A stretch of DNA of 64,000 bases from Mesonia profundi (GTDB lineage Bacteria; Bacteroidota; Bacteroidia; Flavobacteriales; Flavobacteriaceae), in the NCBI RefSeq assembly GCF_031085155.1, contig NZ_JAVHUL010000005.1, forward strand, positions 1-64,000, in the 5' to 3' direction. Under the pieces are notes generated by a model. That model saw only the letters and a program-made list of their open reading frames with translations. It made no database searches and was not told where the DNA came from. Positions 1 through 64,000 of this stretch are shown piece after piece (the first letter of the stretch is position 1; each line of letters begins with the position of its first letter). The position numbers and the translations under genes are program-made.

Positions 1-114
1 CAATATATCAATAGATTTATATTTAATAGAAACATCAATAACATAAAAATCAGTATTATTTAAAATGCACAACGGGTATTTCTTATATTAAATTATAAAC
101 TATGTTTTTTTTTT

Positions 115-339
115 CTAGTCGATTAAAACTCCAGGAGAGCCACCTGCCGAGATACAATCATCATATGCCGTATCTGCAGCTGAATAAGCCAATTGAGAAT
201 CATAGGTAAGTGAATATATGTGGTCATAAACACCTATAGCTTCATTAGCGCAATTTTTCTTTTTATAGATTAATTCTGGTTGTGCATGGAGCTCAATGTT
301 GTAAAAATGAAAGAAAAAAACGCTTTTGCAAGAAAAAAA
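115..339 (-). pseudogene. possible small gene or gene remnant without a standard start
   Basis: On the minus strand a frame is open for 74 codons and ends at a TAG whose complement lies at 115-117. Its last 45 or so residues look like real protein: a Lys/Cys/Asn stretch, then 'YDHIYSLTYDSQLAYSAAD', then 'YDDCISAGGSPGVLID'. The region upstream in frame is a Phe-rich run that resembles a damaged signal peptide, and it holds no ATG, GTG or TTG. Poly-T runs there make a frameshift or start-codon loss plausible. I do not recognise the family. It could be a decayed small secreted protein or a chance open frame. Confidence 0.3.
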
Positions 340-412
340 TCAAATTTTAACAGTTTTCAATGTGGTTTAATCGGTTTATTTGTACTGTAAAAGTTAGCAT
401 AAATCTAAAACT

Positions 413-1180
413 CTAATCCCCAATAAATTTTTGAGTCAGTCTGGAAATCAAGTCTTCGTATTCTTCTTGGGTCATTGCTTTAGAGCCCTCTATTTTTTCT
501 ATTTCTAAATCGTCGCATTGTTCTATATTTTTAGCCGTCACTACAGCTCCTTTTAAATTTACCTCTGCTATTAAACCCGGCAAGCCCATAAAAATATCTG
601 GACCAGATTGTAACGCAATGGCCGGAATAAACCACGCTTCTACCTCTAAGTTTTCATTAGTTACTGGATAATAGTAGCTGCCCATTGCTTTTCTGGCAGT
701 AAAACCCAAAATCTTTTTTTGATCTTCTTTTATAACCCAATTAAAATTATAGCAGCCTCTTTTTACCGTAAAATCTTCACTTACCAAGTTTTTAATAAAA
801 GTGATTTTTTTGTCTTTATGATTGGCGTAAACCTCCTCATTAAAGTTAGCAAATAGTTTCACCGCTTTGTAGTAAAGCGATTCCATTCGTGAATCACTTT
901 CTATGCTTAAGGTTTCTTCCTCTTCAAAATGCGAATTTTCTTTATTGCTAAAAAGTGTAAAATTTACATCTTTTGAACGGTCAATAATCTTTTTAGTAAA
1001 ATGTTTAGATCTTTCATTTAAGCTATCTATAGGGCGACGTAATTTTATTTCAGAAATTCCGTAAGTTATTTTAAAAGAAGTTTGTGCATTCAAATCCCAA
1101 CTAAGACATCCCAAAAAAACAAATAATAGAGTTTTTAAAAAGCCTTTTCTAATCAATTTTATTCCTAAGGGTTTTTTCAT
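413..1180 (-). CDS. GLPGLI family protein
   Basis: A 255-aa predicted secreted protein. The N-terminus is a long basic stretch followed by a hydrophobic segment ending near 'LNAQ', as expected for a signal peptide. The family motif 'FMGLPGLIAEVN' lies near residues 197-208, followed by the usual beta-rich C-terminus. GLPGLI proteins (TIGR01200) are common in Bacteroidetes, often in several copies per genome, and their function is unknown. The gene stands alone, divergent from lepA and separated from it by 400 bp. The family call is firm; any role beyond an exported envelope protein is inference. Confidence 0.85.
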   Translation of the reverse strand: MKKPLGIKLIRKGFLKTLLFVFLGCLSWDLNAQTSFKITYGISEIKLRRPIDSLNERSKHFTKKIIDRSKDVNFTLFSNKENSHFEEEETLSIESDSRMESLYYKAVKLFANFNEEVYANHKDKKITFIKNLVSEDFTVKRGCYNFNWVIKEDQKKILGFTARKAMGSYYYPVTNENLEVEAWFIPAIALQSGPDIFMGLPGLIAEVNLKGAVVTAKNIEQCDDLEIEKIEGSKAMTQEEYEDLISRLTQKFIGD

Positions 1181-1505
1181 TGTGCCACTAAGTTATTAAA
1201 AAGAGTCCTATTGGCTAAGTTAATCCTTCCATAAATATCTATAGAATAAGTCATAACAAAAAAATCTGCTCTCTTTCTTTTATAAAGACTTCTTCCCCGT
1301 TAAAACCATAGAATAAGATTTAATCGTTGACCAAATTTTTCTACTTCGACAAGCTCTTTAAGAAAAGCTTTATTACTCCCACAAAGTGCAAAAGAAACGA
1401 AAGGAAAAAAGATATCTCTTTTCTTTTTAGAAGAAAGCAATAATCTGCTTCTACAAAATACCTATCTATTATAATCTTAGCTTCTTATATTGTAATTCAA
1501 AAAAC
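1181..1505. other. AT-rich intergenic stretch, no gene seen
   Basis: The divergent spacer between the GLPGLI gene and lepA. Neither strand shows a convincing protein or structured RNA. Only its right end carries a recognisable signal, the lepA -7 box listed separately. Confidence 0.5.
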
Positions 1506-1513
1506 TATATTTG
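1506..1513 (+). promoter_or_regulatory. Bacteroidetes -7 box upstream of lepA
   Basis: TATATTTG is a perfect match to the Bacteroidetes sigma-A -7 consensus TAnnTTTG. It lies 68 bp before the lepA ATG, which would give a leader of roughly 60 nt. No clear -33 TTG stands at the usual distance. Confidence 0.5.
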
Positions 1514-1581
1514 CACAAATATCTTACTGTAATTCGACTCAATAAATTTTGAAAAGAGCCGGTAAGACTTAAGATAATGTT

Positions 1582-3378
1582 ATGAAGCATATAAGAAACT
1601 TTTGTATAATAGCCCATATTGATCACGGTAAGAGTACGTTAGCAGATAGATTGTTAGATTTTACAGGCTCGGTTACCGATCGTGAAAAGCAAGAACAATT
1701 ATTAGACAGTATGGACCTAGAACGGGAGCGTGGAATCACCATTAAGAGTCACGCGATCCAAATGAATTACATGCATAAAGGCGAAGAGTATATCCTTAAC
1801 CTCATCGATACGCCGGGACACGTAGATTTTTCTTACGAGGTTTCTCGTTCTATCGCTGCCTGTGAGGGTGCTTTATTGGTCGTGGATGCTGCACAAAGTA
1901 TACAAGCCCAAACCATTTCTAACCTTTACTTGGCGCTAGAAAACGATTTAGAAATTATTCCAGTACTTAATAAGGTAGATTTACCTAGTGCCAATCCTGA
2001 AGAAGTAACCGATGATATTGTAGATCTTTTGGGTTGCGATGCCTCGGAAATCATTCCGGCAAGTGCCAAAACAGGACTTGGAATTGAAGAGATCTTAACC
2101 GCCATCATTGATCGTGTTCCTGCTCCTAGCGGAAAAGTAGACGCTCCCTTGAGAGCCTTGATATTTGATTCGGTTTACAATCCGTTTCGTGGTGTTGAGA
2201 CATACTTTAGAGTCATTAACGGCAGCATAAAAAAAGGACAGCACATTAAGTTTGTCGCTACGGGAAATGATTATTATGCCGATGAAGTAGGAACTTTACG
2301 CTTAAAACAATTTCCACAAAAAGAAATAAAAACCGGTGATGTAGGTTATTTAATTACGGGAATTAAAGATGCCCGCGACGTAAAAGTAGGAGATACCATT
2401 ACCGATGCTAAAAACCCAACCACGGAAGCTATTCCTGGTTTTGAGGATGTAAAACCTATGGTTTTTGCCGGAATTTATCCTGTAGATACCGAAGATTATG
2501 AAGAATTGCGTTCTTCTATGGAGAAACTGCAATTAAATGATGCTTCCTTAGTATTTGCCCCAGAAAGTTCAGCAGCACTTGGATTTGGATTTCGATGTGG
2601 TTTCTTAGGAATGCTTCACTTAGAAATTATTCAAGAAAGATTAGAGCGCGAATTTGATATGACGGTGATCACCACGGTTCCCAACGTATCTTACCACGCG
2701 TTTACTCATAAAAATCCTAATGAGGTGGTGTTAGTTAACAACCCATCAGATTTACCAGAACCTTCTAAACTAGACCGTGTAGAGGAACCTTTTATTAAAG
2801 CAACGATTATCACCAAAGCCGACTTTGTAGGTCCCGTGATGTCTTTATGTATAGAAAAAAGAGGAGAAATTACCGCCCAAACTTACTTAACTACAGAGCG
2901 AGTGGAGCTTAATTTTGATATGCCTTTAGCAGAAATTGTATTCGATTTCTATGACCGTTTAAAAACGGTTTCTAAAGGATACGCTTCGTTTGATTATACA
3001 CCTATTGGATTAAGACAATCTAAATTAGTAAAAGTAGATGTACTCCTTAATGCCAGTAATGTAGATGCGCTTTCTGCTTTATTACACGTAGACAATGCCT
3101 ATGATATTGGGAAGAGGATGTGTGAAAAGTTAAAAGAACTAATTCCGCGACAGCAGTTTGATATTCCTATTCAAGCGGCCATTGGAGCCAAAATTATCGC
3201 GCGTGAAACCGTAAAAGCCTTACGTAAAGATGTCACCGCCAAATGTTATGGGGGTGATATTTCTCGTAAGCGAAAGCTCTTAGAGAAACAAAAGAAAGGT
3301 AAAAAGCGTATGCGCCAAGTGGGGAATGTAGAAATACCTCAAGAAGCCTTTATGGCGGTATTAAAGCTTAACGACTAG
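1582..3378 (+). CDS. lepA: elongation factor 4 (LepA) GTPase
   Basis: A translational GTPase that acts on stalled or mistranslocated ribosomes in the cytoplasm. The 598-aa length is standard. G-domain motifs are visible: 'AHIDHGKST' at 11-19, DTPGH at 76-80 and NKVD at 130-133. The EF-G-like domains follow, then the LepA-specific C-terminal domain with its basic '[20 protein letters not shown]' segment. The frame and start agree with the canonical '[16 protein letters not shown]' N-terminus. It is monocistronic between its own promoter and an intrinsic terminator. Nothing is unusual. Confidence 0.98.
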
Positions 3379-3386
3379 CTATAAAA

Positions 3387-3417
3387 AACCCTCTGAAAAT
3401 TTTCAGAGGGTTTTTTT
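3387..3417. terminator. intrinsic terminator of lepA, probably bidirectional
   Basis: A perfect stem AACCCTCTGAAAA/TTTTCAGAGGGTT is followed by a T-run and preceded by an A-run. It sits 9 nt after the lepA stop and 26 nt from the stop of the convergent lipoprotein gene, so it can serve both. Confidence 0.85.
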
Positions 3418-3442
3418 GTAAAATCTAAGCTGTATTGCATTT

Positions 3443-3736
3443 TTATTGACAATTAGAGCTAGTTATTTGTTCCATGGTACTTATAAAAACACTAAATGAA
3501 GTTCCATCTAAAGGGATGGTAGTTTCCGATCCGGTTCCAACAACCGTAGCGGTTACAGTACCATCACCATTATCACAATATTCAATAGCACTAGTTTCCC
3601 CGTCTTCCGCTGTAAGTGTACAAGTTTGACAAGCTGAAGCAGATGGTTCTCCTACCTCTTCTCCGTCATCGTCACTTGAGCAAGAAGTAAATGCAAATAA
3701 ACCTGTGGCTAAAGCCATAAAAATTATTTTTTTCAT
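3443..3736 (-). CDS. small putative lipoprotein
   Basis: A 97-aa protein with a clear lipoprotein signal peptide, 'MKKIIFMALATGLFAFTSC', cleaved before the lipobox Cys. An acidic 'SSDDDGEE' linker follows, of the kind that can act as a surface-export signal in Bacteroidetes. The mature part has four more cysteines, including a 'CQTC' pair, which could form disulfides or bind metal. I do not recognise a named family. The gene is alone and convergent with lepA. The role is unknown; an outer-membrane or surface lipoprotein is inferred. Confidence 0.75.
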   Translation of the reverse strand: MKKIIFMALATGLFAFTSCSSDDDGEEVGEPSASACQTCTLTAEDGETSAIEYCDNGDGTVTATVVGTGSETTIPLDGTSFSVFISTMEQITSSNCQ

Positions 3737-3853
3737 AATTTTTTTATTTTTTAGTTAGTTTACTTAGCAAGATAGCAGAATTAAATCTTTTTTAAAAAAA
3801 TTACTAGCTTTTTATTAATAATTCGTTAAAATTATATGAATTTACAATCTATA

Positions 3854-5728
3854 TTATTCCTTAGAAACCGTTTCTTCTAAATTCGTTTTCTTAGTATGAT
3901 TTTGAACTTCAAAAGTTTTTCCTAGATATACCAACTGGAAGCCTTCTTCAATTTCTACTTCCTCACTATTGGTAGAAATTATACTTAGATCTCCTTCTTT
4001 GTTTTTCACAAAAAGAGGAATTACCTCATGATCTGTTTTTGAAATTTCAATAAGCCCCTCATAATGTTCTTTTGAATTGAGTTCTATTTCTTTTATTTCG
4101 GGAAATTTTCTTGCCACCTCTGATAGTCTAATGTAATCGTCTGTATGGGAGAATAAAGCTTCATTAGGATTACTTTCTGGATCTCCCATTTCATCGGCAG
4201 AAACCACTCTAAACGATCCGTTTTCACCAAAATGTTTTTGGAATCGTTTAATGGCTGTTTTATTAATCTCGGTGTTTCCGGTCATCGCCATCAGGTAACC
4301 CACATCATTCAATTCTATATTATTGCTTAAATCATCAGAGAAAACACTTCCTTCAATAGCTTCAATCCCTAGTGCTTTCGCTTTTTGAACATTGGTCCTA
4401 TTATTATCTACCAATACCACGTGACGGTTGTTCTTCTTTAAATAAGCGCCAATTAATCTTGAAATTGAAGAAGCTCCAATAATTAAGATTCCTTCAGAGT
4501 CTTTAAGTAAAACACCTAAAAGTTTAGCCAACAGGCGATCTGTTGTGGCGTTTAATAAAACGGTTCCCAATACAATCATAAAAACTAATGGCGTAATATA
4601 CTCTGCTCCAACCACGCCCTGACTTACTAATTTCAGTCCGAATAATGAAGAAATTCCCGCCGCCACGATTCCGCGTGGACCTACCCAACTAATAAAAATT
4701 TTCTCGTTTAGTTTTAAAGAAGAATTGATACTGCTCAAAAATACCCCGATTGGTCTTATGACAAATGCAACTACTGCAAACAGTATTAGCGCGTTCCAGT
4801 TATACACCAATAATAAATCTTCTATATTAATATTAGCCGCCAATAAAATAAAAAGAATCGATACCAAAAGAACACTAAGAGATTCTTTAAAATATAGTAA
4901 TTCTTTGATGTTGGGTAAATTGGTGTTCCCTAAAACCATTCCCATCACCACAACGGCCAATAAACCACTTTCGTGAGCAAAAATGTCAGATAAAACAAAA
5001 ACTCCTAGAACCGTTGCCAACGTAAAGACATTGAGTAAATAATGCGGAATTATGTTTTTCTTGATAGAAAATGCTAGCGCATGAGCAAACGTAAATCCGA
5101 AAGTAAATCCGAAAAGCACAATTTTTCCAAACTCAATTAATGCGGTTTGCGTAAATTCTTTTCCTTCTCCCGCACTTATAAATTCAAACACCAATACAGC
5201 AACCAAAGCGCCTATAGGGTCAATTAAAATCCCTTCCCATTTTAGAATAGCGGACACGTCTCTCTTTAGCGGAATATTCCTTAAGATGGGTGTAATTACG
5301 GTTGGTCCAGTAACAATAACCAAAGCAGCAAACAGGAAAGAGATTTGCCATGAAAGATCAAAAATAAAGTGAGAGGCGACTCCTGCTCCAATAAAAGTAA
5401 TAACAACAGCTACGGTAATTAATTTTACAATAACGGGCCCTACATTAAGGATCTCTCCCTTTCTTAAAGTTAACCCTCCTTCAAAAAGAATAATACTAAC
5501 TGCGAGTGAAACAAAGTAAAATAAGCTTTCTCCAGGAAAAAGACCCGATTCTCCATTCCATATAGGTTCTATAAGTTTTGCTCCATCAGCAGTAAAGAGT
5601 GTTGCAATAGGGCCAACAGCCAAGCCTATAAGTATTAAAGGTAAAATAGCAGGAATTTTAAATTTCCAAGCGCTCCATTGAGCTAATATTCCTAAGATGA
5701 CGATTCCGGCAAGTTCTAGCATATGCAA
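3854..5728 (-). CDS. monovalent cation:proton antiporter with TrkA-N domain
   Basis: A 624-aa inner-membrane antiporter of the CPA superfamily. Residues 1-405 hold about twelve hydrophobic segments with the family features 'FEGGLTLRKGE' and 'WVGPRGIVAAGISSLFGL'. Residues from about 412 form a Rossmann-type TrkA-N regulatory domain beginning 'GILIIGASSISRLIGAYL', followed by a short C-terminal RCK-like part. It exchanges Na+ or K+ for protons, probably gated by nucleotide or redox state. Translation may begin at Met1 or at Met3 ('MLELAG'). It is divergent from the MBL gene. Ion specificity cannot be read from the sequence. Confidence 0.9.
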   Translation of the reverse strand: MHMLELAGIVILGILAQWSAWKFKIPAILPLILIGLAVGPIATLFTADGAKLIEPIWNGESGLFPGESLFYFVSLAVSIILFEGGLTLRKGEILNVGPVIVKLITVAVVITFIGAGVASHFIFDLSWQISFLFAALVIVTGPTVITPILRNIPLKRDVSAILKWEGILIDPIGALVAVLVFEFISAGEGKEFTQTALIEFGKIVLFGFTFGFTFAHALAFSIKKNIIPHYLLNVFTLATVLGVFVLSDIFAHESGLLAVVVMGMVLGNTNLPNIKELLYFKESLSVLLVSILFILLAANINIEDLLLVYNWNALILFAVVAFVIRPIGVFLSSINSSLKLNEKIFISWVGPRGIVAAGISSLFGLKLVSQGVVGAEYITPLVFMIVLGTVLLNATTDRLLAKLLGVLLKDSEGILIIGASSISRLIGAYLKKNNRHVVLVDNNRTNVQKAKALGIEAIEGSVFSDDLSNNIELNDVGYLMAMTGNTEINKTAIKRFQKHFGENGSFRVVSADEMGDPESNPNEALFSHTDDYIRLSEVARKFPEIKEIELNSKEHYEGLIEISKTDHEVIPLFVKNKEGDLSIISTNSEEVEIEEGFQLVYLGKTFEVQNHTKKTNLEETVSKE

Positions 5729-5890
5729 TTATGGATTAAAAATAATCGTATTGAATCAACGAAAATAACTTTTTTATTTTTAATGTATTTATTTTATTGC
5801 CAAAAGGAATGTTAAATACATTGCCAAAATCAAGATTAAAGCCCTGTTTTTGTTATTTTGCGGCACATAGCATATAAACCAAACTTTTTT

Positions 5891-6751
5891 ATGACACTAC
5901 ATCCTATTGAAGCCGGAAATTTTAAATTAGACGGCGGGGCTATGTTTGGTGTTGTCCCTAAAACTTTATGGACAAGAACCAATCCTGCAGATGCCAACAA
6001 TATGATTGATATTGCTGCTCGCTGTCTCCTTATTGAAGATGGCGATCAACTCATTCTTATTGATAACGGACTTGGAGATAAACAAGATGAAAAATTTTTT
6101 AAGCACTATCACCGCTGGGGAGATCATTCGTTAGATAAATCTCTACAAGAAAAAGGATTTCACCGCGATGATATTACCGATGTCTTCTTAACCCACCTTC
6201 ATTTTGATCACTGCGGCGGAAGCATACAGTGGAACAAAGATAGAACGGGCTTTGAGCCTGCTTTTAAAAGAGCTAAATTTTGGACCAATAAAGAACATTG
6301 GGACTGGGCCACAAACCCAAACGCTAGAGAAAAGGCTTCTTTTCTGAAAGAAAATCTGCTTCCTATGGAAGAAAGTGGACAACTTCATTTCTTAGATCGC
6401 GATAAAGGATCTCATTTTTATGAAGATCTAGGCTTTGGAGCGCTTTTTGTAGATGGCCACACCGATAAGCAAATGATTCCCCATATTCAATATCAAGGAA
6501 AAACCCTTGTTTTTATGGCAGATTTGTTGCCAACCGCGGGTCATGTGCCTTTACCTTATGTGATGGGATACGATACCAGACCTTTATTAACCCTCAACGA
6601 GAAAAAAGCATTTCTAGAAAAAGCCGCCGATGAAGGATTTTACTTATTTTTGGAGCACGATGCGCATCATGAGATCATCACGCTTAAGAATACCGAAAAA
6701 GGAGTAAGACACGATCAAACCTATACTTTTAATCAACTATTTAATTCATAA
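5891..6751 (+). CDS. MBL fold metallo-hydrolase
   Basis: A cytoplasmic metallo-beta-lactamase-fold hydrolase of 286 aa. The metal-binding motif HLHFDH is at 102-107, with further candidate ligands in 'VDGHTDKQ' near 189 and 'LEHDAHHEI' near the C-terminus. An upstream in-frame TTG at 5858 would add 11 residues, but the ATG at 5891 ('MTLHPIEAGNF') fits the family and is used here. Only 9 bp separate it from the following subtilase gene, so the two are probably co-transcribed. The substrate is unknown; relatives include lactonases and other hydrolases, and nothing here decides between them. Confidence 0.88.
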   Translation: MTLHPIEAGNFKLDGGAMFGVVPKTLWTRTNPADANNMIDIAARCLLIEDGDQLILIDNGLGDKQDEKFFKHYHRWGDHSLDKSLQEKGFHRDDITDVFLTHLHFDHCGGSIQWNKDRTGFEPAFKRAKFWTNKEHWDWATNPNAREKASFLKENLLPMEESGQLHFLDRDKGSHFYEDLGFGALFVDGHTDKQMIPHIQYQGKTLVFMADLLPTAGHVPLPYVMGYDTRPLLTLNEKKAFLEKAADEGFYLFLEHDAHHEIITLKNTEKGVRHDQTYTFNQLFNS

Positions 6752-6760
6752 ATTATATTC

Positions 6761-8440
6761 ATGAGAAGATCATTTTTAAAATCAACTTTTGCTGCGGCAA
6801 CAGTAGCTATGATTGCTGCTAGTTGTGGTACTACCGGTCCGGTAATCACTTCTACACCTATAGATAATATAGATCAACAACCGCTTAAAACTTCTAGCCT
6901 AACAGATACCCAAATGAAAGGATGGGGAGGAGCCGATTTGGTAACCGATACCATTCCTGGAATGAGCGTTCAAAAAGCGTACGATGAAATCCTTAAAGAT
7001 TATGAAGGAGAAACGGTTATTGTAGGCGTGATTGATAGCGGAGTAGATATTGAGCATGAAGATTTAAAAAATGTGCTTTGGACCAACGAAAAAGAAATTC
7101 CGGAGAACGGAATTGATGACGATAAAAACGGGTATGTAGATGATGTTCATGGATGGAATTTCTTAGGGGACGCTGTCGCGGAAAATTTAGAATTTGTACG
7201 TATTGTAAAAAGACTACAACCTAAATATGAAGGAAAAACTCCCGCTGAAGTAAGTGCTGAAAACAAAGAAGAGTACGCCATGTACCAAAAAGCTCAGCAA
7301 GAGTTTGAGAAAAAGTTTAATGAAACTACCCAAAACAGCAATTACTACAAGCAGTTGCTTCAAACTTTAGAGACTTCTGAAGAAACCGTAAGCAATAAAC
7401 TAGGAAAAGAAGATTTTTCTAAAGAAGACCTTGCTTCTATGGATGCCGATACCCAAGAACTTAAAGAAGCAAAAGGCTTTTTAAGTAATATTATGGCAAA
7501 TATTGGTAACCTTGATGATGCTAAAAAACAATTGAAAGGAGGAATAGACTATTTCTCTGGAGGCTTAGATACGCATTACAATTTAGATCTTAACGGTCGT
7601 GATATCGTTGGAGACGATCCTTATGACATTACAGATACTGACTATGGAAACGGAAATGTTTCTGGTCCAGATCCTAAAAAAGAAGATGCTAAACACGGTA
7701 CGCACGTTGCTGGAATCATCGCTGCCGAAAGAAATAACGGAATTGGAATTGACGGAGTTGCCAAAAATGTACAAATTATGGCCGTGAGAGCAGTTCCAGA
7801 TGGTGATGAGTATGACAAAGATATTGCTTTAGCGATACGTTATGCCGTAGATAATGGGGCAAAAGTATTAAACACCAGTTTTGGAAAATACTTCTCTCAG
7901 AATCCAGAATGGGTTGTAGATGCCATAAAATATGCAGCAGATCATGACGTGCTTATTGTAAATGCAGCAGGAAACGATGCTTTAGATATGGATACTAGCC
8001 GTATTTACCCAAATGATCAGGATCCTGAAAATGTGATGGAATATGCCGATAACTTCTTAACGGTTGGGGCTTCCAACTATGAATACGGTTCTAAAGTGGT
8101 TGCGAGTTTCTCTAACTACGGTCAAACCAATGTAGATGTATTTGCTCCAGGTACAAAAATCTGGTCAACCACTCCATTAAACGAGTATGAGTTTTTACAA
8201 GGTACTTCTATGGCTTCTCCAGCTGTGGCAGGAGTTGCAGCTTTAATTAGATCTTACTATCCAAAATTAACGGCAGCACAAGTTAAAAATGTGATCATGC
8301 AAAGCGGTTTACCTTCTAAAGCAGATGTTATTGTAGGAGGAGATGCTAAAGATGTAAGACCTTTTAATGAACTTTCAGTTTCAGGAAAAATGGTTAACCT
8401 ATACAATGCGTTAATTTTAGCCGATAAAATGTCTAAATAA
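6761..8440 (+). CDS. S8 family serine peptidase, lipoprotein (subtilisin-like)
   Basis: A 559-aa exported protease. The N-terminus 'MRRSFLKSTFAAATVAMIAASC' is a lipoprotein signal. The catalytic triad is visible: Asp in 'GVIDSGVDIEHEDL' near residue 90, His in 'HGTHVAGIIAAE' near 311 and Ser in 'GTSMASPAVAGVAAL' near 480. About 220 residues separate Asp from His, against a few dozen in a minimal subtilisin, because of a charged, helical insertion at roughly 120-290. There is no C-terminal sorting domain. It follows the MBL gene closely and ends at a long-loop terminator. The substrate is unknown; envelope proteolysis is inferred. Confidence 0.92.
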   Translation: MRRSFLKSTFAAATVAMIAASCGTTGPVITSTPIDNIDQQPLKTSSLTDTQMKGWGGADLVTDTIPGMSVQKAYDEILKDYEGETVIVGVIDSGVDIEHEDLKNVLWTNEKEIPENGIDDDKNGYVDDVHGWNFLGDAVAENLEFVRIVKRLQPKYEGKTPAEVSAENKEEYAMYQKAQQEFEKKFNETTQNSNYYKQLLQTLETSEETVSNKLGKEDFSKEDLASMDADTQELKEAKGFLSNIMANIGNLDDAKKQLKGGIDYFSGGLDTHYNLDLNGRDIVGDDPYDITDTDYGNGNVSGPDPKKEDAKHGTHVAGIIAAERNNGIGIDGVAKNVQIMAVRAVPDGDEYDKDIALAIRYAVDNGAKVLNTSFGKYFSQNPEWVVDAIKYAADHDVLIVNAAGNDALDMDTSRIYPNDQDPENVMEYADNFLTVGASNYEYGSKVVASFSNYGQTNVDVFAPGTKIWSTTPLNEYEFLQGTSMASPAVAGVAALIRSYYPKLTAAQVKNVIMQSGLPSKADVIVGGDAKDVRPFNELSVSGKMVNLYNALILADKMSK

Positions 8441-8460
8441 AAACACGTAATCATTCACTT

Positions 8461-8528
8461 AAAAGGTGTTCTATTCTTTATAGTTTTCAGTAAATGCTAA
8501 CTTTACGGAATTAGAACACCTTTTTTTT
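8461..8528 (+). terminator. long-loop terminator of the subtilase gene
   Basis: A perfect 13-bp inverted repeat, AAAAGGTGTTCTA at 8461-8473 and its complement at 8512-8524, is followed by a T-run. The loop is 38 nt and contains the -7 box of the next gene. Confidence 0.6.
8498..8505 (+). promoter_or_regulatory. near-consensus -7 box for the M1 peptidase gene
   Basis: TAACTTTA matches TAnnTTTG in all but the last base and lies 48 bp before the ATG, inside the loop of the preceding terminator. A very similar 'CTATCTTTACGGAATG' context precedes rnpA. Confidence 0.4.
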
Positions 8529-8545
8529 AAAAAAACTTATAACTT

Positions 8546-10393
8546 ATGATAAATATGAAATCTCAATGCCTTTTGGTCGGACTTATTATCTGTTCGGTAA
8601 TGACAGGTTTTGCACAAAATAGTACTTCGTATTGGCAGCAGCATGTTGATTATAAAATGGAGGTAGATGTAAATGTAAAAGAATACACGTATACGGGAAC
8701 TCAAGAGTTGACGTATACCAACAACTCGCCAGACACCATTAACCAAGTGTTTTATCACTTATTTTTTAATGCCTTTCAACCCGGAAGCGAAATGGATGTA
8801 CGGTCTAGAACTATTCAGGATCCAGATGATAGAGTAGGCGACCGCATTAGTAAGCTTTCTGATAAGGAAATTGGATTTTTGAAAATAGATCAACTAAAAC
8901 AAGACAATAAAAAGTTAGACTACAAAGTAGTAGGTACCGTATTGCAAGTACGTTTAGCAAAACCTCTTTTACCTGGTAAAAAAACTACATTTAAGATGAA
9001 GTTTAACGGGCAAGTACCAGTGCAAGTACGTCGTTCGGGAAGAAATAGTGAAGAAGATGTGGCTTTATCCATGTCGCAATGGTACCCAAAATTAGCCGAA
9101 TATGATTTTGAAGGCTGGCACGCAGATCCTTATATTGGAAGAGAATTTCACGGGGTTTGGGGAGATTTTGACGTAAAAATTAGCATCGATAAGGATTATA
9201 TCCTTGGCGGAACAGGTTACTTACAAAACCCGCAAGAAATTGGTTACGGATACGAAAAAGAAGGAACCAACGTAAAACGTAGAGGTAAAAAACTCACGTG
9301 GCATTTTGTGGCACCACAAGTGCATGATTTTACTTGGGGAGCAGATCCAGAATTTGTTCACGATAAGCGTGTAGCCAAAGATGGAACGGTATTGCACTTT
9401 TTATATAAAGACAATCCCTCGTACGAAGAAGAAAATAATTTTACCGAGAACTGGAAAAACCTTCAGTCTAAAACCGAAGATTTATTAATGTTCTTTAATG
9501 AACATATTGGGCCCTATCCTTACGATCAATATTCCGTAATCCAAGGAGGAGACGGTGGTATGGAATATGCGATGTCTACCTTAATTACTGGTAATCGTAA
9601 GTTTGGGAGTTTGGTTGGAGTAACGGCTCACGAAATGGCTCACGCATGGTTTCAGGGTGTGCTAGCGACCAATGAATCTAAACACGAGTGGATGGATGAA
9701 GGATTCACCACCTACATTTCTACCTTAGCCGAAAATGAAGTGCTTTCAGAAGGAAAAGAAAATCCCTTAAGTGGCGCTTACCGTGGATATACTTACTTAG
9801 CCAATTCTGGTTCAGAACAGCCACAAAGTACCCACGCAGATCGTTACCATCTTAATCAGGCTTATGGGTTGACGGCTTATTCTAAGGGAGCTATATTTTT
9901 ATCTCAATTAGGATATATCATTGGCGAAGAAAACTTAGCTACAACTTTACATACCTATTTTAACGATTGGAAGTATAAGCACCCCACACCAAACGACTTT
10001 AAGCGCGTTGCAGAGAAAGTAAGTGGAGCGCAATTAGATTGGTATTTAACCGATTGGACCCAAACCACCAATACTATAGATTACGGAATTAAAGACGTAA
10101 CCGAAGATGCTGGTAAAACAAAGGTAGTTTTAGAGAGAATAGGACTAATGCCAATGCCTTTAGACGTAAGTGTTACGTATACCGATGGAAGCACCAAAGA
10201 ATATTACATTCCGTTAAGAATGATGTATTTTAATAAACCCGGAGCTCAAAACATTCAGAAAGATTGGGCTTGGGCAATTCCTACGTACGATTTAATGATT
10301 GACGGAGCTAAGTCTACGATTAAGAAGATTGAAATAGATCCTTCTCAAATGATGGCAGACGCTAAAAGAGAAAATAACGTTTTTGAAAACTAA
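8546..10393 (+). CDS. M1 family metallopeptidase
   Basis: A 615-aa exported zinc aminopeptidase-like enzyme. A signal peptide ends near 'MTGFAQ'. The gluzincin signature is exact: H362-E363-x2-H366, 18 residues, then E385 in 'NESKHEWMDEGF'. The exopeptidase motif GxMEN appears as 'GGMEYAMS', with Tyr replacing Asn. The large N-terminal beta domain typical of M1 is present. The start could also be the second Met ('MKSQCLL'), three codons downstream. It has its own promoter and a strong terminator, so it is probably a single-gene unit. It likely trims peptides in the periplasm or outside the cell; the exact substrate is unknown. Confidence 0.93.
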   Translation: MINMKSQCLLVGLIICSVMTGFAQNSTSYWQQHVDYKMEVDVNVKEYTYTGTQELTYTNNSPDTINQVFYHLFFNAFQPGSEMDVRSRTIQDPDDRVGDRISKLSDKEIGFLKIDQLKQDNKKLDYKVVGTVLQVRLAKPLLPGKKTTFKMKFNGQVPVQVRRSGRNSEEDVALSMSQWYPKLAEYDFEGWHADPYIGREFHGVWGDFDVKISIDKDYILGGTGYLQNPQEIGYGYEKEGTNVKRRGKKLTWHFVAPQVHDFTWGADPEFVHDKRVAKDGTVLHFLYKDNPSYEEENNFTENWKNLQSKTEDLLMFFNEHIGPYPYDQYSVIQGGDGGMEYAMSTLITGNRKFGSLVGVTAHEMAHAWFQGVLATNESKHEWMDEGFTTYISTLAENEVLSEGKENPLSGAYRGYTYLANSGSEQPQSTHADRYHLNQAYGLTAYSKGAIFLSQLGYIIGEENLATTLHTYFNDWKYKHPTPNDFKRVAEKVSGAQLDWYLTDWTQTTNTIDYGIKDVTEDAGKTKVVLERIGLMPMPLDVSVTYTDGSTKEYYIPLRMMYFNKPGAQNIQKDWAWAIPTYDLMIDGAKSTIKKIEIDPSQMMADAKRENNVFEN

Positions 10394-10415
10394 GCCTTAA
10401 AGAGTATCATTTTTT

Positions 10416-10456
10416 AAAAAGCCGTTTCAAATTTAGTTTTGAGACGGCTTTTTTGT
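10416..10456 (+). terminator. intrinsic terminator after the M1 peptidase gene
   Basis: The stem AAAAAGCCGTTTCAAA pairs with TTTTGAGACGGCTTTTTT with minor mismatches around a short loop, and a T-run follows. It begins 23 nt after the stop codon. Confidence 0.75.
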
Positions 10457-10470
10457 TTTTATACAATCCC

Positions 10471-10478
10471 TATCTTTA
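10471..10478 (+). promoter_or_regulatory. candidate -7 box directly in front of rnpA
   Basis: TATCTTTA differs from TAnnTTTG only in the last base and ends 5 nt before the rnpA ATG at 10483. If used, the transcript would be leaderless or nearly so. Confidence 0.35.
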
Positions 10479-10482
10479 CGGA

Positions 10483-10863
10483 ATGAAACAAGGATACCCT
10501 AAAGAAGAAAAACTAAAAAGCAAGATCCATATTGGGCAGCTTTTTGAAGAAGGAAGATCTGTAAAAAGTTTTCCACTGAAGCTTATGTATCATCCTATTC
10601 GTGGAGAAGAACACCATCATAAAGTAGGCGTTTCTGTTCCCAAAAGAAATTTTAAACTGGCAGTAACCCGCAACCGAATCAAGCGTTTGTTGCGCGAAAA
10701 CTACCGCAAACAAAAGAATACATTCCCTGCACATACTAAAAAATACAGTATGATGTTTATCTATACCGGACGAAAAGAATTGGATTATAACGAGATAGAA
10801 GTCGCTATGAAAAAATTAATCCATAAATTTATAGAGACAGAATTGAAAGCCGACGCCTTATGA
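10483..10863 (+). CDS. rnpA: ribonuclease P protein component
   Basis: The basic protein subunit of RNase P, which binds the catalytic RNA and helps remove tRNA 5' leaders. The conserved core 'VSVPKRNFKLAVTRNRIKRLLRENYR' region near residues 57-82 carries the family RNR signature. A TTG-initiated extension from 10453 is possible on paper, but it overlaps the upstream terminator, so the ATG at 10483 ('MKQGYPKEE', 126 aa) is preferred. The stop overlaps the ATG of the S41 peptidase by 4 nt (ATGA), which implies translational coupling. rpmH is not adjacent. Confidence 0.93.
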   Translation: MKQGYPKEEKLKSKIHIGQLFEEGRSVKSFPLKLMYHPIRGEEHHHKVGVSVPKRNFKLAVTRNRIKRLLRENYRKQKNTFPAHTKKYSMMFIYTGRKELDYNEIEVAMKKLIHKFIETELKADAL

Positions 10864-12488
10864 AAAAACGCATTCTCGTTCCCCTTCTTGCCATAGGGAT
10901 ATTAATCACCACGGCGAGCGCTAGTTATAAATCAGATTTTTTTGAGATTGCCAAGCAAATAGAAATCTTCACGACCTTGTTTAAGGAATTGAACATGAAT
11001 TATGTAGATGAAACCAATCCGGCAGAGTTGATGGATACCGCGATCACTGCTATGTTAGCCGATTTGGATCCTTACACCAATTACTGGAATCAGCAGGAAG
11101 TAGAGCAAGCAAAAATTCAGAATTTTGGTCAGTATACAGGCATTGGCGCCAATGTATTTACCCAAGAGCACAAAATTAAGCTCATGGAAATCTACCAAGG
11201 TTATCCAGCAGATAAAGCGGGTTTAAAGCCCGGAGACGAGATCATTCAAATTGGCGATGTACTGCTTAAAGATTTTGATGAAGATGCGGGAGAATTGCTA
11301 AAAGGAGCTCCCAATAGCAAAGTGAACCTTAAATACATCCGTCAAGGGAAAACAGAGCAAACTACGCTCACTAGAGAAGCAGTAGAGATTAAAGCGGTTC
11401 CTTTTTATGAACTTACTTCAGATAAGATTGGCTACATTGTCTTATCCAAATTTAATCGTAAAGCTTCCGCGGAAGTAGCCACCGCACTTAAAAATTTAAA
11501 AGAACAAGGCGCCGAAAAAATTATTTTGGACCTTCGTGGGAATCCTGGTGGATTGTTGACGGAAGCCGTAAATGTGACTAATATTTTTGTTCCGAAAGGA
11601 GAAGTTATCACCACCACCAAATCGACCATAGAAAAATACAACCAAGTTTATAAAACCCAAAAAGACCCGATGGATACCGAAATTCCTTTGGCAGTATTGA
11701 TCAATGGGAAAAGTGCTTCTGCCAGCGAGATTGTTTCGGGAAGCTTGCAAGATTTAGATCGGGCTGTGGTGATTGGCGCCAGAAGTTTTGGAAAAGGATT
11801 GGTGCAACGTCCCAAGCAACTTTCTTATGGCACCCAATTAAAGATTACCATTTCTAGGTATTATACGCCAAGCGGCCGTTGTATCCAAGCCTTGGATTAT
11901 TGGAACCGTGATCAAGACGGGAAAGCCACCAAAACCAAGGTAGAAGACTATAACGAATTTAGCACGCGCAATGGGAGAAAAGTCTATGATGGCGGCGGAA
12001 TTTTACCCGATATAAAGTTAGAAACCTCGGAATATAGTGCGGTGACCAACGCTTTACTGAAAGAACAGATTATTTTTAATTATGCCACCCAATACTATTA
12101 TGCGCATCCCGAAATTAAATTAGATAACTTCGTTTTCACGGATAAGGATTTTGGGGAGTTTAAAAAGTTTCTACAAAAAGCAGATTTCAGCTATGAAACC
12201 GACACTGAAAAGCAATTGAAAGAGCTCATGCTGACTTCTAAAAAAGAAGGCTATCAAGAAGCGATTGCTAAAACTCAACAAAAAATGCTCCAAGAGATTG
12301 AAGCGGCAAAACAACAGCAAATCGACGCTAAGAAGCACGAGATTGAACGTTTGTTAAGCGATGAGATCATTAAACGTTACCACTACGAAGAAGGTTTATA
12401 CACCTATTATTTAAGTCATAGTCCAGAAATTAAAAAAGCAAAAGAAATCTTGAACGATGCTGCTGCTTATCGCAACATTTTAAATTAA
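10860..12488 (+). CDS. S41 family C-terminal processing peptidase
   Basis: A 542-aa exported serine peptidase of the Prc/CtpA type. A signal peptide covers about residues 1-22 ('ILITTASA'). A PDZ domain at roughly 85-170 includes 'GYPADKAGLKPGDEI'. The catalytic domain follows, with Ser287 in 'GKSASASEIV' and Lys312 in 'FGKGLVQ', 25 residues apart as in CtpA. The C-terminus is a lysine-rich helical tail. It cleaves C-terminal regions of envelope proteins or peptidoglycan hydrolases; the target is unknown. It is translationally coupled to rnpA. A MITE-like element begins immediately after its stop codon. Confidence 0.95.
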   Translation: MKKRILVPLLAIGILITTASASYKSDFFEIAKQIEIFTTLFKELNMNYVDETNPAELMDTAITAMLADLDPYTNYWNQQEVEQAKIQNFGQYTGIGANVFTQEHKIKLMEIYQGYPADKAGLKPGDEIIQIGDVLLKDFDEDAGELLKGAPNSKVNLKYIRQGKTEQTTLTREAVEIKAVPFYELTSDKIGYIVLSKFNRKASAEVATALKNLKEQGAEKIILDLRGNPGGLLTEAVNVTNIFVPKGEVITTTKSTIEKYNQVYKTQKDPMDTEIPLAVLINGKSASASEIVSGSLQDLDRAVVIGARSFGKGLVQRPKQLSYGTQLKITISRYYTPSGRCIQALDYWNRDQDGKATKTKVEDYNEFSTRNGRKVYDGGGILPDIKLETSEYSAVTNALLKEQIIFNYATQYYYAHPEIKLDNFVFTDKDFGEFKKFLQKADFSYETDTEKQLKELMLTSKKEGYQEAIAKTQQKMLQEIEAAKQQQIDAKKHEIERLLSDEIIKRYHYEEGLYTYYLSHSPEIKKAKEILNDAAAYRNILN

Positions 12489-12654
12489 TAAGTAGTCGTA
12501 TCCGACTAAGATGATAGACCGCTGCCTGCCCGTACCTTTTTGGTTGGCCCGCCAGAATGAATTCCTTTGGGCTGGCGCTTTTAGATAATAGAAGTTAGAT
12601 TAATTTTTATCACTAAGAAGCTTGTCATCTTTAAAGTTTTAACCAGACACTAAT
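12489..12654 (+). mobile_element. MITE-like element, copy 1 (166 bp)
   Basis: A non-coding element with the same ends as the copy at 19376-19571. The left end is AGTCGTATCCGACTAAGAT and the right end is GTTTTAACCAGACACTAAT; the reverse complement of the right end resembles the left end (TIR core TGTCCGAYTAA). AATTAA at 12483-12488 and AATCAA at 12655-12660 flank it as an imperfect 6-bp target duplication. The interior has a small hairpin (CGCCAG/CTGGCG near 12550-12577) and no ORF. It begins exactly after the S41 stop codon. A decayed IS end pair or an autonomous-transposase-dependent MITE are both possible. Confidence 0.5.
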
Positions 12655-12740
12655 AATCAATAAAAATTAAAAACGCGCTCGCATATCAAGGTTTTCTAGA
12701 CACAGCATCTATCTTTTTATCTGAAGAGAATAGGTTTGAG

Positions 12741-13484
12741 TTGCGTGTTTTTGAATTGCCTGAAAATCCCAACGTTCTCTTTACGGAAGAAATTCTGCCA
12801 AGTTTAGTCTTGGGAAAACGCGCCGAACGCTTTTTTGATTTTGCCATCAAACAGAGTTCTCGCTATGAAATGATAGCTCAAAACCTTCAGGTGATTTATG
12901 AGAAGAAAACCTTAGGTGAATTTGATTTTTTTGTGGAAGACTTAGAAGAACGCACTTCTCTTCATATAGAATTGGTGTATAAATTTTACTTATTTAATCC
13001 TTCGGTTTCCAAAGAAGAGGAATTAAAATGTTGGATTGGGCCCAATCGAAAAGATAGTTTTCTACGAAAAATAAATCGGTTAAAAACGCATCAGTTGTCC
13101 TTATTATTCCGTCAAGAAAGTGAGGAAATTTTAGCTCAGCAGCAAATTAATCCGCGAAAGCTTCAACAAAAAATATGTTTTAAAGCGAATTTATTTGTCC
13201 CTAAAACGTCTGGAAAAACAAGCTATGAACTCATTAATCCCAAAGCGATTGTTGGCTATTGGATGCATTTACATGAGTTTACAAAAGAGGAGTTTGGAAC
13301 CGATGACTATTTTTCTCCGCAAAAAAAAGATTGGCCGGTAGATCCCAAACATCAGGAAGAATGGAAAAGCTATAAAAACATTCTCCAAGAAATTAAGTAT
13401 CTTTTTAAGCATCAAAAAGCCGCTTTTATTTGGCGTAAGAAAGCCGATAGCAGTTTTGAACGCTTTTTTGTGGTTTGGTGGTAA
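12741..13484 (+). CDS. DUF1853 family protein, start uncertain
   Basis: At least 247 aa, with the DUF1853 hallmarks 'LGEFDFFVEDLE' and 'HIELVYKFYLF', which fit a PD-(D/E)XK-like nuclease core, and 'CWIGPNRKDSF'. Its biochemical role is unknown. The only standard start codon is TTG at 12741, but the frame stays open and protein-like back to 12657 ('NALAYQGFLDTASIF'), stopping right where the MITE-like element ends. The N-terminal coding region therefore seems to begin upstream with a non-standard codon (an ATT at 12666 would give about 272 aa), or the gene lost its ATG. The gene may be poorly expressed or inactive. Confidence 0.75.
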   Translation: MRVFELPENPNVLFTEEILPSLVLGKRAERFFDFAIKQSSRYEMIAQNLQVIYEKKTLGEFDFFVEDLEERTSLHIELVYKFYLFNPSVSKEEELKCWIGPNRKDSFLRKINRLKTHQLSLLFRQESEEILAQQQINPRKLQQKICFKANLFVPKTSGKTSYELINPKAIVGYWMHLHEFTKEEFGTDDYFSPQKKDWPVDPKHQEEWKSYKNILQEIKYLFKHQKAAFIWRKKADSSFERFFVVWW

Positions 13485-13568
13485 ACCAAGATTTTCCACT
13501 TAAAGAAAACTTGTTTTCAAGCTTTTTCGTAAGTATATAGCATGTTTTACCGGACAGAATTATATGCA

Positions 13569-13608
13569 ATACCAAATTAAACAGATAATGTCGCATATAA
13601 ATTGGTAT
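13569..13608. repeat. 40-bp dispersed near-palindromic repeat, copy A
   Basis: It begins ATACCAAATT and ends AATTGGTAT, with AATGTCG in the centre. The reverse complement of a second 40-bp copy at 42141-42180 aligns along its full length. It creates a spurious N-terminal extension of the next ORF. Confidence 0.6.
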
Positions 13609-13620
13609 AAAATCTTTTTT

Positions 13621-14436
13621 ATGGAACTCAAATTCAATACTTCAAAAACTATTTGCACCCTTATCGCTTTGTTTTTCTCCATGTTTTTAGTGGCTTGCGG
13701 AACGTGTAAAAAAGAAACCGCAGCGCTAACTTTAGCGCAACAGCAAGTAGATCCTTTTAAAATTTCTAAGCATTTTTATGATGCGGTGAAAGAAGAACAG
13801 AACGCCGAAAAATATGCGAAACAATTGGCAGAGCTTTCCCCTGAAATTCTTAAAAAAAACTTGCAAACCGATACGCAAAAAAAAGCCTTTTGGCTTAATG
13901 TGTACAATACGTATGTGCAGTATCTCCTAAAAAATAATCCAGATTTATATCAAGATAGGTCTGCGTTTTTTAAAGACAATCACTTTGTGATTGTAGGGGA
14001 AGAGACGAGTTTAGATGTGTTAGAGCATGGTTTATTACGAAATTCTAGAATCAAAGTTTCTCTGGGATACGCCAAAAATCCTTTTGCTTCAGGTTTTGAA
14101 AAAGATTTTAGGGTAGAGGAAATCGATTGGAGAATTCATTTCGCCTTGAATTGCGGAGCCAAAAGCTGTCCGCCTGTTACTTATTATACCGTTGAAGGTT
14201 TAGACCAGCAATTGGAGGCTTCGGCTAAAAAATATTTAAAAAAGGAAGTAGACTATAAAAAAGAGGAAGAGGAGGTGTATGTTCCTGCTTTGATGAGTTG
14301 GTTTAGAGCCGATTTTGGCGGAAAAGAAGGCGTTATAGAAATCCTTAAGAACTATAAATTAATTCCGTCTAACGAAGATCCTAAGGTAGAGTTCTTAGAT
14401 TATAACTGGGAGTTGGATTTGGATAATTATAGATAA
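13621..14436 (+). CDS. DUF547 domain-containing lipoprotein
   Basis: A 271-aa exported protein. 'MELKFNTSKTICTLIALFF' leads into a lipobox at 'LVAC', so a lipoprotein is predicted. The DUF547 domain spans most of the mature part, with 'KKAFWLNVYNTYVQYLL', 'LEHGLLRN' and the Cys/His-containing 'FALNCGAKSCPP'. The domain is thiol-protease-like by fold prediction, but no activity is established. An in-frame ATG at 13564 would add 19 residues encoded by the 40-bp repeat; the ATG at 13621 is clearly better. It lies 29 bp upstream of the glycosyltransferase gene and may share its transcript. Confidence 0.88.
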   Translation: MELKFNTSKTICTLIALFFSMFLVACGTCKKETAALTLAQQQVDPFKISKHFYDAVKEEQNAEKYAKQLAELSPEILKKNLQTDTQKKAFWLNVYNTYVQYLLKNNPDLYQDRSAFFKDNHFVIVGEETSLDVLEHGLLRNSRIKVSLGYAKNPFASGFEKDFRVEEIDWRIHFALNCGAKSCPPVTYYTVEGLDQQLEASAKKYLKKEVDYKKEEEEVYVPALMSWFRADFGGKEGVIEILKNYKLIPSNEDPKVEFLDYNWELDLDNYR

Positions 14437-14465
14437 ACGACTAATCACTTTTCTCAACTTATAGT

Positions 14466-15140
14466 ATGAATCTTAGTATTATTATTCCGGTGGTGAATGA
14501 AGAATTCCACTTAAAAAAGCTTTTGCCTTTATTGGTAGAAAGTCCAGCAAAAGAAGTGATTTTGGTGGATGGAGGAAGCACCGATGACTCTAAAAAAATA
14601 GCAGAAAATCTAGGCGTAAAAGTAATTGATGCTCCCAAAAGCAGAGCTAAACAAATGAATGCTGGTACAAAAGCGGCAATAGGAGACGTTCTTTATTTTG
14701 TACACGCCGATAGCATTCCGCCTGCGAGCTTTTATAAAGACATCGAAGCTCATTTAGAAGAAAACATTCCTTTTGGCTGTTTTAGATCCCTATTTGATAC
14801 CAAAAATTGGTTTCTAAGGATCAATAGTTATTTTTCTAGGTATAAAGGCATGATGTTTAGAGGAGGCGGACAAACCCTATGGATTACGAAAAGTTTCTTT
14901 CAAGAATTAAAAGGCTATGATGAATCCCTTAAGTTGATGGAGGAATATGATTTTATAAAAAGAGCCAGTCAAAAAACAGATTACCACGTCATTCCAAAAG
15001 ACGTTTTGGTAAGTACCAGAACTTATGATACCAACGGGAATTTTAAAACGCAGTTTATTTACGGCATCATCATGTTTGGTTTCTTCCGCGGAGTCAATCA
15101 AGATCAATTAATCAAATTTGGTAAGCGTTGGCTTAAGTAA
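14466..15140 (+). CDS. TIGR04283-type glycosyltransferase family 2
   Basis: A 224-aa GT-A fold enzyme. The N-terminal 'LSIIIPVVNEEFHLKKLL' and 'VILVDGGSTDDS' form the nucleotide-binding half. 'RAKQMNAGTKAA' and 'LYFVHADSIPP' are the family signature, with the Asp-containing metal site near residue 81. TIGR04283 enzymes are annotated as arsenosugar biosynthesis glycosyltransferases because of their context in some genomes. No arsenic gene is nearby here, so that role is not supported by the neighbourhood. It is probably co-transcribed with the DUF547 gene. Confidence 0.85.
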   Translation: MNLSIIIPVVNEEFHLKKLLPLLVESPAKEVILVDGGSTDDSKKIAENLGVKVIDAPKSRAKQMNAGTKAAIGDVLYFVHADSIPPASFYKDIEAHLEENIPFGCFRSLFDTKNWFLRINSYFSRYKGMMFRGGGQTLWITKSFFQELKGYDESLKLMEEYDFIKRASQKTDYHVIPKDVLVSTRTYDTNGNFKTQFIYGIIMFGFFRGVNQDQLIKFGKRWLK

Positions 15141-15237
15141 AAAGCCTCGAGACAAGAGCCCGAGATGTAGTTTGATTATCTATTTATTTCAGAAAAAGCT
15201 TCCGTCTTTTTAGAACTTATTCAGCTAAAAAAGCAAT

Positions 15238-16770
15238 TTATTTCCCCATTACTTTATAGCTAGGATCCTCAATAATGTTGACATCTATAATCTTTTCCGC
15301 ATTATGCAAAAGTCTTCTACAATCGGCACTTAAATGCTTTAAATGTACTTTTTTACCTTGTTTTAAGTAACGATCGGTGATTTTGTTAACCGCATCGATG
15401 GCGCTCATATCGGTGATTTTACTATCGGCAAAATCGATGACGATTTCCTCAGGATCAGTTTCCACATCAAATTTATCTATAAAAGCGGTGGTAGAACCAA
15501 AGAAAAGAGGACCGTATAATTCATAATGTTTTACACCGTCTTCATCAATTCTTTTTCTCGCTCTAATGCGTTTCGCACTTTCCCAAGCAAATACCAAGGC
15601 AGAAATAATTACTCCTATCAATACGGCAAGTGCCAAATTATGTAGAAAAACAGTGACCAAAGTAACCACAAGCATCACAAAAATATCGTGTTTAGGCATT
15701 TTGGTAAAAGCTTTAAAACTCGCCCACTCAAAGGTACCGATAGCCACCATAATCATCACGCCTACGAGTGCTGCCATAGGAAGTAATTCGATAACGGGAG
15801 CACCCACTAAGATAATCGTTAGGATGGTTAATGCGGCGATGATTCCAGACAATCTAGCTCTAGAACCTGATGATAAATTAACTAAGGTTTGAGCAATCAT
15901 AGGACAACCTCCCATTCCAAAGAAGAAACCATTGGCAATATTTGCCGTTCCTTGCGCTAAACATTCTTTATTGCTATTTCCTTTAGTTCCTGTAATTTCA
16001 TCTACCAGATTAAGGGTAAGTAAACCTTCAGTAAGACCTACCGCGGCCATAATTAAACCATAAGGAAGAATAATTTGTAAAGTTTCTAAGGTAAACGGAA
16101 CATTAGGAATATGAAACGGAGGTAAACTTCCGCTAACGGAAGCAATATCTACCACTTGTTTGGTATCAATATTAAAAACTAAAACAATTCCAAAGACCAC
16201 CAAAATAGCAACTAAAGAAGCAGGAATAGCTTTGGTGAACTTAGGTAAGATCACAATAATTGCAATGGTTAAAGCCACTAAAGCGCCCATAATTAAAAGC
16301 GGAGTGCCCGTTAACCATGCTACTTCGCCGTTAAAAACGGTTTTAAACTGTTCCATCTGCGACATAAAAATGATGACCGCTAAACCATTTACAAAACCAA
16401 ACATAACCGGTTGTGGCACTAATCTAATAAATTTTCCCAATTTAAAAAGACCTACTATAATTTGAATGATCCCGGCCATCGCTACAGCAGCAAACACATA
16501 ATCTAACCCGTGAGAATTCATCAACGCGATTAACACGACTACAGTGGCACCGGCACCTCCAGAAACCATTCCTGGTCTACCACCAAAAATAGCGGTAATC
16601 AATCCCATAATAAAAGCGGCATATAATCCCACCAAAGGAGGAAAACCAGCAAGAATAGCAAATGAAAGCGATTCAGGAATCATCGTCATAGCGACGGTAA
16701 GACCAGCTAAAATTTCGATTTTGTAATCTACTTTTTGTTTAAAATCGAAAAGGTTAAAAACTTTTTTCAT
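15238..16770 (-). CDS. SulP family inorganic anion transporter
   Basis: A 510-aa inner-membrane anion transporter. About 10-12 membrane segments cover residues 20-400, beginning with the signature 'AGLTVAMTMIPESLSFAILAG' region and including 'GGCPMIAQTLVNLSSGSRAR'. A cytoplasmic STAS domain follows at roughly 415-505 ('IVIDFADSKITDMSAIDAV'). Substrates in the family include sulfate, bicarbonate and other oxyanions; the sequence does not choose between them. It is convergent with the glycosyltransferase gene and monocistronic as far as can be seen. Confidence 0.93.
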   Translation of the reverse strand: MKKVFNLFDFKQKVDYKIEILAGLTVAMTMIPESLSFAILAGFPPLVGLYAAFIMGLITAIFGGRPGMVSGGAGATVVVLIALMNSHGLDYVFAAVAMAGIIQIIVGLFKLGKFIRLVPQPVMFGFVNGLAVIIFMSQMEQFKTVFNGEVAWLTGTPLLIMGALVALTIAIIVILPKFTKAIPASLVAILVVFGIVLVFNIDTKQVVDIASVSGSLPPFHIPNVPFTLETLQIILPYGLIMAAVGLTEGLLTLNLVDEITGTKGNSNKECLAQGTANIANGFFFGMGGCPMIAQTLVNLSSGSRARLSGIIAALTILTIILVGAPVIELLPMAALVGVMIMVAIGTFEWASFKAFTKMPKHDIFVMLVVTLVTVFLHNLALAVLIGVIISALVFAWESAKRIRARKRIDEDGVKHYELYGPLFFGSTTAFIDKFDVETDPEEIVIDFADSKITDMSAIDAVNKITDRYLKQGKKVHLKHLSADCRRLLHNAEKIIDVNIIEDPSYKVMGK

Positions 16771-16980
16771 GAGCTATAGGTTGAATTTCCGTTAAACGGA
16801 ATAAATTTTTGATAGAAAATTAAATAGAGATTTCCTAGAAACAGGAAAGAATATAAGTAAAAAGCCGTTGCTATGGCGGCGTAAGTTTAAATTGATATGT
16901 ATACGACTTTTTTTGCATAAGAATTTGCAAAACTATTCATAAAAAGCTTTTCTCACAAGAGTTTGGTTACTAAGTTTTTA

Positions 16981-17439
16981 CTAATCGTTTTTGAGCATGG
17001 CAATATGCGGAATCCCATCTTCTAAATATCCTTCTCCCAGTTGATTAAACTGATGAGATTCGTAAAATTTGGTAAGGTATTGCTGTGCAGAAAGCTTTAT
17101 TTTTTTGGTTTGGTATTCGTCTTTAATCGCTTGAATGGAAGCTTTTAAAATCTCGTGTCCCCACCCAAATTTTCGATGTGATTTTTCTACTACTACTCGG
17201 CCAATCGCCGCTTCTTCAAAATAGATATGCGGTGCAAAACAACGCGCATAAGCTACCAGTTGCTCTTCGTGAAATCCTAAAATATGTAAAGCCTGTACAT
17301 CTTTAGTATCTACATCTTGGTAGGCACAATCTTGTTCTACCACAAAAACTTCACTTCGCAATTGAAGTAGGGCATAAAGTTCTTCTAGACTTAAATCTTT
17401 AAAATACTTTACTTGGATCTCTAGTTGTGGGTTTTTCAT
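16981..17439 (-). CDS. GNAT family N-acetyltransferase, ElaA-like
   Basis: A 152-aa acetyl-CoA-dependent N-acyltransferase. 'LYALLQLRSEVFVVEQDCAY' and 'DTKDVQALHILG' match the ElaA group, and the acetyl-CoA binding motif is in 'AAIGRVVVEKSHRKFGWGHEIL'. The substrate is unknown. It is the last gene of a leftward trio with the CDF exporter, from which it is separated by 3 bp, and rpiB. Confidence 0.88.
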   Translation of the reverse strand: MKNPQLEIQVKYFKDLSLEELYALLQLRSEVFVVEQDCAYQDVDTKDVQALHILGFHEEQLVAYARCFAPHIYFEEAAIGRVVVEKSHRKFGWGHEILKASIQAIKDEYQTKKIKLSAQQYLTKFYESHQFNQLGEGYLEDGIPHIAMLKND

Positions 17440-17442
17440 TTT

Positions 17443-18357
17443 TTAATCTTGAACAATAATATCTTTAGGATCTTCTTTATTGAATTCGGGTTGAATATTA
17501 ATGTGGTTGATATTAAATTCATCATTGGCCACCTTTTCTATTTTGGTAAGTATCGAATCAAATTCTGATATGGAAATATTTTTATGAAATTCTACATGGG
17601 CTTCTAAATGCACTTCTTTTTCATTGAGTTGCCAAATGTGGATGTGGTGTATATTTTTAATTTCTTCAATTTCGCAAACCGCTTCTACAATATCTTTAAT
17701 GACAATATCACTAGGAGTAAATAACATCAATACATTAAAAGAAGACTTTAAAAGATCATAACCTACCACAATTAAATAAATGGCAATCCCAGCAGTTAAC
17801 ACGCTGTCTATCCAAAAAAGCTGGTAATATTTCATCAACAAACCTCCTATTAAAACCGCTACAGAAGCTAACATATCGGTAACTAAATGAAGGTACGCCG
17901 AACGCATGTTCATATTGGTTTTACTATCGGCTTTCATCAGTAAAACACTAAATCCATTCCCAGCTATTGCCAAAATTGCCAACCAGATGACCATGGTAGA
18001 ATCTATACTTTGCGGATTAAAATAGCGTTCTACCGCTTCTTTAATCAATATAATAGCGATCACCATTAACGAGGAAGCGTTAATAAAAGCAGCGATAATT
18101 TCGGCTCTTTTATAACCAAAAGTCTTACTTACCGAAGCTTCTCTGGCCGATAACTTATTGGCGATGTAACTAATGATTAAAGAAAGTACATCACTAAAAT
18201 TATGCAGCGCGTCAGAAAGTAAAGATAAACTTCCACTTATGAGCCCGCCTACCACTTGAGCCACCGTAATGATGATATTCAAAACAATGGATATCATGAG
18301 GTTTTTCCCCTTTATGGGCGCGTGGGAATGGGAATGTGAATGGTTATTCGAACTCAA
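17443..18357 (-). CDS. cation diffusion facilitator family transporter
   Basis: A 304-aa inner-membrane metal exporter of the CDF/CzcD type, using the proton gradient to remove Zn2+ or similar divalent ions. A His-rich N-terminus ('NNHSHSHSHAPIKG') comes before six membrane helices. The intramembrane HxxxD metal sites are visible in 'SDALHNFSDVLSLI' and 'HLVTDMLASVAV'. A cytoplasmic C-terminal domain contains 'HHIHIWQLNEKEVHLEAHVEF'-type histidines. It lies 5 bp after rpiB and 3 bp before the GNAT gene, so it is in one operon with them. The metal is inferred from the family. Confidence 0.93.
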   Translation of the reverse strand: MSSNNHSHSHSHAPIKGKNLMISIVLNIIITVAQVVGGLISGSLSLLSDALHNFSDVLSLIISYIANKLSAREASVSKTFGYKRAEIIAAFINASSLMVIAIILIKEAVERYFNPQSIDSTMVIWLAILAIAGNGFSVLLMKADSKTNMNMRSAYLHLVTDMLASVAVLIGGLLMKYYQLFWIDSVLTAGIAIYLIVVGYDLLKSSFNVLMLFTPSDIVIKDIVEAVCEIEEIKNIHHIHIWQLNEKEVHLEAHVEFHKNISISEFDSILTKIEKVANDEFNINHINIQPEFNKEDPKDIIVQD

Positions 18358-18362
18358 AATAG

Positions 18363-18794
18363 TTATTTACAAGCGATTTTTTCTACTCTTTTTTGATGTC
18401 TTCCTCCTTCAAATGGCGTTGCTATAAATGATTTTACCATATCTATAGCTTGGGGCATCGAAGTGAATCTTGCCGGAATACTCAATATATTAGCATCATT
18501 ATGTGCACGTGCTAATTTAGTAATTTCATTGGTCCAACACAGGGCGCATCTTACATTTTGATGTTTATTAGCCGTCATAGAAGCTCCGTTACCGCTTCCG
18601 CAGATAATGATTCCGAATTCCACTTTTGCTTCTTCCACATCTTTTGCCACAGGATGTACAAAATCTGGATAATCTACACTATCATTGGTATTGGTTCCAT
18701 GATTAATAACGTTGATCTTGTTTTTTTCTAAAAAAGAAATGATTTCATTTTTATAATCTGTTCCTGCGTGGTCGTTGCCTATAGAAATTGTCAT
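18363..18794 (-). CDS. rpiB: ribose-5-phosphate isomerase B
   Basis: A 143-aa enzyme of the pentose phosphate pathway that interconverts ribose-5-phosphate and ribulose-5-phosphate. The N-terminus 'ISIGNDHAGTDYKNEI' and the active-site segment 'IIICGSGNGASMTANKH' with its catalytic Cys are intact, as is 'ARAHNDANILSIPARF'. The length is normal. It is the first gene of the rpiB-CDF-GNAT operon and has a perfect -7 box just upstream. Its upstream flank is the 1.4-kb spacer that carries DnaA-box-like sites. Confidence 0.95.
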   Translation of the reverse strand: MTISIGNDHAGTDYKNEIISFLEKNKINVINHGTNTNDSVDYPDFVHPVAKDVEEAKVEFGIIICGSGNGASMTANKHQNVRCALCWTNEITKLARAHNDANILSIPARFTSMPQAIDMVKSFIATPFEGGRHQKRVEKIACK

Positions 18795-18817
18795 GAGCTT
18801 AGGTTTTATTAGATTTA

Positions 18818-18825
18818 CAAAGGTA
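18818..18825 (-). promoter_or_regulatory. -7 box of the rpiB operon
   Basis: On the minus strand the site reads TACCTTTG, a perfect TAnnTTTG match, 24-31 bp before the rpiB start codon. Confidence 0.5.
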
Positions 18826-18899
18826 AGAGAAAGCTTAAAATGAGTCGATATTTTGCGATGTTAATTCAATTTCTTAAAAAACTAAAGATGAGCTCTTTA

Positions 18900-19330
18900 C
18901 TATTAACCATGAATTGTGGATAAGTGGCGGTTACTTTTTACAAGTAAAATTTGCTTTTCCATTATTTATTTCCAAGGCGAGGAGATGTTGAATAATCCTA
19001 TGAAAGTTGTTATTATTTTAAAAAAACTTATGAGCATTCAAGTCACACTTATCAACATGGAAAATGTGTAAATAGAATGAACTAAATACTATTCACTTCT
19101 CTATTCACCATTGTTAATAATTAAACGTAAAAATAGAGAATTCAAGGAGTTAGTATTAACAATTCCTTCACATTTGTGTTAAGTAGTTTTCAAAAGATAC
19201 AAATGCAAATTTATAAGAGTATTTTTCTACCGCTATAAACACGCAATCATATACATCATTTATTTTTTTAAATTTATAAAAGAAAAAAGATGATTATATA
19301 TAATGTTCATAACATCTGTGAAGAAATGAG
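18900..19330. other. candidate chromosomal origin (oriC-like region)
   Basis: A non-coding AT-rich stretch in the 1.4-kb rpiB-rnr divergent spacer. It has one perfect DnaA box (TGTGGATAA, complement TTATCCACA) at 18915-18923. Two one-mismatch boxes are TTATCAACA at 19049-19057 and TGTTAATAA at 19112-19120. Several weaker TATTCAC/TGTG motifs lie nearby. From 19255 to 19310 the sequence is almost purely A+T, as expected of an unwinding element. Two parS-like sites 16-18 kb to the right suggest origin proximity. dnaA itself is not in the window. Confidence 0.4.
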
Positions 19331-19375
19331 AAAAAGTATTAAAATGGAATCTAAAAAAAAGAAGATAGAGATATT

Positions 19376-19571
19376 AATATAGTCGTGTCCGACTAAGATA
19401 TAAGACTTGATTCTTATTAGCCCGATAATTAGATTTAATGATTAAGCATTCGTATTAATTTTTAAATTTCAATACTAAACTTAATAGCAAGCTGTTATTT
19501 CATAAAAAACCTCTAAACGCCTTTTATATTTGAATCAACAGAATTCTGTAATGTTTTAATCGGACACTAAT
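19376..19571 (+). mobile_element. MITE-like element, copy 2 (196 bp)
   Basis: The left end AGTCGTGTCCGACTAAGAT and right end GTTTTAATCGGACACTAAT match the copy at 12489-12654 in the same orientation and form imperfect terminal inverted repeats (TGTCCGAYTAA core). GATATT occurs directly on both sides (19370-19375 and 19572-19577), as expected of a 6-bp target duplication. There is no ORF, and the interiors of the two copies differ greatly. From 19578 to 19841 I see nothing further. Confidence 0.55.
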
Positions 19572-19841
19572 GATATTGAAATATGTTTTGAAAACAACAA
19601 GCAAGACTTAATCCTAACTAACCAATAAATAGTTGCGGTTTAAAATAAGATCAACTCAGATAGACCGTTGTAAAGCCTTTACTAAATTGGTATTTAAAGA
19701 TAAATAGGAGTTAGAAATAATTCCGTAGAATTTTTTTAAAAAAAGGAGATACAAACAATAAAATCTTATTTTTAAACAAAAAAAGTCTGATATAAGAATA
19801 GAGATCTAATGGCAGATTTACAATAAGAGCTACTAAAGGTC

Positions 19842-19985
19842 TTAGTGATAATGAAGACTAGTTTGCGTCGTATTACTTTCTTTAGCTGAGGCATTAAAAG
19901 CAGTGTTTACATAAAAAGCAACACATATAAAACCTACCACAAAAATAATAACAAAAAACACGAGTAATTTTTTAGAATTATACAT
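19842..19985 (-). CDS. small single-span membrane protein (47 aa)
   Basis: An ATG-started ORF of 47 codons. It begins 'MYNSKKLLVFFVIIFVVGF', a positively charged tip followed by a hydrophobic helix of about 20 residues. A short polar tail, 'NASAKESNTTQTSLHYH', follows. The layout matches small one-span inner-membrane peptides, with the tail in the periplasm if the positive-inside rule holds. No family is recognised. It stands alone in the rpiB-rnr spacer, divergent from rnr. A chance ORF in AT-rich DNA is possible, but the charge and hydrophobicity pattern argues for a real gene. Confidence 0.5.
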   Translation of the reverse strand: MYNSKKLLVFFVIIFVVGFICVAFYVNTAFNASAKESNTTQTSLHYH

Positions 19986-20189
19986 AATGAAAATGCTACT
20001 GACTTAGCGAATGGGGTTCACTAACAAAGATAATATAATTTTAAGTTTATTTTAACATAAAAGGTTTAAATAATTGTAAAATAATTTCAAAATAGACTTG
20101 CTTCTTTACGCATTCTTAACAAAACATTAAACAGATATTTACTTCATTTCAATTAATAACTGTAATTTTAGACCAGATAAAAACAATAA

Positions 20190-22388
20190 ATGACAAAGAG
20201 AAAAAAGAAAAAAGGAGGAAATAAAATAAAAAACCTTTCTAATAGTATACTTAGCATACTGAGAAAAAACAGTTCTCAAAATTTTAATTATAAGCAAATA
20301 GCGGCCAAACTAGAAGTAGATGACGCTAATAGTAGAAATCAGATTATAAAAGCTTTATCAGAATTAGCAGGAAAAAAGCAAATTATTGAAGCCGAGAGAG
20401 GTAAATTTCAAATTAACGGAAGCACCGATTATTTTGAAGGTAAACTCGATATGACCACTAGAAAAGATGGTTATGTGATTGTAGAAGACCTGGAAGAGGA
20501 TGTATATATCCCACAAAAAAGTTTAAATAAGGCCTTAGATGGTGACTTCGTTAAGATATACGTTTATAAAAGACGAAGAAATGGAAAGAACGAGGGAGAG
20601 GTGGTAGAAATTATCAAGCGTAGCAAAATCCAATTCGTAGGGAAATTGCAAGTGCATGAAAATTTTGGTTTTGTACAAATACAAAGTCCAAAAATGTATA
20701 CTGATATTTTTATTCCCAAAGAAGAAATTGGCGATATTAAAGATGGCATGGTTGTCTTGGCCGAATTAAAAGATTGGCCAGAAAAAGCAGATTCTCCCAT
20801 TGGTAAAATTATAGAAGTCCTGGGTGAAGCTGGAGCGCATGAAACCGAAATGCAATCTATTTTAGCTGAAAACGGACTCCCGAGAGAGTTTCCTAAAGAA
20901 GTAGAAGACTTTGCCAATAAAATAGATACTTCCATTCAAGAAAAGGAAATTAAGAAGCGTCGCGATATGCGCGATACCTTAACCTTTACGATAGATCCCA
21001 AAGATGCTAAAGATTTTGATGACGCGTTAAGTTTTAAAATTTTAGAAAATGGGAATTATGAAGTAGGAATTCACATTGCAGATGTTTCACATTACGTGCA
21101 ACCTGGCAGTATTCTGGATGACGAAGCTTACGAGCGCGCCACTTCCATTTATTTGGTAGACCGCGTAGTGCCTATGTTACCAGAGGTTTTGTCTAATAAT
21201 GCGTGTTCTTTGAGACCCAATGAAGAGAAATATACGTTTTCTGCGGTGTTTGAAATTGATAAGAAAGCGAAAGTGGTAGATCAATGGTTTGGAAGAACCG
21301 TTACCTATAGCGATGCGCGTTTTGCGTACGAAGAAGCACAGTTTATTATAGAAAATAATTCGGGAGATATTCCGGCAGATATATCTATTCAAGACAAAAA
21401 GTATTCTACCACGCCAGAGATTGTAAAGGCGGTAGTTACTTTAGAAGAACTCGCCAAAGTTATGCGTAGAGAACGTATGAAAAGCGGAGCTATTTCTTTT
21501 GATAAGGTAGAGGTGAAGTTCAATTTAGATGAAAATAACGATCCTATTGGCGTTTACTTTAAAACGGCAAAAGAAGCCAATAAGCTTATTGAAGAGTTTA
21601 TGTTGTTGGCCAATAGAAAAGTATCAGAATTTATAGGAAAACAAACGCCTAAGAAGACTTTTGTATACCGTTGTCACGATGAACCCAATGACGATAAATT
21701 GGCAGCTTTAGAAAAGCTAGTCGGTAAATTTGGTCATACGCTCAACCTAAAAGATAAAAAATCTATTTCTACTTCCTTAAACGGTTTGTTAGAAAATGTA
21801 CAAGGTAAAAAAGAGCAGAATTTGGTAGATACGCTTACCATTCGTACCATGAGTAAAGCCTATTACAGCACAAAAAATATTGGACATTACGGGTTAGCAT
21901 TCGACTATTATTCGCATTTTACCTCGCCTATACGACGTTATCCAGATGTGATGGTGCATCGTTTATTGCAACGTTATTTAGACGAAAAACCTTCTGCTAG
22001 CCAAGAAGAATATGAAGAAAAATCTGCACATTGTAGCGATATGGAAAACTTTTCGGTGAGTGCCGAGCGCGATTCCATTAAATACATGCAGGTTAAATTT
22101 ATGCAAGACCATGAAAACGAACAATTTTTGGGCGTAATTTCTGGAGTTACCGAATGGGGAATCTATATAGAAATTGAACAAAATAAGTGCGAAGGAATGG
22201 TAAAGCTAAGAGATATTAAAGAAGACCATTTTGATTTTGATAAAGAAAATTATGCCATTGAAGGCCGTAAAACAGGCAAAATTTACCAATTGGGAGACGA
22301 AGTGTATGTAACGGTAAAAAATGCAGATTTGGTGAAGCGACAATTAGACTTTAACTTAGTGGGGAGTAAACAAGAAGTAGAGCAGTAG
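20190..22388 (+). CDS. rnr: ribonuclease R
   Basis: A 732-aa processive 3'-5' exoribonuclease for structured RNA, acting in the cytoplasm. A lysine-rich N-terminus (MTKRKKKKGG) is followed by a winged-helix domain. Two cold-shock OB domains come next, with 'VYIPQKSLNKALDGDFVKIY' and 'GFVQIQSPKMYTDIFIPKEE'. The RNB catalytic domain has the Asp cluster 'DPKDAKDFDDALSF' starting near residue 269, and a C-terminal S1 domain has 'ISGVTEWGIYIEI'. The length is typical. A weak -7-like TAATTTTA lies at 20163-20170. A dispersed repeat follows the gene, which appears monocistronic. Confidence 0.97.
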   Translation: MTKRKKKKGGNKIKNLSNSILSILRKNSSQNFNYKQIAAKLEVDDANSRNQIIKALSELAGKKQIIEAERGKFQINGSTDYFEGKLDMTTRKDGYVIVEDLEEDVYIPQKSLNKALDGDFVKIYVYKRRRNGKNEGEVVEIIKRSKIQFVGKLQVHENFGFVQIQSPKMYTDIFIPKEEIGDIKDGMVVLAELKDWPEKADSPIGKIIEVLGEAGAHETEMQSILAENGLPREFPKEVEDFANKIDTSIQEKEIKKRRDMRDTLTFTIDPKDAKDFDDALSFKILENGNYEVGIHIADVSHYVQPGSILDDEAYERATSIYLVDRVVPMLPEVLSNNACSLRPNEEKYTFSAVFEIDKKAKVVDQWFGRTVTYSDARFAYEEAQFIIENNSGDIPADISIQDKKYSTTPEIVKAVVTLEELAKVMRRERMKSGAISFDKVEVKFNLDENNDPIGVYFKTAKEANKLIEEFMLLANRKVSEFIGKQTPKKTFVYRCHDEPNDDKLAALEKLVGKFGHTLNLKDKKSISTSLNGLLENVQGKKEQNLVDTLTIRTMSKAYYSTKNIGHYGLAFDYYSHFTSPIRRYPDVMVHRLLQRYLDEKPSASQEEYEEKSAHCSDMENFSVSAERDSIKYMQVKFMQDHENEQFLGVISGVTEWGIYIEIEQNKCEGMVKLRDIKEDHFDFDKENYAIEGRKTGKIYQLGDEVYVTVKNADLVKRQLDFNLVGSKQEVEQ

Positions 22389-22408
22389 GATTATAATTCG
22401 TATCATTT

Positions 22409-22565
22409 GGGCGTTCAGCTTTTACCAAAGCTGCGGGCTGTACACTGTAACTTTTTTTGTGAGGAATCTATAGAATAGAACTTGTTGTATAACGGGTTTT
22501 ATTCATTTTATACCAGACTGCTTTTTCGAAATACAAAAAAAGGTTGCCGTTGTCATCCCTAACGC
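22409..22565 (+). repeat. dispersed intergenic repeat, GGGCGTT...CCCTAACGC type
   Basis: A non-coding segment between rnr and the DUF2807 gene. It runs from TTTGGGCGTTCAGC, through a GC-rich 'AGCTGCGGGCTGTACACTG' part, to 'GTTGCCGTTGTCATCCC' and TAACGC. The ends are roughly complementary (GGGCGTT and AACGC). The same pattern recurs in intergenic DNA of many Bacteroidetes genomes, as far as I recall. No other copy was seen in this window. The function is unknown. Confidence 0.45.
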
Positions 22566-22580
22566 AAAAAAAATAAAATT

Positions 22581-23252
22581 ATGAAAAAAATAATAGTATT
22601 AGTAGTTGTAGCTATTTCCGCGTTCAGCGTAAAAGCACAAGAAGAAATTCTTATTGATAAAGATTTTCAAGAAATCAAGATTTTTGATAAAATCGAAGCC
22701 ATTTTAATTCCCTCTTCAGAGAATAAGATCATTGCTAGCGGTTTTGATAAAGATGAAATTACCGCCGAAGTAAAAGGAGATGTGTTGCACATAAAACTTT
22801 CTTTAAGCAACATTTGGAGTGAGAATGACACCCAGGTAAAAGTGTATTACAAAAACATTCATACCGTAGATGTAAATGAAGGTTCTTTCGCTGAGTTGAA
22901 AGAATTTAAAGGCGATAAACTTGTTTTAAGAGCCCAAGAAGGCGGTAGAATATATGCGGTTGCCCAACTTAAAGAATTAGAGATTAAGGCGGTTACCGGT
23001 GGCGAAATAGAGACTAAAGGTTCTACAGAGGATCAATTGGTAGAAATTAGAACTGGTGGACGTTACGAAGCAAAAGAAATGCATTCCAAAAATACCGATG
23101 CGAATCTGAAAGCTGGTGGATACGCAGAGATTTTTGTCACCGATTATTGTAAAGCCAAAGTAACTGCTGGAGGAATGATAGCGGTTTATGGAGATCCTAA
23201 AAAGTTGGATAAAAAAACCAGTTTAGGAGGAAAGATTAAGAAACGCTCTTAA
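22581..23252 (+). CDS. DUF2807 (head GIN) domain-containing exported protein
   Basis: A 223-aa secreted protein with a signal peptide ending near 'SAFSVKAQ'. The mature part is a repetitive right-handed beta structure with the DUF2807 pattern: 'FQEIKIFDKIEAILIPS', then short repeats such as 'LKELEIKAVTGGEIETKG', 'VEIRTGGRYEAKEMHS' and 'LKAGGYAEIFVTDYCKAKV'. These proteins probably act as adhesins or envelope scaffolds; no enzyme activity is expected. The gene stands 41 bp before lysE, which has its own -7 box. Confidence 0.85.
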   Translation: MKKIIVLVVVAISAFSVKAQEEILIDKDFQEIKIFDKIEAILIPSSENKIIASGFDKDEITAEVKGDVLHIKLSLSNIWSENDTQVKVYYKNIHTVDVNEGSFAELKEFKGDKLVLRAQEGGRIYAVAQLKELEIKAVTGGEIETKGSTEDQLVEIRTGGRYEAKEMHSKNTDANLKAGGYAEIFVTDYCKAKVTAGGMIAVYGDPKKLDKKTSLGGKIKKRS

Positions 23253-23266
23253 TCATTTCTAATCGC

Positions 23267-23274
23267 TATCTTTG
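23267..23274 (+). promoter_or_regulatory. -7 box upstream of the LysE-type gene
   Basis: TATCTTTG is a perfect TAnnTTTG match ending 19 bp before the start codon. Confidence 0.45.
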
Positions 23275-23293
23275 TATTTAGAATAAACCACTT

Positions 23294-23983
23294 ATGCTTC
23301 AAGATATATTTGCAGCCATTCCTTTAGGGATTTTTTTAGCATTTCTTTTAGGTCCTGTATTTTTTGTATTACTAGAAACTGCTGCTATCAAAGGCTTTAG
23401 AGCAGCTCTATGTTTTGATCTTGGGGTGATTATAGCCGATATTGTTTTTCTTTCTATTGCTTATTTTAGTACCAATAAATTATTAACCAGTATCAAAGAT
23501 GATCCTGCTTTATTCATTTTTGGAGGAGCAATCTTAGCGACCTATGGTACGATTACCTATGTAAAAGAGAAAAAAGCGCTTCCAAAAACCGAAGGGGTTG
23601 AAGTTAGAAAACTTAAAAAAAGTGATGTACTGGGCCTTATGGTAAAAGGTTTTTTACTCAATTTTGTGAATATAGGAGTCTTGGGATTTTGGTTAGGACT
23701 CATCATTGTATTTGGGCCGCAGTTAAAAATGGATCCAGACCGACTTTTGGTTTTCTTTAGTACCGTATTGCTTACTTACTTTGTCATAGATCTTTTAAAG
23801 ATTCTATTGGCTAAAAAGCTCAACCATAAACTCACACCCAAACGAATTTATCTCTTTAAAAAAGCTATAAGTATTCTCATTATTGTATTTGGAGCCATCT
23901 TAATCAGTAGGGGATTGTTTCCTTCAGAATTAGAACAACTGGAACATCAAATGGAAAATATTATGCCAGAGAAATCCAAATAA
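23294..23983 (+). CDS. LysE family translocator
   Basis: A 229-aa inner-membrane exporter with about six hydrophobic segments. The first segment, 'AIPLGIFLAFLLGPVFFVLL', contains the family Gly-Pro motif, and the middle has a charged cytoplasmic loop ('KEKKALPKTEGVEVRKLKK'). LysE/RhtB proteins export amino acids or related small molecules; the cargo here is unknown. A strong terminator separates it from the convergent tRNA-Cys gene. Confidence 0.88.
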   Translation: MLQDIFAAIPLGIFLAFLLGPVFFVLLETAAIKGFRAALCFDLGVIIADIVFLSIAYFSTNKLLTSIKDDPALFIFGGAILATYGTITYVKEKKALPKTEGVEVRKLKKSDVLGLMVKGFLLNFVNIGVLGFWLGLIIVFGPQLKMDPDRLLVFFSTVLLTYFVIDLLKILLAKKLNHKLTPKRIYLFKKAISILIIVFGAILISRGLFPSELEQLEHQMENIMPEKSK

Positions 23984-24008
23984 AAACACAACGAGAGCTA
24001 AAAAGCAA

Positions 24009-24037
24009 AAAACCCTCGAGATTTCGAGGGTTTTTTT
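24009..24037. terminator. intrinsic terminator between lysE and tRNA-Cys
   Basis: The stem AACCCTCGA/TCGAGGGTT with a short loop is followed by seven T on the plus strand and preceded by an A-run that becomes a T-rich tail on the minus strand. It lies directly beyond the CCA end of the tRNA, so it can act in both directions. Confidence 0.8.
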
Positions 24038-24110
24038 GGAGGTGTCGAGCGGATTCGAACCGCTGTAGATGGTGTTGCAGACCACTGCCTAGCCACTCGG
24101 CCACGACACC
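24037..24110 (-). tRNA. tRNA-Cys (anticodon GCA)
   Basis: Minus-strand cloverleaf. The acceptor is GGTGTCG paired with CGACACC. The D arm includes GCCGAGTGGCTAGGC. The anticodon loop CTGCAAC carries GCA. The T arm is GCGGTTCGAATCCGC. The discriminator is T, followed by a genome-encoded CCA at 24037-24039. The D-loop 'GTGG' and T-loop TTCGAAT are canonical. No other tRNA gene was seen in the window. Confidence 0.95.
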
Positions 24111-24161
24111 TTATTTTAATAAGGACTGCAAATGTACTAATTTTTATGAAAAAGAAACAAC

Positions 24162-24518
24162 TTATCTTTCTTTAGATAATATAATTGTAACTTTTTCTAC
24201 GTCGCCTCCTAAAGGCGGATTAATTTTGGATACTTCCACTTCGGCAAAAGTTACTATATCATCTTCACTTAAAATACGCGTTAAGATACGTTCGGCCACG
24301 TGTTCTAAAAGTTTTGAACGTTTGGCCATTTCCTCTTTAACCACTTTGTTAAGGTGCACGTAATCTACGGTATCTTTGAGCTCATCACTTTCTGCCGAAG
24401 GACTTAAATTCGCTTTTACCGTTAGGTTAACGCTGTATTCACTCCCAATTTTTCCTTCTTCTTCCAAACAACCATGGTTGGTAAATACGCGAATGTTATG
24501 TAGTGTTATTTTTCCCAT
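24162..24518 (-). CDS. folB: dihydroneopterin aldolase
   Basis: A 118-aa enzyme of folate synthesis that cleaves 7,8-dihydroneopterin to 6-hydroxymethyl-7,8-dihydropterin and glycolaldehyde. It begins 'MGKITLHNIRVFTNHGCLEEE', with the conserved 'G-C/Y' active-site region. 'DTVDYVHLNKVV' and 'KLLEHVAERIL' with the catalytic Glu follow, as does 'VEVSKINPPLGGDVEKVTI' near the end, where the family Lys is present. A longer open frame to 24629 runs into the ZIP gene and is not used. A perfect -7 box lies 24-31 bp upstream of this start. Confidence 0.93.
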   Translation of the reverse strand: MGKITLHNIRVFTNHGCLEEEGKIGSEYSVNLTVKANLSPSAESDELKDTVDYVHLNKVVKEEMAKRSKLLEHVAERILTRILSEDDIVTFAEVEVSKINPPLGGDVEKVTIILSKER

Positions 24519-24541
24519 TTTATTTTTAAGTATCAATAAAT

Positions 24542-24549
24542 CAAAGATA
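24542..24549 (-). promoter_or_regulatory. -7 box of folB
   Basis: The minus-strand sequence TATCTTTG matches TAnnTTTG perfectly and lies between the ZIP stop codon and the folB ATG. It suggests that folB can be transcribed separately. Confidence 0.45.
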
Positions 24550-24556
24550 ATTATTT

Positions 24557-25276
24557 TTAACCACCTATTAGTTTTTCCCCTATAATTCCTACCAAAAAGC
24601 CAATATTGGCGCCAAAAGCAGGCAACCATTTTTTATCCAATTTAGCCGAAGGTGCAATATCTTCAAAGATAAGATAAAGAATTCCGCCGCTGGCAAAGAG
24701 CATAAGTCCAGAAGTGATTTCGGGTTGATCTTGTAAAAAGAGATAGCCAATAAGGGCGCCCACAATACCAGAAAAACTCAAGAGAAAGAGAACCACTAAG
24801 GCCTTTTGACTTTTAAAACCACTTTCGGTGAGGTCTTGATAAGAATTAAAGGCTTCCGGTAAATTCTGCATCCCTATAAAAATAGCCAAGAGCGTTCCGG
24901 TTTGGGTATCGGTGGCAAAAATGGCTCCTAAGGCAATAGCTTCAGGAACAAAATCCATTAACATGGCTAACAACTGACTCATTTTTCCGCCTTTTTGAGC
25001 TAAATATCGGTCTAAAATTAAAAAAGTAGTCGAACCAAGTAAAAATATAACCGCTGTAGGAATTACTGAAAGTTCCTCCATACCTTTAGGAACTAAGACT
25101 AAAGCTAAGGCAGAAACAATGATTCCGCCACCAAAAGCGGTAATAAAGTGGTTGAATTCTACTTTATAAGTATAGTGTTGGAATTTAGCTAGATATAGTT
25201 TGGCTAGTATTCCGCCAAGGAAAACCGTAATTCCAGAGATTCCCGAGTAAAGAATAATTTGAAAAACATCATCCAT
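24557..25276 (-). CDS. ZIP family metal transporter
   Basis: A 239-aa inner-membrane protein with about seven to eight helices. Family features are 'FNHFITAFGGGIIVSALAL' in the first half and 'DFVPEAIALGAIFA' and 'GMQNLPEAFNSYQDL' in the metal-site helices. His residues common in ZIP transport helices are partly replaced by Asn and Gln, so metal selectivity is unclear. Members import Zn2+, Fe2+ or Mn2+. It lies 38 bp before folB on the same strand and may be co-transcribed with it. Confidence 0.85.
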   Translation of the reverse strand: MDDVFQIILYSGISGITVFLGGILAKLYLAKFQHYTYKVEFNHFITAFGGGIIVSALALVLVPKGMEELSVIPTAVIFLLGSTTFLILDRYLAQKGGKMSQLLAMLMDFVPEAIALGAIFATDTQTGTLLAIFIGMQNLPEAFNSYQDLTESGFKSQKALVVLFLLSFSGIVGALIGYLFLQDQPEITSGLMLFASGGILYLIFEDIAPSAKLDKKWLPAFGANIGFLVGIIGEKLIGG

Positions 25277-25345
25277 AAACTTTTATTTTACTAAAATTAC
25301 AATTCATATTTAAACTATAAAGTCTTAAAAGAGCGAATTTTTAAA

Positions 25346-25353
25346 TAACTTTG
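25346..25353 (+). promoter_or_regulatory. -7 box of glnS
   Basis: TAACTTTG is a perfect TAnnTTTG match ending 19 bp before the glnS start codon. Confidence 0.5.
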
Positions 25354-25372
25354 CGCATATTGAATATTAGTT

Positions 25373-27052
25373 ATGACAGAAGAAAGAAAACCACTGAATT
25401 TTATAGAGCAAATTATTGAAGAAGATCTTCAAAATGGGTATGAAAGAGAGGAACTTAAATTTCGTTTCCCTCCAGAGCCTAACGGGTATTTGCATATAGG
25501 ACATGCGTCCTCCATCAATCTAAATTTTGGTTTGGGATTGCGCTATAATGCTCCTGTAAATTTACGTTTTGATGATACAAATCCCATCAAAGAAGAGCAA
25601 GAATTTGTAGATGCGATTAAACGCGATGTGGAATGGCTTGGTTTTAAATGGGAGAAAGAATGCTATGCTTCAGATTATTTTCAGCAGCTTTACGATTGGG
25701 CGGTAGCCATGATTAAGAATGGAGATGCGTATGTAGATAGTCAGGCTTCAGAACAAATAGCCCAACAAAAAGGAACTCCAACGCAGCCGGGAAGTGCGAG
25801 TCCGTATAGAGATCGTTCTGTAGAAGAAAATTTAAGTCTTTTTGAAGCCATGAAAAATGGGGAAACGGCAGAAGGAGCGCATGTGTTGAGGGCTAAAATT
25901 GATATGGCTTCTAGCAATATGTTGATGAGAGATCCTGTGATGTATAGAACCTTGCATAAAGCGCACCATAGAACGAATAACGATTGGAAAATTTACCCGA
26001 TGTACGATTGGGCACACGGAGAAAGTGATTTTATAGAAAGCGTTTCTCACTCTTTTTGTACCTTAGAATTTTTACCGCATAGAGAATTATACAATTGGTT
26101 TTTAGAAAAAGTAAATCAGCCAAAACAACTTCAGCCTAAGCAACGTGAGTTTGCGCGTCGTAATTTAAGTCATACCATTGTGAGTAAACGCAAATTGGCT
26201 CAGTTGGTAGAAAAAAAGGTGGTAGAATCTTGGGATGATCCAAGAATGCCTACTATTTCTGGCTTACGCCGAAGAGGGTACACAGCAAATTCCATTAAAA
26301 AATTCGCAGAAACCATTGGCGTAGGAAAACGTGAAAACGTCATTGATATGTCGCACTTAGAGTTTTGTGCACGTGAAGATTTAAATAAAACAGCTAGCCG
26401 AGTGATGGCCGTTTTGGATCCTTTAAAAGTGGTAATCACCAATTATGAAGAAGGAGCTGAAGAATGGTTGGAAGCCGAAAACAATCCAGAAGATGAAACC
26501 GCTGGAAGCAGAGAGGTTCCATTTTCTAAAGAAATTTATATAGAGCAAGCCGATTTTAAAGAAGAAGCTAACCGTAAATTTTTCAGGTTAACACTTGGGA
26601 AGGAAGTACGTTTAAAAAATGCGTATATCATTAAAGGAGAATCGGTAGTAAAAGATGACGATGGAAACATCGTAGAAGTACATTGTACTTACGATCCTAA
26701 AAGTAAAAGTGGTAGTGGTACCGAAGAATCTCAACGTAAAGTAAAAGGGACCTTGCATTGGGTTTCTATTCCGCATGCCGTAAAAGCAGAAGTTCGCTTA
26801 TACGACCGTTTATTTACGGTAGAATCACCAGATGCTGATAAAGACAAAAAATTTATAGATTTTGTAAATCCAGATTCGTTACAAACCATTGTAGGTTATG
26901 TAGAGCCTAGCTTAAAAAATGCGAAAGAATTAGAGCATTTTCAATTTCAACGTATCGGTTATTTTTGTGCAGATCAATCTACCAGTTTAGAAAAGCCTGT
27001 CTTTAATAGAACCGTAAGCTTACGTGATTCTTGGGTAAAAAAATCTAATTAA
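25373..27052 (+). CDS. glnS: glutamine--tRNA ligase
   Basis: A 559-aa class I aminoacyl-tRNA synthetase that charges tRNA-Gln directly. The HIGH motif is 'PNGYLHIGHASSINLN' near residues 36-50, and the KMSKS-type motif is 'IVSKRKLAQL' near 270. The C-terminal anticodon-binding beta barrels are present, ending 'FNRTVSLRDSWVKK'. It begins 'MTEERKPLNFIEQII', typical of the family. It is a single-gene unit. gltX lies 5 kb downstream in the opposite direction. Confidence 0.97.
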   Translation: MTEERKPLNFIEQIIEEDLQNGYEREELKFRFPPEPNGYLHIGHASSINLNFGLGLRYNAPVNLRFDDTNPIKEEQEFVDAIKRDVEWLGFKWEKECYASDYFQQLYDWAVAMIKNGDAYVDSQASEQIAQQKGTPTQPGSASPYRDRSVEENLSLFEAMKNGETAEGAHVLRAKIDMASSNMLMRDPVMYRTLHKAHHRTNNDWKIYPMYDWAHGESDFIESVSHSFCTLEFLPHRELYNWFLEKVNQPKQLQPKQREFARRNLSHTIVSKRKLAQLVEKKVVESWDDPRMPTISGLRRRGYTANSIKKFAETIGVGKRENVIDMSHLEFCAREDLNKTASRVMAVLDPLKVVITNYEEGAEEWLEAENNPEDETAGSREVPFSKEIYIEQADFKEEANRKFFRLTLGKEVRLKNAYIIKGESVVKDDDGNIVEVHCTYDPKSKSGSGTEESQRKVKGTLHWVSIPHAVKAEVRLYDRLFTVESPDADKDKKFIDFVNPDSLQTIVGYVEPSLKNAKELEHFQFQRIGYFCADQSTSLEKPVFNRTVSLRDSWVKKSN

Positions 27053-27118
27053 GAATATTTTAGCATACTAATCTTTTATATTAACCGGTTATTAACAGCT
27101 ATTGCTGTTTTAGTTATC

Positions 27119-27126
27119 TATATTTG
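27119..27126 (+). promoter_or_regulatory. -7 box of the YtxH/holin-like cassette
   Basis: TATATTTG is a perfect TAnnTTTG match 36 bp before the ytxH-like ATG. Confidence 0.5.
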
Positions 27127-27162
27127 ATAAAATACTAATATTAACCAATTATAACAATAGAA

Positions 27163-27537
27163 ATGGCAAATACAGGAAATACGCTTTTAGCCTTAATTAC
27201 AGGTGCAGCAATTGGAGCAGGAGTTGGACTTTTATACGCTCCAGAAAAAGGAGAAGATACTAGAAAGAAGCTTAGTAAAGAAGCTAAGAAAGCAAAGAAC
27301 AGATTAGATAAGCAGGTGAGTGAAACGAGCAAGCACTTAAGTGAATCGGCTAAAAATGCAAAACATAATTTTGAATCTAAATTAGATGAGACTTTATCTT
27401 CTGCAAGCTATAAAGCTGATGATATTTTGTCTGCAATGGAAGGAAAATTAGAAGAGTTAAGAGCAAAGAATGCTAAATTTCATGCGGAAAGCAAAGTAGA
27501 TGAGTTAAAAAATAAAGCCAAAAATGCAATTAGCTAA
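27163..27537 (+). CDS. YtxH domain-containing protein
   Basis: A 124-aa protein with one N-terminal membrane segment, 'TLLALITGAAIGAGVGLLYA'. The YtxH signature 'PEKGEDTRKKL' follows, and then a lysine- and alanine-rich amphipathic helix over the remaining 80 residues. Members are linked to general or envelope stress by analogy with B. subtilis YtxH; the molecular function is unknown. It is the first gene of a three-gene cassette with spacings of 8 and 3 bp, ending in a shared terminator. Confidence 0.88.
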   Translation: MANTGNTLLALITGAAIGAGVGLLYAPEKGEDTRKKLSKEAKKAKNRLDKQVSETSKHLSESAKNAKHNFESKLDETLSSASYKADDILSAMEGKLEELRAKNAKFHAESKVDELKNKAKNAIS

Positions 27538-27545
27538 ATAAATTT

Positions 27546-27941
27546 ATGTCAATAAACAACCTTACTAACCACATTGATGAACTTAATAGTAATGCTCAAG
27601 CGTATATTGAGAGTACGCTTGAATATTATAAGTTAGATGTTTTCAAGAAAGCAACCAAAACATCGGCTGCTGTTGCTAGGTTTTTAGTCGTAGGGAGTAT
27701 TTTTCTATTATTTTTAGCATTTATTTCTGTCGGCTTCTCTATCTTAATAGGAAAAAGTTTAGGAAGTTTGAGTTACGGTTTCTTCATTGTAGGTGGTGTT
27801 TATTTTCTATTATTTTTATTAGTGCTCATTTTTGGAAAAGCATTTTTTAGTAAGTTGCTCCTAAAGAAAATGTCTAAATCAGCTTTTAATGATAGTGGAG
27901 ATGAGGATGAATCATTAGAAGAAGAACTTTATAACAACTAG
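27546..27941 (+). CDS. holin-like / YqjE-type membrane protein
   Basis: A 131-aa protein with two long hydrophobic helices at roughly 40-65 and 75-102, 'FLVVGSIFLLFLAFISVGFS' and 'SYGFFIVGGVYFLLFLLVLI'. An amphipathic N-terminus and an acidic tail ('DSGDEDESLEEEL') flank them. It fits the phage holin superfamily III / DUF1469 (YqjE) layout. There is no phage context, so a structural or stress role in the membrane is more likely than lysis. It is co-transcribed with its YtxH neighbour. Confidence 0.75.
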   Translation: MSINNLTNHIDELNSNAQAYIESTLEYYKLDVFKKATKTSAAVARFLVVGSIFLLFLAFISVGFSILIGKSLGSLSYGFFIVGGVYFLLFLLVLIFGKAFFSKLLLKKMSKSAFNDSGDEDESLEEELYNN

Positions 27942-27944
27942 AAT

Positions 27945-28175
27945 ATGAAAATTTACAATTCTTATGAGGAAGTAGATCACGATTTGAAGATTTTAAAACT
28001 TCAAATGCAGATTAATAAACAGAAGATGAAGATTAATGTAGAGGAAATTAAGGAAGATTTTTCTCCTATTTCTATCATTAGTGGGATTGCAAGTTCTATT
28101 GCTAAGAAAGCATTTGTATTAAAAGCAGTAAGTAAAATTTTGGGTTCTAGTAAACCCAATGTATTGAAAAGATAA
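27945..28175 (+). CDS. small conserved protein of the YtxH cassette (DUF6327-like)
   Basis: A 76-aa protein beginning 'MKIYNSYEEVDHDLKILKLQ', a charged coiled-coil-like first half. A hydrophobic 'PISIISGIASSIAKKAFVLK' follows, which could be a membrane-associated amphipathic helix, and then a basic tail. It resembles small flavobacterial proteins labelled DUF6327, though I am not certain of that name. It starts 3 bp after the holin-like gene and is followed by the cassette's terminator. Function unknown. Confidence 0.65.
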   Translation: MKIYNSYEEVDHDLKILKLQMQINKQKMKINVEEIKEDFSPISIISGIASSIAKKAFVLKAVSKILGSSKPNVLKR

Positions 28176-28211
28176 AAAAATCCTGAGTTTGTAGCTCAGG
28201 ATTTTTTTTTG
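28174..28211. terminator. terminator between the YtxH cassette and the SPFH gene
   Basis: AAATCCTGAG and CTCAGGATTT form a stem with a 7-nt loop, flanked by an A-run and a T-run. It overlaps the end of the small cassette gene and stops 3 bp from the SPFH stop codon, serving both convergent transcripts. Confidence 0.8.
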
Positions 28212-28213
28212 AT

Positions 28214-29203
28214 TTAATATTCTAAATTGTCTTGATCTTCTTGCGGAGGTTTCTTATAATTTTTATCTTTCTTATTCACAATTCCTTTCGCTCTATTTCG
28301 TTCTTTCATTTTCTCTCCAATTTGATTGGAAGCAGAAAAAGAAGCAATCATATTATTAAGCATTTCACTGCCTGCCTGCGGAGAGTTTGGAAGTAAAATC
28401 AAGTTGGTATCGGTTTCGCTACCAATAGATTGTAACGTATCGTAATGTTGAGTCACGACAATCAAAGCCGAAGCTTCTTGCGAATTGATGCCTACATTGT
28501 TTAATACATCTACAGATTCTTCTAAACCACGTGCAATCTCTCTACGTTGATCTGCAATACCTTGTCCTTGTAAACGCTTGCTTTCCGCTTCAGCTCTAGC
28601 TTTAGCGACAATTTTAATTCGGTCAGCTTCTGCTTCATATTCTGCAGCTACTTTTTCTCTTTCAGAAGCATTAATGCGGTTCATGGCTTCTTTTACTTTC
28701 ACATCGGGATCAATATCGGTCACCAAGGTTTTAATAATATCATACCCATAATCACTCATCGCATCGTTTAATTCTTCTTTTACTGCGATAGCAATGTCGT
28801 CTTTACGTTCAAAAACGTCGTCTAACTTCATTTTAGGCACTTCTGCGCGCACTACATCAAATACATAGGATGTAATCTGATTTTGAGGATTTTCTAGCTT
28901 ATAAAACGCGTCATATACTTTATCCTTAATCACTTGAAATTGTACCGAAATCTTTAAATGAACAAATACGTCATCTTTTGTTTTCGTTTCTACAATCACA
29001 TCTAATTGCTGAATTTTTAAGTTGACTCTTCCCGCGATTTTATCAAAAATCGGAATTTTAAATTGTAAACCCGAATGCCTAATGCTTAAGAATTTCCCGA
29101 AGCGTTCTACCACGGCAGCAGTTTGTTGCTTTACCGTAAATATCCCTGTAACAATGATGATTAAGCCAAAGAAAATGACAAAACCCAATAAAAATGGTCC
29201 CAT
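28214..29203 (-). CDS. SPFH domain protein (stomatin/prohibitin-like)
   Basis: A 329-aa membrane-anchored protein. One N-terminal helix, 'FLLGFVIFFGLIIIVTGIF', is followed by the SPFH band-7 domain at roughly 25-190 ('TAAVVERFGKFLSIRHSGLQ'). A long Ala/Glu-rich coiled coil comes next ('AAEYEAEADRIKIVAKARAE'). It resembles QmcA-type stomatins, which organise membrane microdomains and can modulate FtsH-like proteases. No NfeD partner is adjacent. A near-consensus -7 box lies 32-39 bp upstream. Confidence 0.92.
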   Translation of the reverse strand: MGPFLLGFVIFFGLIIIVTGIFTVKQQTAAVVERFGKFLSIRHSGLQFKIPIFDKIAGRVNLKIQQLDVIVETKTKDDVFVHLKISVQFQVIKDKVYDAFYKLENPQNQITSYVFDVVRAEVPKMKLDDVFERKDDIAIAVKEELNDAMSDYGYDIIKTLVTDIDPDVKVKEAMNRINASEREKVAAEYEAEADRIKIVAKARAEAESKRLQGQGIADQRREIARGLEESVDVLNNVGINSQEASALIVVTQHYDTLQSIGSETDTNLILLPNSPQAGSEMLNNMIASFSASNQIGEKMKERNRAKGIVNKKDKNYKKPPQEDQDNLEY

Positions 29204-29234
29204 AAATAATTTTAAATTAAAATGAATTATCCTC

Positions 29235-29242
29235 TAAAGATA
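29235..29242 (-). promoter_or_regulatory. near-consensus -7 box of the SPFH gene
   Basis: The minus strand reads TATCTTTA, one base from TAnnTTTG, 32 to 39 bp before the SPFH start codon. Confidence 0.35.
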
Positions 29243-29373
29243 ATTGTTAATTTTTTAACTACCCCTTTATAAACTACTTTTTTAAATGCTTTTTCCTTTT
29301 AATCCTAATGCAAAACCACCCCTTAGTCTAAACTATACTTCTGAAGGTTTTGAAAACCCTACATAGCTTAAGC

Positions 29374-29949
29374 TTAGTACACATAATGTCCTATAATTTT
29401 ATAATCGAACAAAACATCTTCCAAAACCTGTCCAGCCCCAATATTATGCACAATTTTATACCTCTTTAAGTCTGTGGTTTTTTCATCACTAACCACCCCA
29501 ATATGGGTCTTTCCGCCTCCCAAACTCCAGCAGACAATATCACCAGGGAGATAATCTTTTGGATGATCACTGATGGGTTTCTCTGTTCCTTTTCTTTTAA
29601 GAAATACCATTAAATTAGGCACTCTTCTGTGGTCTATATTGGTATCGGTGGATTTTAGTCCCCATAGATTTGGATATTTGTCAAAATGCGCTTTCATATC
29701 TTGATGCACCAACTCCTGCAAATCAACTTCTAAATCTCGGTAGGCTCGTATCACAACATCGGTGCAAACTCCTTTATTGGCAGGGACATCACCGTTGGGA
29801 TAATCCATAGAAAAGTAACTAGGATCGTAGGTCACTTGTTGCGCTGTAAGTGTTATAGCGGCGGTAGCTAATTGCTGCGCTTTAGTTTCAGATTGTGAAA
29901 AGCAGGAAAGAGAAACAAAGACTAGAATGCAAAAAAATATTCCTTTCAT
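29374..29949 (-). CDS. DUF1287 domain-containing exported protein
   Basis: A 191-aa protein with a signal peptide, 'MKGIFFCILVFVSLSCFSQ'. The DUF1287 domain covers the rest, with 'GVCTDVVIRAYRDL', 'DHRRVPNLMVFLKRKG' and 'GDIVCWSLGGGKTHIGVVS'. The conserved Cys (GVCTD) and His (THIGVVS) resemble an NlpC/P60-type papain-like active site, so a peptidoglycan or amide hydrolase is plausible but unproven. The Cys in 'LSCFSQ' could instead be a lipobox. It is probably a single gene, 56 bp beyond the gltX stop codon on the same strand. Confidence 0.85.
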   Translation of the reverse strand: MKGIFFCILVFVSLSCFSQSETKAQQLATAAITLTAQQVTYDPSYFSMDYPNGDVPANKGVCTDVVIRAYRDLEVDLQELVHQDMKAHFDKYPNLWGLKSTDTNIDHRRVPNLMVFLKRKGTEKPISDHPKDYLPGDIVCWSLGGGKTHIGVVSDEKTTDLKRYKIVHNIGAGQVLEDVLFDYKIIGHYVY

Positions 29950-30005
29950 AACGAGACGTTTTAACGAGAACTCGAGAGATGAAAGGAATATTGTATGTGA
30001 AAATT

Positions 30006-31526
30006 TTATGCTTGCGCGATGGCAAATTCAATTCTGTTGATGCTTTCTTCTTTTCCTATAAAAGAAAGGATATGAAATAGATCTGGTCCTTTCATCGCAC
30101 CTACCAAAGATAGTCTTAAAGGTTGCATCACTTTTCCAAAACCTATTTCTTGAGAAGTAATCCAAGATTTAAGTTCGTGTTGAACATGTTCTTGAGAGAA
30201 ATTAGACATCGACTCTAATTGGTGAATCACCTGTCTCATAATCGCAGAAGTGTCTTCTTTCCATGCTTTTTTGTAAGCTTTGGCGTCAAACTCTGTAGGA
30301 GCTTCAAAATAGAAACTGCTTAGCTCCCAAAAATCACTCACAAACGTAGCTCTTTCTTTAATGGTCGCCACCACTTCTATCACTTCTTCTTGCGAGGGAG
30401 TAAGGCCTTTTTCCTTTAGGATTTTACTATATTTTTTAGCTAAGGCGGAATTATTTTCTAACTGTAAATATTGATGCTGAAACCATTTTGTCTTTTCTGG
30501 ATCAAATTTAGAACCCGATTTAGAAACGTGCTCCAAACTAAAAGCTTCTATTAATTCATCTAAAGAATACATTTCTTTTTCTGAGCCTTCTCCAGCATTC
30601 CAACCTAAAAAGGCAAGCATATTAATTACTGTTTCAGGCAAATATCCATCTTCACGGTATCCAGAAGCTAGATCTCCCGTTTTTGGGTCTTTCCACTGTA
30701 AAGGAAATACGGGGAAACCTAATTTGTCTCCATCACGCTTGCTTAGTTTTCCTTTTCCCGTAGGTTTTAAAATAAGCGGTAAATGAGCAAACTTAGGAGC
30801 TTCCCAACCAAAAGCCTTGTATAGTAAAACGTGTAAAGGCATAGAGGGTAACCATTCTTCCCCACGAATCACATGGCTTATTTTCATCAAGTGGTCATCA
30901 ACAATATTGGCTAAGTGATACGTTGGCATCCCGTCGCTTTTAAAAAGCACTTTATCATCCAATACACTCGTATCTATTTGAATACCGCCTCTAATTTGAT
31001 CAGTCATATGCAAAATTTCAGAAGAAGGAGATTTAAACCTCACGACGTAAGCTTCTCCAGCATCCAATTTTTGTTGCACTTCTTCCGCGCTAAGCGAAAG
31101 CGAATTGGTTAATTTTAAGCGATTATGCCAGTTATAGATAAAGGTCTTTCCTTGAGATTCGTGTTCTTTTCTATGGGCATTTAACTCCTCTGCAGCGTCA
31201 AAAGCATAATATGCATTTCCGCTATCAATAAGCTCTTGCGCATAGTTTTTATAAAGCTCTTTACGTTCACTTTGTCTATAGGGCCCGCAGTCTTTTTCTT
31301 TCCCAGGTCCTTCATCATAAGGAATGTTACACCAAGCAAGGGCTTCTTTTACATAATCTTCGGCTCCTTCTACATAACGCGTCTGGTCGGTGTCTTCTAT
31401 ACGTAAGATAAAATCTCCGCCGTGTTTTTTTGCAAATAGATAGTTAAAAAGTGCAGTTCTTACACCACCAATATGTAAAGGCCCTGTGGGACTTGGAGCA
31501 AATCGTACTCTTACTTTTTGTGCCAT
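30006..31526 (-). CDS. gltX: glutamate--tRNA ligase
   Basis: A 506-aa class I synthetase that charges tRNA-Glu. The HIGH motif appears as 'FAPSPTGPLHIGGVRTAL' at residues 9-26, and the KMSKS motif as 'GKLSKRDGDKLGFP' near 258-270. The C-terminal helical anticodon-binding domain is complete. The start at 'MAQKVRVRFAPSPTG' is standard. It has its own perfect -7 box 15-22 bp upstream, hence a very short leader. With glnS nearby the cell charges Glu and Gln tRNAs separately. Confidence 0.97.
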   Translation of the reverse strand: MAQKVRVRFAPSPTGPLHIGGVRTALFNYLFAKKHGGDFILRIEDTDQTRYVEGAEDYVKEALAWCNIPYDEGPGKEKDCGPYRQSERKELYKNYAQELIDSGNAYYAFDAAEELNAHRKEHESQGKTFIYNWHNRLKLTNSLSLSAEEVQQKLDAGEAYVVRFKSPSSEILHMTDQIRGGIQIDTSVLDDKVLFKSDGMPTYHLANIVDDHLMKISHVIRGEEWLPSMPLHVLLYKAFGWEAPKFAHLPLILKPTGKGKLSKRDGDKLGFPVFPLQWKDPKTGDLASGYREDGYLPETVINMLAFLGWNAGEGSEKEMYSLDELIEAFSLEHVSKSGSKFDPEKTKWFQHQYLQLENNSALAKKYSKILKEKGLTPSQEEVIEVVATIKERATFVSDFWELSSFYFEAPTEFDAKAYKKAWKEDTSAIMRQVIHQLESMSNFSQEHVQHELKSWITSQEIGFGKVMQPLRLSLVGAMKGPDLFHILSFIGKEESINRIEFAIAQA

Positions 31527-31540
31527 GATTATTTTTTTGG

Positions 31541-31548
31541 CAAATATA
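31541..31548 (-). promoter_or_regulatory. -7 box of gltX
   Basis: On the minus strand TATATTTG matches the consensus perfectly, ending 14 bp before the gltX ATG, which predicts a leader of only about ten bases. Confidence 0.45.
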
Positions 31549-31720
31549 CTATGTTCTTTAGAAGTAAACGAATCGTCTAAGGCTTGTATGGATTGTTTTT
31601 ATGTTTTTTTGACAGCTTATCTCCTTAAATAGCACTCAAGCGATGAGCTTCTTCATTTTAACATTGTAGCTAAAGTAAATTATGTACTTTTAAGGGTTAT
31701 AGACGAAGGAGTCAATTTTT

Positions 31721-34700
31721 ATGAACAACTACCAACATATTCAACAAAAATTAGAAGGTTTTATTAGAAAGTTTTACATCAATGAACTTTTAAAGGGCGT
31801 CATTTTATTTTTTGCTATCGGCTTGATTTACTTTTTAATGACCGTCTTTTTAGAATATTTTCTATGGCTTAGTTCTTTAGGCCGAAGTATTCTTTTTTGG
31901 TTGTTTATTGGAGTAGAGGTGGCCTTATTTATTAAATTTATCCTGATTCCTATAAGCAAATTGTTCAAGCTTTCTCGCGGAATAAGTCATGAAGAAGCCT
32001 CGCAAATGATAGGGAAGCACTTCCCGCAGGTAGATGATAAACTTTTAAATGTGCTCCAGTTACAAAAGGAGAAGCATTTGCAAGATTCAGATCTTTTGCT
32101 GGCGAGTATCGAGCAGAAATCTAAAGAATTGCAACCGGTACCTTTTACTACCGCCATTAATTTTAAAAGCAATGTAGGTTATCTTAAGTATGCGATTATT
32201 CCGCTGGCTATTTTTTTAGCGATTTATATTTCTGGGAACGAGCAGTTATTTTCTGATAGTTATGCTCGCGTAGTGAATTACGAACGCGAGTATGAACCAC
32301 CCGCGCCTTTTGCTTTTCAGTTGGATGAAAGCAAACTTCAGGTGAAAGAAAATGAACAAGTCAGCCTTAAAATTACCACGCAAGGAAAAGTAATTCCGGA
32401 AACGGCAAAAATACATATTCAAGAAAAAGATTATATTTTAAAACAAGTGGCACCCGGAGTTTTTGAATACACGTTTACACGGATTAAAAACAACACGAAT
32501 TTTTACTTGAGTTCTAACGAGGTTACTTCTAAATCTTATCAAATTGAAGTGACGCAAGTGCCAACGCTGGTCGATTTTAAAATGCACCTAGATTACCCTG
32601 CGTACATCAACCAACCCGATGAAGTGATGGAAGGAACCGGAAACGCGACCATCCCCGAAGGAACCAAAGTGAAATGGCAACTTACGACGAATGCTACCGA
32701 TGAGGTTAGGCTAGATGGCTTGGATAGTTTATATGCTTTTAAAAAGCAAAACCATAAATTTGTATTGGAGAAAAGCATCTATCATTCTTCAGATTATGCG
32801 GTGGTGAGTTCCAACGCTTCCTTAAAAGATTACGAGAAGCTTTACTATTCTCTAAAGGTAATTAAGGATCAATTTCCCAGCATTCAGGTGGAGAAAAAGG
32901 AAGATTCTGCACAGGCGGCTATTCATTATTTTAAAGGAGTAATCACCGATGATCACGCGATTACCAACCTCCAAATTGTGTATTATCCTGTTCGGGATCG
33001 TAAAAATTTGAAGACAAAAAAACTTCCGTTTAACGGAAAAGATTACGCAGAATTCTTTTATCAATTTCCGAATGAGTTAGACTTAGAAAAAGGAGTTCCT
33101 TACGAGTTTTACTTTATTGTAACTGATAATGATGCGGTGCACCACTATAAATCTAAAAAGAGTAAAGTATTTGGTTACCAATTACTTACTAATAAAGAAG
33201 AAAAAGAAAGAAATTTAGAGAACCAAGAGAATGCGATGCAAGGAATGAGCGAATCCCTGCAAGAAATGAAATCACGTAATAAGCAGTTAAAAGAACTTGA
33301 CCAGTCACAACGAGAGAAAAAGCAGCTCAATTATCAAGATAAGGAAAAGCTAAAAAACTTTACGGAACGTCAGCGTCAACAAGATGAATTGATGAAGTCT
33401 TATACCGAGAAGATGAAGCAAAACTTGGAAGATTTGAAAACCAATGATCCTTTAAAAAAGGAATTGGAAAAACGCTTAGAAAAGAGTCAGAAGGAGATGG
33501 AAAAAGACAACAAACTCTTGGAAGAATTAGAAAAATATCAAGAGAAGTTAAATAAGGAAGATTTGCATAAGAAAATGGAAGAGTTGTCTAAACGCAATAC
33601 GACGCAACAAAAATCTTTAGAACAATTATTAGAGCTTACCAAAAGGTATTATGTAGAGCAAAAAGCAGAAAAAATAGCTTCGGATTTGCAAGAACTCGCG
33701 AAAGAGCAAGAGAAATTAGGCTTGGAAGAAAAAGAAAACACTTCGGAAGCTCAGGAGGAATTGAATAAAGATTTTGAAGACATTCAGAAGCAAATGGATG
33801 AACTTGAAAAAGAGAATGAAAAGCTTAAAAGTCCTATGGATATTCCTAGGGAAGAAAGCCAAGAAGATGCGGTAAAGGAAGATCAAGATGATGCGAAAGA
33901 AAATCTAGAGAAGAGTGAGGAAGAAGAGGGAAAAGAAAGTGCTCCTTCCAAAAAATCGGCTCAGAAAAAGCAACAATCTGCTGCTGAAAAGATGAAACAA
34001 ATGTCTCAGAAGATGAAATCGGCGATGGCTCAAGGCGGACAAGAACAATTGGAAGAAGATGCCGAAATGCTGCGTCAAATCCTAGAAAACCTGATGAGTT
34101 TTTCTTTTGAACAGGAAGATCTGATGCTTCAGTTTGAAAAGTTGAATGATAACAGTCCGCGTTACGTACGGAACTTAAAGCAACAACAAACCTTAAAAGA
34201 AAACTTTAAGCATGTGGATGATAGTTTGTTTGGTTTAGCCTCTAGAAATCCTATGATTTCAGAAAATATTACTTCGGTAATTACCGATATTAATTTCAAT
34301 ATAGATAAAGCCTTAGAGCGATTTGCAGATAATCAAATTCCTAGGGGAGTTGCAAGTCAGCAATACGTTTTTAAAGGCGCCAATGATTTGGCGAATATGT
34401 TGAATGAAAGCTTGGAGCAAATGCAAATGCAAATGAATGCTCAGGGCGAAGGGGAAGGCTCTTCTGGAAAAGGAAAAGAAGGCGAAGGACAAGGTGCCGG
34501 TTTTCAACTAAAGGACATCATTAAGAAACAGGGAGAACTTGGCGAGGAAGCTGGTGAAAAAGGAAAGAAACCTGGAGAAGGAAAACAAGGTCAATTTCCA
34601 AACGGAAAGAAACCCGGAGCAGGCGAAGGAGGCGAACAAGGAGAAGGCGGACAAAAGCCTGGCGAAGGAAAAGATGGAAACCAAGGGGAAAACGGACAGC

Positions 34701-35179
34701 AACCCGGGGAAGGTAAACCGGGAAGTCAAGGAGAAAACGGAGAACGTGGAGGAAACGGAGAATCTGAAAAAATGAGTAAAGAATTGTTTGAGATATTTAA
34801 GGAACAACAATCTCTGCGTATGCAGTTAAATGATATGATTAAACAACAAAATTTGGGTCCAGAAGCTAAACGTTTATCGCGCGCTATGGAGCATATTGAG
34901 GATGAGTTACTCACCAAGGGGATAACTAAAAATACGGGCACCAAAATGAAGCAAATAGAACATCGGTTATTAGAGATGGAGAATGCGATGCTACAACAAG
35001 GAGAAGAACAAAAAAGAACTTCAGAAACCAACGATAAAGACTTTACGAATGAAGCTAGTTCACTTAAAACAAAGGCTAAAGATTATTTTAATACGACCGA
35101 AATATTAAATAGACAAGCCTTACCTTTGCAAAAAAATTATCAAGAGATTGTAAAAGAATACTTTACCGAGAAAGAATGA
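31721..35179 (+). CDS. DUF4175 family giant membrane protein
   Basis: A 1152-aa protein typical of Bacteroidetes. Hydrophobic helices lie at about 21-43, 50-75 and 148-166. An extracytoplasmic beta-rich part follows (about 190-480), then an extensive coiled coil rich in Lys, Glu and Gln (about 490-780). After another helical segment comes a Gly/Glu/Lys/Gln-rich low-complexity stretch (about 907-1016, repeats of the type 'KPGEGK'), and finally a helical C-terminus. The function is unknown; the family is often found near envelope and RNA genes. The stop overlaps the ybeY ATG by 4 nt, suggesting coupling. Confidence 0.88.
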   Translation: MNNYQHIQQKLEGFIRKFYINELLKGVILFFAIGLIYFLMTVFLEYFLWLSSLGRSILFWLFIGVEVALFIKFILIPISKLFKLSRGISHEEASQMIGKHFPQVDDKLLNVLQLQKEKHLQDSDLLLASIEQKSKELQPVPFTTAINFKSNVGYLKYAIIPLAIFLAIYISGNEQLFSDSYARVVNYEREYEPPAPFAFQLDESKLQVKENEQVSLKITTQGKVIPETAKIHIQEKDYILKQVAPGVFEYTFTRIKNNTNFYLSSNEVTSKSYQIEVTQVPTLVDFKMHLDYPAYINQPDEVMEGTGNATIPEGTKVKWQLTTNATDEVRLDGLDSLYAFKKQNHKFVLEKSIYHSSDYAVVSSNASLKDYEKLYYSLKVIKDQFPSIQVEKKEDSAQAAIHYFKGVITDDHAITNLQIVYYPVRDRKNLKTKKLPFNGKDYAEFFYQFPNELDLEKGVPYEFYFIVTDNDAVHHYKSKKSKVFGYQLLTNKEEKERNLENQENAMQGMSESLQEMKSRNKQLKELDQSQREKKQLNYQDKEKLKNFTERQRQQDELMKSYTEKMKQNLEDLKTNDPLKKELEKRLEKSQKEMEKDNKLLEELEKYQEKLNKEDLHKKMEELSKRNTTQQKSLEQLLELTKRYYVEQKAEKIASDLQELAKEQEKLGLEEKENTSEAQEELNKDFEDIQKQMDELEKENEKLKSPMDIPREESQEDAVKEDQDDAKENLEKSEEEEGKESAPSKKSAQKKQQSAAEKMKQMSQKMKSAMAQGGQEQLEEDAEMLRQILENLMSFSFEQEDLMLQFEKLNDNSPRYVRNLKQQQTLKENFKHVDDSLFGLASRNPMISENITSVITDINFNIDKALERFADNQIPRGVASQQYVFKGANDLANMLNESLEQMQMQMNAQGEGEGSSGKGKEGEGQGAGFQLKDIIKKQGELGEEAGEKGKKPGEGKQGQFPNGKKPGAGEGGEQGEGGQKPGEGKDGNQGENGQQPGEGKPGSQGENGERGGNGESEKMSKELFEIFKEQQSLRMQLNDMIKQQNLGPEAKRLSRAMEHIEDELLTKGITKNTGTKMKQIEHRLLEMENAMLQQGEEQKRTSETNDKDFTNEASSLKTKAKDYFNTTEILNRQALPLQKNYQEIVKEYFTEKE

Positions 35180-35595
35180 TACAGTTTTTTAGTGAAAATG
35201 AGTTTATTTTATCAGAAGAAATGCATTATGAAAAGTGGGTTTCTACTATCATAACATCTGAAGGATTTTCAGAAGGGGAAATCAGTTATATATTTTGTGA
35301 TGATGACTATTTATTAAAACTTAATAAAGACTATTTAGATCACGATACGCTTACCGATATCATTACGTTTAACTACAATATGGGGAAACAAATTAATAGT
35401 GATATTTATATTTCTACAGAGCGACTTACCGAGAATGCGAAGGACTTTCATGTAAGTTTTGAAGATGAGCTTCGACGAGTGATGAGTCATGGGATTCTCC
35501 ATCTATGTGGTTTTAATGATAAAACCCCAGAAGAAGAAGAGACTATGAGGGAAAAGGAAAATGAAAAAATGAAAATGTTCCACGTGGAACAATAG
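35176..35595 (+). CDS. ybeY: endoribonuclease YbeY, rRNA maturation factor
   Basis: A 139-aa metallo-RNase for 16S rRNA 3' processing and ribosome quality control. The metal motif is 'MSHGILHLCGFNDKTPEEEE': His105 and His109 are present, but the third position of HxxxHxxxxxH is Asp115 rather than His. This appears to be a lineage variant of the family in Bacteroidetes. The last codons (FHVEQ) are encoded by a perfect parS-like palindrome. It overlaps the DUF4175 gene by 4 nt and lies 12 bp before mnmG. Confidence 0.93.
   Translation: MIQFFSENEFILSEEMHYEKWVSTIITSEGFSEGEISYIFCDDDYLLKLNKDYLDHDTLTDIITFNYNMGKQINSDIYISTERLTENAKDFHVSFEDELRRVMSHGILHLCGFNDKTPEEEETMREKENEKMKMFHVEQ
35576..35591. promoter_or_regulatory. 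parS-like centromere site 1
   Basis: TGTTCCACGTGGAACA is a perfect 16-bp palindrome of the parS class bound by ParB (B. subtilis consensus TGTTTCACGTGAAACA). It lies inside the last codons of ybeY, just upstream of mnmG. An identical site follows mnmG. Confidence 0.8.
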
Positions 35596-35607
35596 AAAAA
35601 AACACCT

Positions 35608-37479
35608 ATGTTTTTAGAAGAATATGATGTGATTGTTGTAGGAGGAGGCCACGCGGGAAGCGAGGCTGCTGCTGCTGCTGCAAATATGGGAAGTAAGACT
35701 TTATTAATTACCATGAGTCTCCAAAATATAGCTCAAATGTCTTGTAATCCCGCTATGGGCGGAATTGCAAAAGGACAGATTGTGCGAGAGATTGATGCCT
35801 TGGGAGGTTATAGCGGAATTGTAAGCGATACGAGTGCCATTCAGTTTAAGATGTTGAATAAAAGTAAAGGGCCTGCCATGTGGAGTCCGCGAGTGCAAAG
35901 TGACCGGATGCGTTTTGCTGAAGATTGGCGATTGATGCTAGAGAAAACTCCGAACCTAGATTTTTATCAAGAGATGGTTTCGGGATTAATTATAGAGGGG
36001 GATGAAATCAAAGGAGTGAAAACTTCTTTGGGAATTGAAATTAAATCTAAATCGGTTATTCTTACCAATGGAACTTTCCTAAACGGTCTTATACATATTG
36101 GAGATAAAAACTTTGGTGGAGGTAGAGCAGGAGAAAGAGCGGCCACAGGAATTACCGCCGACTTGATTGAAATGGGTTTTGAATCTGGAAGAATGAAAAC
36201 AGGAACACCCCCAAGAGTGGATGGTCGTTCTTTAGATTTCTCTAAAATGATTGAACAACCTGGAGATGCCATTCCTGCTAAGTTTTCTTATTTGGATATT
36301 ACCAAGCCCTTAGAGAAACAACGCTCTTGCCATATGACGTATACTTCTACATTGGTGCACGATGTTTTGCGCGAAGGTTTTGATCGCTCTCCCATGTTTA
36401 ATGGAAGAATTGAAAGTGTAGGACCTAGGTATTGCCCAAGTATAGAAGATAAAATTAATCGCTTCGCCGATAAAGACCGTCACCAACTCTTTGTAGAACC
36501 TGAAGGTTGGAATACGGTAGAGTATTATGTAAATGGTTTCTCTACTAGCTTACCAGAAGATGTACAATACAACGCATTAAAATCTGTAGAAGGATTTGAA
36601 AAGGTCAAATTTTTTAGACCGGGATATGCGATAGAATACGATTATTTTCCACCTACACAATTAAGACATACTTTAGAAACCAAGTTGGTTAACGGACTTT
36701 ATTTTGCAGGTCAAATTAATGGAACTACAGGTTATGAAGAAGCCGCTTCTCAGGGTTTAATGGCTGGGATTAATGCTGCTTTAAAAGTACAAGAACGGGA
36801 AGCTTTTACCTTAAAGCGCGATGAGGCGTATATAGGTGTTCTTATTGACGATTTAATCACCAAGGGTACAGAAGAGCCTTATCGTATGTTTACTTCGCGT
36901 GCAGAATATCGTACGCTGTTGAGGCAGGATAATGCCGATTTCCGTTTAACGGAAAAGTCTTATCAAATTGGATTAGCCGGGGAGAAACGATTAAAACGAA
37001 TGGAGGAGAAGAAAGAAGCTTCTTTGGGATTTGTTGACTTCTTTAAGAAAACCAGTGTGACGCCAGAAGAAGCGAATCCGGTGTTGGAAAGTAATAATTC
37101 TGCTCCCGTAAAACAGAGCGGAAAAATGTTTAAGCTTTTTGCACGGCCTAATATTTCTATGGACGATGTAAGAAAATTTGAGTCGGTGGAGAACTATGTT
37201 CAAGAACATCAACTAGATCAAGAAGTGTTAGAGCAAGCCGAAATTCAAGTGAAATATTCGGGTTATATTAATAAGGAAAAGAACAACGCTGATAAACTCC
37301 ATCGATTGGAGAATTTAAAAATTCCCGCTAATTTTGATTATTCACCTATACAGTCGATGTCTTTAGAAGCGCGTGAGAAGTTGAATAAAATTCAGCCCAC
37401 AAGCGTTTCTCAAGCTTCAAGAGTAAGCGGGGTGAGTCCGGCAGATATTTCAGTATTATTGGTATATTTGGGTAGATAA
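35608..37479 (+). CDS. mnmG: tRNA uridine-5-carboxymethylaminomethyl modification enzyme MnmG
   Basis: A 623-aa FAD enzyme (GidA) that, with MnmE, installs the cmnm5 group on the wobble uridine of certain tRNAs. The N-terminal FAD motif 'DVIVVGGGHAGSEAA' lies at 7-21. The family segments 'SCNPAMGGIAKGQIVREIDALGG' region, 'GTFLNGLIHIG' and 'RAEYRTLLRQDNAD' are intact, and the C-terminal helical domain ends 'VSPADISVLLVYLG'. The length is normal. It is bracketed by two parS-like sites, the downstream one 8 bp after its stop. Confidence 0.98.
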   Translation: MFLEEYDVIVVGGGHAGSEAAAAAANMGSKTLLITMSLQNIAQMSCNPAMGGIAKGQIVREIDALGGYSGIVSDTSAIQFKMLNKSKGPAMWSPRVQSDRMRFAEDWRLMLEKTPNLDFYQEMVSGLIIEGDEIKGVKTSLGIEIKSKSVILTNGTFLNGLIHIGDKNFGGGRAGERAATGITADLIEMGFESGRMKTGTPPRVDGRSLDFSKMIEQPGDAIPAKFSYLDITKPLEKQRSCHMTYTSTLVHDVLREGFDRSPMFNGRIESVGPRYCPSIEDKINRFADKDRHQLFVEPEGWNTVEYYVNGFSTSLPEDVQYNALKSVEGFEKVKFFRPGYAIEYDYFPPTQLRHTLETKLVNGLYFAGQINGTTGYEEAASQGLMAGINAALKVQEREAFTLKRDEAYIGVLIDDLITKGTEEPYRMFTSRAEYRTLLRQDNADFRLTEKSYQIGLAGEKRLKRMEEKKEASLGFVDFFKKTSVTPEEANPVLESNNSAPVKQSGKMFKLFARPNISMDDVRKFESVENYVQEHQLDQEVLEQAEIQVKYSGYINKEKNNADKLHRLENLKIPANFDYSPIQSMSLEAREKLNKIQPTSVSQASRVSGVSPADISVLLVYLGR

Positions 37480-37486
37480 TGAAACA

Positions 37487-37502
37487 TGTTCCACGTGGAA
37501 CA
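37487..37502. promoter_or_regulatory. parS-like centromere site 2
   Basis: TGTTCCACGTGGAACA, identical to the site at 35576-35591, lies between the mnmG stop and the likely start of the following lipoprotein gene. An ATG-initiated frame through it would translate it as 'HVPRGT', which is probably not real protein. Confidence 0.8.
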
Positions 37503-37511
37503 TTAGGTTTT

Positions 37512-38048
37512 ATGAAAAAGTTTTTAATAATAATTAGCGGTTTTTTAATATTGAGTAGCTGTATATCTATACATAAAGCTGAACGTATTGAGAACTATAA
37601 ATTATCTACTAAAAAAATTAATCAAGTTGACTTAACCTCTTATGTGATTCAATATTCAGGAAATGGAATGAGGCATTTTGAAAATATGTATCAACGTTTC
37701 TTTGATGTTGAAGATCACTTTTCTATTTACGAACTTGAGACAACTTCTCTTTTTGGCTCTGAAAAATTTAAAGTTTTTAGTCACTTTGATCAGGACTATG
37801 ATAAAAGCTTAAGTATTTTTGATGTTATAGATTCTGCTCAAGAATCTAAAAAGACTCAACAAGAAAAAGATAGAGATAAACCCTATAAAGATAGAAGAGA
37901 AGAACAAGATAGAAAAAATAATAAAGTGGAGTATGTTTACATTCAAATTATGGGTGAAGATGGGCAAGATATTTTAGCAGAAAAATCGATGCGAAAGGAT
38001 GCTATTCTACAAAAACTGCATCAACTTAGAAAACAATTAAATCGTTAA
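37512..38048 (+). CDS. putative lipoprotein of unknown function
   Basis: A 178-aa protein beginning 'MKKFLIIISGFLILSSC', a clean lipoprotein signal with the lipobox Cys at residue 17. An upstream in-frame ATG at 37479 overlaps the mnmG stop and would read through the parS site, so it is rejected. The mature part is hydrophilic, with a strongly charged Lys/Glu/Asp/Arg stretch near residues 112-140 and a 'VEYVYIQIMGEDGQDI' segment. No family is recognised. The stop overlaps the methyltransferase start by one base (TAATG), so the two are likely co-expressed. Confidence 0.75.
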   Translation: MKKFLIIISGFLILSSCISIHKAERIENYKLSTKKINQVDLTSYVIQYSGNGMRHFENMYQRFFDVEDHFSIYELETTSLFGSEKFKVFSHFDQDYDKSLSIFDVIDSAQESKKTQQEKDRDKPYKDRREEQDRKNNKVEYVYIQIMGEDGQDILAEKSMRKDAILQKLHQLRKQLNR

Positions 38049-38896
38049 TGAATACTACTGACCATATTTTTCTTACTTGTAAAGATCATAGCGTTTCTGG
38101 AGAAAATTTTGAATTGATCTGGAACGAACATCAGGATATTCTAATTACAAGTCCGCAGCCTTCATTAGAAGATTTACCTAATTATTACGAAAGTGAAGAT
38201 TACATTTCCCATACCGATGCTTCCAAAACTTTAGTTGATAAAGCTTATCAATGGGTTAAAAGAAGAATGCTCTCCAAAAAGCTTCAACTTATCAATTCTT
38301 TTTCTACTGAAGAAAAAACACTTTTAGACGTAGGAGCAGGAACCGGAGATTTCTTACATTTTACCTCGCAAAAGGATTGGAAGGTAAGTGGAGTAGAACC
38401 TAATGAAAAGGCTAGAAAATTAGCAAAAGCTAAAGGAATTGATTTATTTGAAAATTTAGATGCAGTCAAGAATCAACAATTTGATGTGATTACTTTATGG
38501 CATGTTTTAGAACATGTGCCAAACTTAGAAGAACAGATTCAACACTTAAGAAGCTTGCTTCAGCCAGACGGAGTTTTAGTAATTGCAGTTCCTAATTTTG
38601 AAAGCTACGATGCGCAACATTATAAAGAGTATTGGGCAGCTTATGATGTGCCCCGACATTTATGGCATTTTTCTAAAAAGGGAATTACTAGAATTTTTAA
38701 AGAACATGAGATGGAGTTGAAACAGGTAGAACCTTTAAACTTCGATTCTTTTTATGTAAGTTTGCTATCCGAAAAGTATAAAAATAATGCCAGCCATCCG
38801 CTCAAAGCTTTTAGTGTAGGATTAAAAAGTAATCTAAAGGCAAAATCCACTAAAAATCACTCTTCGCTCATTTATTGCTTCAAAAAACTAAAATAA
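38048..38896 (+). CDS. class I SAM-dependent methyltransferase
   Basis: A 282-aa protein with a Rossmann-type methyltransferase core at roughly 90-190. Motif I is 'LLDVGAGTGDFLHF', the second Asp/Glu region is 'VSGVEPNEKARKLA', and 'DVITLWHVLEHVPNLEEQI' is the family post-motif. An N-terminal extension with 'YYESEDYISHTDA' is common in Bacteroidetes members. The substrate is unknown; the family includes enzymes acting on small molecules, sugars and lipids. It directly follows the lipoprotein gene. Confidence 0.9.
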   Translation: MNTTDHIFLTCKDHSVSGENFELIWNEHQDILITSPQPSLEDLPNYYESEDYISHTDASKTLVDKAYQWVKRRMLSKKLQLINSFSTEEKTLLDVGAGTGDFLHFTSQKDWKVSGVEPNEKARKLAKAKGIDLFENLDAVKNQQFDVITLWHVLEHVPNLEEQIQHLRSLLQPDGVLVIAVPNFESYDAQHYKEYWAAYDVPRHLWHFSKKGITRIFKEHEMELKQVEPLNFDSFYVSLLSEKYKNNASHPLKAFSVGLKSNLKAKSTKNHSSLIYCFKKLK

Positions 38897-39095
38897 AGCC
38901 ATTTCCAACGCGTTTTAAGCTTTAGGATACTTCTACAAGCAATTTTTTTAAAAAACAGCTTAAAGTACTTACAATGCTTTAGTTTTTAATAAGTATTATT
39001 TATTGATTTTAAAATACATATAGTTTTTAAAGATACTTCATTTTTCGTCTGATTTTTATAGAATACTTATTACTTTAGCGAAAAATTTTAATAGA

Positions 39096-39608
39096 ATGAA
39101 CATGAAGAAAATCATCCTTTTCGTTTTCGGAGCTGTAGTATTATCATCTTGTAACCAAGAAAAAACGGCTTACGTAAATAACACCAAATTGATTCAAGAT
39201 TTTAAAGAAATGAAATCTACGGAAGCAAGGTTCACCAAAAAATCTGATAAGCTTAAAAAAGAATTAGATTCCGTTGCGATGCAGTTTCAAAAAGAAGTAC
39301 AAGCTTACCAAGAGCAATCTACTTCTATGTCTGCAGCTGAAAAGCAAGAGAAAGAATCTATGTTGATGCAAAAGCAACAACAATTACAGCGTCAGCAACA
39401 AATGCAAAGCAACCAATTAAGAGAAGAAAGCGATGTGGTCATCGATTCTTTAATTACCAATGTAAAAGATTTTGTGGCAGATTACGGGGAGAAAAATGGA
39501 TATACCTATATTTTTGGATCTAACGAGTCGGCTAACATTATGTTTGCTAAAGAAGGAAAAGACATTACCGAAGAAGTTTTAAAAGCTTTAAATGAATCGG
39601 TTAAATAA
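39096..39608 (+). CDS. OmpH/Skp-family periplasmic chaperone-like lipoprotein
   Basis: A 170-aa protein. A signal, 'MKKIILFVFGAVVLSSC', begins at the third codon and ends at a lipobox Cys, so it is probably membrane-anchored, unlike soluble Skp. The mature part opens with 'AYVNNTKLIQDFKEMK', typical of OmpH/Skp, continues with a long Gln/Lys/Glu coiled coil forming the tentacle, and ends with the beta-rich 'YTYIFGSNESANIMFA' closing strand. It likely escorts outer-membrane proteins. It has its own terminator. Confidence 0.9.
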   Translation: MNMKKIILFVFGAVVLSSCNQEKTAYVNNTKLIQDFKEMKSTEARFTKKSDKLKKELDSVAMQFQKEVQAYQEQSTSMSAAEKQEKESMLMQKQQQLQRQQQMQSNQLREESDVVIDSLITNVKDFVADYGEKNGYTYIFGSNESANIMFAKEGKDITEEVLKALNESVK

Positions 39609-39632
39609 TTGACCATTTATAATGAGACAGAC

Positions 39633-39663
39633 AAAAAGCTCGCTAAATAGCGGGCTTTTTTTA
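39633..39663 (+). terminator. intrinsic terminator after the OmpH/Skp-like gene
   Basis: The stem AAAAGCTCGCTA/TAGCGGGCTTTT, with one mismatch and a short AAA loop, is followed by a T-run 25 nt beyond the stop codon. Confidence 0.8.
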
Positions 39664-39731
39664 TGATGTTTCACGAAATTGAGATCTGTTTCTAGTTCAT
39701 GACATTCATGAATTGAGTATCTCAAAAAATT

Positions 39732-40865
39732 TTACTCTTTAAGATGAAGTAATCGGGTGAGTTTAATAGACAAATCAGCCAAAGTTATTTTAGAATTTAC
39801 ATTGCGTTCAATATGATAAATCGCTTTCTCTATCTCTTCGGTAATCTGTATAATATTGGTGCCGTGCACAAAAGGCGCAAATTTTCTGAGTTCAAATCCC
39901 GGAGTTTCGGGTTCTAAGTAAACCAAAGATTGACTGTTGTAATTGTACAGCATCGCCTGCCTAAAAAAGTCTAGGCAGTAATATAAAAACCTTTTTTGAG
40001 TCTCTCTTCCAGTGGCAGCAATATCTTCGCTCCACTGCAAGATGTCTTTAATCGCAGCTTTATTTCCTTTGGCTTTAAAAGCAGACCTTACCCAAGTGAT
40101 GAACCAAGTTTCGAAGATATCCTCACTTTCGTGTTGCTCTATCATGCGCAAAGCTTGTGTATAGCTTCCTTCAGACTTATGTGCGATTTTTAACGCTTCT
40201 GCAGGAGCAATTCCATTTTCTTCTAAAGCTTTAGCAATTACTTCTCCTCCTAGAGGCGGAAAATGCAAAGCTTGACAACGCGAACGTATGGTTTGTAGAA
40301 TTTTTTCTTCATTTTCGGTAATTAAAATGAAGATGGTTTTCTCTGGCGGCTCTTCAATGAGTTTTAAAAGCTTGTTGGAGGCAGGAATGTTAAGTTTGTC
40401 GGCTTCCCAAATGATCATCACTTTATAACCACCTTCGTAAGATTTTAAACTCAGTGTTTTCAACACATTTTGGGCGTCTTTTACACTTATGTTTCCTTGT
40501 TTATTTTCAATTCCCAATTTTTGATACCAGTCAAAAACACTTCCGTAAGGAGAAGCCAAGACAAATTCTCTCCATTCTCCTGTAAAATCTTCCGCAGTAG
40601 CGTTTTTCTTTACCCTATCATTATTTGCCACCGGATAAGTGAAATGTAAATCGGGATGTGCAAGTTTTTTAAAAGCGGTATGACAAGCTTCTTTGCGTTC
40701 ATTCTTAGAGCACAATACATATTGCGCATAAGCAATCGCCATAGGCAAGGTGCCGCTTCCGGTCTTTCCTACAAAAAGCTGGGCGTGAGGTATTCTTCCG
40801 CGATCTACGCTAGTGGTAAGATGCTTTTTAATGTAGTCTAATCCTAAAATTTCTGAAAATAACAT
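39732..40865 (-). CDS. holB: DNA polymerase III delta' subunit (HolB)
   Basis: A 377-aa AAA+ subunit of the clamp loader that works with gamma/tau and delta to load the beta clamp. The N-terminus 'MLFSEILGLDYIKKHLTTSV' and 'RIPHAQLFVGKTGSG' are typical. The P-loop reads 'GKTGSGTL', with Thr in place of the usual Lys, consistent with a delta' that does not hydrolyse ATP. 'KLIEEPPEKTIFILITEN' and the arginine-finger 'RSRCQ' are intact. It is divergent from pgk and has a small shared promoter region. Confidence 0.92.
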   Translation of the reverse strand: MLFSEILGLDYIKKHLTTSVDRGRIPHAQLFVGKTGSGTLPMAIAYAQYVLCSKNERKEACHTAFKKLAHPDLHFTYPVANNDRVKKNATAEDFTGEWREFVLASPYGSVFDWYQKLGIENKQGNISVKDAQNVLKTLSLKSYEGGYKVMIIWEADKLNIPASNKLLKLIEEPPEKTIFILITENEEKILQTIRSRCQALHFPPLGGEVIAKALEENGIAPAEALKIAHKSEGSYTQALRMIEQHESEDIFETWFITWVRSAFKAKGNKAAIKDILQWSEDIAATGRETQKRFLYYCLDFFRQAMLYNYNSQSLVYLEPETPGFELRKFAPFVHGTNIIQITEEIEKAIYHIERNVNSKITLADLSIKLTRLLHLKE

Positions 40866-40932
40866 AGAAGAGCGAAATTAACCAAAAATTAATTTATTTT
40901 CGGACTTGCTACCTCCAAATGTTATAAATATT

Positions 40933-40940
40933 TAACTTTG
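40933..40940 (+). promoter_or_regulatory. -7 box of pgk
   Basis: TAACTTTG is a perfect TAnnTTTG match ending 13 bp before the pgk ATG; a possible -33 TTG stands at 40906-40908. Confidence 0.45.
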
Positions 40941-40953
40941 AAAAAAACTTTTC

Positions 40954-42141
40954 ATGAAAACACTTAACGACTTTAATTTTAAAGATAAACAAGCCCTTGT
41001 TCGCGTAGATTTTAATGTTCCTTTAAACGATGATTTTGAGGTGACCGATGCAACCAGAATTCAATCGGCTAAAAAGACCATTACTAAGATTTTAGAAGAT
41101 GGCGGGAGCGTGGTTCTAATGTCGCATTTGGGAAGACCTTCTGGAAAAGAAGACAAGTATTCTTTAAAGCATATTGTAAATAAAGTGTCTGAGGTTATTG
41201 GCGTTCAAGTAAAATTTACTGAGGATTGCATAGGAGATAAAGCCTTGGAGGCGTCTAAAAATCTTAGCAACGGAGAAATTCTTATGCTAGAAAACCTTAG
41301 GTTTCATGAAGAAGAGAAGAAAGGAGATGAGGCTTTCGCCGAAGCGTTATCTCAACATGGAGATATTTATGTAAACGATGCTTTTGGTACAGCACATAGA
41401 GCGCATGCTTCTACTACTGTAGTTGCAAAGTATTTTGAAGATAAATGCTTCGGATTTTTACTCGCCAAAGAAATAGAAAGTATCAATAAGGTGTTTAATT
41501 CTAACGAAAAACCAGTTACGGCAATTTTAGGTGGTGCAAAAGTGTCTTCTAAAATTACGGTGATCGAAAATATTTTAGACAAAATAGATCATTTAATTAT
41601 TGGCGGCGGGATGACGTTTACCTTTATTAAAGCTCAAGGCGGAAATGTGGGAAACTCCTTAGTAGAAGATGATAAATTAGAATTGGCTTTAGATATCTTA
41701 AAGCAAGCCAAGGCTAAAAATGTAAAGGTTCACTTACCAGTAGATGCGATTGTAGCCGATGCATTTTCTAATGATGCTGCAATAAAAACAGCAAAAATAG
41801 ACAAAATTTCTGATGGATGGATGGGATTAGATGTTGGCGAGGAAACCAATGAAATTTTTGCTGAAGTGATTGCAAAATCTAAAATTATATTGTGGAACGG
41901 ACCTTTAGGAGTCTTTGAAATGCCTAATTTTGCTAAAGGAACCATCGCTTTAGGAAATGCGATTGCTAAAGCAACAAAAGCGGGTGCTTTTTCGTTAGTA
42001 GGCGGAGGCGATAGCGTTGCAGCAGTGAAACAATTTGGTTTTGAAGATAAAGTAAGTTACGTCTCTACAGGAGGTGGCGCGATGTTAGAAATGCTAGAAG
42101 GAAAATCTTTACCAGGGATTGAAGCCATCAAAAAAGAATAA
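40954..42141 (+). CDS. pgk: phosphoglycerate kinase
   Basis: A 395-aa glycolytic enzyme transferring phosphate between 1,3-bisphosphoglycerate and ADP. The N-terminal substrate domain has 'ALVRVDFNVPLND' and 'SVVLMSHLGRPSGKEDKYSL'. The nucleotide domain has 'ILGGAKVSSKITV', 'ILWNGPLGVFE' and the Gly-rich 'LVGGGDSVAAVKQFG'. The length is typical. It is monocistronic with its own -7 box. The last base of the stop codon is the first base of a 40-bp dispersed repeat. Confidence 0.97.
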   Translation: MKTLNDFNFKDKQALVRVDFNVPLNDDFEVTDATRIQSAKKTITKILEDGGSVVLMSHLGRPSGKEDKYSLKHIVNKVSEVIGVQVKFTEDCIGDKALEASKNLSNGEILMLENLRFHEEEKKGDEAFAEALSQHGDIYVNDAFGTAHRAHASTTVVAKYFEDKCFGFLLAKEIESINKVFNSNEKPVTAILGGAKVSSKITVIENILDKIDHLIIGGGMTFTFIKAQGGNVGNSLVEDDKLELALDILKQAKAKNVKVHLPVDAIVADAFSNDAAIKTAKIDKISDGWMGLDVGEETNEIFAEVIAKSKIILWNGPLGVFEMPNFAKGTIALGNAIAKATKAGAFSLVGGGDSVAAVKQFGFEDKVSYVSTGGGAMLEMLEGKSLPGIEAIKKE

Positions 42142-42180
42142 TACCAAATTGAATACGACATTACGTAGTCAAATTGGTAT
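42141..42180. repeat. 40-bp dispersed near-palindromic repeat, copy B
   Basis: It begins ATACCAAATT and ends AAATTGGTAT; the outer 12-bp arms are complementary with one mismatch. Its reverse complement aligns with copy A at 13569-13608 over all 40 bp. It lies immediately after pgk and could act as a transcript-end hairpin. Confidence 0.6.
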
Positions 42181-42219
42181 AAGGAACAATTTTTGTTGAA
42201 ACTATAGAAAATTACAAGC

Positions 42220-43803
42220 ATGAATAAGGTATTGGCAGTTGCATTTTTACTTACCTCTTTTGTAGGGTTTGCTCAGGAAAATCCTGAATCAGAAACAAAA
42301 GATTCCAACCTTAACAAACAGGCGGATGTAGAAGACAGCTTGAAGCAATTGGTTAAGAGATCGGTTCCTGGTTTTTCTTCGGTTCAAAACATGCCTAGTA
42401 TTCAAAAAGATTCTATCAAGGTTTTTTTGGGAGATTACCAACCCGCTAGAGAAGTAGATTCCTTATGGAAAGTAGAACTTCTCAATTCAGATCTTTATGA
42501 AACCATGAACGAATCGGTCATGGTAGCGGCAGACTTAGATTCTGTAAATTATAAAGTAGTTTCTACGGATACCTTGAAGGCAAGACTAGCTAGAATTAAT
42601 GCGAAAACACCTTTTAACGTAGAATACAATCCGTCTTTAGAGAGTGTGATTAACTATTACATTAAAAGAAGAAAAGAGTCGGTAGAACGCTTGCTTTCCT
42701 TAAGTCAGTATTACTTTCCTCTGTTCGAGGAGAAGTTAGACCAATACGACATTCCATTAGAAATGAAATATTTGGCAATTGTAGAATCGGCTTTAAATCC
42801 TAGAGCAAAATCTAGGGTTGGAGCGACAGGTCTATGGCAATTTATGTTTGCAACTGGGAAAATGCACGGGTTAGATGTGAGTAGTTATGTAGACGAGCGT
42901 ATGGATCCTGTGTTAGCTACCGAGGCGGCTTGTAAATACCTTTCTAACCTATATAAAACTTTTGGAGATTGGGATTTAGCATTGGCTTCTTATAATTCGG
43001 GCCCTGGAAATGTTGCCAAAGCCATTCGTAGAAGCGGTGGAAATACCAATTATTGGGAATTGAGAAATTACCTACCTAGAGAAACTGCAGGTTATGTTCC
43101 TGCTTTTATTGCTACGATGTATTTGTTTGAATATGCCGAAGAACATGGGTTTAAACCTTACCGCCCAGAGATTACTTATTTTGAAACCGATACGATTAAA
43201 GTAAAGAAGCTTATTAAATTCGATCAAATTGCTACGGTTACCGGCGTAGACAAAGAGTTGTTGAGCTTTTTAAACCCTAGTTATAAGATTGATATTATTC
43301 CTTACCAAGAGGATGAAGAGTACTACATAAGACTTCCGCTAAGGGAGGCAGGCGTATTTGTATCTAATGAAAATCTTATTTACAATTTTGTAGACGAACA
43401 AATCGCAAATGAGAAAGAAGAAAAAGGCTTGCCTACTTACGTTAATGCCGATGATAAGATACGTTATAAGGTAAGAAGTGGAGATTATTTAGGAAAAATT
43501 GCCACAAAATATGGGGTTGGAATTAGCAGTCTTAAACGCTGGAATGGATTGCGTAGTAACCGATTAAAAATAGGACAGCGATTAACTATTTATCCAAGAA
43601 AACCAGTAGCTACGGCAAATGTAAGTAATTCTAGTAAAGGGAAATCATCTTCTATGAAAACCTATACGGTAAAGCAAGGAGATTCTTTATGGAGCATTTC
43701 TCAAAAATTTTCGGGAGTTAGTGTAAAAAATATTCAAAAATGGAATGGTATTAGTGGTAGTAGATTAAAGCCGGGAATGAAGCTAAAAGTTTCTAACGGA
43801 TAA
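42220..43803 (+). CDS. lytic transglycosylase with two LysM repeats (MltD-like)
   Basis: A 527-aa exported murein hydrolase. The signal peptide ends near 'FVGFAQ'. A Ser/Asp-rich linker comes before an SLT domain at about 160-290, with catalytic Glu189 in 'AIVESALNPRAKSRVGATG' and the family 'SYNSGPGNVAKAIRR'. Two LysM modules follow at the C-terminus, near 427-467 ('IRYKVRSGDYLGKIATKYG') and 482-525 ('KTYTVKQGDSLWSISQKFS'). It cleaves the MurNAc-GlcNAc bond to anhydromuropeptides in the periplasm. It lies 23 bp upstream of the DUF4837 gene. Confidence 0.93.
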   Translation: MNKVLAVAFLLTSFVGFAQENPESETKDSNLNKQADVEDSLKQLVKRSVPGFSSVQNMPSIQKDSIKVFLGDYQPAREVDSLWKVELLNSDLYETMNESVMVAADLDSVNYKVVSTDTLKARLARINAKTPFNVEYNPSLESVINYYIKRRKESVERLLSLSQYYFPLFEEKLDQYDIPLEMKYLAIVESALNPRAKSRVGATGLWQFMFATGKMHGLDVSSYVDERMDPVLATEAACKYLSNLYKTFGDWDLALASYNSGPGNVAKAIRRSGGNTNYWELRNYLPRETAGYVPAFIATMYLFEYAEEHGFKPYRPEITYFETDTIKVKKLIKFDQIATVTGVDKELLSFLNPSYKIDIIPYQEDEEYYIRLPLREAGVFVSNENLIYNFVDEQIANEKEEKGLPTYVNADDKIRYKVRSGDYLGKIATKYGVGISSLKRWNGLRSNRLKIGQRLTIYPRKPVATANVSNSSKGKSSSMKTYTVKQGDSLWSISQKFSGVSVKNIQKWNGISGSRLKPGMKLKVSNG

Positions 43804-43826
43804 ATACACATCAATCTATAACCACG

Positions 43827-44801
43827 ATGAAAAATATTTTTTACCTTTTCCTTATCGGAATTTTAGTTACCTCTTGCGACGATCAATCCAATAAAAAGAA
43901 TAATTTAAGCGACTCTAGTGGAAGGTTAAATAACCTTTCTATCATCATCGATAACGATTTATGGAAAGGAGAAGTTGGAGAGGTTTTACGAAAGAATTTG
44001 GCTTCTCCTGTAGATGGTTTACCACAGCAAGAGCCGTTGTTTGACATGAATCAAATTCCGCCTAAGGCATTTTCTGGTTTTGTACAAAACAACAGGACTT
44101 TCTTAAAAATAGGAAAATCATCTTCTCCAAGCTTTGAAGTGATCACCGATACTTTTGCAAAGCCTCAGACCGGTATATTTGTTTCGGGCCCCTCAAAAAC
44201 AGCCATTATTGAGACGTTGAATGCTCATAATAATGAGATCATAACATCTTATAAAGACACCGAAATTAAAGAGCAACAGCGAAGAATTTCTAAGTCTTTA
44301 AAGAAGGACGAACTTTTAGCGAAGAATTTAGGCGTAAGTTTAAAGTTTCCTACCGCTTACCGTTACGCTAAAACCGATAAAGATTTCTTTTGGATACGAA
44401 AAGACATACCTAACGGAAGTATGGAGATTTTGGTGTATGAAGTTCCTTTTCAGGTGATTGATAGAGATACCAATGTGGTAGGCAATATTATTAAAATGAG
44501 AGATTCTATTGGAGAAGCTCGTGTGCCAGGCCCTACAGAAGGTTCTTTCCTTATTACCGAAGAAGCTTATGCCCCTTACTTATTCGAATCTAATATTGAT
44601 GGCAAATTTGCCTACGAAACTAGAGGAACCTGGGAGGTGAAGAATGCATTTATGGCAGGACCCTTTATTAATTATGCGGTAAGAGACGAGAAGAATAAGC
44701 GTTATGTGATCTTAGAAGGCTTTGTTTTTAGGCCATCTTCTACCAAGCGTGATAATATTTTTGAATTGGAAGCGATTTTAAAGTCGGCTAAAATCAAATA
44801 G
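43827..44801 (+). CDS. DUF4837 family lipoprotein
   Basis: A 324-aa protein with a lipoprotein signal, 'MKNIFYLFLIGILVTSC'. The DUF4837 pattern includes 'NNLSIIIDNDLWKGEVGEVLR', split here into a beta strand and helix, and 'FFWIRKDIPNGSMEILVYEVP' and 'RGTWEVKNAFMAGPF'. The family is largely restricted to Bacteroidetes and has no established function. It probably shares a transcript with the lytic transglycosylase and ends at a strong hairpin. Confidence 0.85.
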   Translation: MKNIFYLFLIGILVTSCDDQSNKKNNLSDSSGRLNNLSIIIDNDLWKGEVGEVLRKNLASPVDGLPQQEPLFDMNQIPPKAFSGFVQNNRTFLKIGKSSSPSFEVITDTFAKPQTGIFVSGPSKTAIIETLNAHNNEIITSYKDTEIKEQQRRISKSLKKDELLAKNLGVSLKFPTAYRYAKTDKDFFWIRKDIPNGSMEILVYEVPFQVIDRDTNVVGNIIKMRDSIGEARVPGPTEGSFLITEEAYAPYLFESNIDGKFAYETRGTWEVKNAFMAGPFINYAVRDEKNKRYVILEGFVFRPSSTKRDNIFELEAILKSAKIK

Positions 44802-44822
44802 AATTTTCAGAATACAAAAAAT

Positions 44823-44858
44823 AAAAAGGCAGGATTTAAATAAATCCTGCCTTTTTAT
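44823..44858. terminator. bidirectional terminator between DUF4837 and tatA
   Basis: AAAAAGGCAGGATTTA pairs perfectly with TAAATCCTGCCTTTTT around a two-base loop, and both flanks are A/T-rich. The stems end 18 bp from the tatA stop and 21 bp from the DUF4837 stop. Confidence 0.85.
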
Positions 44859-44876
44859 TTGACTCTAAGAATAGAG

Positions 44877-45086
44877 TTATTTTTTATCTTCTACGTGTTT
44901 ATTGGTCTCTGATTTCACACCATCTTCCTCTTCTTCTTTAGAAGCATCTTTAAATTCTTTGATACCGCTACCAAGGCCTCTCATTAATTCTGGAATCTTC
45001 TTTCCTCCAAACAATAAAAGAATTAGAACTACAACAACAACAATCTGCCAAGGCCCTACTAATCCTAAAAATATATTTAATAACAT
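44877..45086 (-). CDS. tatA: Sec-independent translocase protein TatA/TatE
   Basis: A 69-aa inner-membrane pore component of the Tat system for folded proteins. It starts best at 'MLLNIFLGLVGPWQIVVVVV', just upstream of the single membrane helix; a longer open frame adds eight residues ('MFSLKSEI') and is less likely. The hinge and amphipathic helix 'GGKKIPELMRGLGSGIKEFK' and an acidic tail follow. tatC is not in this window. A perfect -7 box lies 22-29 bp before this start. The layout matches TatA rather than TatB. Confidence 0.9.
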   Translation of the reverse strand: MLLNIFLGLVGPWQIVVVVVLILLLFGGKKIPELMRGLGSGIKEFKDASKEEEEDGVKSETNKHVEDKK

Positions 45087-45107
45087 AATTTCTGATTTTA
45101 AACTAAA

Positions 45108-45115
45108 CAAATTTA
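45108..45115 (-). promoter_or_regulatory. -7 box of tatA
   Basis: On the minus strand TAAATTTG is a perfect TAnnTTTG match 22-29 bp before the preferred tatA start, which also argues against the longer ORF (it would begin inside the core promoter). Confidence 0.45.
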
Positions 45116-45173
45116 GTAATTAATAATTAAACCTTGCGTTAACAAGAAGATAAATACGCACAATATATTATCT

Positions 45174-45181
45174 TATATTTG
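45174..45181 (+). promoter_or_regulatory. -7 box of the M23 peptidase gene
   Basis: TATATTTG is a perfect TAnnTTTG match ending 16 bp before the start codon, so the leader would be about ten bases. Confidence 0.45.
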
Positions 45182-45197
45182 TATCGAATTAAAGAAT

Positions 45198-46067
45198 ATG
45201 GGCAAAAAACAAAAGAACAAAAGAAAGTTTGCAAAGAAATTACTGCATAAGTACCGTTTGGTGCTGCTTAATGAAGATACCTTTGAAGAACGCTTTTCGT
45301 ATAGGTTAACCCGACTTAATGTTTTTGTGACGGTAGGGATTTCTGCTATTGTTTTAATTGTACTTACCACATTCATTATTGCTTTTACCCCTTTACGGGA
45401 GTATATTCCGGGGTATTCTTCGCAAAAACTTAAACATACGGCTACACAGTTAGTTTATAAAACAGATTCTTTGCAGCAAGTAATCCATAAGCAAAATCAG
45501 TATTTTACCTCCATCAAACGAGTCCTGAGTGGAGAGGTGAGTCCGTTAGATTTTAAAGAAGACGGTTTAGAAACTTCTATTTCGGTAACTTCTGATTCTG
45601 TTAACTTTCAACCTTCGTTTACCGATTCTATTTTAAGAAAAGAAGTAGAGCAAGAAGATAAATACAATGTACTTGATAAAGCGGTAGCAAAAACAGATGT
45701 AAAACTTTTTACGCCTTTACGCGGACAAATTTCTGAAGGTTACAATGCCCAAGAAAAGCATTATGCTGTCGATATTATTGCCAAAGAAAATTCTCCTGTT
45801 AAATCTACTGCGGATGGCACAGTTATTTTTGCGGAATGGACGGCAGATACCGGCTATGTTATGATTATAGAACATAGTTATGGATTGATTTCTGTCTATA
45901 AACACAATTCTTCCTTAACCAAAGAACAAGGGGAATTGGTGAAAGCGGGAGAAGTAGTCGCTATGTCTGGATCTACTGGAGGCTTTTCTACGGGACCTCA
46001 CTTACATTTTGAATTGTGGAGTGATGGTTATCCCCTTAACCCAACCGATTTTTTAGAGTTTGAATAA
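45198..46067 (+). CDS. M23 family metallopeptidase (LytM-like)
   Basis: A 289-aa membrane-anchored endopeptidase. A basic cytoplasmic N-terminus comes before one helix near 45-70 ('VGISAIVLIVLTTFIIAF'), then a short periplasmic linker. The LytM domain follows, with zinc ligands His188 and Asp192 ('KHYAVDIIA') and His268/His270 in 'GPHLHFELW'. It cleaves peptide crosslinks in peptidoglycan or acts as an amidase activator. It is followed 6 bp later by the GH3 gene, so these are co-transcribed. It has its own -7 box. Confidence 0.92.
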   Translation: MGKKQKNKRKFAKKLLHKYRLVLLNEDTFEERFSYRLTRLNVFVTVGISAIVLIVLTTFIIAFTPLREYIPGYSSQKLKHTATQLVYKTDSLQQVIHKQNQYFTSIKRVLSGEVSPLDFKEDGLETSISVTSDSVNFQPSFTDSILRKEVEQEDKYNVLDKAVAKTDVKLFTPLRGQISEGYNAQEKHYAVDIIAKENSPVKSTADGTVIFAEWTADTGYVMIIEHSYGLISVYKHNSSLTKEQGELVKAGEVVAMSGSTGGFSTGPHLHFELWSDGYPLNPTDFLEFE

Positions 46068-46073
46068 ACGCGT

Positions 46074-47564
46074 ATGTCATTAAAAACCTTTGGAGCTAAA
46101 ATTTTTGCTAAAGTCGTTAAATCCCAAATTAATAAGTGGGCAAATAAGCCTATAGAAACCCAGCAAAAGGTCTTTGAACAATTGATTGCCACTGCCAAAA
46201 CAACCGATTTTGGTAAGGATCATCATTTTGATAAAATTAAGAGCTACCAAGATTTTGTGCGAGAAGTTCCCGTACGAGATTATGAAGCTTTAAAACCTTA
46301 TGTAAATAAAGTGGTTGGGGGAGAAGAGAATGTGCTTTGGCCTGGAAAACCTCTTTATTTTGCTAAAACTTCAGGGACGACTAGCGGTGCAAAGTATATT
46401 CCGTTAACCAAAGAATCTATGCCTACGCATGTTTCTGGAGCTAGAAATGCCATTCTTAATTACATTGCAGAAACGGGGAAAGCAGGTTTTGTATCTGGGA
46501 AGATGATTTTTCTACAAGGAAGTCCAGAGATGCAAGAAAAAAACGGTATTAAATTAGGTCGACTTTCGGGGATTGTGGCCCATTATGTACCCGCTTACCT
46601 ACAAAAAAATAGATTACCTAGCTGGGAAACCAATTGCATAGAAGACTGGGAAACCAAAGTAGATGTGATTGTAGAAGAGACACTCCCTGAAAAAATGAGC
46701 GTTTTTAGTGGAATTCCTTCGTGGTTACTCATGTATTTTGAGCGACTGCAAGAAAAGACAGGAAAAAATGTAGGCGAACTCTTTCCAGAATTTGATTTGC
46801 TGATTTATGGAGGCGTTAATTTTGAACCTTATCGCGCTAAATTCGATTCCCTTATTGGAAGAAAAGTAGATAGCATAGAGTTATTCCCTGCTTCGGAAGG
46901 CTTTTTTGCTTACCAAGATCAACAAGGGGAACCTGGAATGTTGTTGAGGCTGGACGCCGGAATTTTTTATGAATTCATCAAATCAGATGAGTTTTTTGAA
47001 GAAAACCCGAAGCGTTTAAGTATTGGAGAAGTAGAAAAAGACGTTAACTATGTCATGATCATTTCTACCAATGCGGGTCTTTGGGGATATAATCTAGGAG
47101 ATACGGTGATGTTTACTTCGGTGAAACCTTATCGGGTAATTGTTTCGGGAAGAATAAAGCATTATACCTCTGCGTTTGGAGAACATGTGATTGCAAAAGA
47201 GGTAGAATATGCCATGAAAAAAGCGGTGCAAGAACACGGGGTAAAAATCAATGAATTTACAGTCGCTCCTCAAATAAATCCGCCGAAAGGCTTAGCCTAT
47301 CACGAATGGTTGATAGAGTTTGAAGAAGAACCTAAAAATTTAGATATATTTGCCTTAAGTTTAGATGGATACTTACAAGAACAGAATAGTTATTACCTAG
47401 ATTTAATATCGGGAAAAATTTTAAAACCACTGGTAATCACTTCCGTAAAGAAAAACGGATTTAAAGCCTATATGAAATCCATAGGAAAGCTAGGCGGTCA
47501 AAATAAAATCCCAAGATTATCTAATGATAGAAAAATTGCCGACGCTTTGCATCAGCAATTATAA
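46074..47564 (+). CDS. GH3 auxin-responsive promoter family protein
   Basis: A 496-aa protein of the acyl-adenylate-forming (GH3) superfamily. The ATP-binding region shows 'LYFAKTSGTTSGAKYIPLT', and further motifs are 'LLIYGGVNFEPYRAKFD', 'FPASEGFFAYQDQ' and 'YNLGDTVMFTS'. Plant members conjugate amino acids to hormones; bacterial members have no settled role but probably form acyl-AMP and transfer the acyl group. It lies 6 bp after the M23 gene and 14 bp before the DUF6909-type gene. Confidence 0.9.
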   Translation: MSLKTFGAKIFAKVVKSQINKWANKPIETQQKVFEQLIATAKTTDFGKDHHFDKIKSYQDFVREVPVRDYEALKPYVNKVVGGEENVLWPGKPLYFAKTSGTTSGAKYIPLTKESMPTHVSGARNAILNYIAETGKAGFVSGKMIFLQGSPEMQEKNGIKLGRLSGIVAHYVPAYLQKNRLPSWETNCIEDWETKVDVIVEETLPEKMSVFSGIPSWLLMYFERLQEKTGKNVGELFPEFDLLIYGGVNFEPYRAKFDSLIGRKVDSIELFPASEGFFAYQDQQGEPGMLLRLDAGIFYEFIKSDEFFEENPKRLSIGEVEKDVNYVMIISTNAGLWGYNLGDTVMFTSVKPYRVIVSGRIKHYTSAFGEHVIAKEVEYAMKKAVQEHGVKINEFTVAPQINPPKGLAYHEWLIEFEEEPKNLDIFALSLDGYLQEQNSYYLDLISGKILKPLVITSVKKNGFKAYMKSIGKLGGQNKIPRLSNDRKIADALHQQL

Positions 47565-47578
47565 AATATAAAAAACGC

Positions 47579-49255
47579 ATGAATACATTTAAGACACAAG
47601 GAAGAAATAGAGCGCAAGAAAGCTCTAATGCTATCGAGCGTTTATACATTACGATGCGCCACTTATTTAACCGTGGTTTTTACAAACCTATGGGAGTTTC
47701 GGGAGAAACTTTAAGAGAAGCGTTGCTTACCTTAAGACCAGAGATTTACGGATCTGTAGGGGAAGATAAATTAGAACTGAATGGTTTATTATATGTCATA
47801 GATCGTTTGCCTATAGGAATTGAGGAATGTAGATTCATTAATTTAACCAGTGATGAGGGCTATGCAAATTCTCATTTTCAACCCATTGTTCCGCCTAAGC
47901 GAAGAAGAAATTGCTACCGTATTGATGACGAACAAATGAACATTGAGATTACCAGAGGAAGATCTGAGATTTATGATATTCTTACGCACCTTACTTTTAT
48001 GTTTATTGAATCACATAAAATTATGCGCCGCGTAGTGATTGATGAAGAAGGAAATGTGACCAGAGATTGGAAAAAACTGGAAAAAGCGGTATTGCAAGAA
48101 AGTCTTACTGAAGCAGAGCGGGAAGTGGCTTTAACGCATACGGCTAATATTTTGGGAAGAACCTTTAACGAGGTGAGAATGATTCATCCGTTATTTAGTC
48201 AGCCTAAAAATGAAGAACGATTTTTACATATCATTTATCATTTAGGAAAATTAGCCATCGATGAGGTCGTTTATAATAATAAGCGGATTGTTACCTTTAG
48301 TCCGGTGTTGAGAGAACGTTTAGGACATCACATTCATGGGGAAATTTGGGCAGATCATATTAAGAAAACGCTTGTTGAAAAAGGCCTGTTGAATAGAAAA
48401 ATTCATATCATTAGTGCCAATATGCACAGTGTGATGAATACCCTTTATGCGCCTTTAGCATTAAAAACGGAGTTGAAGAAAAAACCTACGCAAGAGATTT
48501 ATGAAGCTTTAAGTAATCCTGCAAGTGGACAATTGCGAACAAAAGTGATGAAAGTGGCTTTAGAGAAAGGGATGACTTTTTTAGAAGATTGTAGTGGAAC
48601 CAATATAGATGTTCAAATTTTTGATACTCAAAAGCTTGAACATCACGAAGAACGTTTTAAAGCTGAAGGGGAAGATGCGCCGGTGATTATTGTGATGGAT
48701 TATGCTTTTGGAGAGCAGGCTTATGAAACCATGGATGAACTGCTAAAACCTTATACGATTGATGATCAAGATTTTCATCTTAACGTAGATTCTATTTCTA
48801 TTATGGGAAAAGCTGGAATCTTGGAAGGAGGAAAAGGGGATATTATGATTCCTGATGCGCACGTATTTGAGGGAACGGCAGACAATTACCCTTTTACCAA
48901 CGAGCTAAAGAAAGAAGAACTAGAAGGAAAAGGAATACAAGTATTTGGCGGTGCGATGATTACCGTTTTAGGAACCTCCTTACAAAATAAAGACATTTTA
49001 AAGTTCTTTCATGAATCTACGTGGAATGTGATTGGACTGGAGATGGAGGGAGCACATTACCAAAAAGCGATTCAGGCGGCGGCAAAATTACGCGGTAATA
49101 TTCAATCCGATGTAAAAGTAAGTTATGCTTATTATGCGAGTGATAATCCTCTAGAAACAGGAAGTACATTAGCTTCTGGTGGTTTAGGAACCTCTGGAGT
49201 GAAGCCTACTTATTTAATTACAGAAAAAATACTAGAACAAATTTTTAAATCATAA
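47579..49255 (+). CDS. DUF6909-type protein of unknown function
   Basis: A 558-aa protein. The N-terminal half is helical and charged. The C-terminal part carries a 'IMGKAGILEGGKGDIMIPDA' segment and 'VIGLEMEGAHYQKAIQAA', which recalls the nucleoside phosphorylase / AMP-nucleosidase EMEGA signature. 'YASDNPLETGSTLASGGLGT' stands near the end. I believe the family is DUF6909 but am not certain. It follows the GH3 gene closely and overlaps the next gene by one base (TAATG). The phosphorylase resemblance is an inference from that motif. Confidence 0.7.
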   Translation: MNTFKTQGRNRAQESSNAIERLYITMRHLFNRGFYKPMGVSGETLREALLTLRPEIYGSVGEDKLELNGLLYVIDRLPIGIEECRFINLTSDEGYANSHFQPIVPPKRRRNCYRIDDEQMNIEITRGRSEIYDILTHLTFMFIESHKIMRRVVIDEEGNVTRDWKKLEKAVLQESLTEAEREVALTHTANILGRTFNEVRMIHPLFSQPKNEERFLHIIYHLGKLAIDEVVYNNKRIVTFSPVLRERLGHHIHGEIWADHIKKTLVEKGLLNRKIHIISANMHSVMNTLYAPLALKTELKKKPTQEIYEALSNPASGQLRTKVMKVALEKGMTFLEDCSGTNIDVQIFDTQKLEHHEERFKAEGEDAPVIIVMDYAFGEQAYETMDELLKPYTIDDQDFHLNVDSISIMGKAGILEGGKGDIMIPDAHVFEGTADNYPFTNELKKEELEGKGIQVFGGAMITVLGTSLQNKDILKFFHESTWNVIGLEMEGAHYQKAIQAAAKLRGNIQSDVKVSYAYYASDNPLETGSTLASGGLGTSGVKPTYLITEKILEQIFKS

Positions 49256-50214
49256 TGAGCGATTCAACCAACAACGAAGAAATTGGTCTTTTTGACCTTT
49301 TTAGGATGATAAAAGATGGGTTTATTTCCATTGGGAATTCATTTCTTAGACTAATTAATTTCCTTCTTAGAAACAGCATCCTTTTAATTTCAATAATTAT
49401 TGTCGGGCTTATTATCGGCTATTTTTGGAATCAAAATACCAAAACTTATTATCAAGTAGAAGCCTTAGTGGCTGCCAATGATGAGGGCTCTGCTTATTTA
49501 TATAAAAAGATGGAGGAGGTTAATTTCGCCTTAACTACTGAAAACAAATCATGGCAAAACGATTTAGGAACCGAAGCTATTTCTTCGCTTTCTTTAGAGG
49601 TAAATCCCGTTTACATTACTCAATTGTTAGATTATGAAGAAAAGTCTTTTTTACAGTATTTGGATGAAACCAATTTGCTGGATGAAAAGGCTAAAACCGA
49701 ATTGATCCAAAACAAAGTAAGTGTTCATCGCATCCAATTTAAATATCCTTCAGAGCAAGATGGAGAGGAGCTATTCCAAAAAGTACTTAAAAAATTAAGA
49801 GACAACGCTTATTTTGCAAAAGTATATGCAGAGAAATCAGTTTATTTGGAGCAACAAGTGATTGACAATAAGAAATTTATTGCTTCTTTAGATAAACTTA
49901 TTGCTAATTATGCTCAAAAGAATGAGTCTAATGCAGGGGCAGGAGTGATTGTTAACGGAGCCAATTTTGATTTTGACGGACTCATCTCTCAACGTTCTGA
50001 ATTACAAAAAGAAACTCGTGATCTTATTTCTGAGAAAATACAAAACGAAGAATTTTTAAAGGTAATTGATTTAGGAAGCTCTAAGCCTGTAGATAAGAAT
50101 TCTTTTTTACAGAAAAATAAAATGTTAGTAGCTCCCATTTTACTTCTAGTTTGCTTTTTTATGATCTATTTTTTAATTATTGTATTAAGAAAGGCAAGAG
50201 CAGTAAAGAAATAA
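49255..50214 (+). CDS. Wzz-like chain-length / polysaccharide co-polymerase protein
   Basis: A 319-aa inner-membrane protein with two terminal helices, near 35-58 ('NSILLISIIIVGLIIGYFW') and 289-311 ('MLVAPILLLVCFFMIYFLII'), around a large periplasmic helical domain. This layout is that of Wzz-type co-polymerases, which set the length of O-antigen or exopolysaccharide chains. Sequence similarity to Wzz is weak and there is no tyrosine-kinase part. It opens the polysaccharide locus and lies 3 bp before rfbB, in the same operon. Confidence 0.7.
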   Translation: MSDSTNNEEIGLFDLFRMIKDGFISIGNSFLRLINFLLRNSILLISIIIVGLIIGYFWNQNTKTYYQVEALVAANDEGSAYLYKKMEEVNFALTTENKSWQNDLGTEAISSLSLEVNPVYITQLLDYEEKSFLQYLDETNLLDEKAKTELIQNKVSVHRIQFKYPSEQDGEELFQKVLKKLRDNAYFAKVYAEKSVYLEQQVIDNKKFIASLDKLIANYAQKNESNAGAGVIVNGANFDFDGLISQRSELQKETRDLISEKIQNEEFLKVIDLGSSKPVDKNSFLQKNKMLVAPILLLVCFFMIYFLIIVLRKARAVKK

Positions 50215-50217
50215 GTT

Positions 50218-51231
50218 ATGAAAACAATTTTAGTCACAGGCGGAGCAGGATTTATAGGTTCTAACTACATCAATTATCTGTTAGAGGTAGCAGAAGAGGT
50301 GAAAGTGGTTAATTTAGATAAACTCACTTATGCGGGAGATTTGGCTAATATTGAAAACCCTCAGCATCCCAACTACCAATTTGTAGAAGGAGATATCTGT
50401 GACCTTCAGTTGGTACAAGAGCTTTTTAAAAGTCACCAATTTGATGAAATAGTGCATTTTGCAGCCGAGTCTCACGTTGATAACTCCATCGCTAATCCAT
50501 CGGTATTTATAGAAACCAACGTTAATGGTAGCTTCAACTTGCTACAAACCGCTTATAAATTATGGATGCATGAACCTTTTCAGGTAAAGGAGGAGTTTTC
50601 TAACGCACGATTTCTTCACGTTTCTACCGATGAGGTTTATGGAACCTTGGGAGAAACCGGTTTATTTACCGAAGAGACTCCGTATGCGCCCAACAGTCCA
50701 TATAGTGCTTCAAAAGCAGCTTCAGATATGTTGGTGAGAAGTTATTTTCATACCTACGGGATGCCCGTAGTGACGACGAATTGTTCTAATAACTACGGTC
50801 CGCATCAGCATGACGAAAAATTGATTCCTACGATTATCCGTAAAGCGATTCAAGAAGAATCTATTCCCATTTATGGCAAAGGAACCAACATTAGAGATTG
50901 GTTGTTTGTATTGGATCACTGCAAAGGTATTCAACTGGCCTTAGCAGAAGGAAAATTAGGAGAAACCTACAATATTGGCGGGAAGAACGAACGTCAAAAT
51001 TTATACATCGCGCAAAGCATTTGTGAAATCTTAGATAAGATTCATCCGCGAGAAAATAAAGAATCCTATAAAAGTCTTATTAAGTTCGTAAAAGATAGAC
51101 CAGGTCATGATTTTAGATACGCCATCGACGCTTCCAAAATTGAAGATGAGTTAGGTTGGGAGGCCAAAGAGAATTTTGAATCTGGGATTGAAAAAACCAT
51201 TCGATGGTATTTAAATAAATACACCCAATGA
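50218..51231 (+). CDS. rfbB: dTDP-glucose 4,6-dehydratase
   Basis: A 337-aa short-chain dehydrogenase (RmlB), second step of dTDP-L-rhamnose synthesis, making dTDP-4-keto-6-deoxyglucose. The NAD motif is '[17 protein letters not shown]' near residues 5-21. '[12 protein letters not shown]' follows, and the catalytic Tyr162 and Lys166 lie in '[15 protein letters not shown]'. The C-terminus has '[13 protein letters not shown]' and '[14 protein letters not shown]'. It overlaps rfbA by 4 nt and is 3 bp downstream of the Wzz-like gene. Confidence 0.96.
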
Positions 51232-52076
51232 AAGGAATTATATTAGCAGGAGGTTCAGGAACAAGATTACACCCACTTACCTTAGCGGTAAGCAAACAAT
51301 TGCTTCCGGTGTACGATAAACCCATGATTTATTATCCCTTATCTACCTTAATGTTGGCAGGAATAAAAGAGATATTAATCATTAGTACGCCTCAAGACCT
51401 GCCGCTTTTTGAGAAGCTTTTAGGAGACGGGACGCGATTAGGGTGTCGATTTGAGTATAAAGTACAAGAAAAACCTAAGGGTCTTGCTGAAGCCTTTATT
51501 ATTGGCGAAGAGTTTATAGGAAATGATAAGGTCGCTCTTATTTTGGGAGACAATATTTTCTATGGATCGGGCTTGGAGAAATTACTGCAAGAAAATAATG
51601 ATCCAGAGGGAGGTGTGGTTTACGCTTATCACGTTCACGATCCAGAACGATACGGAGTTGTAGAATTTAATGAAGAGGGAAAAGCGATTTCTATAGAAGA
51701 GAAACCCGAAAATCCCAAATCTAAATATGCCGTTCCCGGAATTTATTTTTATGACAATGAGGTCATAGAAATTGCTAAGAATATACAACCTAGTCATCGC
51801 GGAGAATTAGAAATCACCGATGTGAACAATGCTTACCTTAACAAAGGAAAGTTGCAAGTAGGGATTTTAGATAAAGGAACCGCTTGGCTAGATACAGGTA
51901 CTTTTAAATCGCTCATGCAAGCCTCTAATTTTGTAGAAGCCATAGAAGAACGACAAGGTTTAAAAGTGGGAGCTATAGAAGAAGCAGCTTATCGTATGGG
52001 CAATATCTCTAAAGAACAATATCAAAAATTATTAGAATCGCTTGCCAAAAGTGGTTACAGCAAAAATTTGCAATAA
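51228..52076 (+). CDS. rfbA: glucose-1-phosphate thymidylyltransferase
   Basis: A 282-aa nucleotidyltransferase (RmlA), first step of dTDP-rhamnose synthesis, making dTDP-glucose from dTTP and glucose-1-phosphate. The N-terminal '[18 protein letters not shown]' is the activated nucleotide motif. '[14 protein letters not shown]', '[19 protein letters not shown]' and '[16 protein letters not shown]' are all family features. The start overlaps rfbB, and the stop abuts rfbC. dTDP-rhamnose feedback inhibition is known for the family. Confidence 0.97.
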
Positions 52077-52622
52077 ATGACGGTAGAAAAAACACCATTA
52101 GAAGGATGTTTACTTATAAAACCTCGTGTTTTTAAAGACGAAAGAGGAAGCTTTTTTGAAAGTTACAACCATCAAGTCTTTCAAAAAGAAACGGGTTTAC
52201 ATCTAGAGTTTATACAAGATAATCAGTCCATTTCTCAACGTGGCGCTTTACGTGGAATACATTTGCAAACAGGAGCCCACGCTCAAACCAAATTGGTAAG
52301 AGTGGTACAAGGAGAAGTGTTGGATGTAGCGGTAGATCTTAGGAAAAAATCTCCCACTTTTGGGAAAACTTACGCTACGATTTTAAATGATGAAAACAAT
52401 CACCAACTCTTGATTCCTAAAGGATTTGGTCACGGCTTTATCACGCTATCCAATAATGCAATTTTTGCCTATAAATGCGATAACTACTATCATAAAGCTT
52501 CAGAAGCAGGAGTAATTTATAACGATCCAAGCTTAAATATTGATTGGATGCTTCCTAAAGAAGAGTTAATCTTATCAGAGAAAGACCAAGAACTTCCTAG
52601 CTTAGAAAAATTTAGGTCATGA
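52077..52622 (+). CDS. rfbC: dTDP-4-dehydrorhamnose 3,5-epimerase
   Basis: A 181-aa cupin-fold epimerase (RmlC), third step. 'DERGSFFESYNHQVFQKETG', 'RGALRGIHLQTGAHAQTKLV' with the active-site His, 'VDLRKKSPTFGKT' and 'IPKGFGHGFITLSNNAIF' are conserved. It begins directly at the rfbA stop with no spacer and overlaps rfbD by 4 nt, so the four rml genes form one tight operon. Confidence 0.96.
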   Translation: MTVEKTPLEGCLLIKPRVFKDERGSFFESYNHQVFQKETGLHLEFIQDNQSISQRGALRGIHLQTGAHAQTKLVRVVQGEVLDVAVDLRKKSPTFGKTYATILNDENNHQLLIPKGFGHGFITLSNNAIFAYKCDNYYHKASEAGVIYNDPSLNIDWMLPKEELILSEKDQELPSLEKFRS

Positions 52623-53476
52623 AAATTCTTGTAACAGGTGCATCGGGACAATTAGGGCAGTGTTTGCAGGTTATGGCCAAGAACTATCCTCAATTTACGT
52701 TTACGTTTAAAAACTCTAAAGAGTTGAATATCGCTTCCGCGGAAGCGATAGAAACTATATTTTCTCAAAATACCTTCGATTATTGTATCAATGCGGCGGC
52801 CTACACCAATGTAGAACAAGCAGAATCAGATTCCGAAAACGCATTTTTAATCAATGCTGAAGCGGTTAAATATCTAGCAGAAGCCTGTAAAGAATATGAA
52901 ACAAAACTTATTCATATTTCAACCGATTATGTGTTTGATGGGGAAAAGGAAAGTCCGTATACCGAAGAAGACCAAGTCAATCCCATTAATGTTTACGGGG
53001 CCTCCAAGTTAAAAGGAGAACAATACCTTCAACAAATTTTAAAAGAACATTATATTTTAAGAACCTCTTGGTTGTATTCTTCACTTGGGCATAATTTTTT
53101 AAAAACGATTTTAAAAAAAGCAGCAGAAGGCGCAAGCTTACAAATTACTACCCAACAGCAAGGGAATCCAACCAATGCTAATGATTTGGCGACGGCGATT
53201 CTTCATATTATTAATAAAGACAAAGATGCGTATGGGGTGTATCATTTTAGCAATCAAGGAAAAGCTACTTGGTATGATTTTGCAAAAGCGATTATAGACC
53301 TGCAGCCTTACAAAGAAGTGAGTTTAACCGCATCAAACGCGTATAAAACGAAAGCGAAGCGACCCAACAACAGTTGCTTAAATAAAGAGAAAATAATGAG
53401 TACTTTTAATTTCTCTATTTTAGACTGGGAAGAAAGTTTGGGCAAGCTTTATCAAGAAAATTTTCTTTCAAAATAA
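52619..53476 (+). CDS. rfbD: dTDP-4-dehydrorhamnose reductase
   Basis: A 285-aa reductase (RmlD), the last step, using NAD(P)H to give dTDP-L-rhamnose. 'ILVTGASGQLGQCLQ' is the cofactor motif. 'INAAAYTNVEQAESD', 'LIHISTDYVFDGEKESPYTEE' and the catalytic Tyr-Lys of 'NVYGASKLKGEQYL' are intact. 'RTSWLYSSLGHNFLKTI' is the family sugar-binding segment. With B, A and C this completes the pathway; the product feeds rhamnosyltransferases of the neighbouring locus. Confidence 0.96.
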   Translation: MKILVTGASGQLGQCLQVMAKNYPQFTFTFKNSKELNIASAEAIETIFSQNTFDYCINAAAYTNVEQAESDSENAFLINAEAVKYLAEACKEYETKLIHISTDYVFDGEKESPYTEEDQVNPINVYGASKLKGEQYLQQILKEHYILRTSWLYSSLGHNFLKTILKKAAEGASLQITTQQQGNPTNANDLATAILHIINKDKDAYGVYHFSNQGKATWYDFAKAIIDLQPYKEVSLTASNAYKTKAKRPNNSCLNKEKIMSTFNFSILDWEESLGKLYQENFLSK

Positions 53477-53477
53477 A

Positions 53478-53534
53478 ATGAAAGAAAACAGTATAAAATT
53501 AAATAACACGGTTACAGCCGAAAAAGAAGTATAG
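53478..53534 (+). other. 18-codon ORF between rfbD and cysQ
   Basis: ATG at 53478 to TAG at 53534 encodes MKENSIKLNNTVTAEKEV, 2 bp after rfbD and 4 bp before the cysQ ATG. Its sequence recalls the N-terminus of cysC (APS kinase) proteins that stand beside cysQ in some flavobacteria. It could be a leftover from deletion of such a gene, a tiny peptide or chance. Confidence 0.25.
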
Positions 53535-53538
53535 CATT

Positions 53539-54297
53539 ATGGAAATCAAACAATTTGTACCCCTTATTATTGATGCGGCTCGAGATGCTGGAATTAAAAT
53601 TTTAGAAGTTTATAATTCTGAAGATTTTGGAGTGGAGGAAAAAATGGACGAGAGTCCGTTGACGAAAGCAGACCAGTGGGCGCATCAAACGATTGTTGAA
53701 AAATTAAAAGAAACCGGCTTGCCGATACTTTCTGAAGAAGGAGCAAAAATTCCTTATGAAGAGCGAAAGGGTTGGGAATATTTCTGGATGGTAGATCCGC
53801 TTGACGGCACCAAAGAGTTTATTAAGAAGAACGGAGAGTTTACGGTGAACATTGCATTAATTTATAAGCAAAAACCCATTTTAGGCGTAGTATATGCGCC
53901 AGTTTTAGATCAGCTTTATTATGGCGGAGAAGGTATAGGTGCTTTTAAGTCTGAAAACATGGATCCGCAAGTAGAGGTAAAGTTAATTAAGCATGATAAA
54001 GGACCTACGCGTATTGTAGCTTCCAGGTCACACCTTAACGAGGAAACAAAAGAATACATAGCCCAGTTTAAAGAAGCAGAAACCGTTTCTATGGGAAGTT
54101 CCCTAAAATTTATGCTCATTGCCGATAGCGATGCCGATATTTACCCTCGCTTTGCGCCTACGATGGAATGGGATACTGCAGCAGCCCACGCGGTATTAAG
54201 AGGCTTAGATGTTGAGGTGATAAATATGGAAGACGATTTACCCTTACGTTACAATAAAGAAAATTTACTGAATCCTTATTTTAAAGTGGAGCGGTAA
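53539..54297 (+). CDS. cysQ: 3'(2'),5'-bisphosphate nucleotidase CysQ
   Basis: A 252-aa inositol-monophosphatase-superfamily enzyme that removes PAP, the by-product of sulfotransferases and sulfate assimilation. The metal motifs are 'ILSEEGAKIPYEERKGW' and Asp86-Pro-Leu-Asp89-Gly in 'MVDPLDGTKEFIKKNGEF', and the later Asp in 'EWDTAAAHAVLRG'. It lies 62 bp after rfbD and closes the rml operon at a terminator. cysC, cysD, cysN and sulfotransferase genes are not seen here, so a link to polysaccharide sulfation is only suggested by position. Confidence 0.92.
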   Translation: MEIKQFVPLIIDAARDAGIKILEVYNSEDFGVEEKMDESPLTKADQWAHQTIVEKLKETGLPILSEEGAKIPYEERKGWEYFWMVDPLDGTKEFIKKNGEFTVNIALIYKQKPILGVVYAPVLDQLYYGGEGIGAFKSENMDPQVEVKLIKHDKGPTRIVASRSHLNEETKEYIAQFKEAETVSMGSSLKFMLIADSDADIYPRFAPTMEWDTAAAHAVLRGLDVEVINMEDDLPLRYNKENLLNPYFKVER

Positions 54298-54323
54298 AAT
54301 AAAATAATTTTCACTGATGATAC

Positions 54324-54353
54324 AGAAGCTCCTTGTTTAAGGAGCTTTTTTAT
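54324..54353 (+). terminator. terminator closing the rml-cysQ operon
   Basis: AAGCTCCTT and AAGGAGCTT form a stem with a GTTT loop and a T-run directly after, 28 nt beyond the cysQ stop. Confidence 0.8.
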
Positions 54354-54389
54354 TGACTTTAATTAAGAAGCTTCTCTTTAGTTTTTAAT

Positions 54390-54397
54390 TACATTTG
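54390..54397 (+). promoter_or_regulatory. -7 box upstream of the flippase gene
   Basis: TACATTTG is a perfect TAnnTTTG match 33-40 bp before the likely wzx start, after the rml-cysQ terminator, so the downstream polysaccharide genes form a separate unit. Confidence 0.5.
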
Positions 54398-54429
54398 TCG
54401 CTTAAAGAACTCATTAAGCAAGACGTATT

Positions 54430-55728
54430 TTGAGAGATAAAATTTCAAAACTTTTAAAAAAATCAGACCAAGACCAAAAAGAAATTATCAAGAAAGGTGT
54501 TTTCTTTATGGGGTTTAGAGGAATTGGTATTTTAGCAGGATATCTTTTTACGCTTTACATCACTAATAACTACGGACCTGATTTAAATGGTCTAGTTACA
54601 TTAAGTTTTTCGATTTTTATGTTTGCTAGTATCATTGGCAGATTAGGAATTGATGTGAATTTGATTAAATTTTATGCTCGTAAAGGAAAGTGGGAGCAAG
54701 AACCAGGACTTTTTTACCGGGTTCTCCTAAAATCTTTCTTAGTAAGTTTATTGTTGGTTGCTATTCTATTTTTAATAGAGGATTTTATCATTATAGATTT
54801 GTTTAGAAAGCCTCAATTAAGTCCTTATTATTTTTGGGGAGTTCTTGCCATCCCCGGTTGGGTAGTTACCATGCTTTGTGCTGGGGCATTAAGAGCTAAA
54901 GGACTTAATAATTGGTTTGCTTTTTTTAATAATACTGGGAGATTTTTATTTGCTCTCTTATTAGTTTTGATTTTAGGATTGTTCACCTTAGACCCTCTTA
55001 ATGTTATTGTGGGTCACTTTTATGGAATTTGCTTGCTTAGTTTAATGGCATTAGGAATAGTCATTAAAAATTTTAGAAGAATTTCTTTGAGATCTTCTAC
55101 AAATTCTTGGAGCTTTATTAAAGACTCTTTTCCCATGATGCTTTCTTCTACTATTATGGTGTTTTTAGGGTGGATGGACACTTTTATTTTAGGGATTTAT
55201 GAAACCGATGAAAGTATTGGAATTTATAACGTTGCCTTAAAGCTAGCGTTGGTAGCTACTTTTTCTATAGAAGCGATTAATTCCAGTTTAGCCCCTAAAA
55301 TCGCCAAGCTTTATGAAGAACGCAAAAATGAACAGTTTTTGAAGCTCGTTAAGTTCTCTACCCGTCTTAATTTTGGTATAACCACCTTAATTGTAGCGAC
55401 TTTGATTATCTTTAATCAGTGGTTTTTAGGAATTTTTGGGGATGAATTTAAAGTTGGAAGTTTAGCTTTGATTATTCTTTGCAGTATTCACTTAATCAAT
55501 AGTGCTGTGGGGTCTGTAGGAATTATTATGCAAATGATTGGGAAACAAAAACAGTATCAATATATTGCTATCATTTCCTTATGTATCAATTTAACTTTAA
55601 ACTTTTTATTGATTCCTATCTACGGAATTATAGGAGCAGCGGTGGCCACCGCGATAAGTTTATCAGTATGGAATATTACAGGAACGATTTATTTAAAGCG
55701 TAAAGAAAATATAAGAACTTATTTATAA
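54430..55728 (+). CDS. oligosaccharide flippase family protein (Wzx-like)
   Basis: A 432-aa inner-membrane protein with about 12 to 14 hydrophobic segments in the MATE/Wzx pattern, starting near residue 24 ('GVFFMGFRGIGILAGYLF'). It flips undecaprenyl-linked repeat units to the periplasmic face. The start is TTG at 54430 ('MRDKISKLLKKSDQ'): no ATG precedes the first helix, the frame closes upstream at 54415, and the first internal Met lies inside the first helix. The next gene starts 11 bp after it. Specificity for the repeat unit cannot be read. Confidence 0.88.
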   Translation: MRDKISKLLKKSDQDQKEIIKKGVFFMGFRGIGILAGYLFTLYITNNYGPDLNGLVTLSFSIFMFASIIGRLGIDVNLIKFYARKGKWEQEPGLFYRVLLKSFLVSLLLVAILFLIEDFIIIDLFRKPQLSPYYFWGVLAIPGWVVTMLCAGALRAKGLNNWFAFFNNTGRFLFALLLVLILGLFTLDPLNVIVGHFYGICLLSLMALGIVIKNFRRISLRSSTNSWSFIKDSFPMMLSSTIMVFLGWMDTFILGIYETDESIGIYNVALKLALVATFSIEAINSSLAPKIAKLYEERKNEQFLKLVKFSTRLNFGITTLIVATLIIFNQWFLGIFGDEFKVGSLALIILCSIHLINSAVGSVGIIMQMIGKQKQYQYIAIISLCINLTLNFLLIPIYGIIGAAVATAISLSVWNITGTIYLKRKENIRTYL

Positions 55729-55739
55729 AAATAATATAG

Positions 55740-57467
55740 ATGGCAGGGATTTACGGCGTTTTACTAAAAAACAATCAGCAAAAAGACTTATACAAGAATT
55801 TTTATAATAGTACGTTCGAAACAACTATTCGCGAAGAGATTACTGTCAAGAATTTTTGTTTTGGAAGATCTGTATTAGATAAGTTTAACGATGATCGTTT
55901 CTTATACCAAAATGAGGAATATGTGATTTGTTTTGAGGGAATCAATTACTCCAAGATTACTACGCCTGAAAAATTTATAGAAGCTTATATAGAAAAAGGT
56001 AGTGATTTTATCAAATCTCTAAAAGGTACTTTCTCTGGTTTTATTTTCTCAAAGAAAGAGGAGAAATTGTTTATATTTAATGATCACTTGTCTACAAAGA
56101 GTGTTTTTTATTTTTATGATAAAGATTTAGGCTTTGCTTTCTCTTCTGAAATGCACGTATTATCTAAGTTGTTACGAGACCATGGGATATCTATAAGTTA
56201 TGATTTTGATGGGATTTACTCCTTAGCACTTTACGGACAAATGTTCAATGATTTCACCATAGTAAAAGAGATAAAAAAGTTAAGATATGGCTCAGTGTTA
56301 AATTTTGATAGTTCAAACAATTCAATGAAAACAGAGCATTATTATAAATTTTCAAAAAAAGAAACTTCTCAATCTTTAGAGGACGTTATTGAAACTTTAG
56401 ATGGATTTATGATCAACTCTATTCGTGAAGAGTGGCAAAAAGATGAGGATAATAATTACGAAAGACATCTTGGTTTAATCAGTGGGGGGATGGATTCTCG
56501 TGTCAATACACTTATTGCTAAAAAAATGGGTTTTAATAAGATAGATGCTTACACCTATGGCAACCCAGAATCTAGTGATGTGAAAATCGCGAATAAAATT
56601 GCTAAAGAAAATTTTAACTCTCATTTACAGTACAATCTTCATAAAGGAGATTTTTTAACTGAAAACATATTAGAAAACTATGTAAAAGCCACCGATGGAT
56701 TAACCCATTTTACCGCGAATGCAATTATTTACAACGTTATGTCTCGTATTAACTGCCAGGATTATGGCATGATTCATTCTGGTCAATTAGGAGATACTGT
56801 TTCGGGTTCGTTCCTAAAACCTGATTTTAATTTTAAAAAAAATAGAGATAAAATAGGTTTAACGGGATTTGTTAAGCAGTCAGAACTATTAGATAAAATG
56901 AACTTTCTTGAAGACCTTACCAATACCTACCAGCATACAGATTATGAACTTTTTGCTTATGAGCAACGTCAAGTAAATGGAACCCTAATGGGAGACCGTG
57001 TTTTTAATAATTTCATAGATTTAAGCTCTCCCTTTTATCAAAAAGATCTTTTAAGTTATATGCTAACCGTTCCTAATACTTTTAAATTGAACCAACGTAT
57101 TTATTTTGAATGGCTTCAAAAAAAGCATCCCGAGGTTCTAGTTTATAAATGGGAAAAGATAGGTTTAAAGCCTAATTCAAGTTTTAATATTAATTATGGC
57201 AGATTAATTAAGAAATATGTTAACGGAGGAAAAAAATACTTTGGATTAAAGTACGATAGTATGAATCCTATTTCTAATTGGTTTCAAGAAAATCCAACTA
57301 TTTTAGAGAAATTTGATGTGGTGTTTAAAGAAAATATAGAACTCATCGAAGATCAGGAACTTCAAAAAGATCTTATTAAGATTTATCAAGATGATATTTT
57401 TGAATATCGAAATAAATTTGCTGTGATTACTGTAATTCTTGCGATAAAACTTCATTTTTACAACTAG
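55740..57467 (+). CDS. asparagine synthetase-like protein lacking the catalytic Cys2
   Basis: A 575-aa protein of the class II glutamine amidotransferase / asparagine synthetase superfamily. Residues 1-190 resemble the N-terminal hydrolase domain ('FSGFIFSKKEEKLFIFNDH'), but the start is Met-Ala-Gly rather than Met-Cys-Gly, so the glutaminase nucleophile is missing. The synthetase domain is intact at the PP-loop, 'LISGGMDSRVNTLIAKKM' with Ser248 to Ser253. Such enzymes in polysaccharide clusters may use ammonia, or another amine, to amidate uronic acids or make amino-sugar amides; that is inference. It lies 11 bp after the flippase gene and overlaps the leftward gene tail-to-tail by 41 bp. 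Confidence 0.8.
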   Translation: MAGIYGVLLKNNQQKDLYKNFYNSTFETTIREEITVKNFCFGRSVLDKFNDDRFLYQNEEYVICFEGINYSKITTPEKFIEAYIEKGSDFIKSLKGTFSGFIFSKKEEKLFIFNDHLSTKSVFYFYDKDLGFAFSSEMHVLSKLLRDHGISISYDFDGIYSLALYGQMFNDFTIVKEIKKLRYGSVLNFDSSNNSMKTEHYYKFSKKETSQSLEDVIETLDGFMINSIREEWQKDEDNNYERHLGLISGGMDSRVNTLIAKKMGFNKIDAYTYGNPESSDVKIANKIAKENFNSHLQYNLHKGDFLTENILENYVKATDGLTHFTANAIIYNVMSRINCQDYGMIHSGQLGDTVSGSFLKPDFNFKKNRDKIGLTGFVKQSELLDKMNFLEDLTNTYQHTDYELFAYEQRQVNGTLMGDRVFNNFIDLSSPFYQKDLLSYMLTVPNTFKLNQRIYFEWLQKKHPEVLVYKWEKIGLKPNSSFNINYGRLIKKYVNGGKKYFGLKYDSMNPISNWFQENPTILEKFDVVFKENIELIEDQELQKDLIKIYQDDIFEYRNKFAVITVILAIKLHFYN

Positions 57468-58686
57468 CTTTTGAAATGTAAAACAAGCTGAATATAAGTC
57501 CTATATAAATTCCTGCCATACCAGAACTAAAAACATGTCCCGCCGTAGATGAAATAACAAAAAGAATAAGAAGCATCATCAAAACGAAATTAGCATAGAG
57601 ATATTTTTCTATATTTTTAGAGAAAATAACAGCTTGTACTCCTACAAATAACAGAGCGAATATAAAAAGAAATAATCCTATAAAAGCATAGGCAAAGAAG
57701 ATATCCACAACATCTATTTCAACTAATTTAAGGTGATTCATTTGTTCATAACTAGTTTGACCTACACCAATTATTTTTTCTAAAAAATTATACTCTTGTA
57801 AGTATACCTGGAGAGAATCTTTTAAAAAAACATTTCTGTTAGAGAGAATAAAGGTTAGAAAATCAAATTTATCATAGAAGTAGTAAAGCCTATTATAAAT
57901 GCTTGATGCTTTTACATAAGACCAACCATAATAGACAATAGCAGGAAGAAGAATTAAGGTCACCAAGAATACATTAGCAAAGATTTTTAAATTAATCTTC
58001 CTAATAGTAGGTCTCTTTATAGGAATTAAAATGTGAATTAATATAACACCAAATACACTTGTTTTAGAAGCTATACTTAAAGCAACTACTATATTAAATA
58101 AAGCCATTAAAACGTAAAAAAACTTATTGCGTTTCCAAAGATTAAAAGAAACAATGCTGCTTAAAATTAATAGTAAGGCGGAGACTTCATTTCCTGCATA
58201 GAAAAAGCCTTTACTCCCAATATCACCAAAGTTATACATAGGATAACCTACTCCTAAATGTTTTAGTAAAATATTGATAACTAATATAAAATAGGAGAAA
58301 TTTACTAATTTAAAAACTAATTTTGAAGTGTCTTTTTTCAAGTAATTACGAAAAAATAAAAATGCAAAAATAGGAATAACATATTTTGTGATTTTAATCA
58401 AGTCATTCATCAATAAGGAAAAATCCAAATTTTTAAATAATTGAAAAAATGAGGGAACCATCAAGACTAAAATGATAAAAATGGATAGAAAAAATTGTTT
58501 AGGATATTGTGCTAGATTTAGAAAAATGAGTAGGACAATAAGCATTTTAAAAGCTTGACTTATGCTGATAGGTAAAATGATGTTATTGGTTAATAAAAAA
58601 CCATTCACCATATCTATTGGTAAAAGAAATAACATTAGATAAATTATACTTTTATCTAGGGGAAGCTTATAAATTAAATTTTTCAT
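57427..58686 (-). CDS. O-antigen polymerase-like membrane protein (Wzy-like)
   Basis: A 419-aa protein with about ten hydrophobic segments and a larger periplasmic loop in the second half, as in Wzy polymerases or WaaL ligases. It starts 'MKNLIYKLPLDKSIIYLML'. A Gly-rich 'IIGVGQTSYEQM' segment matches loop motifs of the family. No enzymatic residues can be assigned with confidence. It is the only leftward gene of the polysaccharide locus, convergent with the asparagine synthetase-like gene (41-bp overlap) and divergent from the GT4 gene. Its codon use is very AT-rich, suggestive of a variable segment. Confidence 0.7.
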   Translation of the reverse strand: MKNLIYKLPLDKSIIYLMLFLLPIDMVNGFLLTNNIILPISISQAFKMLIVLLIFLNLAQYPKQFFLSIFIILVLMVPSFFQLFKNLDFSLLMNDLIKITKYVIPIFAFLFFRNYLKKDTSKLVFKLVNFSYFILVINILLKHLGVGYPMYNFGDIGSKGFFYAGNEVSALLLILSSIVSFNLWKRNKFFYVLMALFNIVVALSIASKTSVFGVILIHILIPIKRPTIRKINLKIFANVFLVTLILLPAIVYYGWSYVKASSIYNRLYYFYDKFDFLTFILSNRNVFLKDSLQVYLQEYNFLEKIIGVGQTSYEQMNHLKLVEIDVVDIFFAYAFIGLFLFIFALLFVGVQAVIFSKNIEKYLYANFVLMMLLILFVISSTAGHVFSSGMAGIYIGLIFSLFYISKASCKNEVLSQELQ

Positions 58687-58749
58687 TAAATTTTAGTGAT
58701 AGACAAAGATAATATTCTACCTAAGTATTAGGTTTGTTAAATCAATAAT

Positions 58750-58757
58750 TATATTTG
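58750..58757 (+). promoter_or_regulatory. -7 box directly in front of the GT4 gene
   Basis: TATATTTG is a perfect TAnnTTTG match ending 6 bp before the ATG at 58764, which predicts a leaderless or nearly leaderless transcript. Confidence 0.4.
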
Positions 58758-58763
58758 TTGTGT

Positions 58764-59828
58764 ATGAAAATTAAACTGCTCTCCAATATGTATCCTTCCC
58801 AAAAAGACCTTCTTTTTGGAATCTTTGTAAAAAAAACCGTCTTGGCTTTGGAGGAGAATGGAGCAGAATTCACGCAGAAGATAGTCATTAAAGGAAAACG
58901 ATCTTCTTCTTTTCAAAAATTACTTACGTATACGACGTATTATTTAAAAGCTGTTTTTAGTGTTTTTCATCGTGAGCATGAGTTGGTTTATATCCATTTT
59001 CTTACGCATAATCTGCCTTTAATAAGCTGGTACAATCTTTTTCAAAAGAAACCCATCGTCATCAATTTACACGGTTCTGATATTAGTGCGGTAAAACAAA
59101 ACTCTTGGATAGATAAATACCAAGCGAAAATGCTAAAAAAAGCTGCAGAGGTAGTCGTCCCTTCCCAGTATTTTAAGGCGATTGTGCAAGAACGCTATCC
59201 CGATATAAATATTCCTTTTTATGTATACCCTTCCGGAGGAATTGATACCACTATTTTTTATCCAGAGCTTAGCAAAAGAAAAAGCTTAAGCATTTCTTTT
59301 GTGTCTAGAATTGACAAGGGAAAAGGCTGGCGTGATTTCTTGTCTATTTTTTCGGAATTAAATACTAACGGAACCAAAATCCACGCTACTATCGCTGGTG
59401 ACGGAGCCGAAAAAGAATCTTTTCTAGAAGCTATAAAGAATCACTCTTACAATCACCTTATAGATTACCGTGGTTTTCAATCTAAAGAGCAATTAGCCGA
59501 AATTTATCAAAGTTCAGAATTATTTATTTTTCCCACACAATTACCCGAAAGTTTAGGCTTGGTTGGGATAGAGGCTATGGCTTGTCAAAATGTAGTTTTT
59601 GCCAGAAATATAGGAGGCCCTACGGGTTATGTCGAGTCAGGAGAAAACGGATTTTTATTTAATTCTGTTCCCGAAGCCGTGCAACAAATTAAAAAATACT
59701 TAGCTTTACCTAAAGAAAGTAAAGAAATCATTCAACATAAAGCTTTTGCAACAGCCAAACCTTATGAAGCTCAGCAAGTGGCATCCAATTTGTACGCTAA
59801 TTTTAAAACCCTATGTTCCACAAGTTAA
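58764..59828 (+). CDS. glycosyltransferase family 4
   Basis: A 354-aa GT-B fold enzyme, cytoplasmic or peripheral to the inner membrane. The N-terminal domain has '[20 protein letters not shown]'. The C-terminal nucleotide-sugar domain has '[13 protein letters not shown]', '[15 protein letters not shown]' and the retaining GT4 signature '[19 protein letters not shown]' with the E-x7-E-like pattern. In-frame TTG codons at 58755 and 58758 add three codons; ATG at 58764 is preferred. It overlaps the acetyltransferase gene by 16 nt, so the two are translated together. The sugar donor is unknown. Confidence 0.92.
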
Positions 59829-60328
59829 AGCTTTTCTTGTATTATGCTTTTATTCAGCACCTACCACATTCTAGGTTGCTGGGTTTCTCTAATACCATTA
59901 GAGTAGGTTACGTTTCTAAAGTTTTAAAAATCATGCCCTATGATAAACAAAGCAAGTTAGAACCTAAGGTGTATCTGTCTAATGCTAAGGGAACTAAAAT
60001 AGGATATAATTGCAGAATTAACGAAAACGTTTTTATACAACAAGCAATAATAGAGGATGAAGTGCTTATTGCGCCGCATGTAGCCATTCTTAGCACTTCG
60101 CATACTCATGACCGTATAGATATAAGTATCGTAAATCAAGGAGATACCAAACCCAATCCACCAATAATCAAAAAAGGAGCTTGGTTGGGACGTAATGTGG
60201 TGGTTTTACCTGGAGTAACAGTTGGAGAAGGAGCCATTGTTGCAGCCGGAGCTATTGTTAATAAAGATGTGGCTGCTTTTACGATTGTAGGAGGTGTACC
60301 TGCAAAATTTATTAAAAATAGAACTTAG
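59813..60328 (+). CDS. hexapeptide-repeat acetyltransferase
   Basis: A 171-aa left-handed beta-helix acyltransferase. Imperfect hexapeptides run from about 60 to 165 ('[22 protein letters not shown]', '[21 protein letters not shown]'), with the LbetaH closing segment '[11 protein letters not shown]'. A His near the '[11 protein letters not shown]' loop is the likely active-site base. It is of the WcaF/putative colanic-acid acetyltransferase type and probably O-acetylates the polysaccharide repeat. The start overlaps the end of the GT4 gene by 16 nt. Confidence 0.88.
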
Positions 60329-60411
60329 TAAGAAAGGAGTTGACTTCCTAAAATGGCTTTAACTTTTATGCTATTTTTTGAAGTAAAATAACTTTTATAA
60401 GAAAGTAAATT

Positions 60412-61272
60412 ATGAATAGACACATAAAGTATTTAGGATGTCTGTTAATAGTGCTATTGTCTTCTTGCCATAAGAATACTGAGGATACTGTAATACAAGA
60501 AGACCAAAAGGTATTTCTTGTTGCGGGACAAAGTAATGCGATGGGGGTTGGAGATAGAGAAAAATCTATAAAGCAAGAAAATATAGAAGTAGTAGAATAT
60601 AATTCACAGTATGATGTTATTCAATTATTAAATGATCCCATAGGACAAAATCATCTAGGATTCCAACAAGCACAAACGGGTAGTTTTTTAGCAGCATTAG
60701 GTTATGAATATAATAAGCTTACAAAGAATAAGGTTATAGTGGTTCAAGCGGCAAAAGGGGGGGCATCTTTAACAAAAGAAGCCGAAATAGAAAACTGGGG
60801 CAATTGGAGCTCGTCAGGAAGTTTATTTCAAAATAGCTTAACCAAAATTAAAATGATGCAAGCTTGTTTTTTACAGGGAGAAATTCCAAAAGCATCGATA
60901 GATGCAATCTTTTGGAGCCAAGGAGAGAATGAGGGTCAGGCAATTGCAAATCAAATTATTGAAAAACAAGACTATAAAAATGCTCTAATTCAATTAGTGG
61001 AAAAGTACCTTAGTCATTTAGGAGAAGTTCCATTTATAATTATAGAAACCGGTAGATTTCAAGGAGATTCTATAAAGGATCAAGGATATAAAGCGGTAAG
61101 AGAAGCTCAAAGAGAAGTAGCTGCAGAAATGGAGAATGTGCATATAGGCTACGATGAAACCGAGTTATTTATAGAACGGCACTGGCTAAAAGATGTGGTA
61201 CACTATAATCAAGAAGCCTTAAATGATATTGGTGAAAAATTAGCTTATTTTTACGTTTCTTTAGAAGAATAA
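60412..61272 (+). CDS. SASA-type O-acetylesterase lipoprotein
   Basis: A 286-aa carbohydrate esterase of the sialate O-acetylesterase (DUF303/SASA) group. 'MNRHIKYLGCLLIVLLSSC' is a lipoprotein signal, so the enzyme is anchored in the envelope. The SGNH-like motif 'LVAGQSNAMGVGDREKS' gives Ser41 as nucleophile, 'FWSQGENEG' is a conserved block, and 'DVVHYNQEALNDIGEKLAYF' with the His completes the catalytic set. It follows the acetyltransferase gene by 83 bp. It probably trims acetyl groups from exported polysaccharide or scavenges glycans. Confidence 0.85.
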   Translation: MNRHIKYLGCLLIVLLSSCHKNTEDTVIQEDQKVFLVAGQSNAMGVGDREKSIKQENIEVVEYNSQYDVIQLLNDPIGQNHLGFQQAQTGSFLAALGYEYNKLTKNKVIVVQAAKGGASLTKEAEIENWGNWSSSGSLFQNSLTKIKMMQACFLQGEIPKASIDAIFWSQGENEGQAIANQIIEKQDYKNALIQLVEKYLSHLGEVPFIIIETGRFQGDSIKDQGYKAVREAQREVAAEMENVHIGYDETELFIERHWLKDVVHYNQEALNDIGEKLAYFYVSLEE

Positions 61273-61278
61273 TCAGTA

Positions 61279-62550
61279 ATGATTCAAAATAAATTCAACA
61301 TATTAAAAGGCTTAACGATGGTTTGTATCCTTATCGCGACCTTCTTTTTACCTTTAAAAACATCATTAAGTAATATAGGTCTTATCGGTTTGGTAGTAAC
61401 CACGCTCTTGTCTTTTGGCTTAAACGGATTTAGAAAGAACGGCAAACTAGGTTTCTTTCTTTTATTTTCTCCCATGGTCTTCTTTTTACCTTTGCTTTGG
61501 GGATGGATGTATTCCCCCTTAAAAGCAGATGCTTTTCATGAATTAAGCAAATATGTATTTTTAGGCTTAACGCCACTATTTCTTTTCCGTAAAGACATTG
61601 AGGCGGGGACCTTTAGAAAATATGCGTCTTACGGTCTTTTAGCAGGATCTTTTTTAAGCGGATTAATCTTGTTAGTTGTCAATTTCTATAATTTTAGCCA
61701 AACATCCTATCCGCCGCATTGGCTCCTTAATCATACGTTTACCAGTTTTAATTTCTTAGAACCCCTAAGTGGTATGCACCCCATTTATATGGGCATGTAT
61801 TTTGCTTTGGCATTAAGTATTTTATTTTTCACCCCAATAAAACTGCCTAAGATTTTAAAAGTATTTGCTTTTATTATTTTTAGTTTAAGCATTGTTTTTC
61901 TAGCCTCTAGAATTATTTATGGAGTTTTGGTATTGCTCGTTTTATTATATCTTATTCATAACCTTTCCTTTAAAACTTTTGCCGTGTTGCTTACTGGCGT
62001 TTTGGTCCTAGGTGTTTTGGGTTTTAGCACGCTGCAAAAGACCTATTTGTATCAAAAAACGGTTAACGGTACCTTATGGGAGTTGCAAGAAAATGTGGGC
62101 ACTTATAATACCAACCAAAGTATGAGAGTAGACTCACGTTGGTCTCGTTGGCAAGTGGCCGTAGATCTCATTAAAGAAAAGCCCATTTTGGGCTATGGTG
62201 GAGGAACAGAAAATGAAGTGCTATTAGAAGAATACCAGCGGCGTGATATGAAAAGCTCTGTAGAGAATGAGTACAATGCTCACAATCAATTCTTGGGATT
62301 TTGGCTCCGTTTTGGTGTCGTGGGATCGCTACTTATGCTCGTTTATTTCTTTAGAAACGCGATTACTGCTTTTAGGTACCAGAACTTATTATTTTTAAGC
62401 TTTTTAACCATTTTATTTTGGTCTCTTATGGTAGAGAATGTCCTAGATCGTAATATGGGAATTAATTTTGTCGCGCTATTCGGAACCCTTTTCTATGCCG
62501 AATTTTTAGCAAAAGAAAGTAAAGATCTAGCCGATGAAACGACTTCTTAA
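61279..62550 (+). CDS. O-antigen ligase family protein (Wzy_C-like)
   Basis: A 423-aa inner-membrane protein with about ten helices. The large periplasmic loop in the second half contains 'ILGYGGGTENEVLLEEYQRR' and the family-typical 'ENEYNAHNQFLGFWLRFG', which matches the Wzy_C signature shared by O-antigen ligase WaaL and polymerases. It lies 6 bp after the esterase gene and overlaps the next gene by 17 nt. A ligase or polymerase role cannot be separated from sequence alone; the His in 'YNAHNQF' suits a WaaL-type catalytic residue. Confidence 0.85.
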   Translation: MIQNKFNILKGLTMVCILIATFFLPLKTSLSNIGLIGLVVTTLLSFGLNGFRKNGKLGFFLLFSPMVFFLPLLWGWMYSPLKADAFHELSKYVFLGLTPLFLFRKDIEAGTFRKYASYGLLAGSFLSGLILLVVNFYNFSQTSYPPHWLLNHTFTSFNFLEPLSGMHPIYMGMYFALALSILFFTPIKLPKILKVFAFIIFSLSIVFLASRIIYGVLVLLVLLYLIHNLSFKTFAVLLTGVLVLGVLGFSTLQKTYLYQKTVNGTLWELQENVGTYNTNQSMRVDSRWSRWQVAVDLIKEKPILGYGGGTENEVLLEEYQRRDMKSSVENEYNAHNQFLGFWLRFGVVGSLLMLVYFFRNAITAFRYQNLLFLSFLTILFWSLMVENVLDRNMGINFVALFGTLFYAEFLAKESKDLADETTS

Positions 62551-63709
62551 GCTTTCTAAAGCTAGCTTGTTTTTTTATTTTCTACTGATTTTTATTTCAG
62601 TAGAAGCCTTCAATAAAATCTACTATTTTTATGTAAATGGTGATTTTATCGTTCAAAAAGCGGTAAAATTACTCGCTTTGGGCCTTATGTTAGGAATATT
62701 TCTTATTAAAAATCCGCGTAAGCTCCTTCTGCCAGTCCTACTTATTGCATGCTTTGTCTTAGGACAGTTTTTTTTGCCAGATGCGTTCGTATTCTCTTCT
62801 GTGATTGGATTTAGTCGGTATTTTTTCTTTTTGATAATGATCATGTTCTTTGCTGATTTTCAACAATTAAATCTAAGGAACCTTAATCCTATATTTAAAT
62901 TCTGGGAACTCTTTTTATGGGTTAATAACCTAGTTATTCTTTTAGCGGTCATTTTCAATCTATCACTTTTCAAGGCTTATTTAGGCGGCCGATGGGGATA
63001 TAATGGCCTGCTTATGGTATCATCAAATAGCACTTATTTTTATTTAGTGGCTTTTCTTTATTTTTTAATACGCTTTCCTAAAACTTATTTTAAAAGGGTT
63101 TTGTTTTGGCTTACACTAATCGCCGCACTTTGTACGGGAACCAAATCTATTTATTTAGGAATATTGTTATTTAGTCTCGTGGCTTTGCTTAGTCTTCAAG
63201 TGCCTAAAAAAATAAAATGGTCTCTAACCCTTGGTGTTATTTTCTTGGGGATTGCCAGTATGTTTCTTTTATTCTCTTCGGAATTGTTTACGGGTATCAT
63301 TCAAGAAGATGGTTGGCTAAGTGCGGTTTTATCTTACCGGAATGAGCTTTTAATGAAAGATACGCTACCTTATATTCAGGAAAACTGGAGAACTCTTCAT
63401 TATTTTATAGGAGGTTTATCACAGCCTTTAGCTAGACCGCAGCTAGAGTTAATCGATTTATTTTTGTACTTCGGAGCCTTTGGGATGCTACTCTACCTCT
63501 ATCTATTTTTTAAAAACTACTTCAATTTCAGCCTAAAGGCTCGAGAAATCGCTTTCTATGTGGTGCTTTTAACGGTACCACTTATAACAGGAAATTTTTT
63601 TTATAATGCCTCGGTTCCCATCTATTTAATACTTTTAAAATTAGTAATAAAAGAACGTGAGCTCACTTCTCACACTATACGAAGTAATCAAAAATTAAAA
63701 CCAGTCTAA
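62534..63709 (+). CDS. second rightward Wzy-like polytopic membrane protein
   Basis: A 391-aa protein with about ten to eleven hydrophobic segments and short loops, starting 'MKRLLKLSKASLFFYFLLIF'. 'YNGLLMVSSNSTYFYLVAFL' and 'GGLSQPLARPQLELIDLFLYF' recall polymerase loops. There is no clear Wzy_C motif, so it is named by its layout and context. It overlaps the upstream ligase-like gene by 17 nt, and 45 bp separate it from the WecG-type gene. It could be the second component of polymerisation, or a strain-specific polymerase. Confidence 0.7.
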   Translation: MKRLLKLSKASLFFYFLLIFISVEAFNKIYYFYVNGDFIVQKAVKLLALGLMLGIFLIKNPRKLLLPVLLIACFVLGQFFLPDAFVFSSVIGFSRYFFFLIMIMFFADFQQLNLRNLNPIFKFWELFLWVNNLVILLAVIFNLSLFKAYLGGRWGYNGLLMVSSNSTYFYLVAFLYFLIRFPKTYFKRVLFWLTLIAALCTGTKSIYLGILLFSLVALLSLQVPKKIKWSLTLGVIFLGIASMFLLFSSELFTGIIQEDGWLSAVLSYRNELLMKDTLPYIQENWRTLHYFIGGLSQPLARPQLELIDLFLYFGAFGMLLYLYLFFKNYFNFSLKAREIAFYVVLLTVPLITGNFFYNASVPIYLILLKLVIKERELTSHTIRSNQKLKPV

Positions 63710-63754
63710 ATCATTTAAAAAAGGATAAAACAGTACTTTTACCGCTTTAAATTT

Positions 63755-64000
63755 ATGTCCATGCCACGCATACATCTGCTTAATACGTTTGTAGATAACC
63801 TCAGCATGCAAGAAACCTTGCAGCAAATCGAGGAAAGTATTGTGTACCATAAACCTATACATCATACCGTAGTAAATGCCGGTAAGATTGTCGCCATGCA
63901 AACCGATGAGGTCTTGCGCAAGAGCGTAAATGAAGCTGATTTGATTAACGCCGACGGCCAAGCGGTGATTTGGGCTTCTAAGCTTTTAAAAAAGCCCTTA
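63755..64000 (+). CDS. WecG/TagA/CpsF family glycosyltransferase (partial)
   Basis: The first 82 codons of a gene cut by the window edge, starting 'MSMPRIHLLNTFVDNLSMQE' with a second ATG at 63761. 'HHTVVNAGKIVAMQTDE' and 'LINADGQAVIWASKLL' match the N-terminal part of the family, including the 'NADG' segment near residue 70. Members add N-acetylmannosaminuronate or similar sugars to lipid-linked intermediates, often as the second sugar. The frame is continuous to the edge. Confidence 0.85.
   Translation, partial: MSMPRIHLLNTFVDNLSMQETLQQIEESIVYHKPIHHTVVNAGKIVAMQTDEVLRKSVNEADLINADGQAVIWASKLLKKPL

Follow-up and report, generated by a model that had tools for sequence, protein, structure and literature searches.

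Identical palindromes on both sides of mnmG

We analyzed a 64,000-nucleotide stretch of the draft genome of Mesonia profundi (the window). Three genes follow one another on its forward strand: ybeY (35176-35595), mnmG, also known as gidA (35608-37479), and a short lipoprotein-like gene (37512-38048). ybeY encodes the endoribonuclease YbeY (Pfam PF02130, E = 5.9e-27), whose sequence ends with MKMFHVEQ just before the stop codon, and mnmG is a tRNA-modification gene (PF01134 or GIDA, E = 5.2e-161). The third gene is an open reading frame without a Pfam match, and we judged its lipoprotein nature by eye. In an Rfam scan at the gathering level, a tRNA was the sole match.

The 16-nucleotide palindrome TGTTCCACGTGGAACA occurs on both sides of mnmG. 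Site 1 (35576-35591) lies within the final codons of ybeY, and 16 bp separate it from the start of mnmG at 35608. Site 2 (37487-37502) is the same 16-mer and lies 7 bp past the stop codon of mnmG. Neither site is assigned to a strand. The first-pass annotation of this DNA had reported these two identical copies, and both are present as described. It had also proposed that they explain two odd protein ends, FHVEQ at the C terminus of YbeY and HVPRGT in a false start of the next gene, and both explanations fit. The MFHVEQ of YbeY is the translation of the 16-mer at site 1. At site 2, an in-frame ATG at 37479 reads MKHVPRGTLGFM (MKHVPRGT...), and a signal-peptide-like start for the lipoprotein-like gene, MKKFLIIISGFLILSSC, begins at 37512. 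The ATG at 37479 is probably not the true start, and translation from it would run through the palindrome.

The pair had been called very unlikely to arise by chance, and random scatter of the 16-mer across the genome had been named as evidence against a centromere. We found no scatter. With up to 3 mismatches, the two sites are the sole matches in the window (the mean for shuffled sequence was 0.08, and two matches were reached in 2/100 shuffles). With up to 2 mismatches, the entire draft genome (3,077,385 bases in 76 contigs) has no sites other than these two, which are clustered 1.9 kb apart, and the reversed pattern had no matches there. From base composition, about 4e-4 exact copies of the 16-mer would be expected in this genome.

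The palindromes as probable parS sites

The first-pass annotation had compared the shape of the palindrome to the ParB sites of Bacillus subtilis. This can be made more precise. In the available portion of PMC7022226, the parS of Pseudomonas putida is given as TGTTCCACGTGGAACA and is counted in the ori domain, so the 16-bp dyad in the window is identical to it. The dyad also resembles TGTTNCACGTGAAACA of B. subtilis, and the parS consensus of Myxococcus xanthus differs from TGTTCCACGTGGAACA at the last base (PMC7022226, same portion).

Absence of ParB had been listed as evidence against these being centromere sites, and we found ParB beside ParA. Contig C34 of this genome carries a parA-parB operon, with ParA (254 amino acids; PF13614, E = 1.2e-68) encoded immediately upstream of ParB (301 amino acids). 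This ParB contains the ParB_N, HTH_ParB, and ParB_C domains (PF02195, PF17762, and PF23552). Its closest solved relatives are the ParB family proteins 7bnk (E = 1e-53) and 7bnr and 7o0n (both with E of about 6e-53), followed by Spo0J (6sdk and 1vz0). A second protein with a ParB_N domain, of 601 amino acids and so far longer than the chromosomal ParB, is encoded on contig C5 of the same genome (C5:75209-75487, locus L004). The relative G036 has a second ParB_N protein too, of 599 amino acids, about 0.38 Mb from its parS sites.

The identity to the parS of P. putida, the lack of other sites in the genome, the presence of parA and parB, and the conservation beside mnmG (see below) support the parS reading. 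Points against it are the relatives that have no site, the missing downstream site in other orders of the class, the weak skew of G053, the distance of parB from parS in complete relatives, and the lack of a match to ScpA (all described below). On balance, we consider it very likely that the two palindromes are parS sites, the chromosomal centromere of a ParABS system, with each one a predicted docking site for ParB. parS is a known kind of element; what is noteworthy here is its strikingly fixed place beside mnmG.

Established knowledge of ParABS systems suggests how the pair might work. A ParB dimer would dock on each 16-bp dyad with its HTH domain. ParB, with CTP bound, would then close as a clamp and slide outward over ybeY, mnmG, and their neighbors, and the ParA ATPase would move the ParB-loaded origin region to opposite halves of the cell.

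The SMC-ScpAB condensin is usually loaded at parS. We found no match to ScpA in this genome, while the ScpA family was detected in 9 of 14 control genomes. There are 17 matches to SMC_N, none of which could be assigned to SMC itself. On this evidence, the sites would not act as loading sites for SMC-ScpAB. According to the available portion of PMC10197239, no homolog of a known condensin was found in the two Bacteroidetes that were studied.

Distribution of the sites

The first-pass annotation had suggested comparing the flanks of mnmG in related genomes, and this comparison favors parS. All 15 of the sampled congeners have the pair of sites, with a spacing of 1909-1914 bp. More broadly, a match with at most 1 mismatch to the 16-mer is present in 48 of 60 genomes (counting our own) and absent from 12; the reversed control matched in 1/60. 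Of 148 genomes in the phylum (again including our own), 110 contain the exact sequence TGTTYCACGTGRAACA and 38 do not; the reversed control was found in 1/148.

For a closer view of gene positions, we used the best 80 of 591 confirmed relatives of MnmG, all in named genomes. Allowing up to 2 mismatches and a distance of up to 150 bp on each side, mnmG is bracketed by sites in 68 of these 80 loci. In the others, there is a site upstream only (6 loci), downstream only (4), or on neither side (2). In other words, an upstream site is present at 74/80 loci, a downstream site at 72/80, and at least one site at 78/80, and the reversed control had no matches with up to 2 mismatches across the 1.58 Mb of these loci. 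The loci share descent, so these counts are not independent.

We also examined 20 further regions from genomes that have a site among the matches listed; these show where the sites sit, not how often they occur. mnmG adjoins a site in 18 of the 20. Ten of the regions are from another family in the same phylum (f29), whose MnmG is about 51% identical, and in these mnmG is bracketed in 8 cases and has a downstream site only in 2 (with at most 1 mismatch, among the matches listed). The FMO protein family is present in all 6 of the f29 genomes tested and in 0 of 14 control genomes, and we take the f29 genomes to be green sulfur bacteria (Chlorobiaceae). The other ten regions are from other orders of the same class. 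Eight of these include mnmG, and among these matches the sites are upstream of it in 8/8, with no site downstream even at 3 mismatches. So the association with mnmG is broad, and the two-sided bracket is seen in the Flavobacteriales and in f29, unlike in the eight regions from other orders. In regions from the other orders (L254-L263), the upstream sites are often in groups of two or three, and L254 has an extra site inside mnmG.

In the single-contig relative G047, ParB is present, and a search with up to 2 mismatches found no parS-like site. Lone sites with 2 mismatches mean little, because at this stringency there were 14 site matches across 7 genomes and 6 scattered matches for the reversed control.

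Selection on DNA in the end of ybeY

In 72 of the best 80 of 591 loci, both ybeY and an upstream site are present. The nearest upstream site overlaps the ybeY reading frame in 25 of these 72 and lies beyond the stop codon of ybeY in the other 47. Among the 78 YbeY proteins that could be read to a stop (from the window and the same best 80 loci), 40 have a tail with FHV or FHM. We picked these tails by protein sequence and not by a match to the DNA.

In these tails, histidine is encoded by CAC in 40/40 cases, as compared to 13.5 expected from the codon usage of mnmG in the same genomes, and valine by GTG in 38/38 cases (7.1 expected on the same basis). Phenylalanine is encoded by TTC in 31 cases and TTT in 9, which is exactly the Y of the parS consensus. 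These loci are kin by descent, so we give the counts without a formal probability. Synonymous positions in the YbeY tails are frozen beyond what codon usage explains. These sequences show selection on the DNA and not on the YbeY peptide, and the tail MFHVEQ can be read as a translated centromere.

Replication origin and the positions of dnaA and parB

We computed GC skew in complete, single-contig relatives, sampling each genome in 20 stretches of 20 kb. In four of six genomes (G029, G036, G038, and G049), the skew switches from negative to positive between the samples on either side of the pair of sites, though the skew of G049 is weak. In Polaribacter sp. BM10 (G060), the switch is at 2260-2400 kb, beside the site at 2448 kb (about 50 kb off), and the site beside mnmG is degenerate. 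In the sixth genome (G053), the skew is weak, with its minimum 0.32-0.53 Mb from the sites. The cumulative skew of G029 has its minimum at 889.9 kb, and the sites are at 932-934 kb. In G036, the cumulative minimum is broad: it is lowest at 1234 kb and nearly equal from about 1156 kb, and the pair is at 1165-1167 kb. We confirmed that mnmG lies between the sites in G029, G036, and G038 and beside the site in G060. In G049, mnmG was confirmed beside the first site, and the fetched stretch ends within mnmG. G053, G116, G176, and G192 are known from their sites alone.

The cumulative skew of the window's own contig is nearly level over the first 20 kb or so, with its lowest point at 6.9 kb; it then climbs until about 100 kb and declines a little over the last 10 kb. 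The genome is a draft, so the suggestion that oriC is close to the sites gains indirect support, from this rise past about 20 kb and from the skew of the complete relatives.

The origin region indicated by skew is not where dnaA is. In all eight of the single-contig Flavobacteriales that we scored, dnaA is 0.75-1.92 Mb from the sites (G029, 0.93 Mb; G036, 1.92; G038, 1.15; G049, 1.41; G053, 1.42; G116, 0.75; G176, 1.37; G192, 1.70). This excludes G047, which has no site, and G051, which has neither a site nor dnaA. In the sampled genomes, dnaA is far from the skew minimum, and we rejected it as a marker of the origin. In the textbook layout, parB is near parS. Here, 0.80-1.29 Mb separate the chromosomal type of parB from the sites in 6/6 genomes. 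In our own genome, neither parB nor dnaA is on the contig of the pair. Because dnaA and parAB are not beside the centromere in Flavobacteriales, "near oriC" should not be read as "near dnaA." Four Chlorobiaceae-like genomes, each a single contig, have dnaA no more than about 10 kb from the site or pair; for two of them, the distance presumes a circular contig. We infer that the block of mnmG and parS stayed at the origin and that dnaA and parAB moved off in the Flavobacteriales line.

This arrangement differs from those of P. putida and P. aeruginosa, in which gidA/mnmG is beside both parAB and oriC: the complete relatives of our genome have parB at the distances given above, and our genome has two sites only, which bracket mnmG.

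Other explanations for the palindromes

Since the start of mnmG and that of the following gene each adjoin a site, the dyads could instead be operators at which a transcription factor controls ybeY, mnmG, or the lipoprotein-like gene. The regions from other orders of the class fit this idea, as their sites are solely upstream of mnmG (8/8, among the matches listed). But the 16-mer equals a known parS and occurs nowhere else in the genome, and sites are found both before and after mnmG in 68/80 loci (best 80 of 591). The sites are also multiplied in the ybeY-mnmG gaps of some Flavobacterium (12 in L030), and they are at or near the skew minimum in 5/6 relatives. Furthermore, promoter-like matches in the region are at the chance level (10 versus 10.2 expected). 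We consider operators to be very unlikely. A similarly slim chance goes to the idea that the palindromes are parS by descent and have become relics that no longer work as a centromere. The distance of parAB and dnaA from the mnmG neighborhood in Flavobacteriales would suit a relic, but both copies are strongly conserved, including at synonymous positions, and the genome has no other sites.

The palindromes might also act in RNA, as intergenic hairpins or terminators. Each site can fold as a hairpin of 6-7 bp (z = -2.7 and -2.4), and a loose scan for terminators was passed by site 2 on both strands and by site 1 on the minus strand (4 versus 1.4 expected). If pairing in RNA mattered, then C/A combinations, which break a pair, should be rarer than T/G combinations, which keep a U-G wobble. 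Instead, counting the sites around mnmG in the window and in the best 80 of 591 loci, we observed 44 C/A and 25 T/G. This was the sharpest test of the rival explanations, and we rejected the hairpin or terminator on this count even though the sites can fold. In addition, loop (ACGT) and stem are equally fixed in the parS consensus, and the nearest upstream site is inside an open reading frame in 25/72 of the loci described above. We view a role in RNA as highly improbable. Finally, the repeat could be a by-product of a conserved peptide tail in YbeY, or due to chance. The tails with FHV or FHM are indeed common (40/78), but their frozen synonymous positions are not explained by the peptide, and the nearest site is beyond the stop codon of ybeY in 47/72 loci. 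If the start at 37512 is right, then the copy after mnmG is non-coding as well. The codon counts rule out this explanation for practical purposes, and we give it next to no weight.

A candidate oriC

If the palindromes are parS, the origin itself might be nearby. Between the divergent genes rpiB (18363-18794, minus strand) and rnr (20190-22388, plus strand) is an AT-rich gap (18795-20189; 26% GC), about 15-17 kb from site 1. We lean towards this gap being oriC. It contains the DnaA-box-like sequences TTATCCACA (at 18915, minus strand) and TTATCAACA (at 19049, plus strand). G029 and G036 have the same divergent gene pair, at distances of about 20 kb and 18 kb from their sites, respectively. In further loci, the fetched flanks of mnmG also include rnr or rpiB.

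In an alignment of 12 rpiB-rnr gaps, there is a block around TATTAACAnnCTATnATAAnnAT. With at most 1 mismatch, this block has 8 matches in 4.63 Mb of fetched DNA, and all of these are in the rpiB-rnr gap; the recurrence is partly by construction, because the block was defined from the same 12 gaps. The window's copy (19234-19256, plus strand) is weak, as 3 of the 18 fixed positions differ. Outside the defining set, the block was found in L038, L059, and L109, all with 2 mismatches and not above the permuted control. Overall, there were 13 matches, as compared to 2 to 8 in five permutations. A 24-mer from G029 that we tried as the motif for this block had a good match only in G029 and the window.

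DnaA boxes are more common than expected in the 12 gaps (14 versus 4.1 with at most 1 mismatch; 1 versus 0.12 for exact matches). As proof of oriC, the density of boxes is weak, since 6 of the 12 gaps lack any box at 1 mismatch.

Relation to previous work

That the origin can be away from dnaA, and beside mnmG in Flavobacteriaceae, is already in print, as far as the available portions of PMC10197239, PMC11278836, and PMC12843772 go. In the first of these, clusters of parS and GC skew mark the origin in Bacteroides caecimuris and other gut bacteria, along with Hi-C, and dnaA is not always located at the origin. That portion of PMC10197239 mentions neither mnmG nor ybeY nor a bracket of two sites, unlike the arrangement in our window. 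In the available portions of the other two (PMC11278836 and PMC12843772), Ori-Finder and GC skew place oriC of Flavobacteriaceae at mnmG, and in Mariniflexile, dnaA is mismatched with the skew. Our candidate in the rpiB-rnr gap is 15-17 kb away from this predicted location. What is available of PMC11278836 makes no mention of parS, and a figure legend there marks mnmG as ter, against the paper's own text. We found no description of parS around mnmG in the open-access literature that we searched, and the survey of Livny 2007 may list some of the sites.

A broader reading is that the centromere beside mnmG is an old segregation locus of Bacteroidota and Chlorobi, free of SMC-ScpAB, that was kept together with mnmG at the origin even as dnaA and parAB of the Flavobacteriales relocated by megabases. 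On this reading, in Flavobacteriales and Chlorobiaceae, two clamp-loading points that flank one transcription unit of roughly 1.9 kb would be functional, and the centromere would be partly written in the codons of YbeY. As a whole, we regard this as speculative and rather unlikely; we lowered its odds because the sampled other orders have sites upstream of mnmG only.

parS beside mnmG could serve as a landmark for the origin region, from sequence alone, where dnaA misleads. The end of ybeY provides a natural example of selection on a centromere within coding sequence. ParB could also be studied here in a setting in which our search found no ScpA and in which the relatives have parAB far from parS.

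Variants of the sites

Some Flavobacterium (L030, L037, and L039) have arrays of parS-like sites in an enlarged gap between ybeY and mnmG. The array in L030 has 12 sites in 1.2 kb with up to 2 mismatches, four of which are of the CACATGG form. In five of the best 80 of 591 loci (L023, L024, L025, L026, and L034), TCTTCCACGTGAAACA is present about 6.4-7.4 kb from the start of mnmG, which may reflect a coincidence in coding sequence or a third, weak site. The Kordia locus L038 and L059 have the site variant TGTTCCACATGGAACA, and two Polaribacter loci (L070 and L073) have the variants TGTTCCTCGTGGAACA or TGTTCCACGAGGAACA. In these four loci, ParB and parS may have co-evolved.
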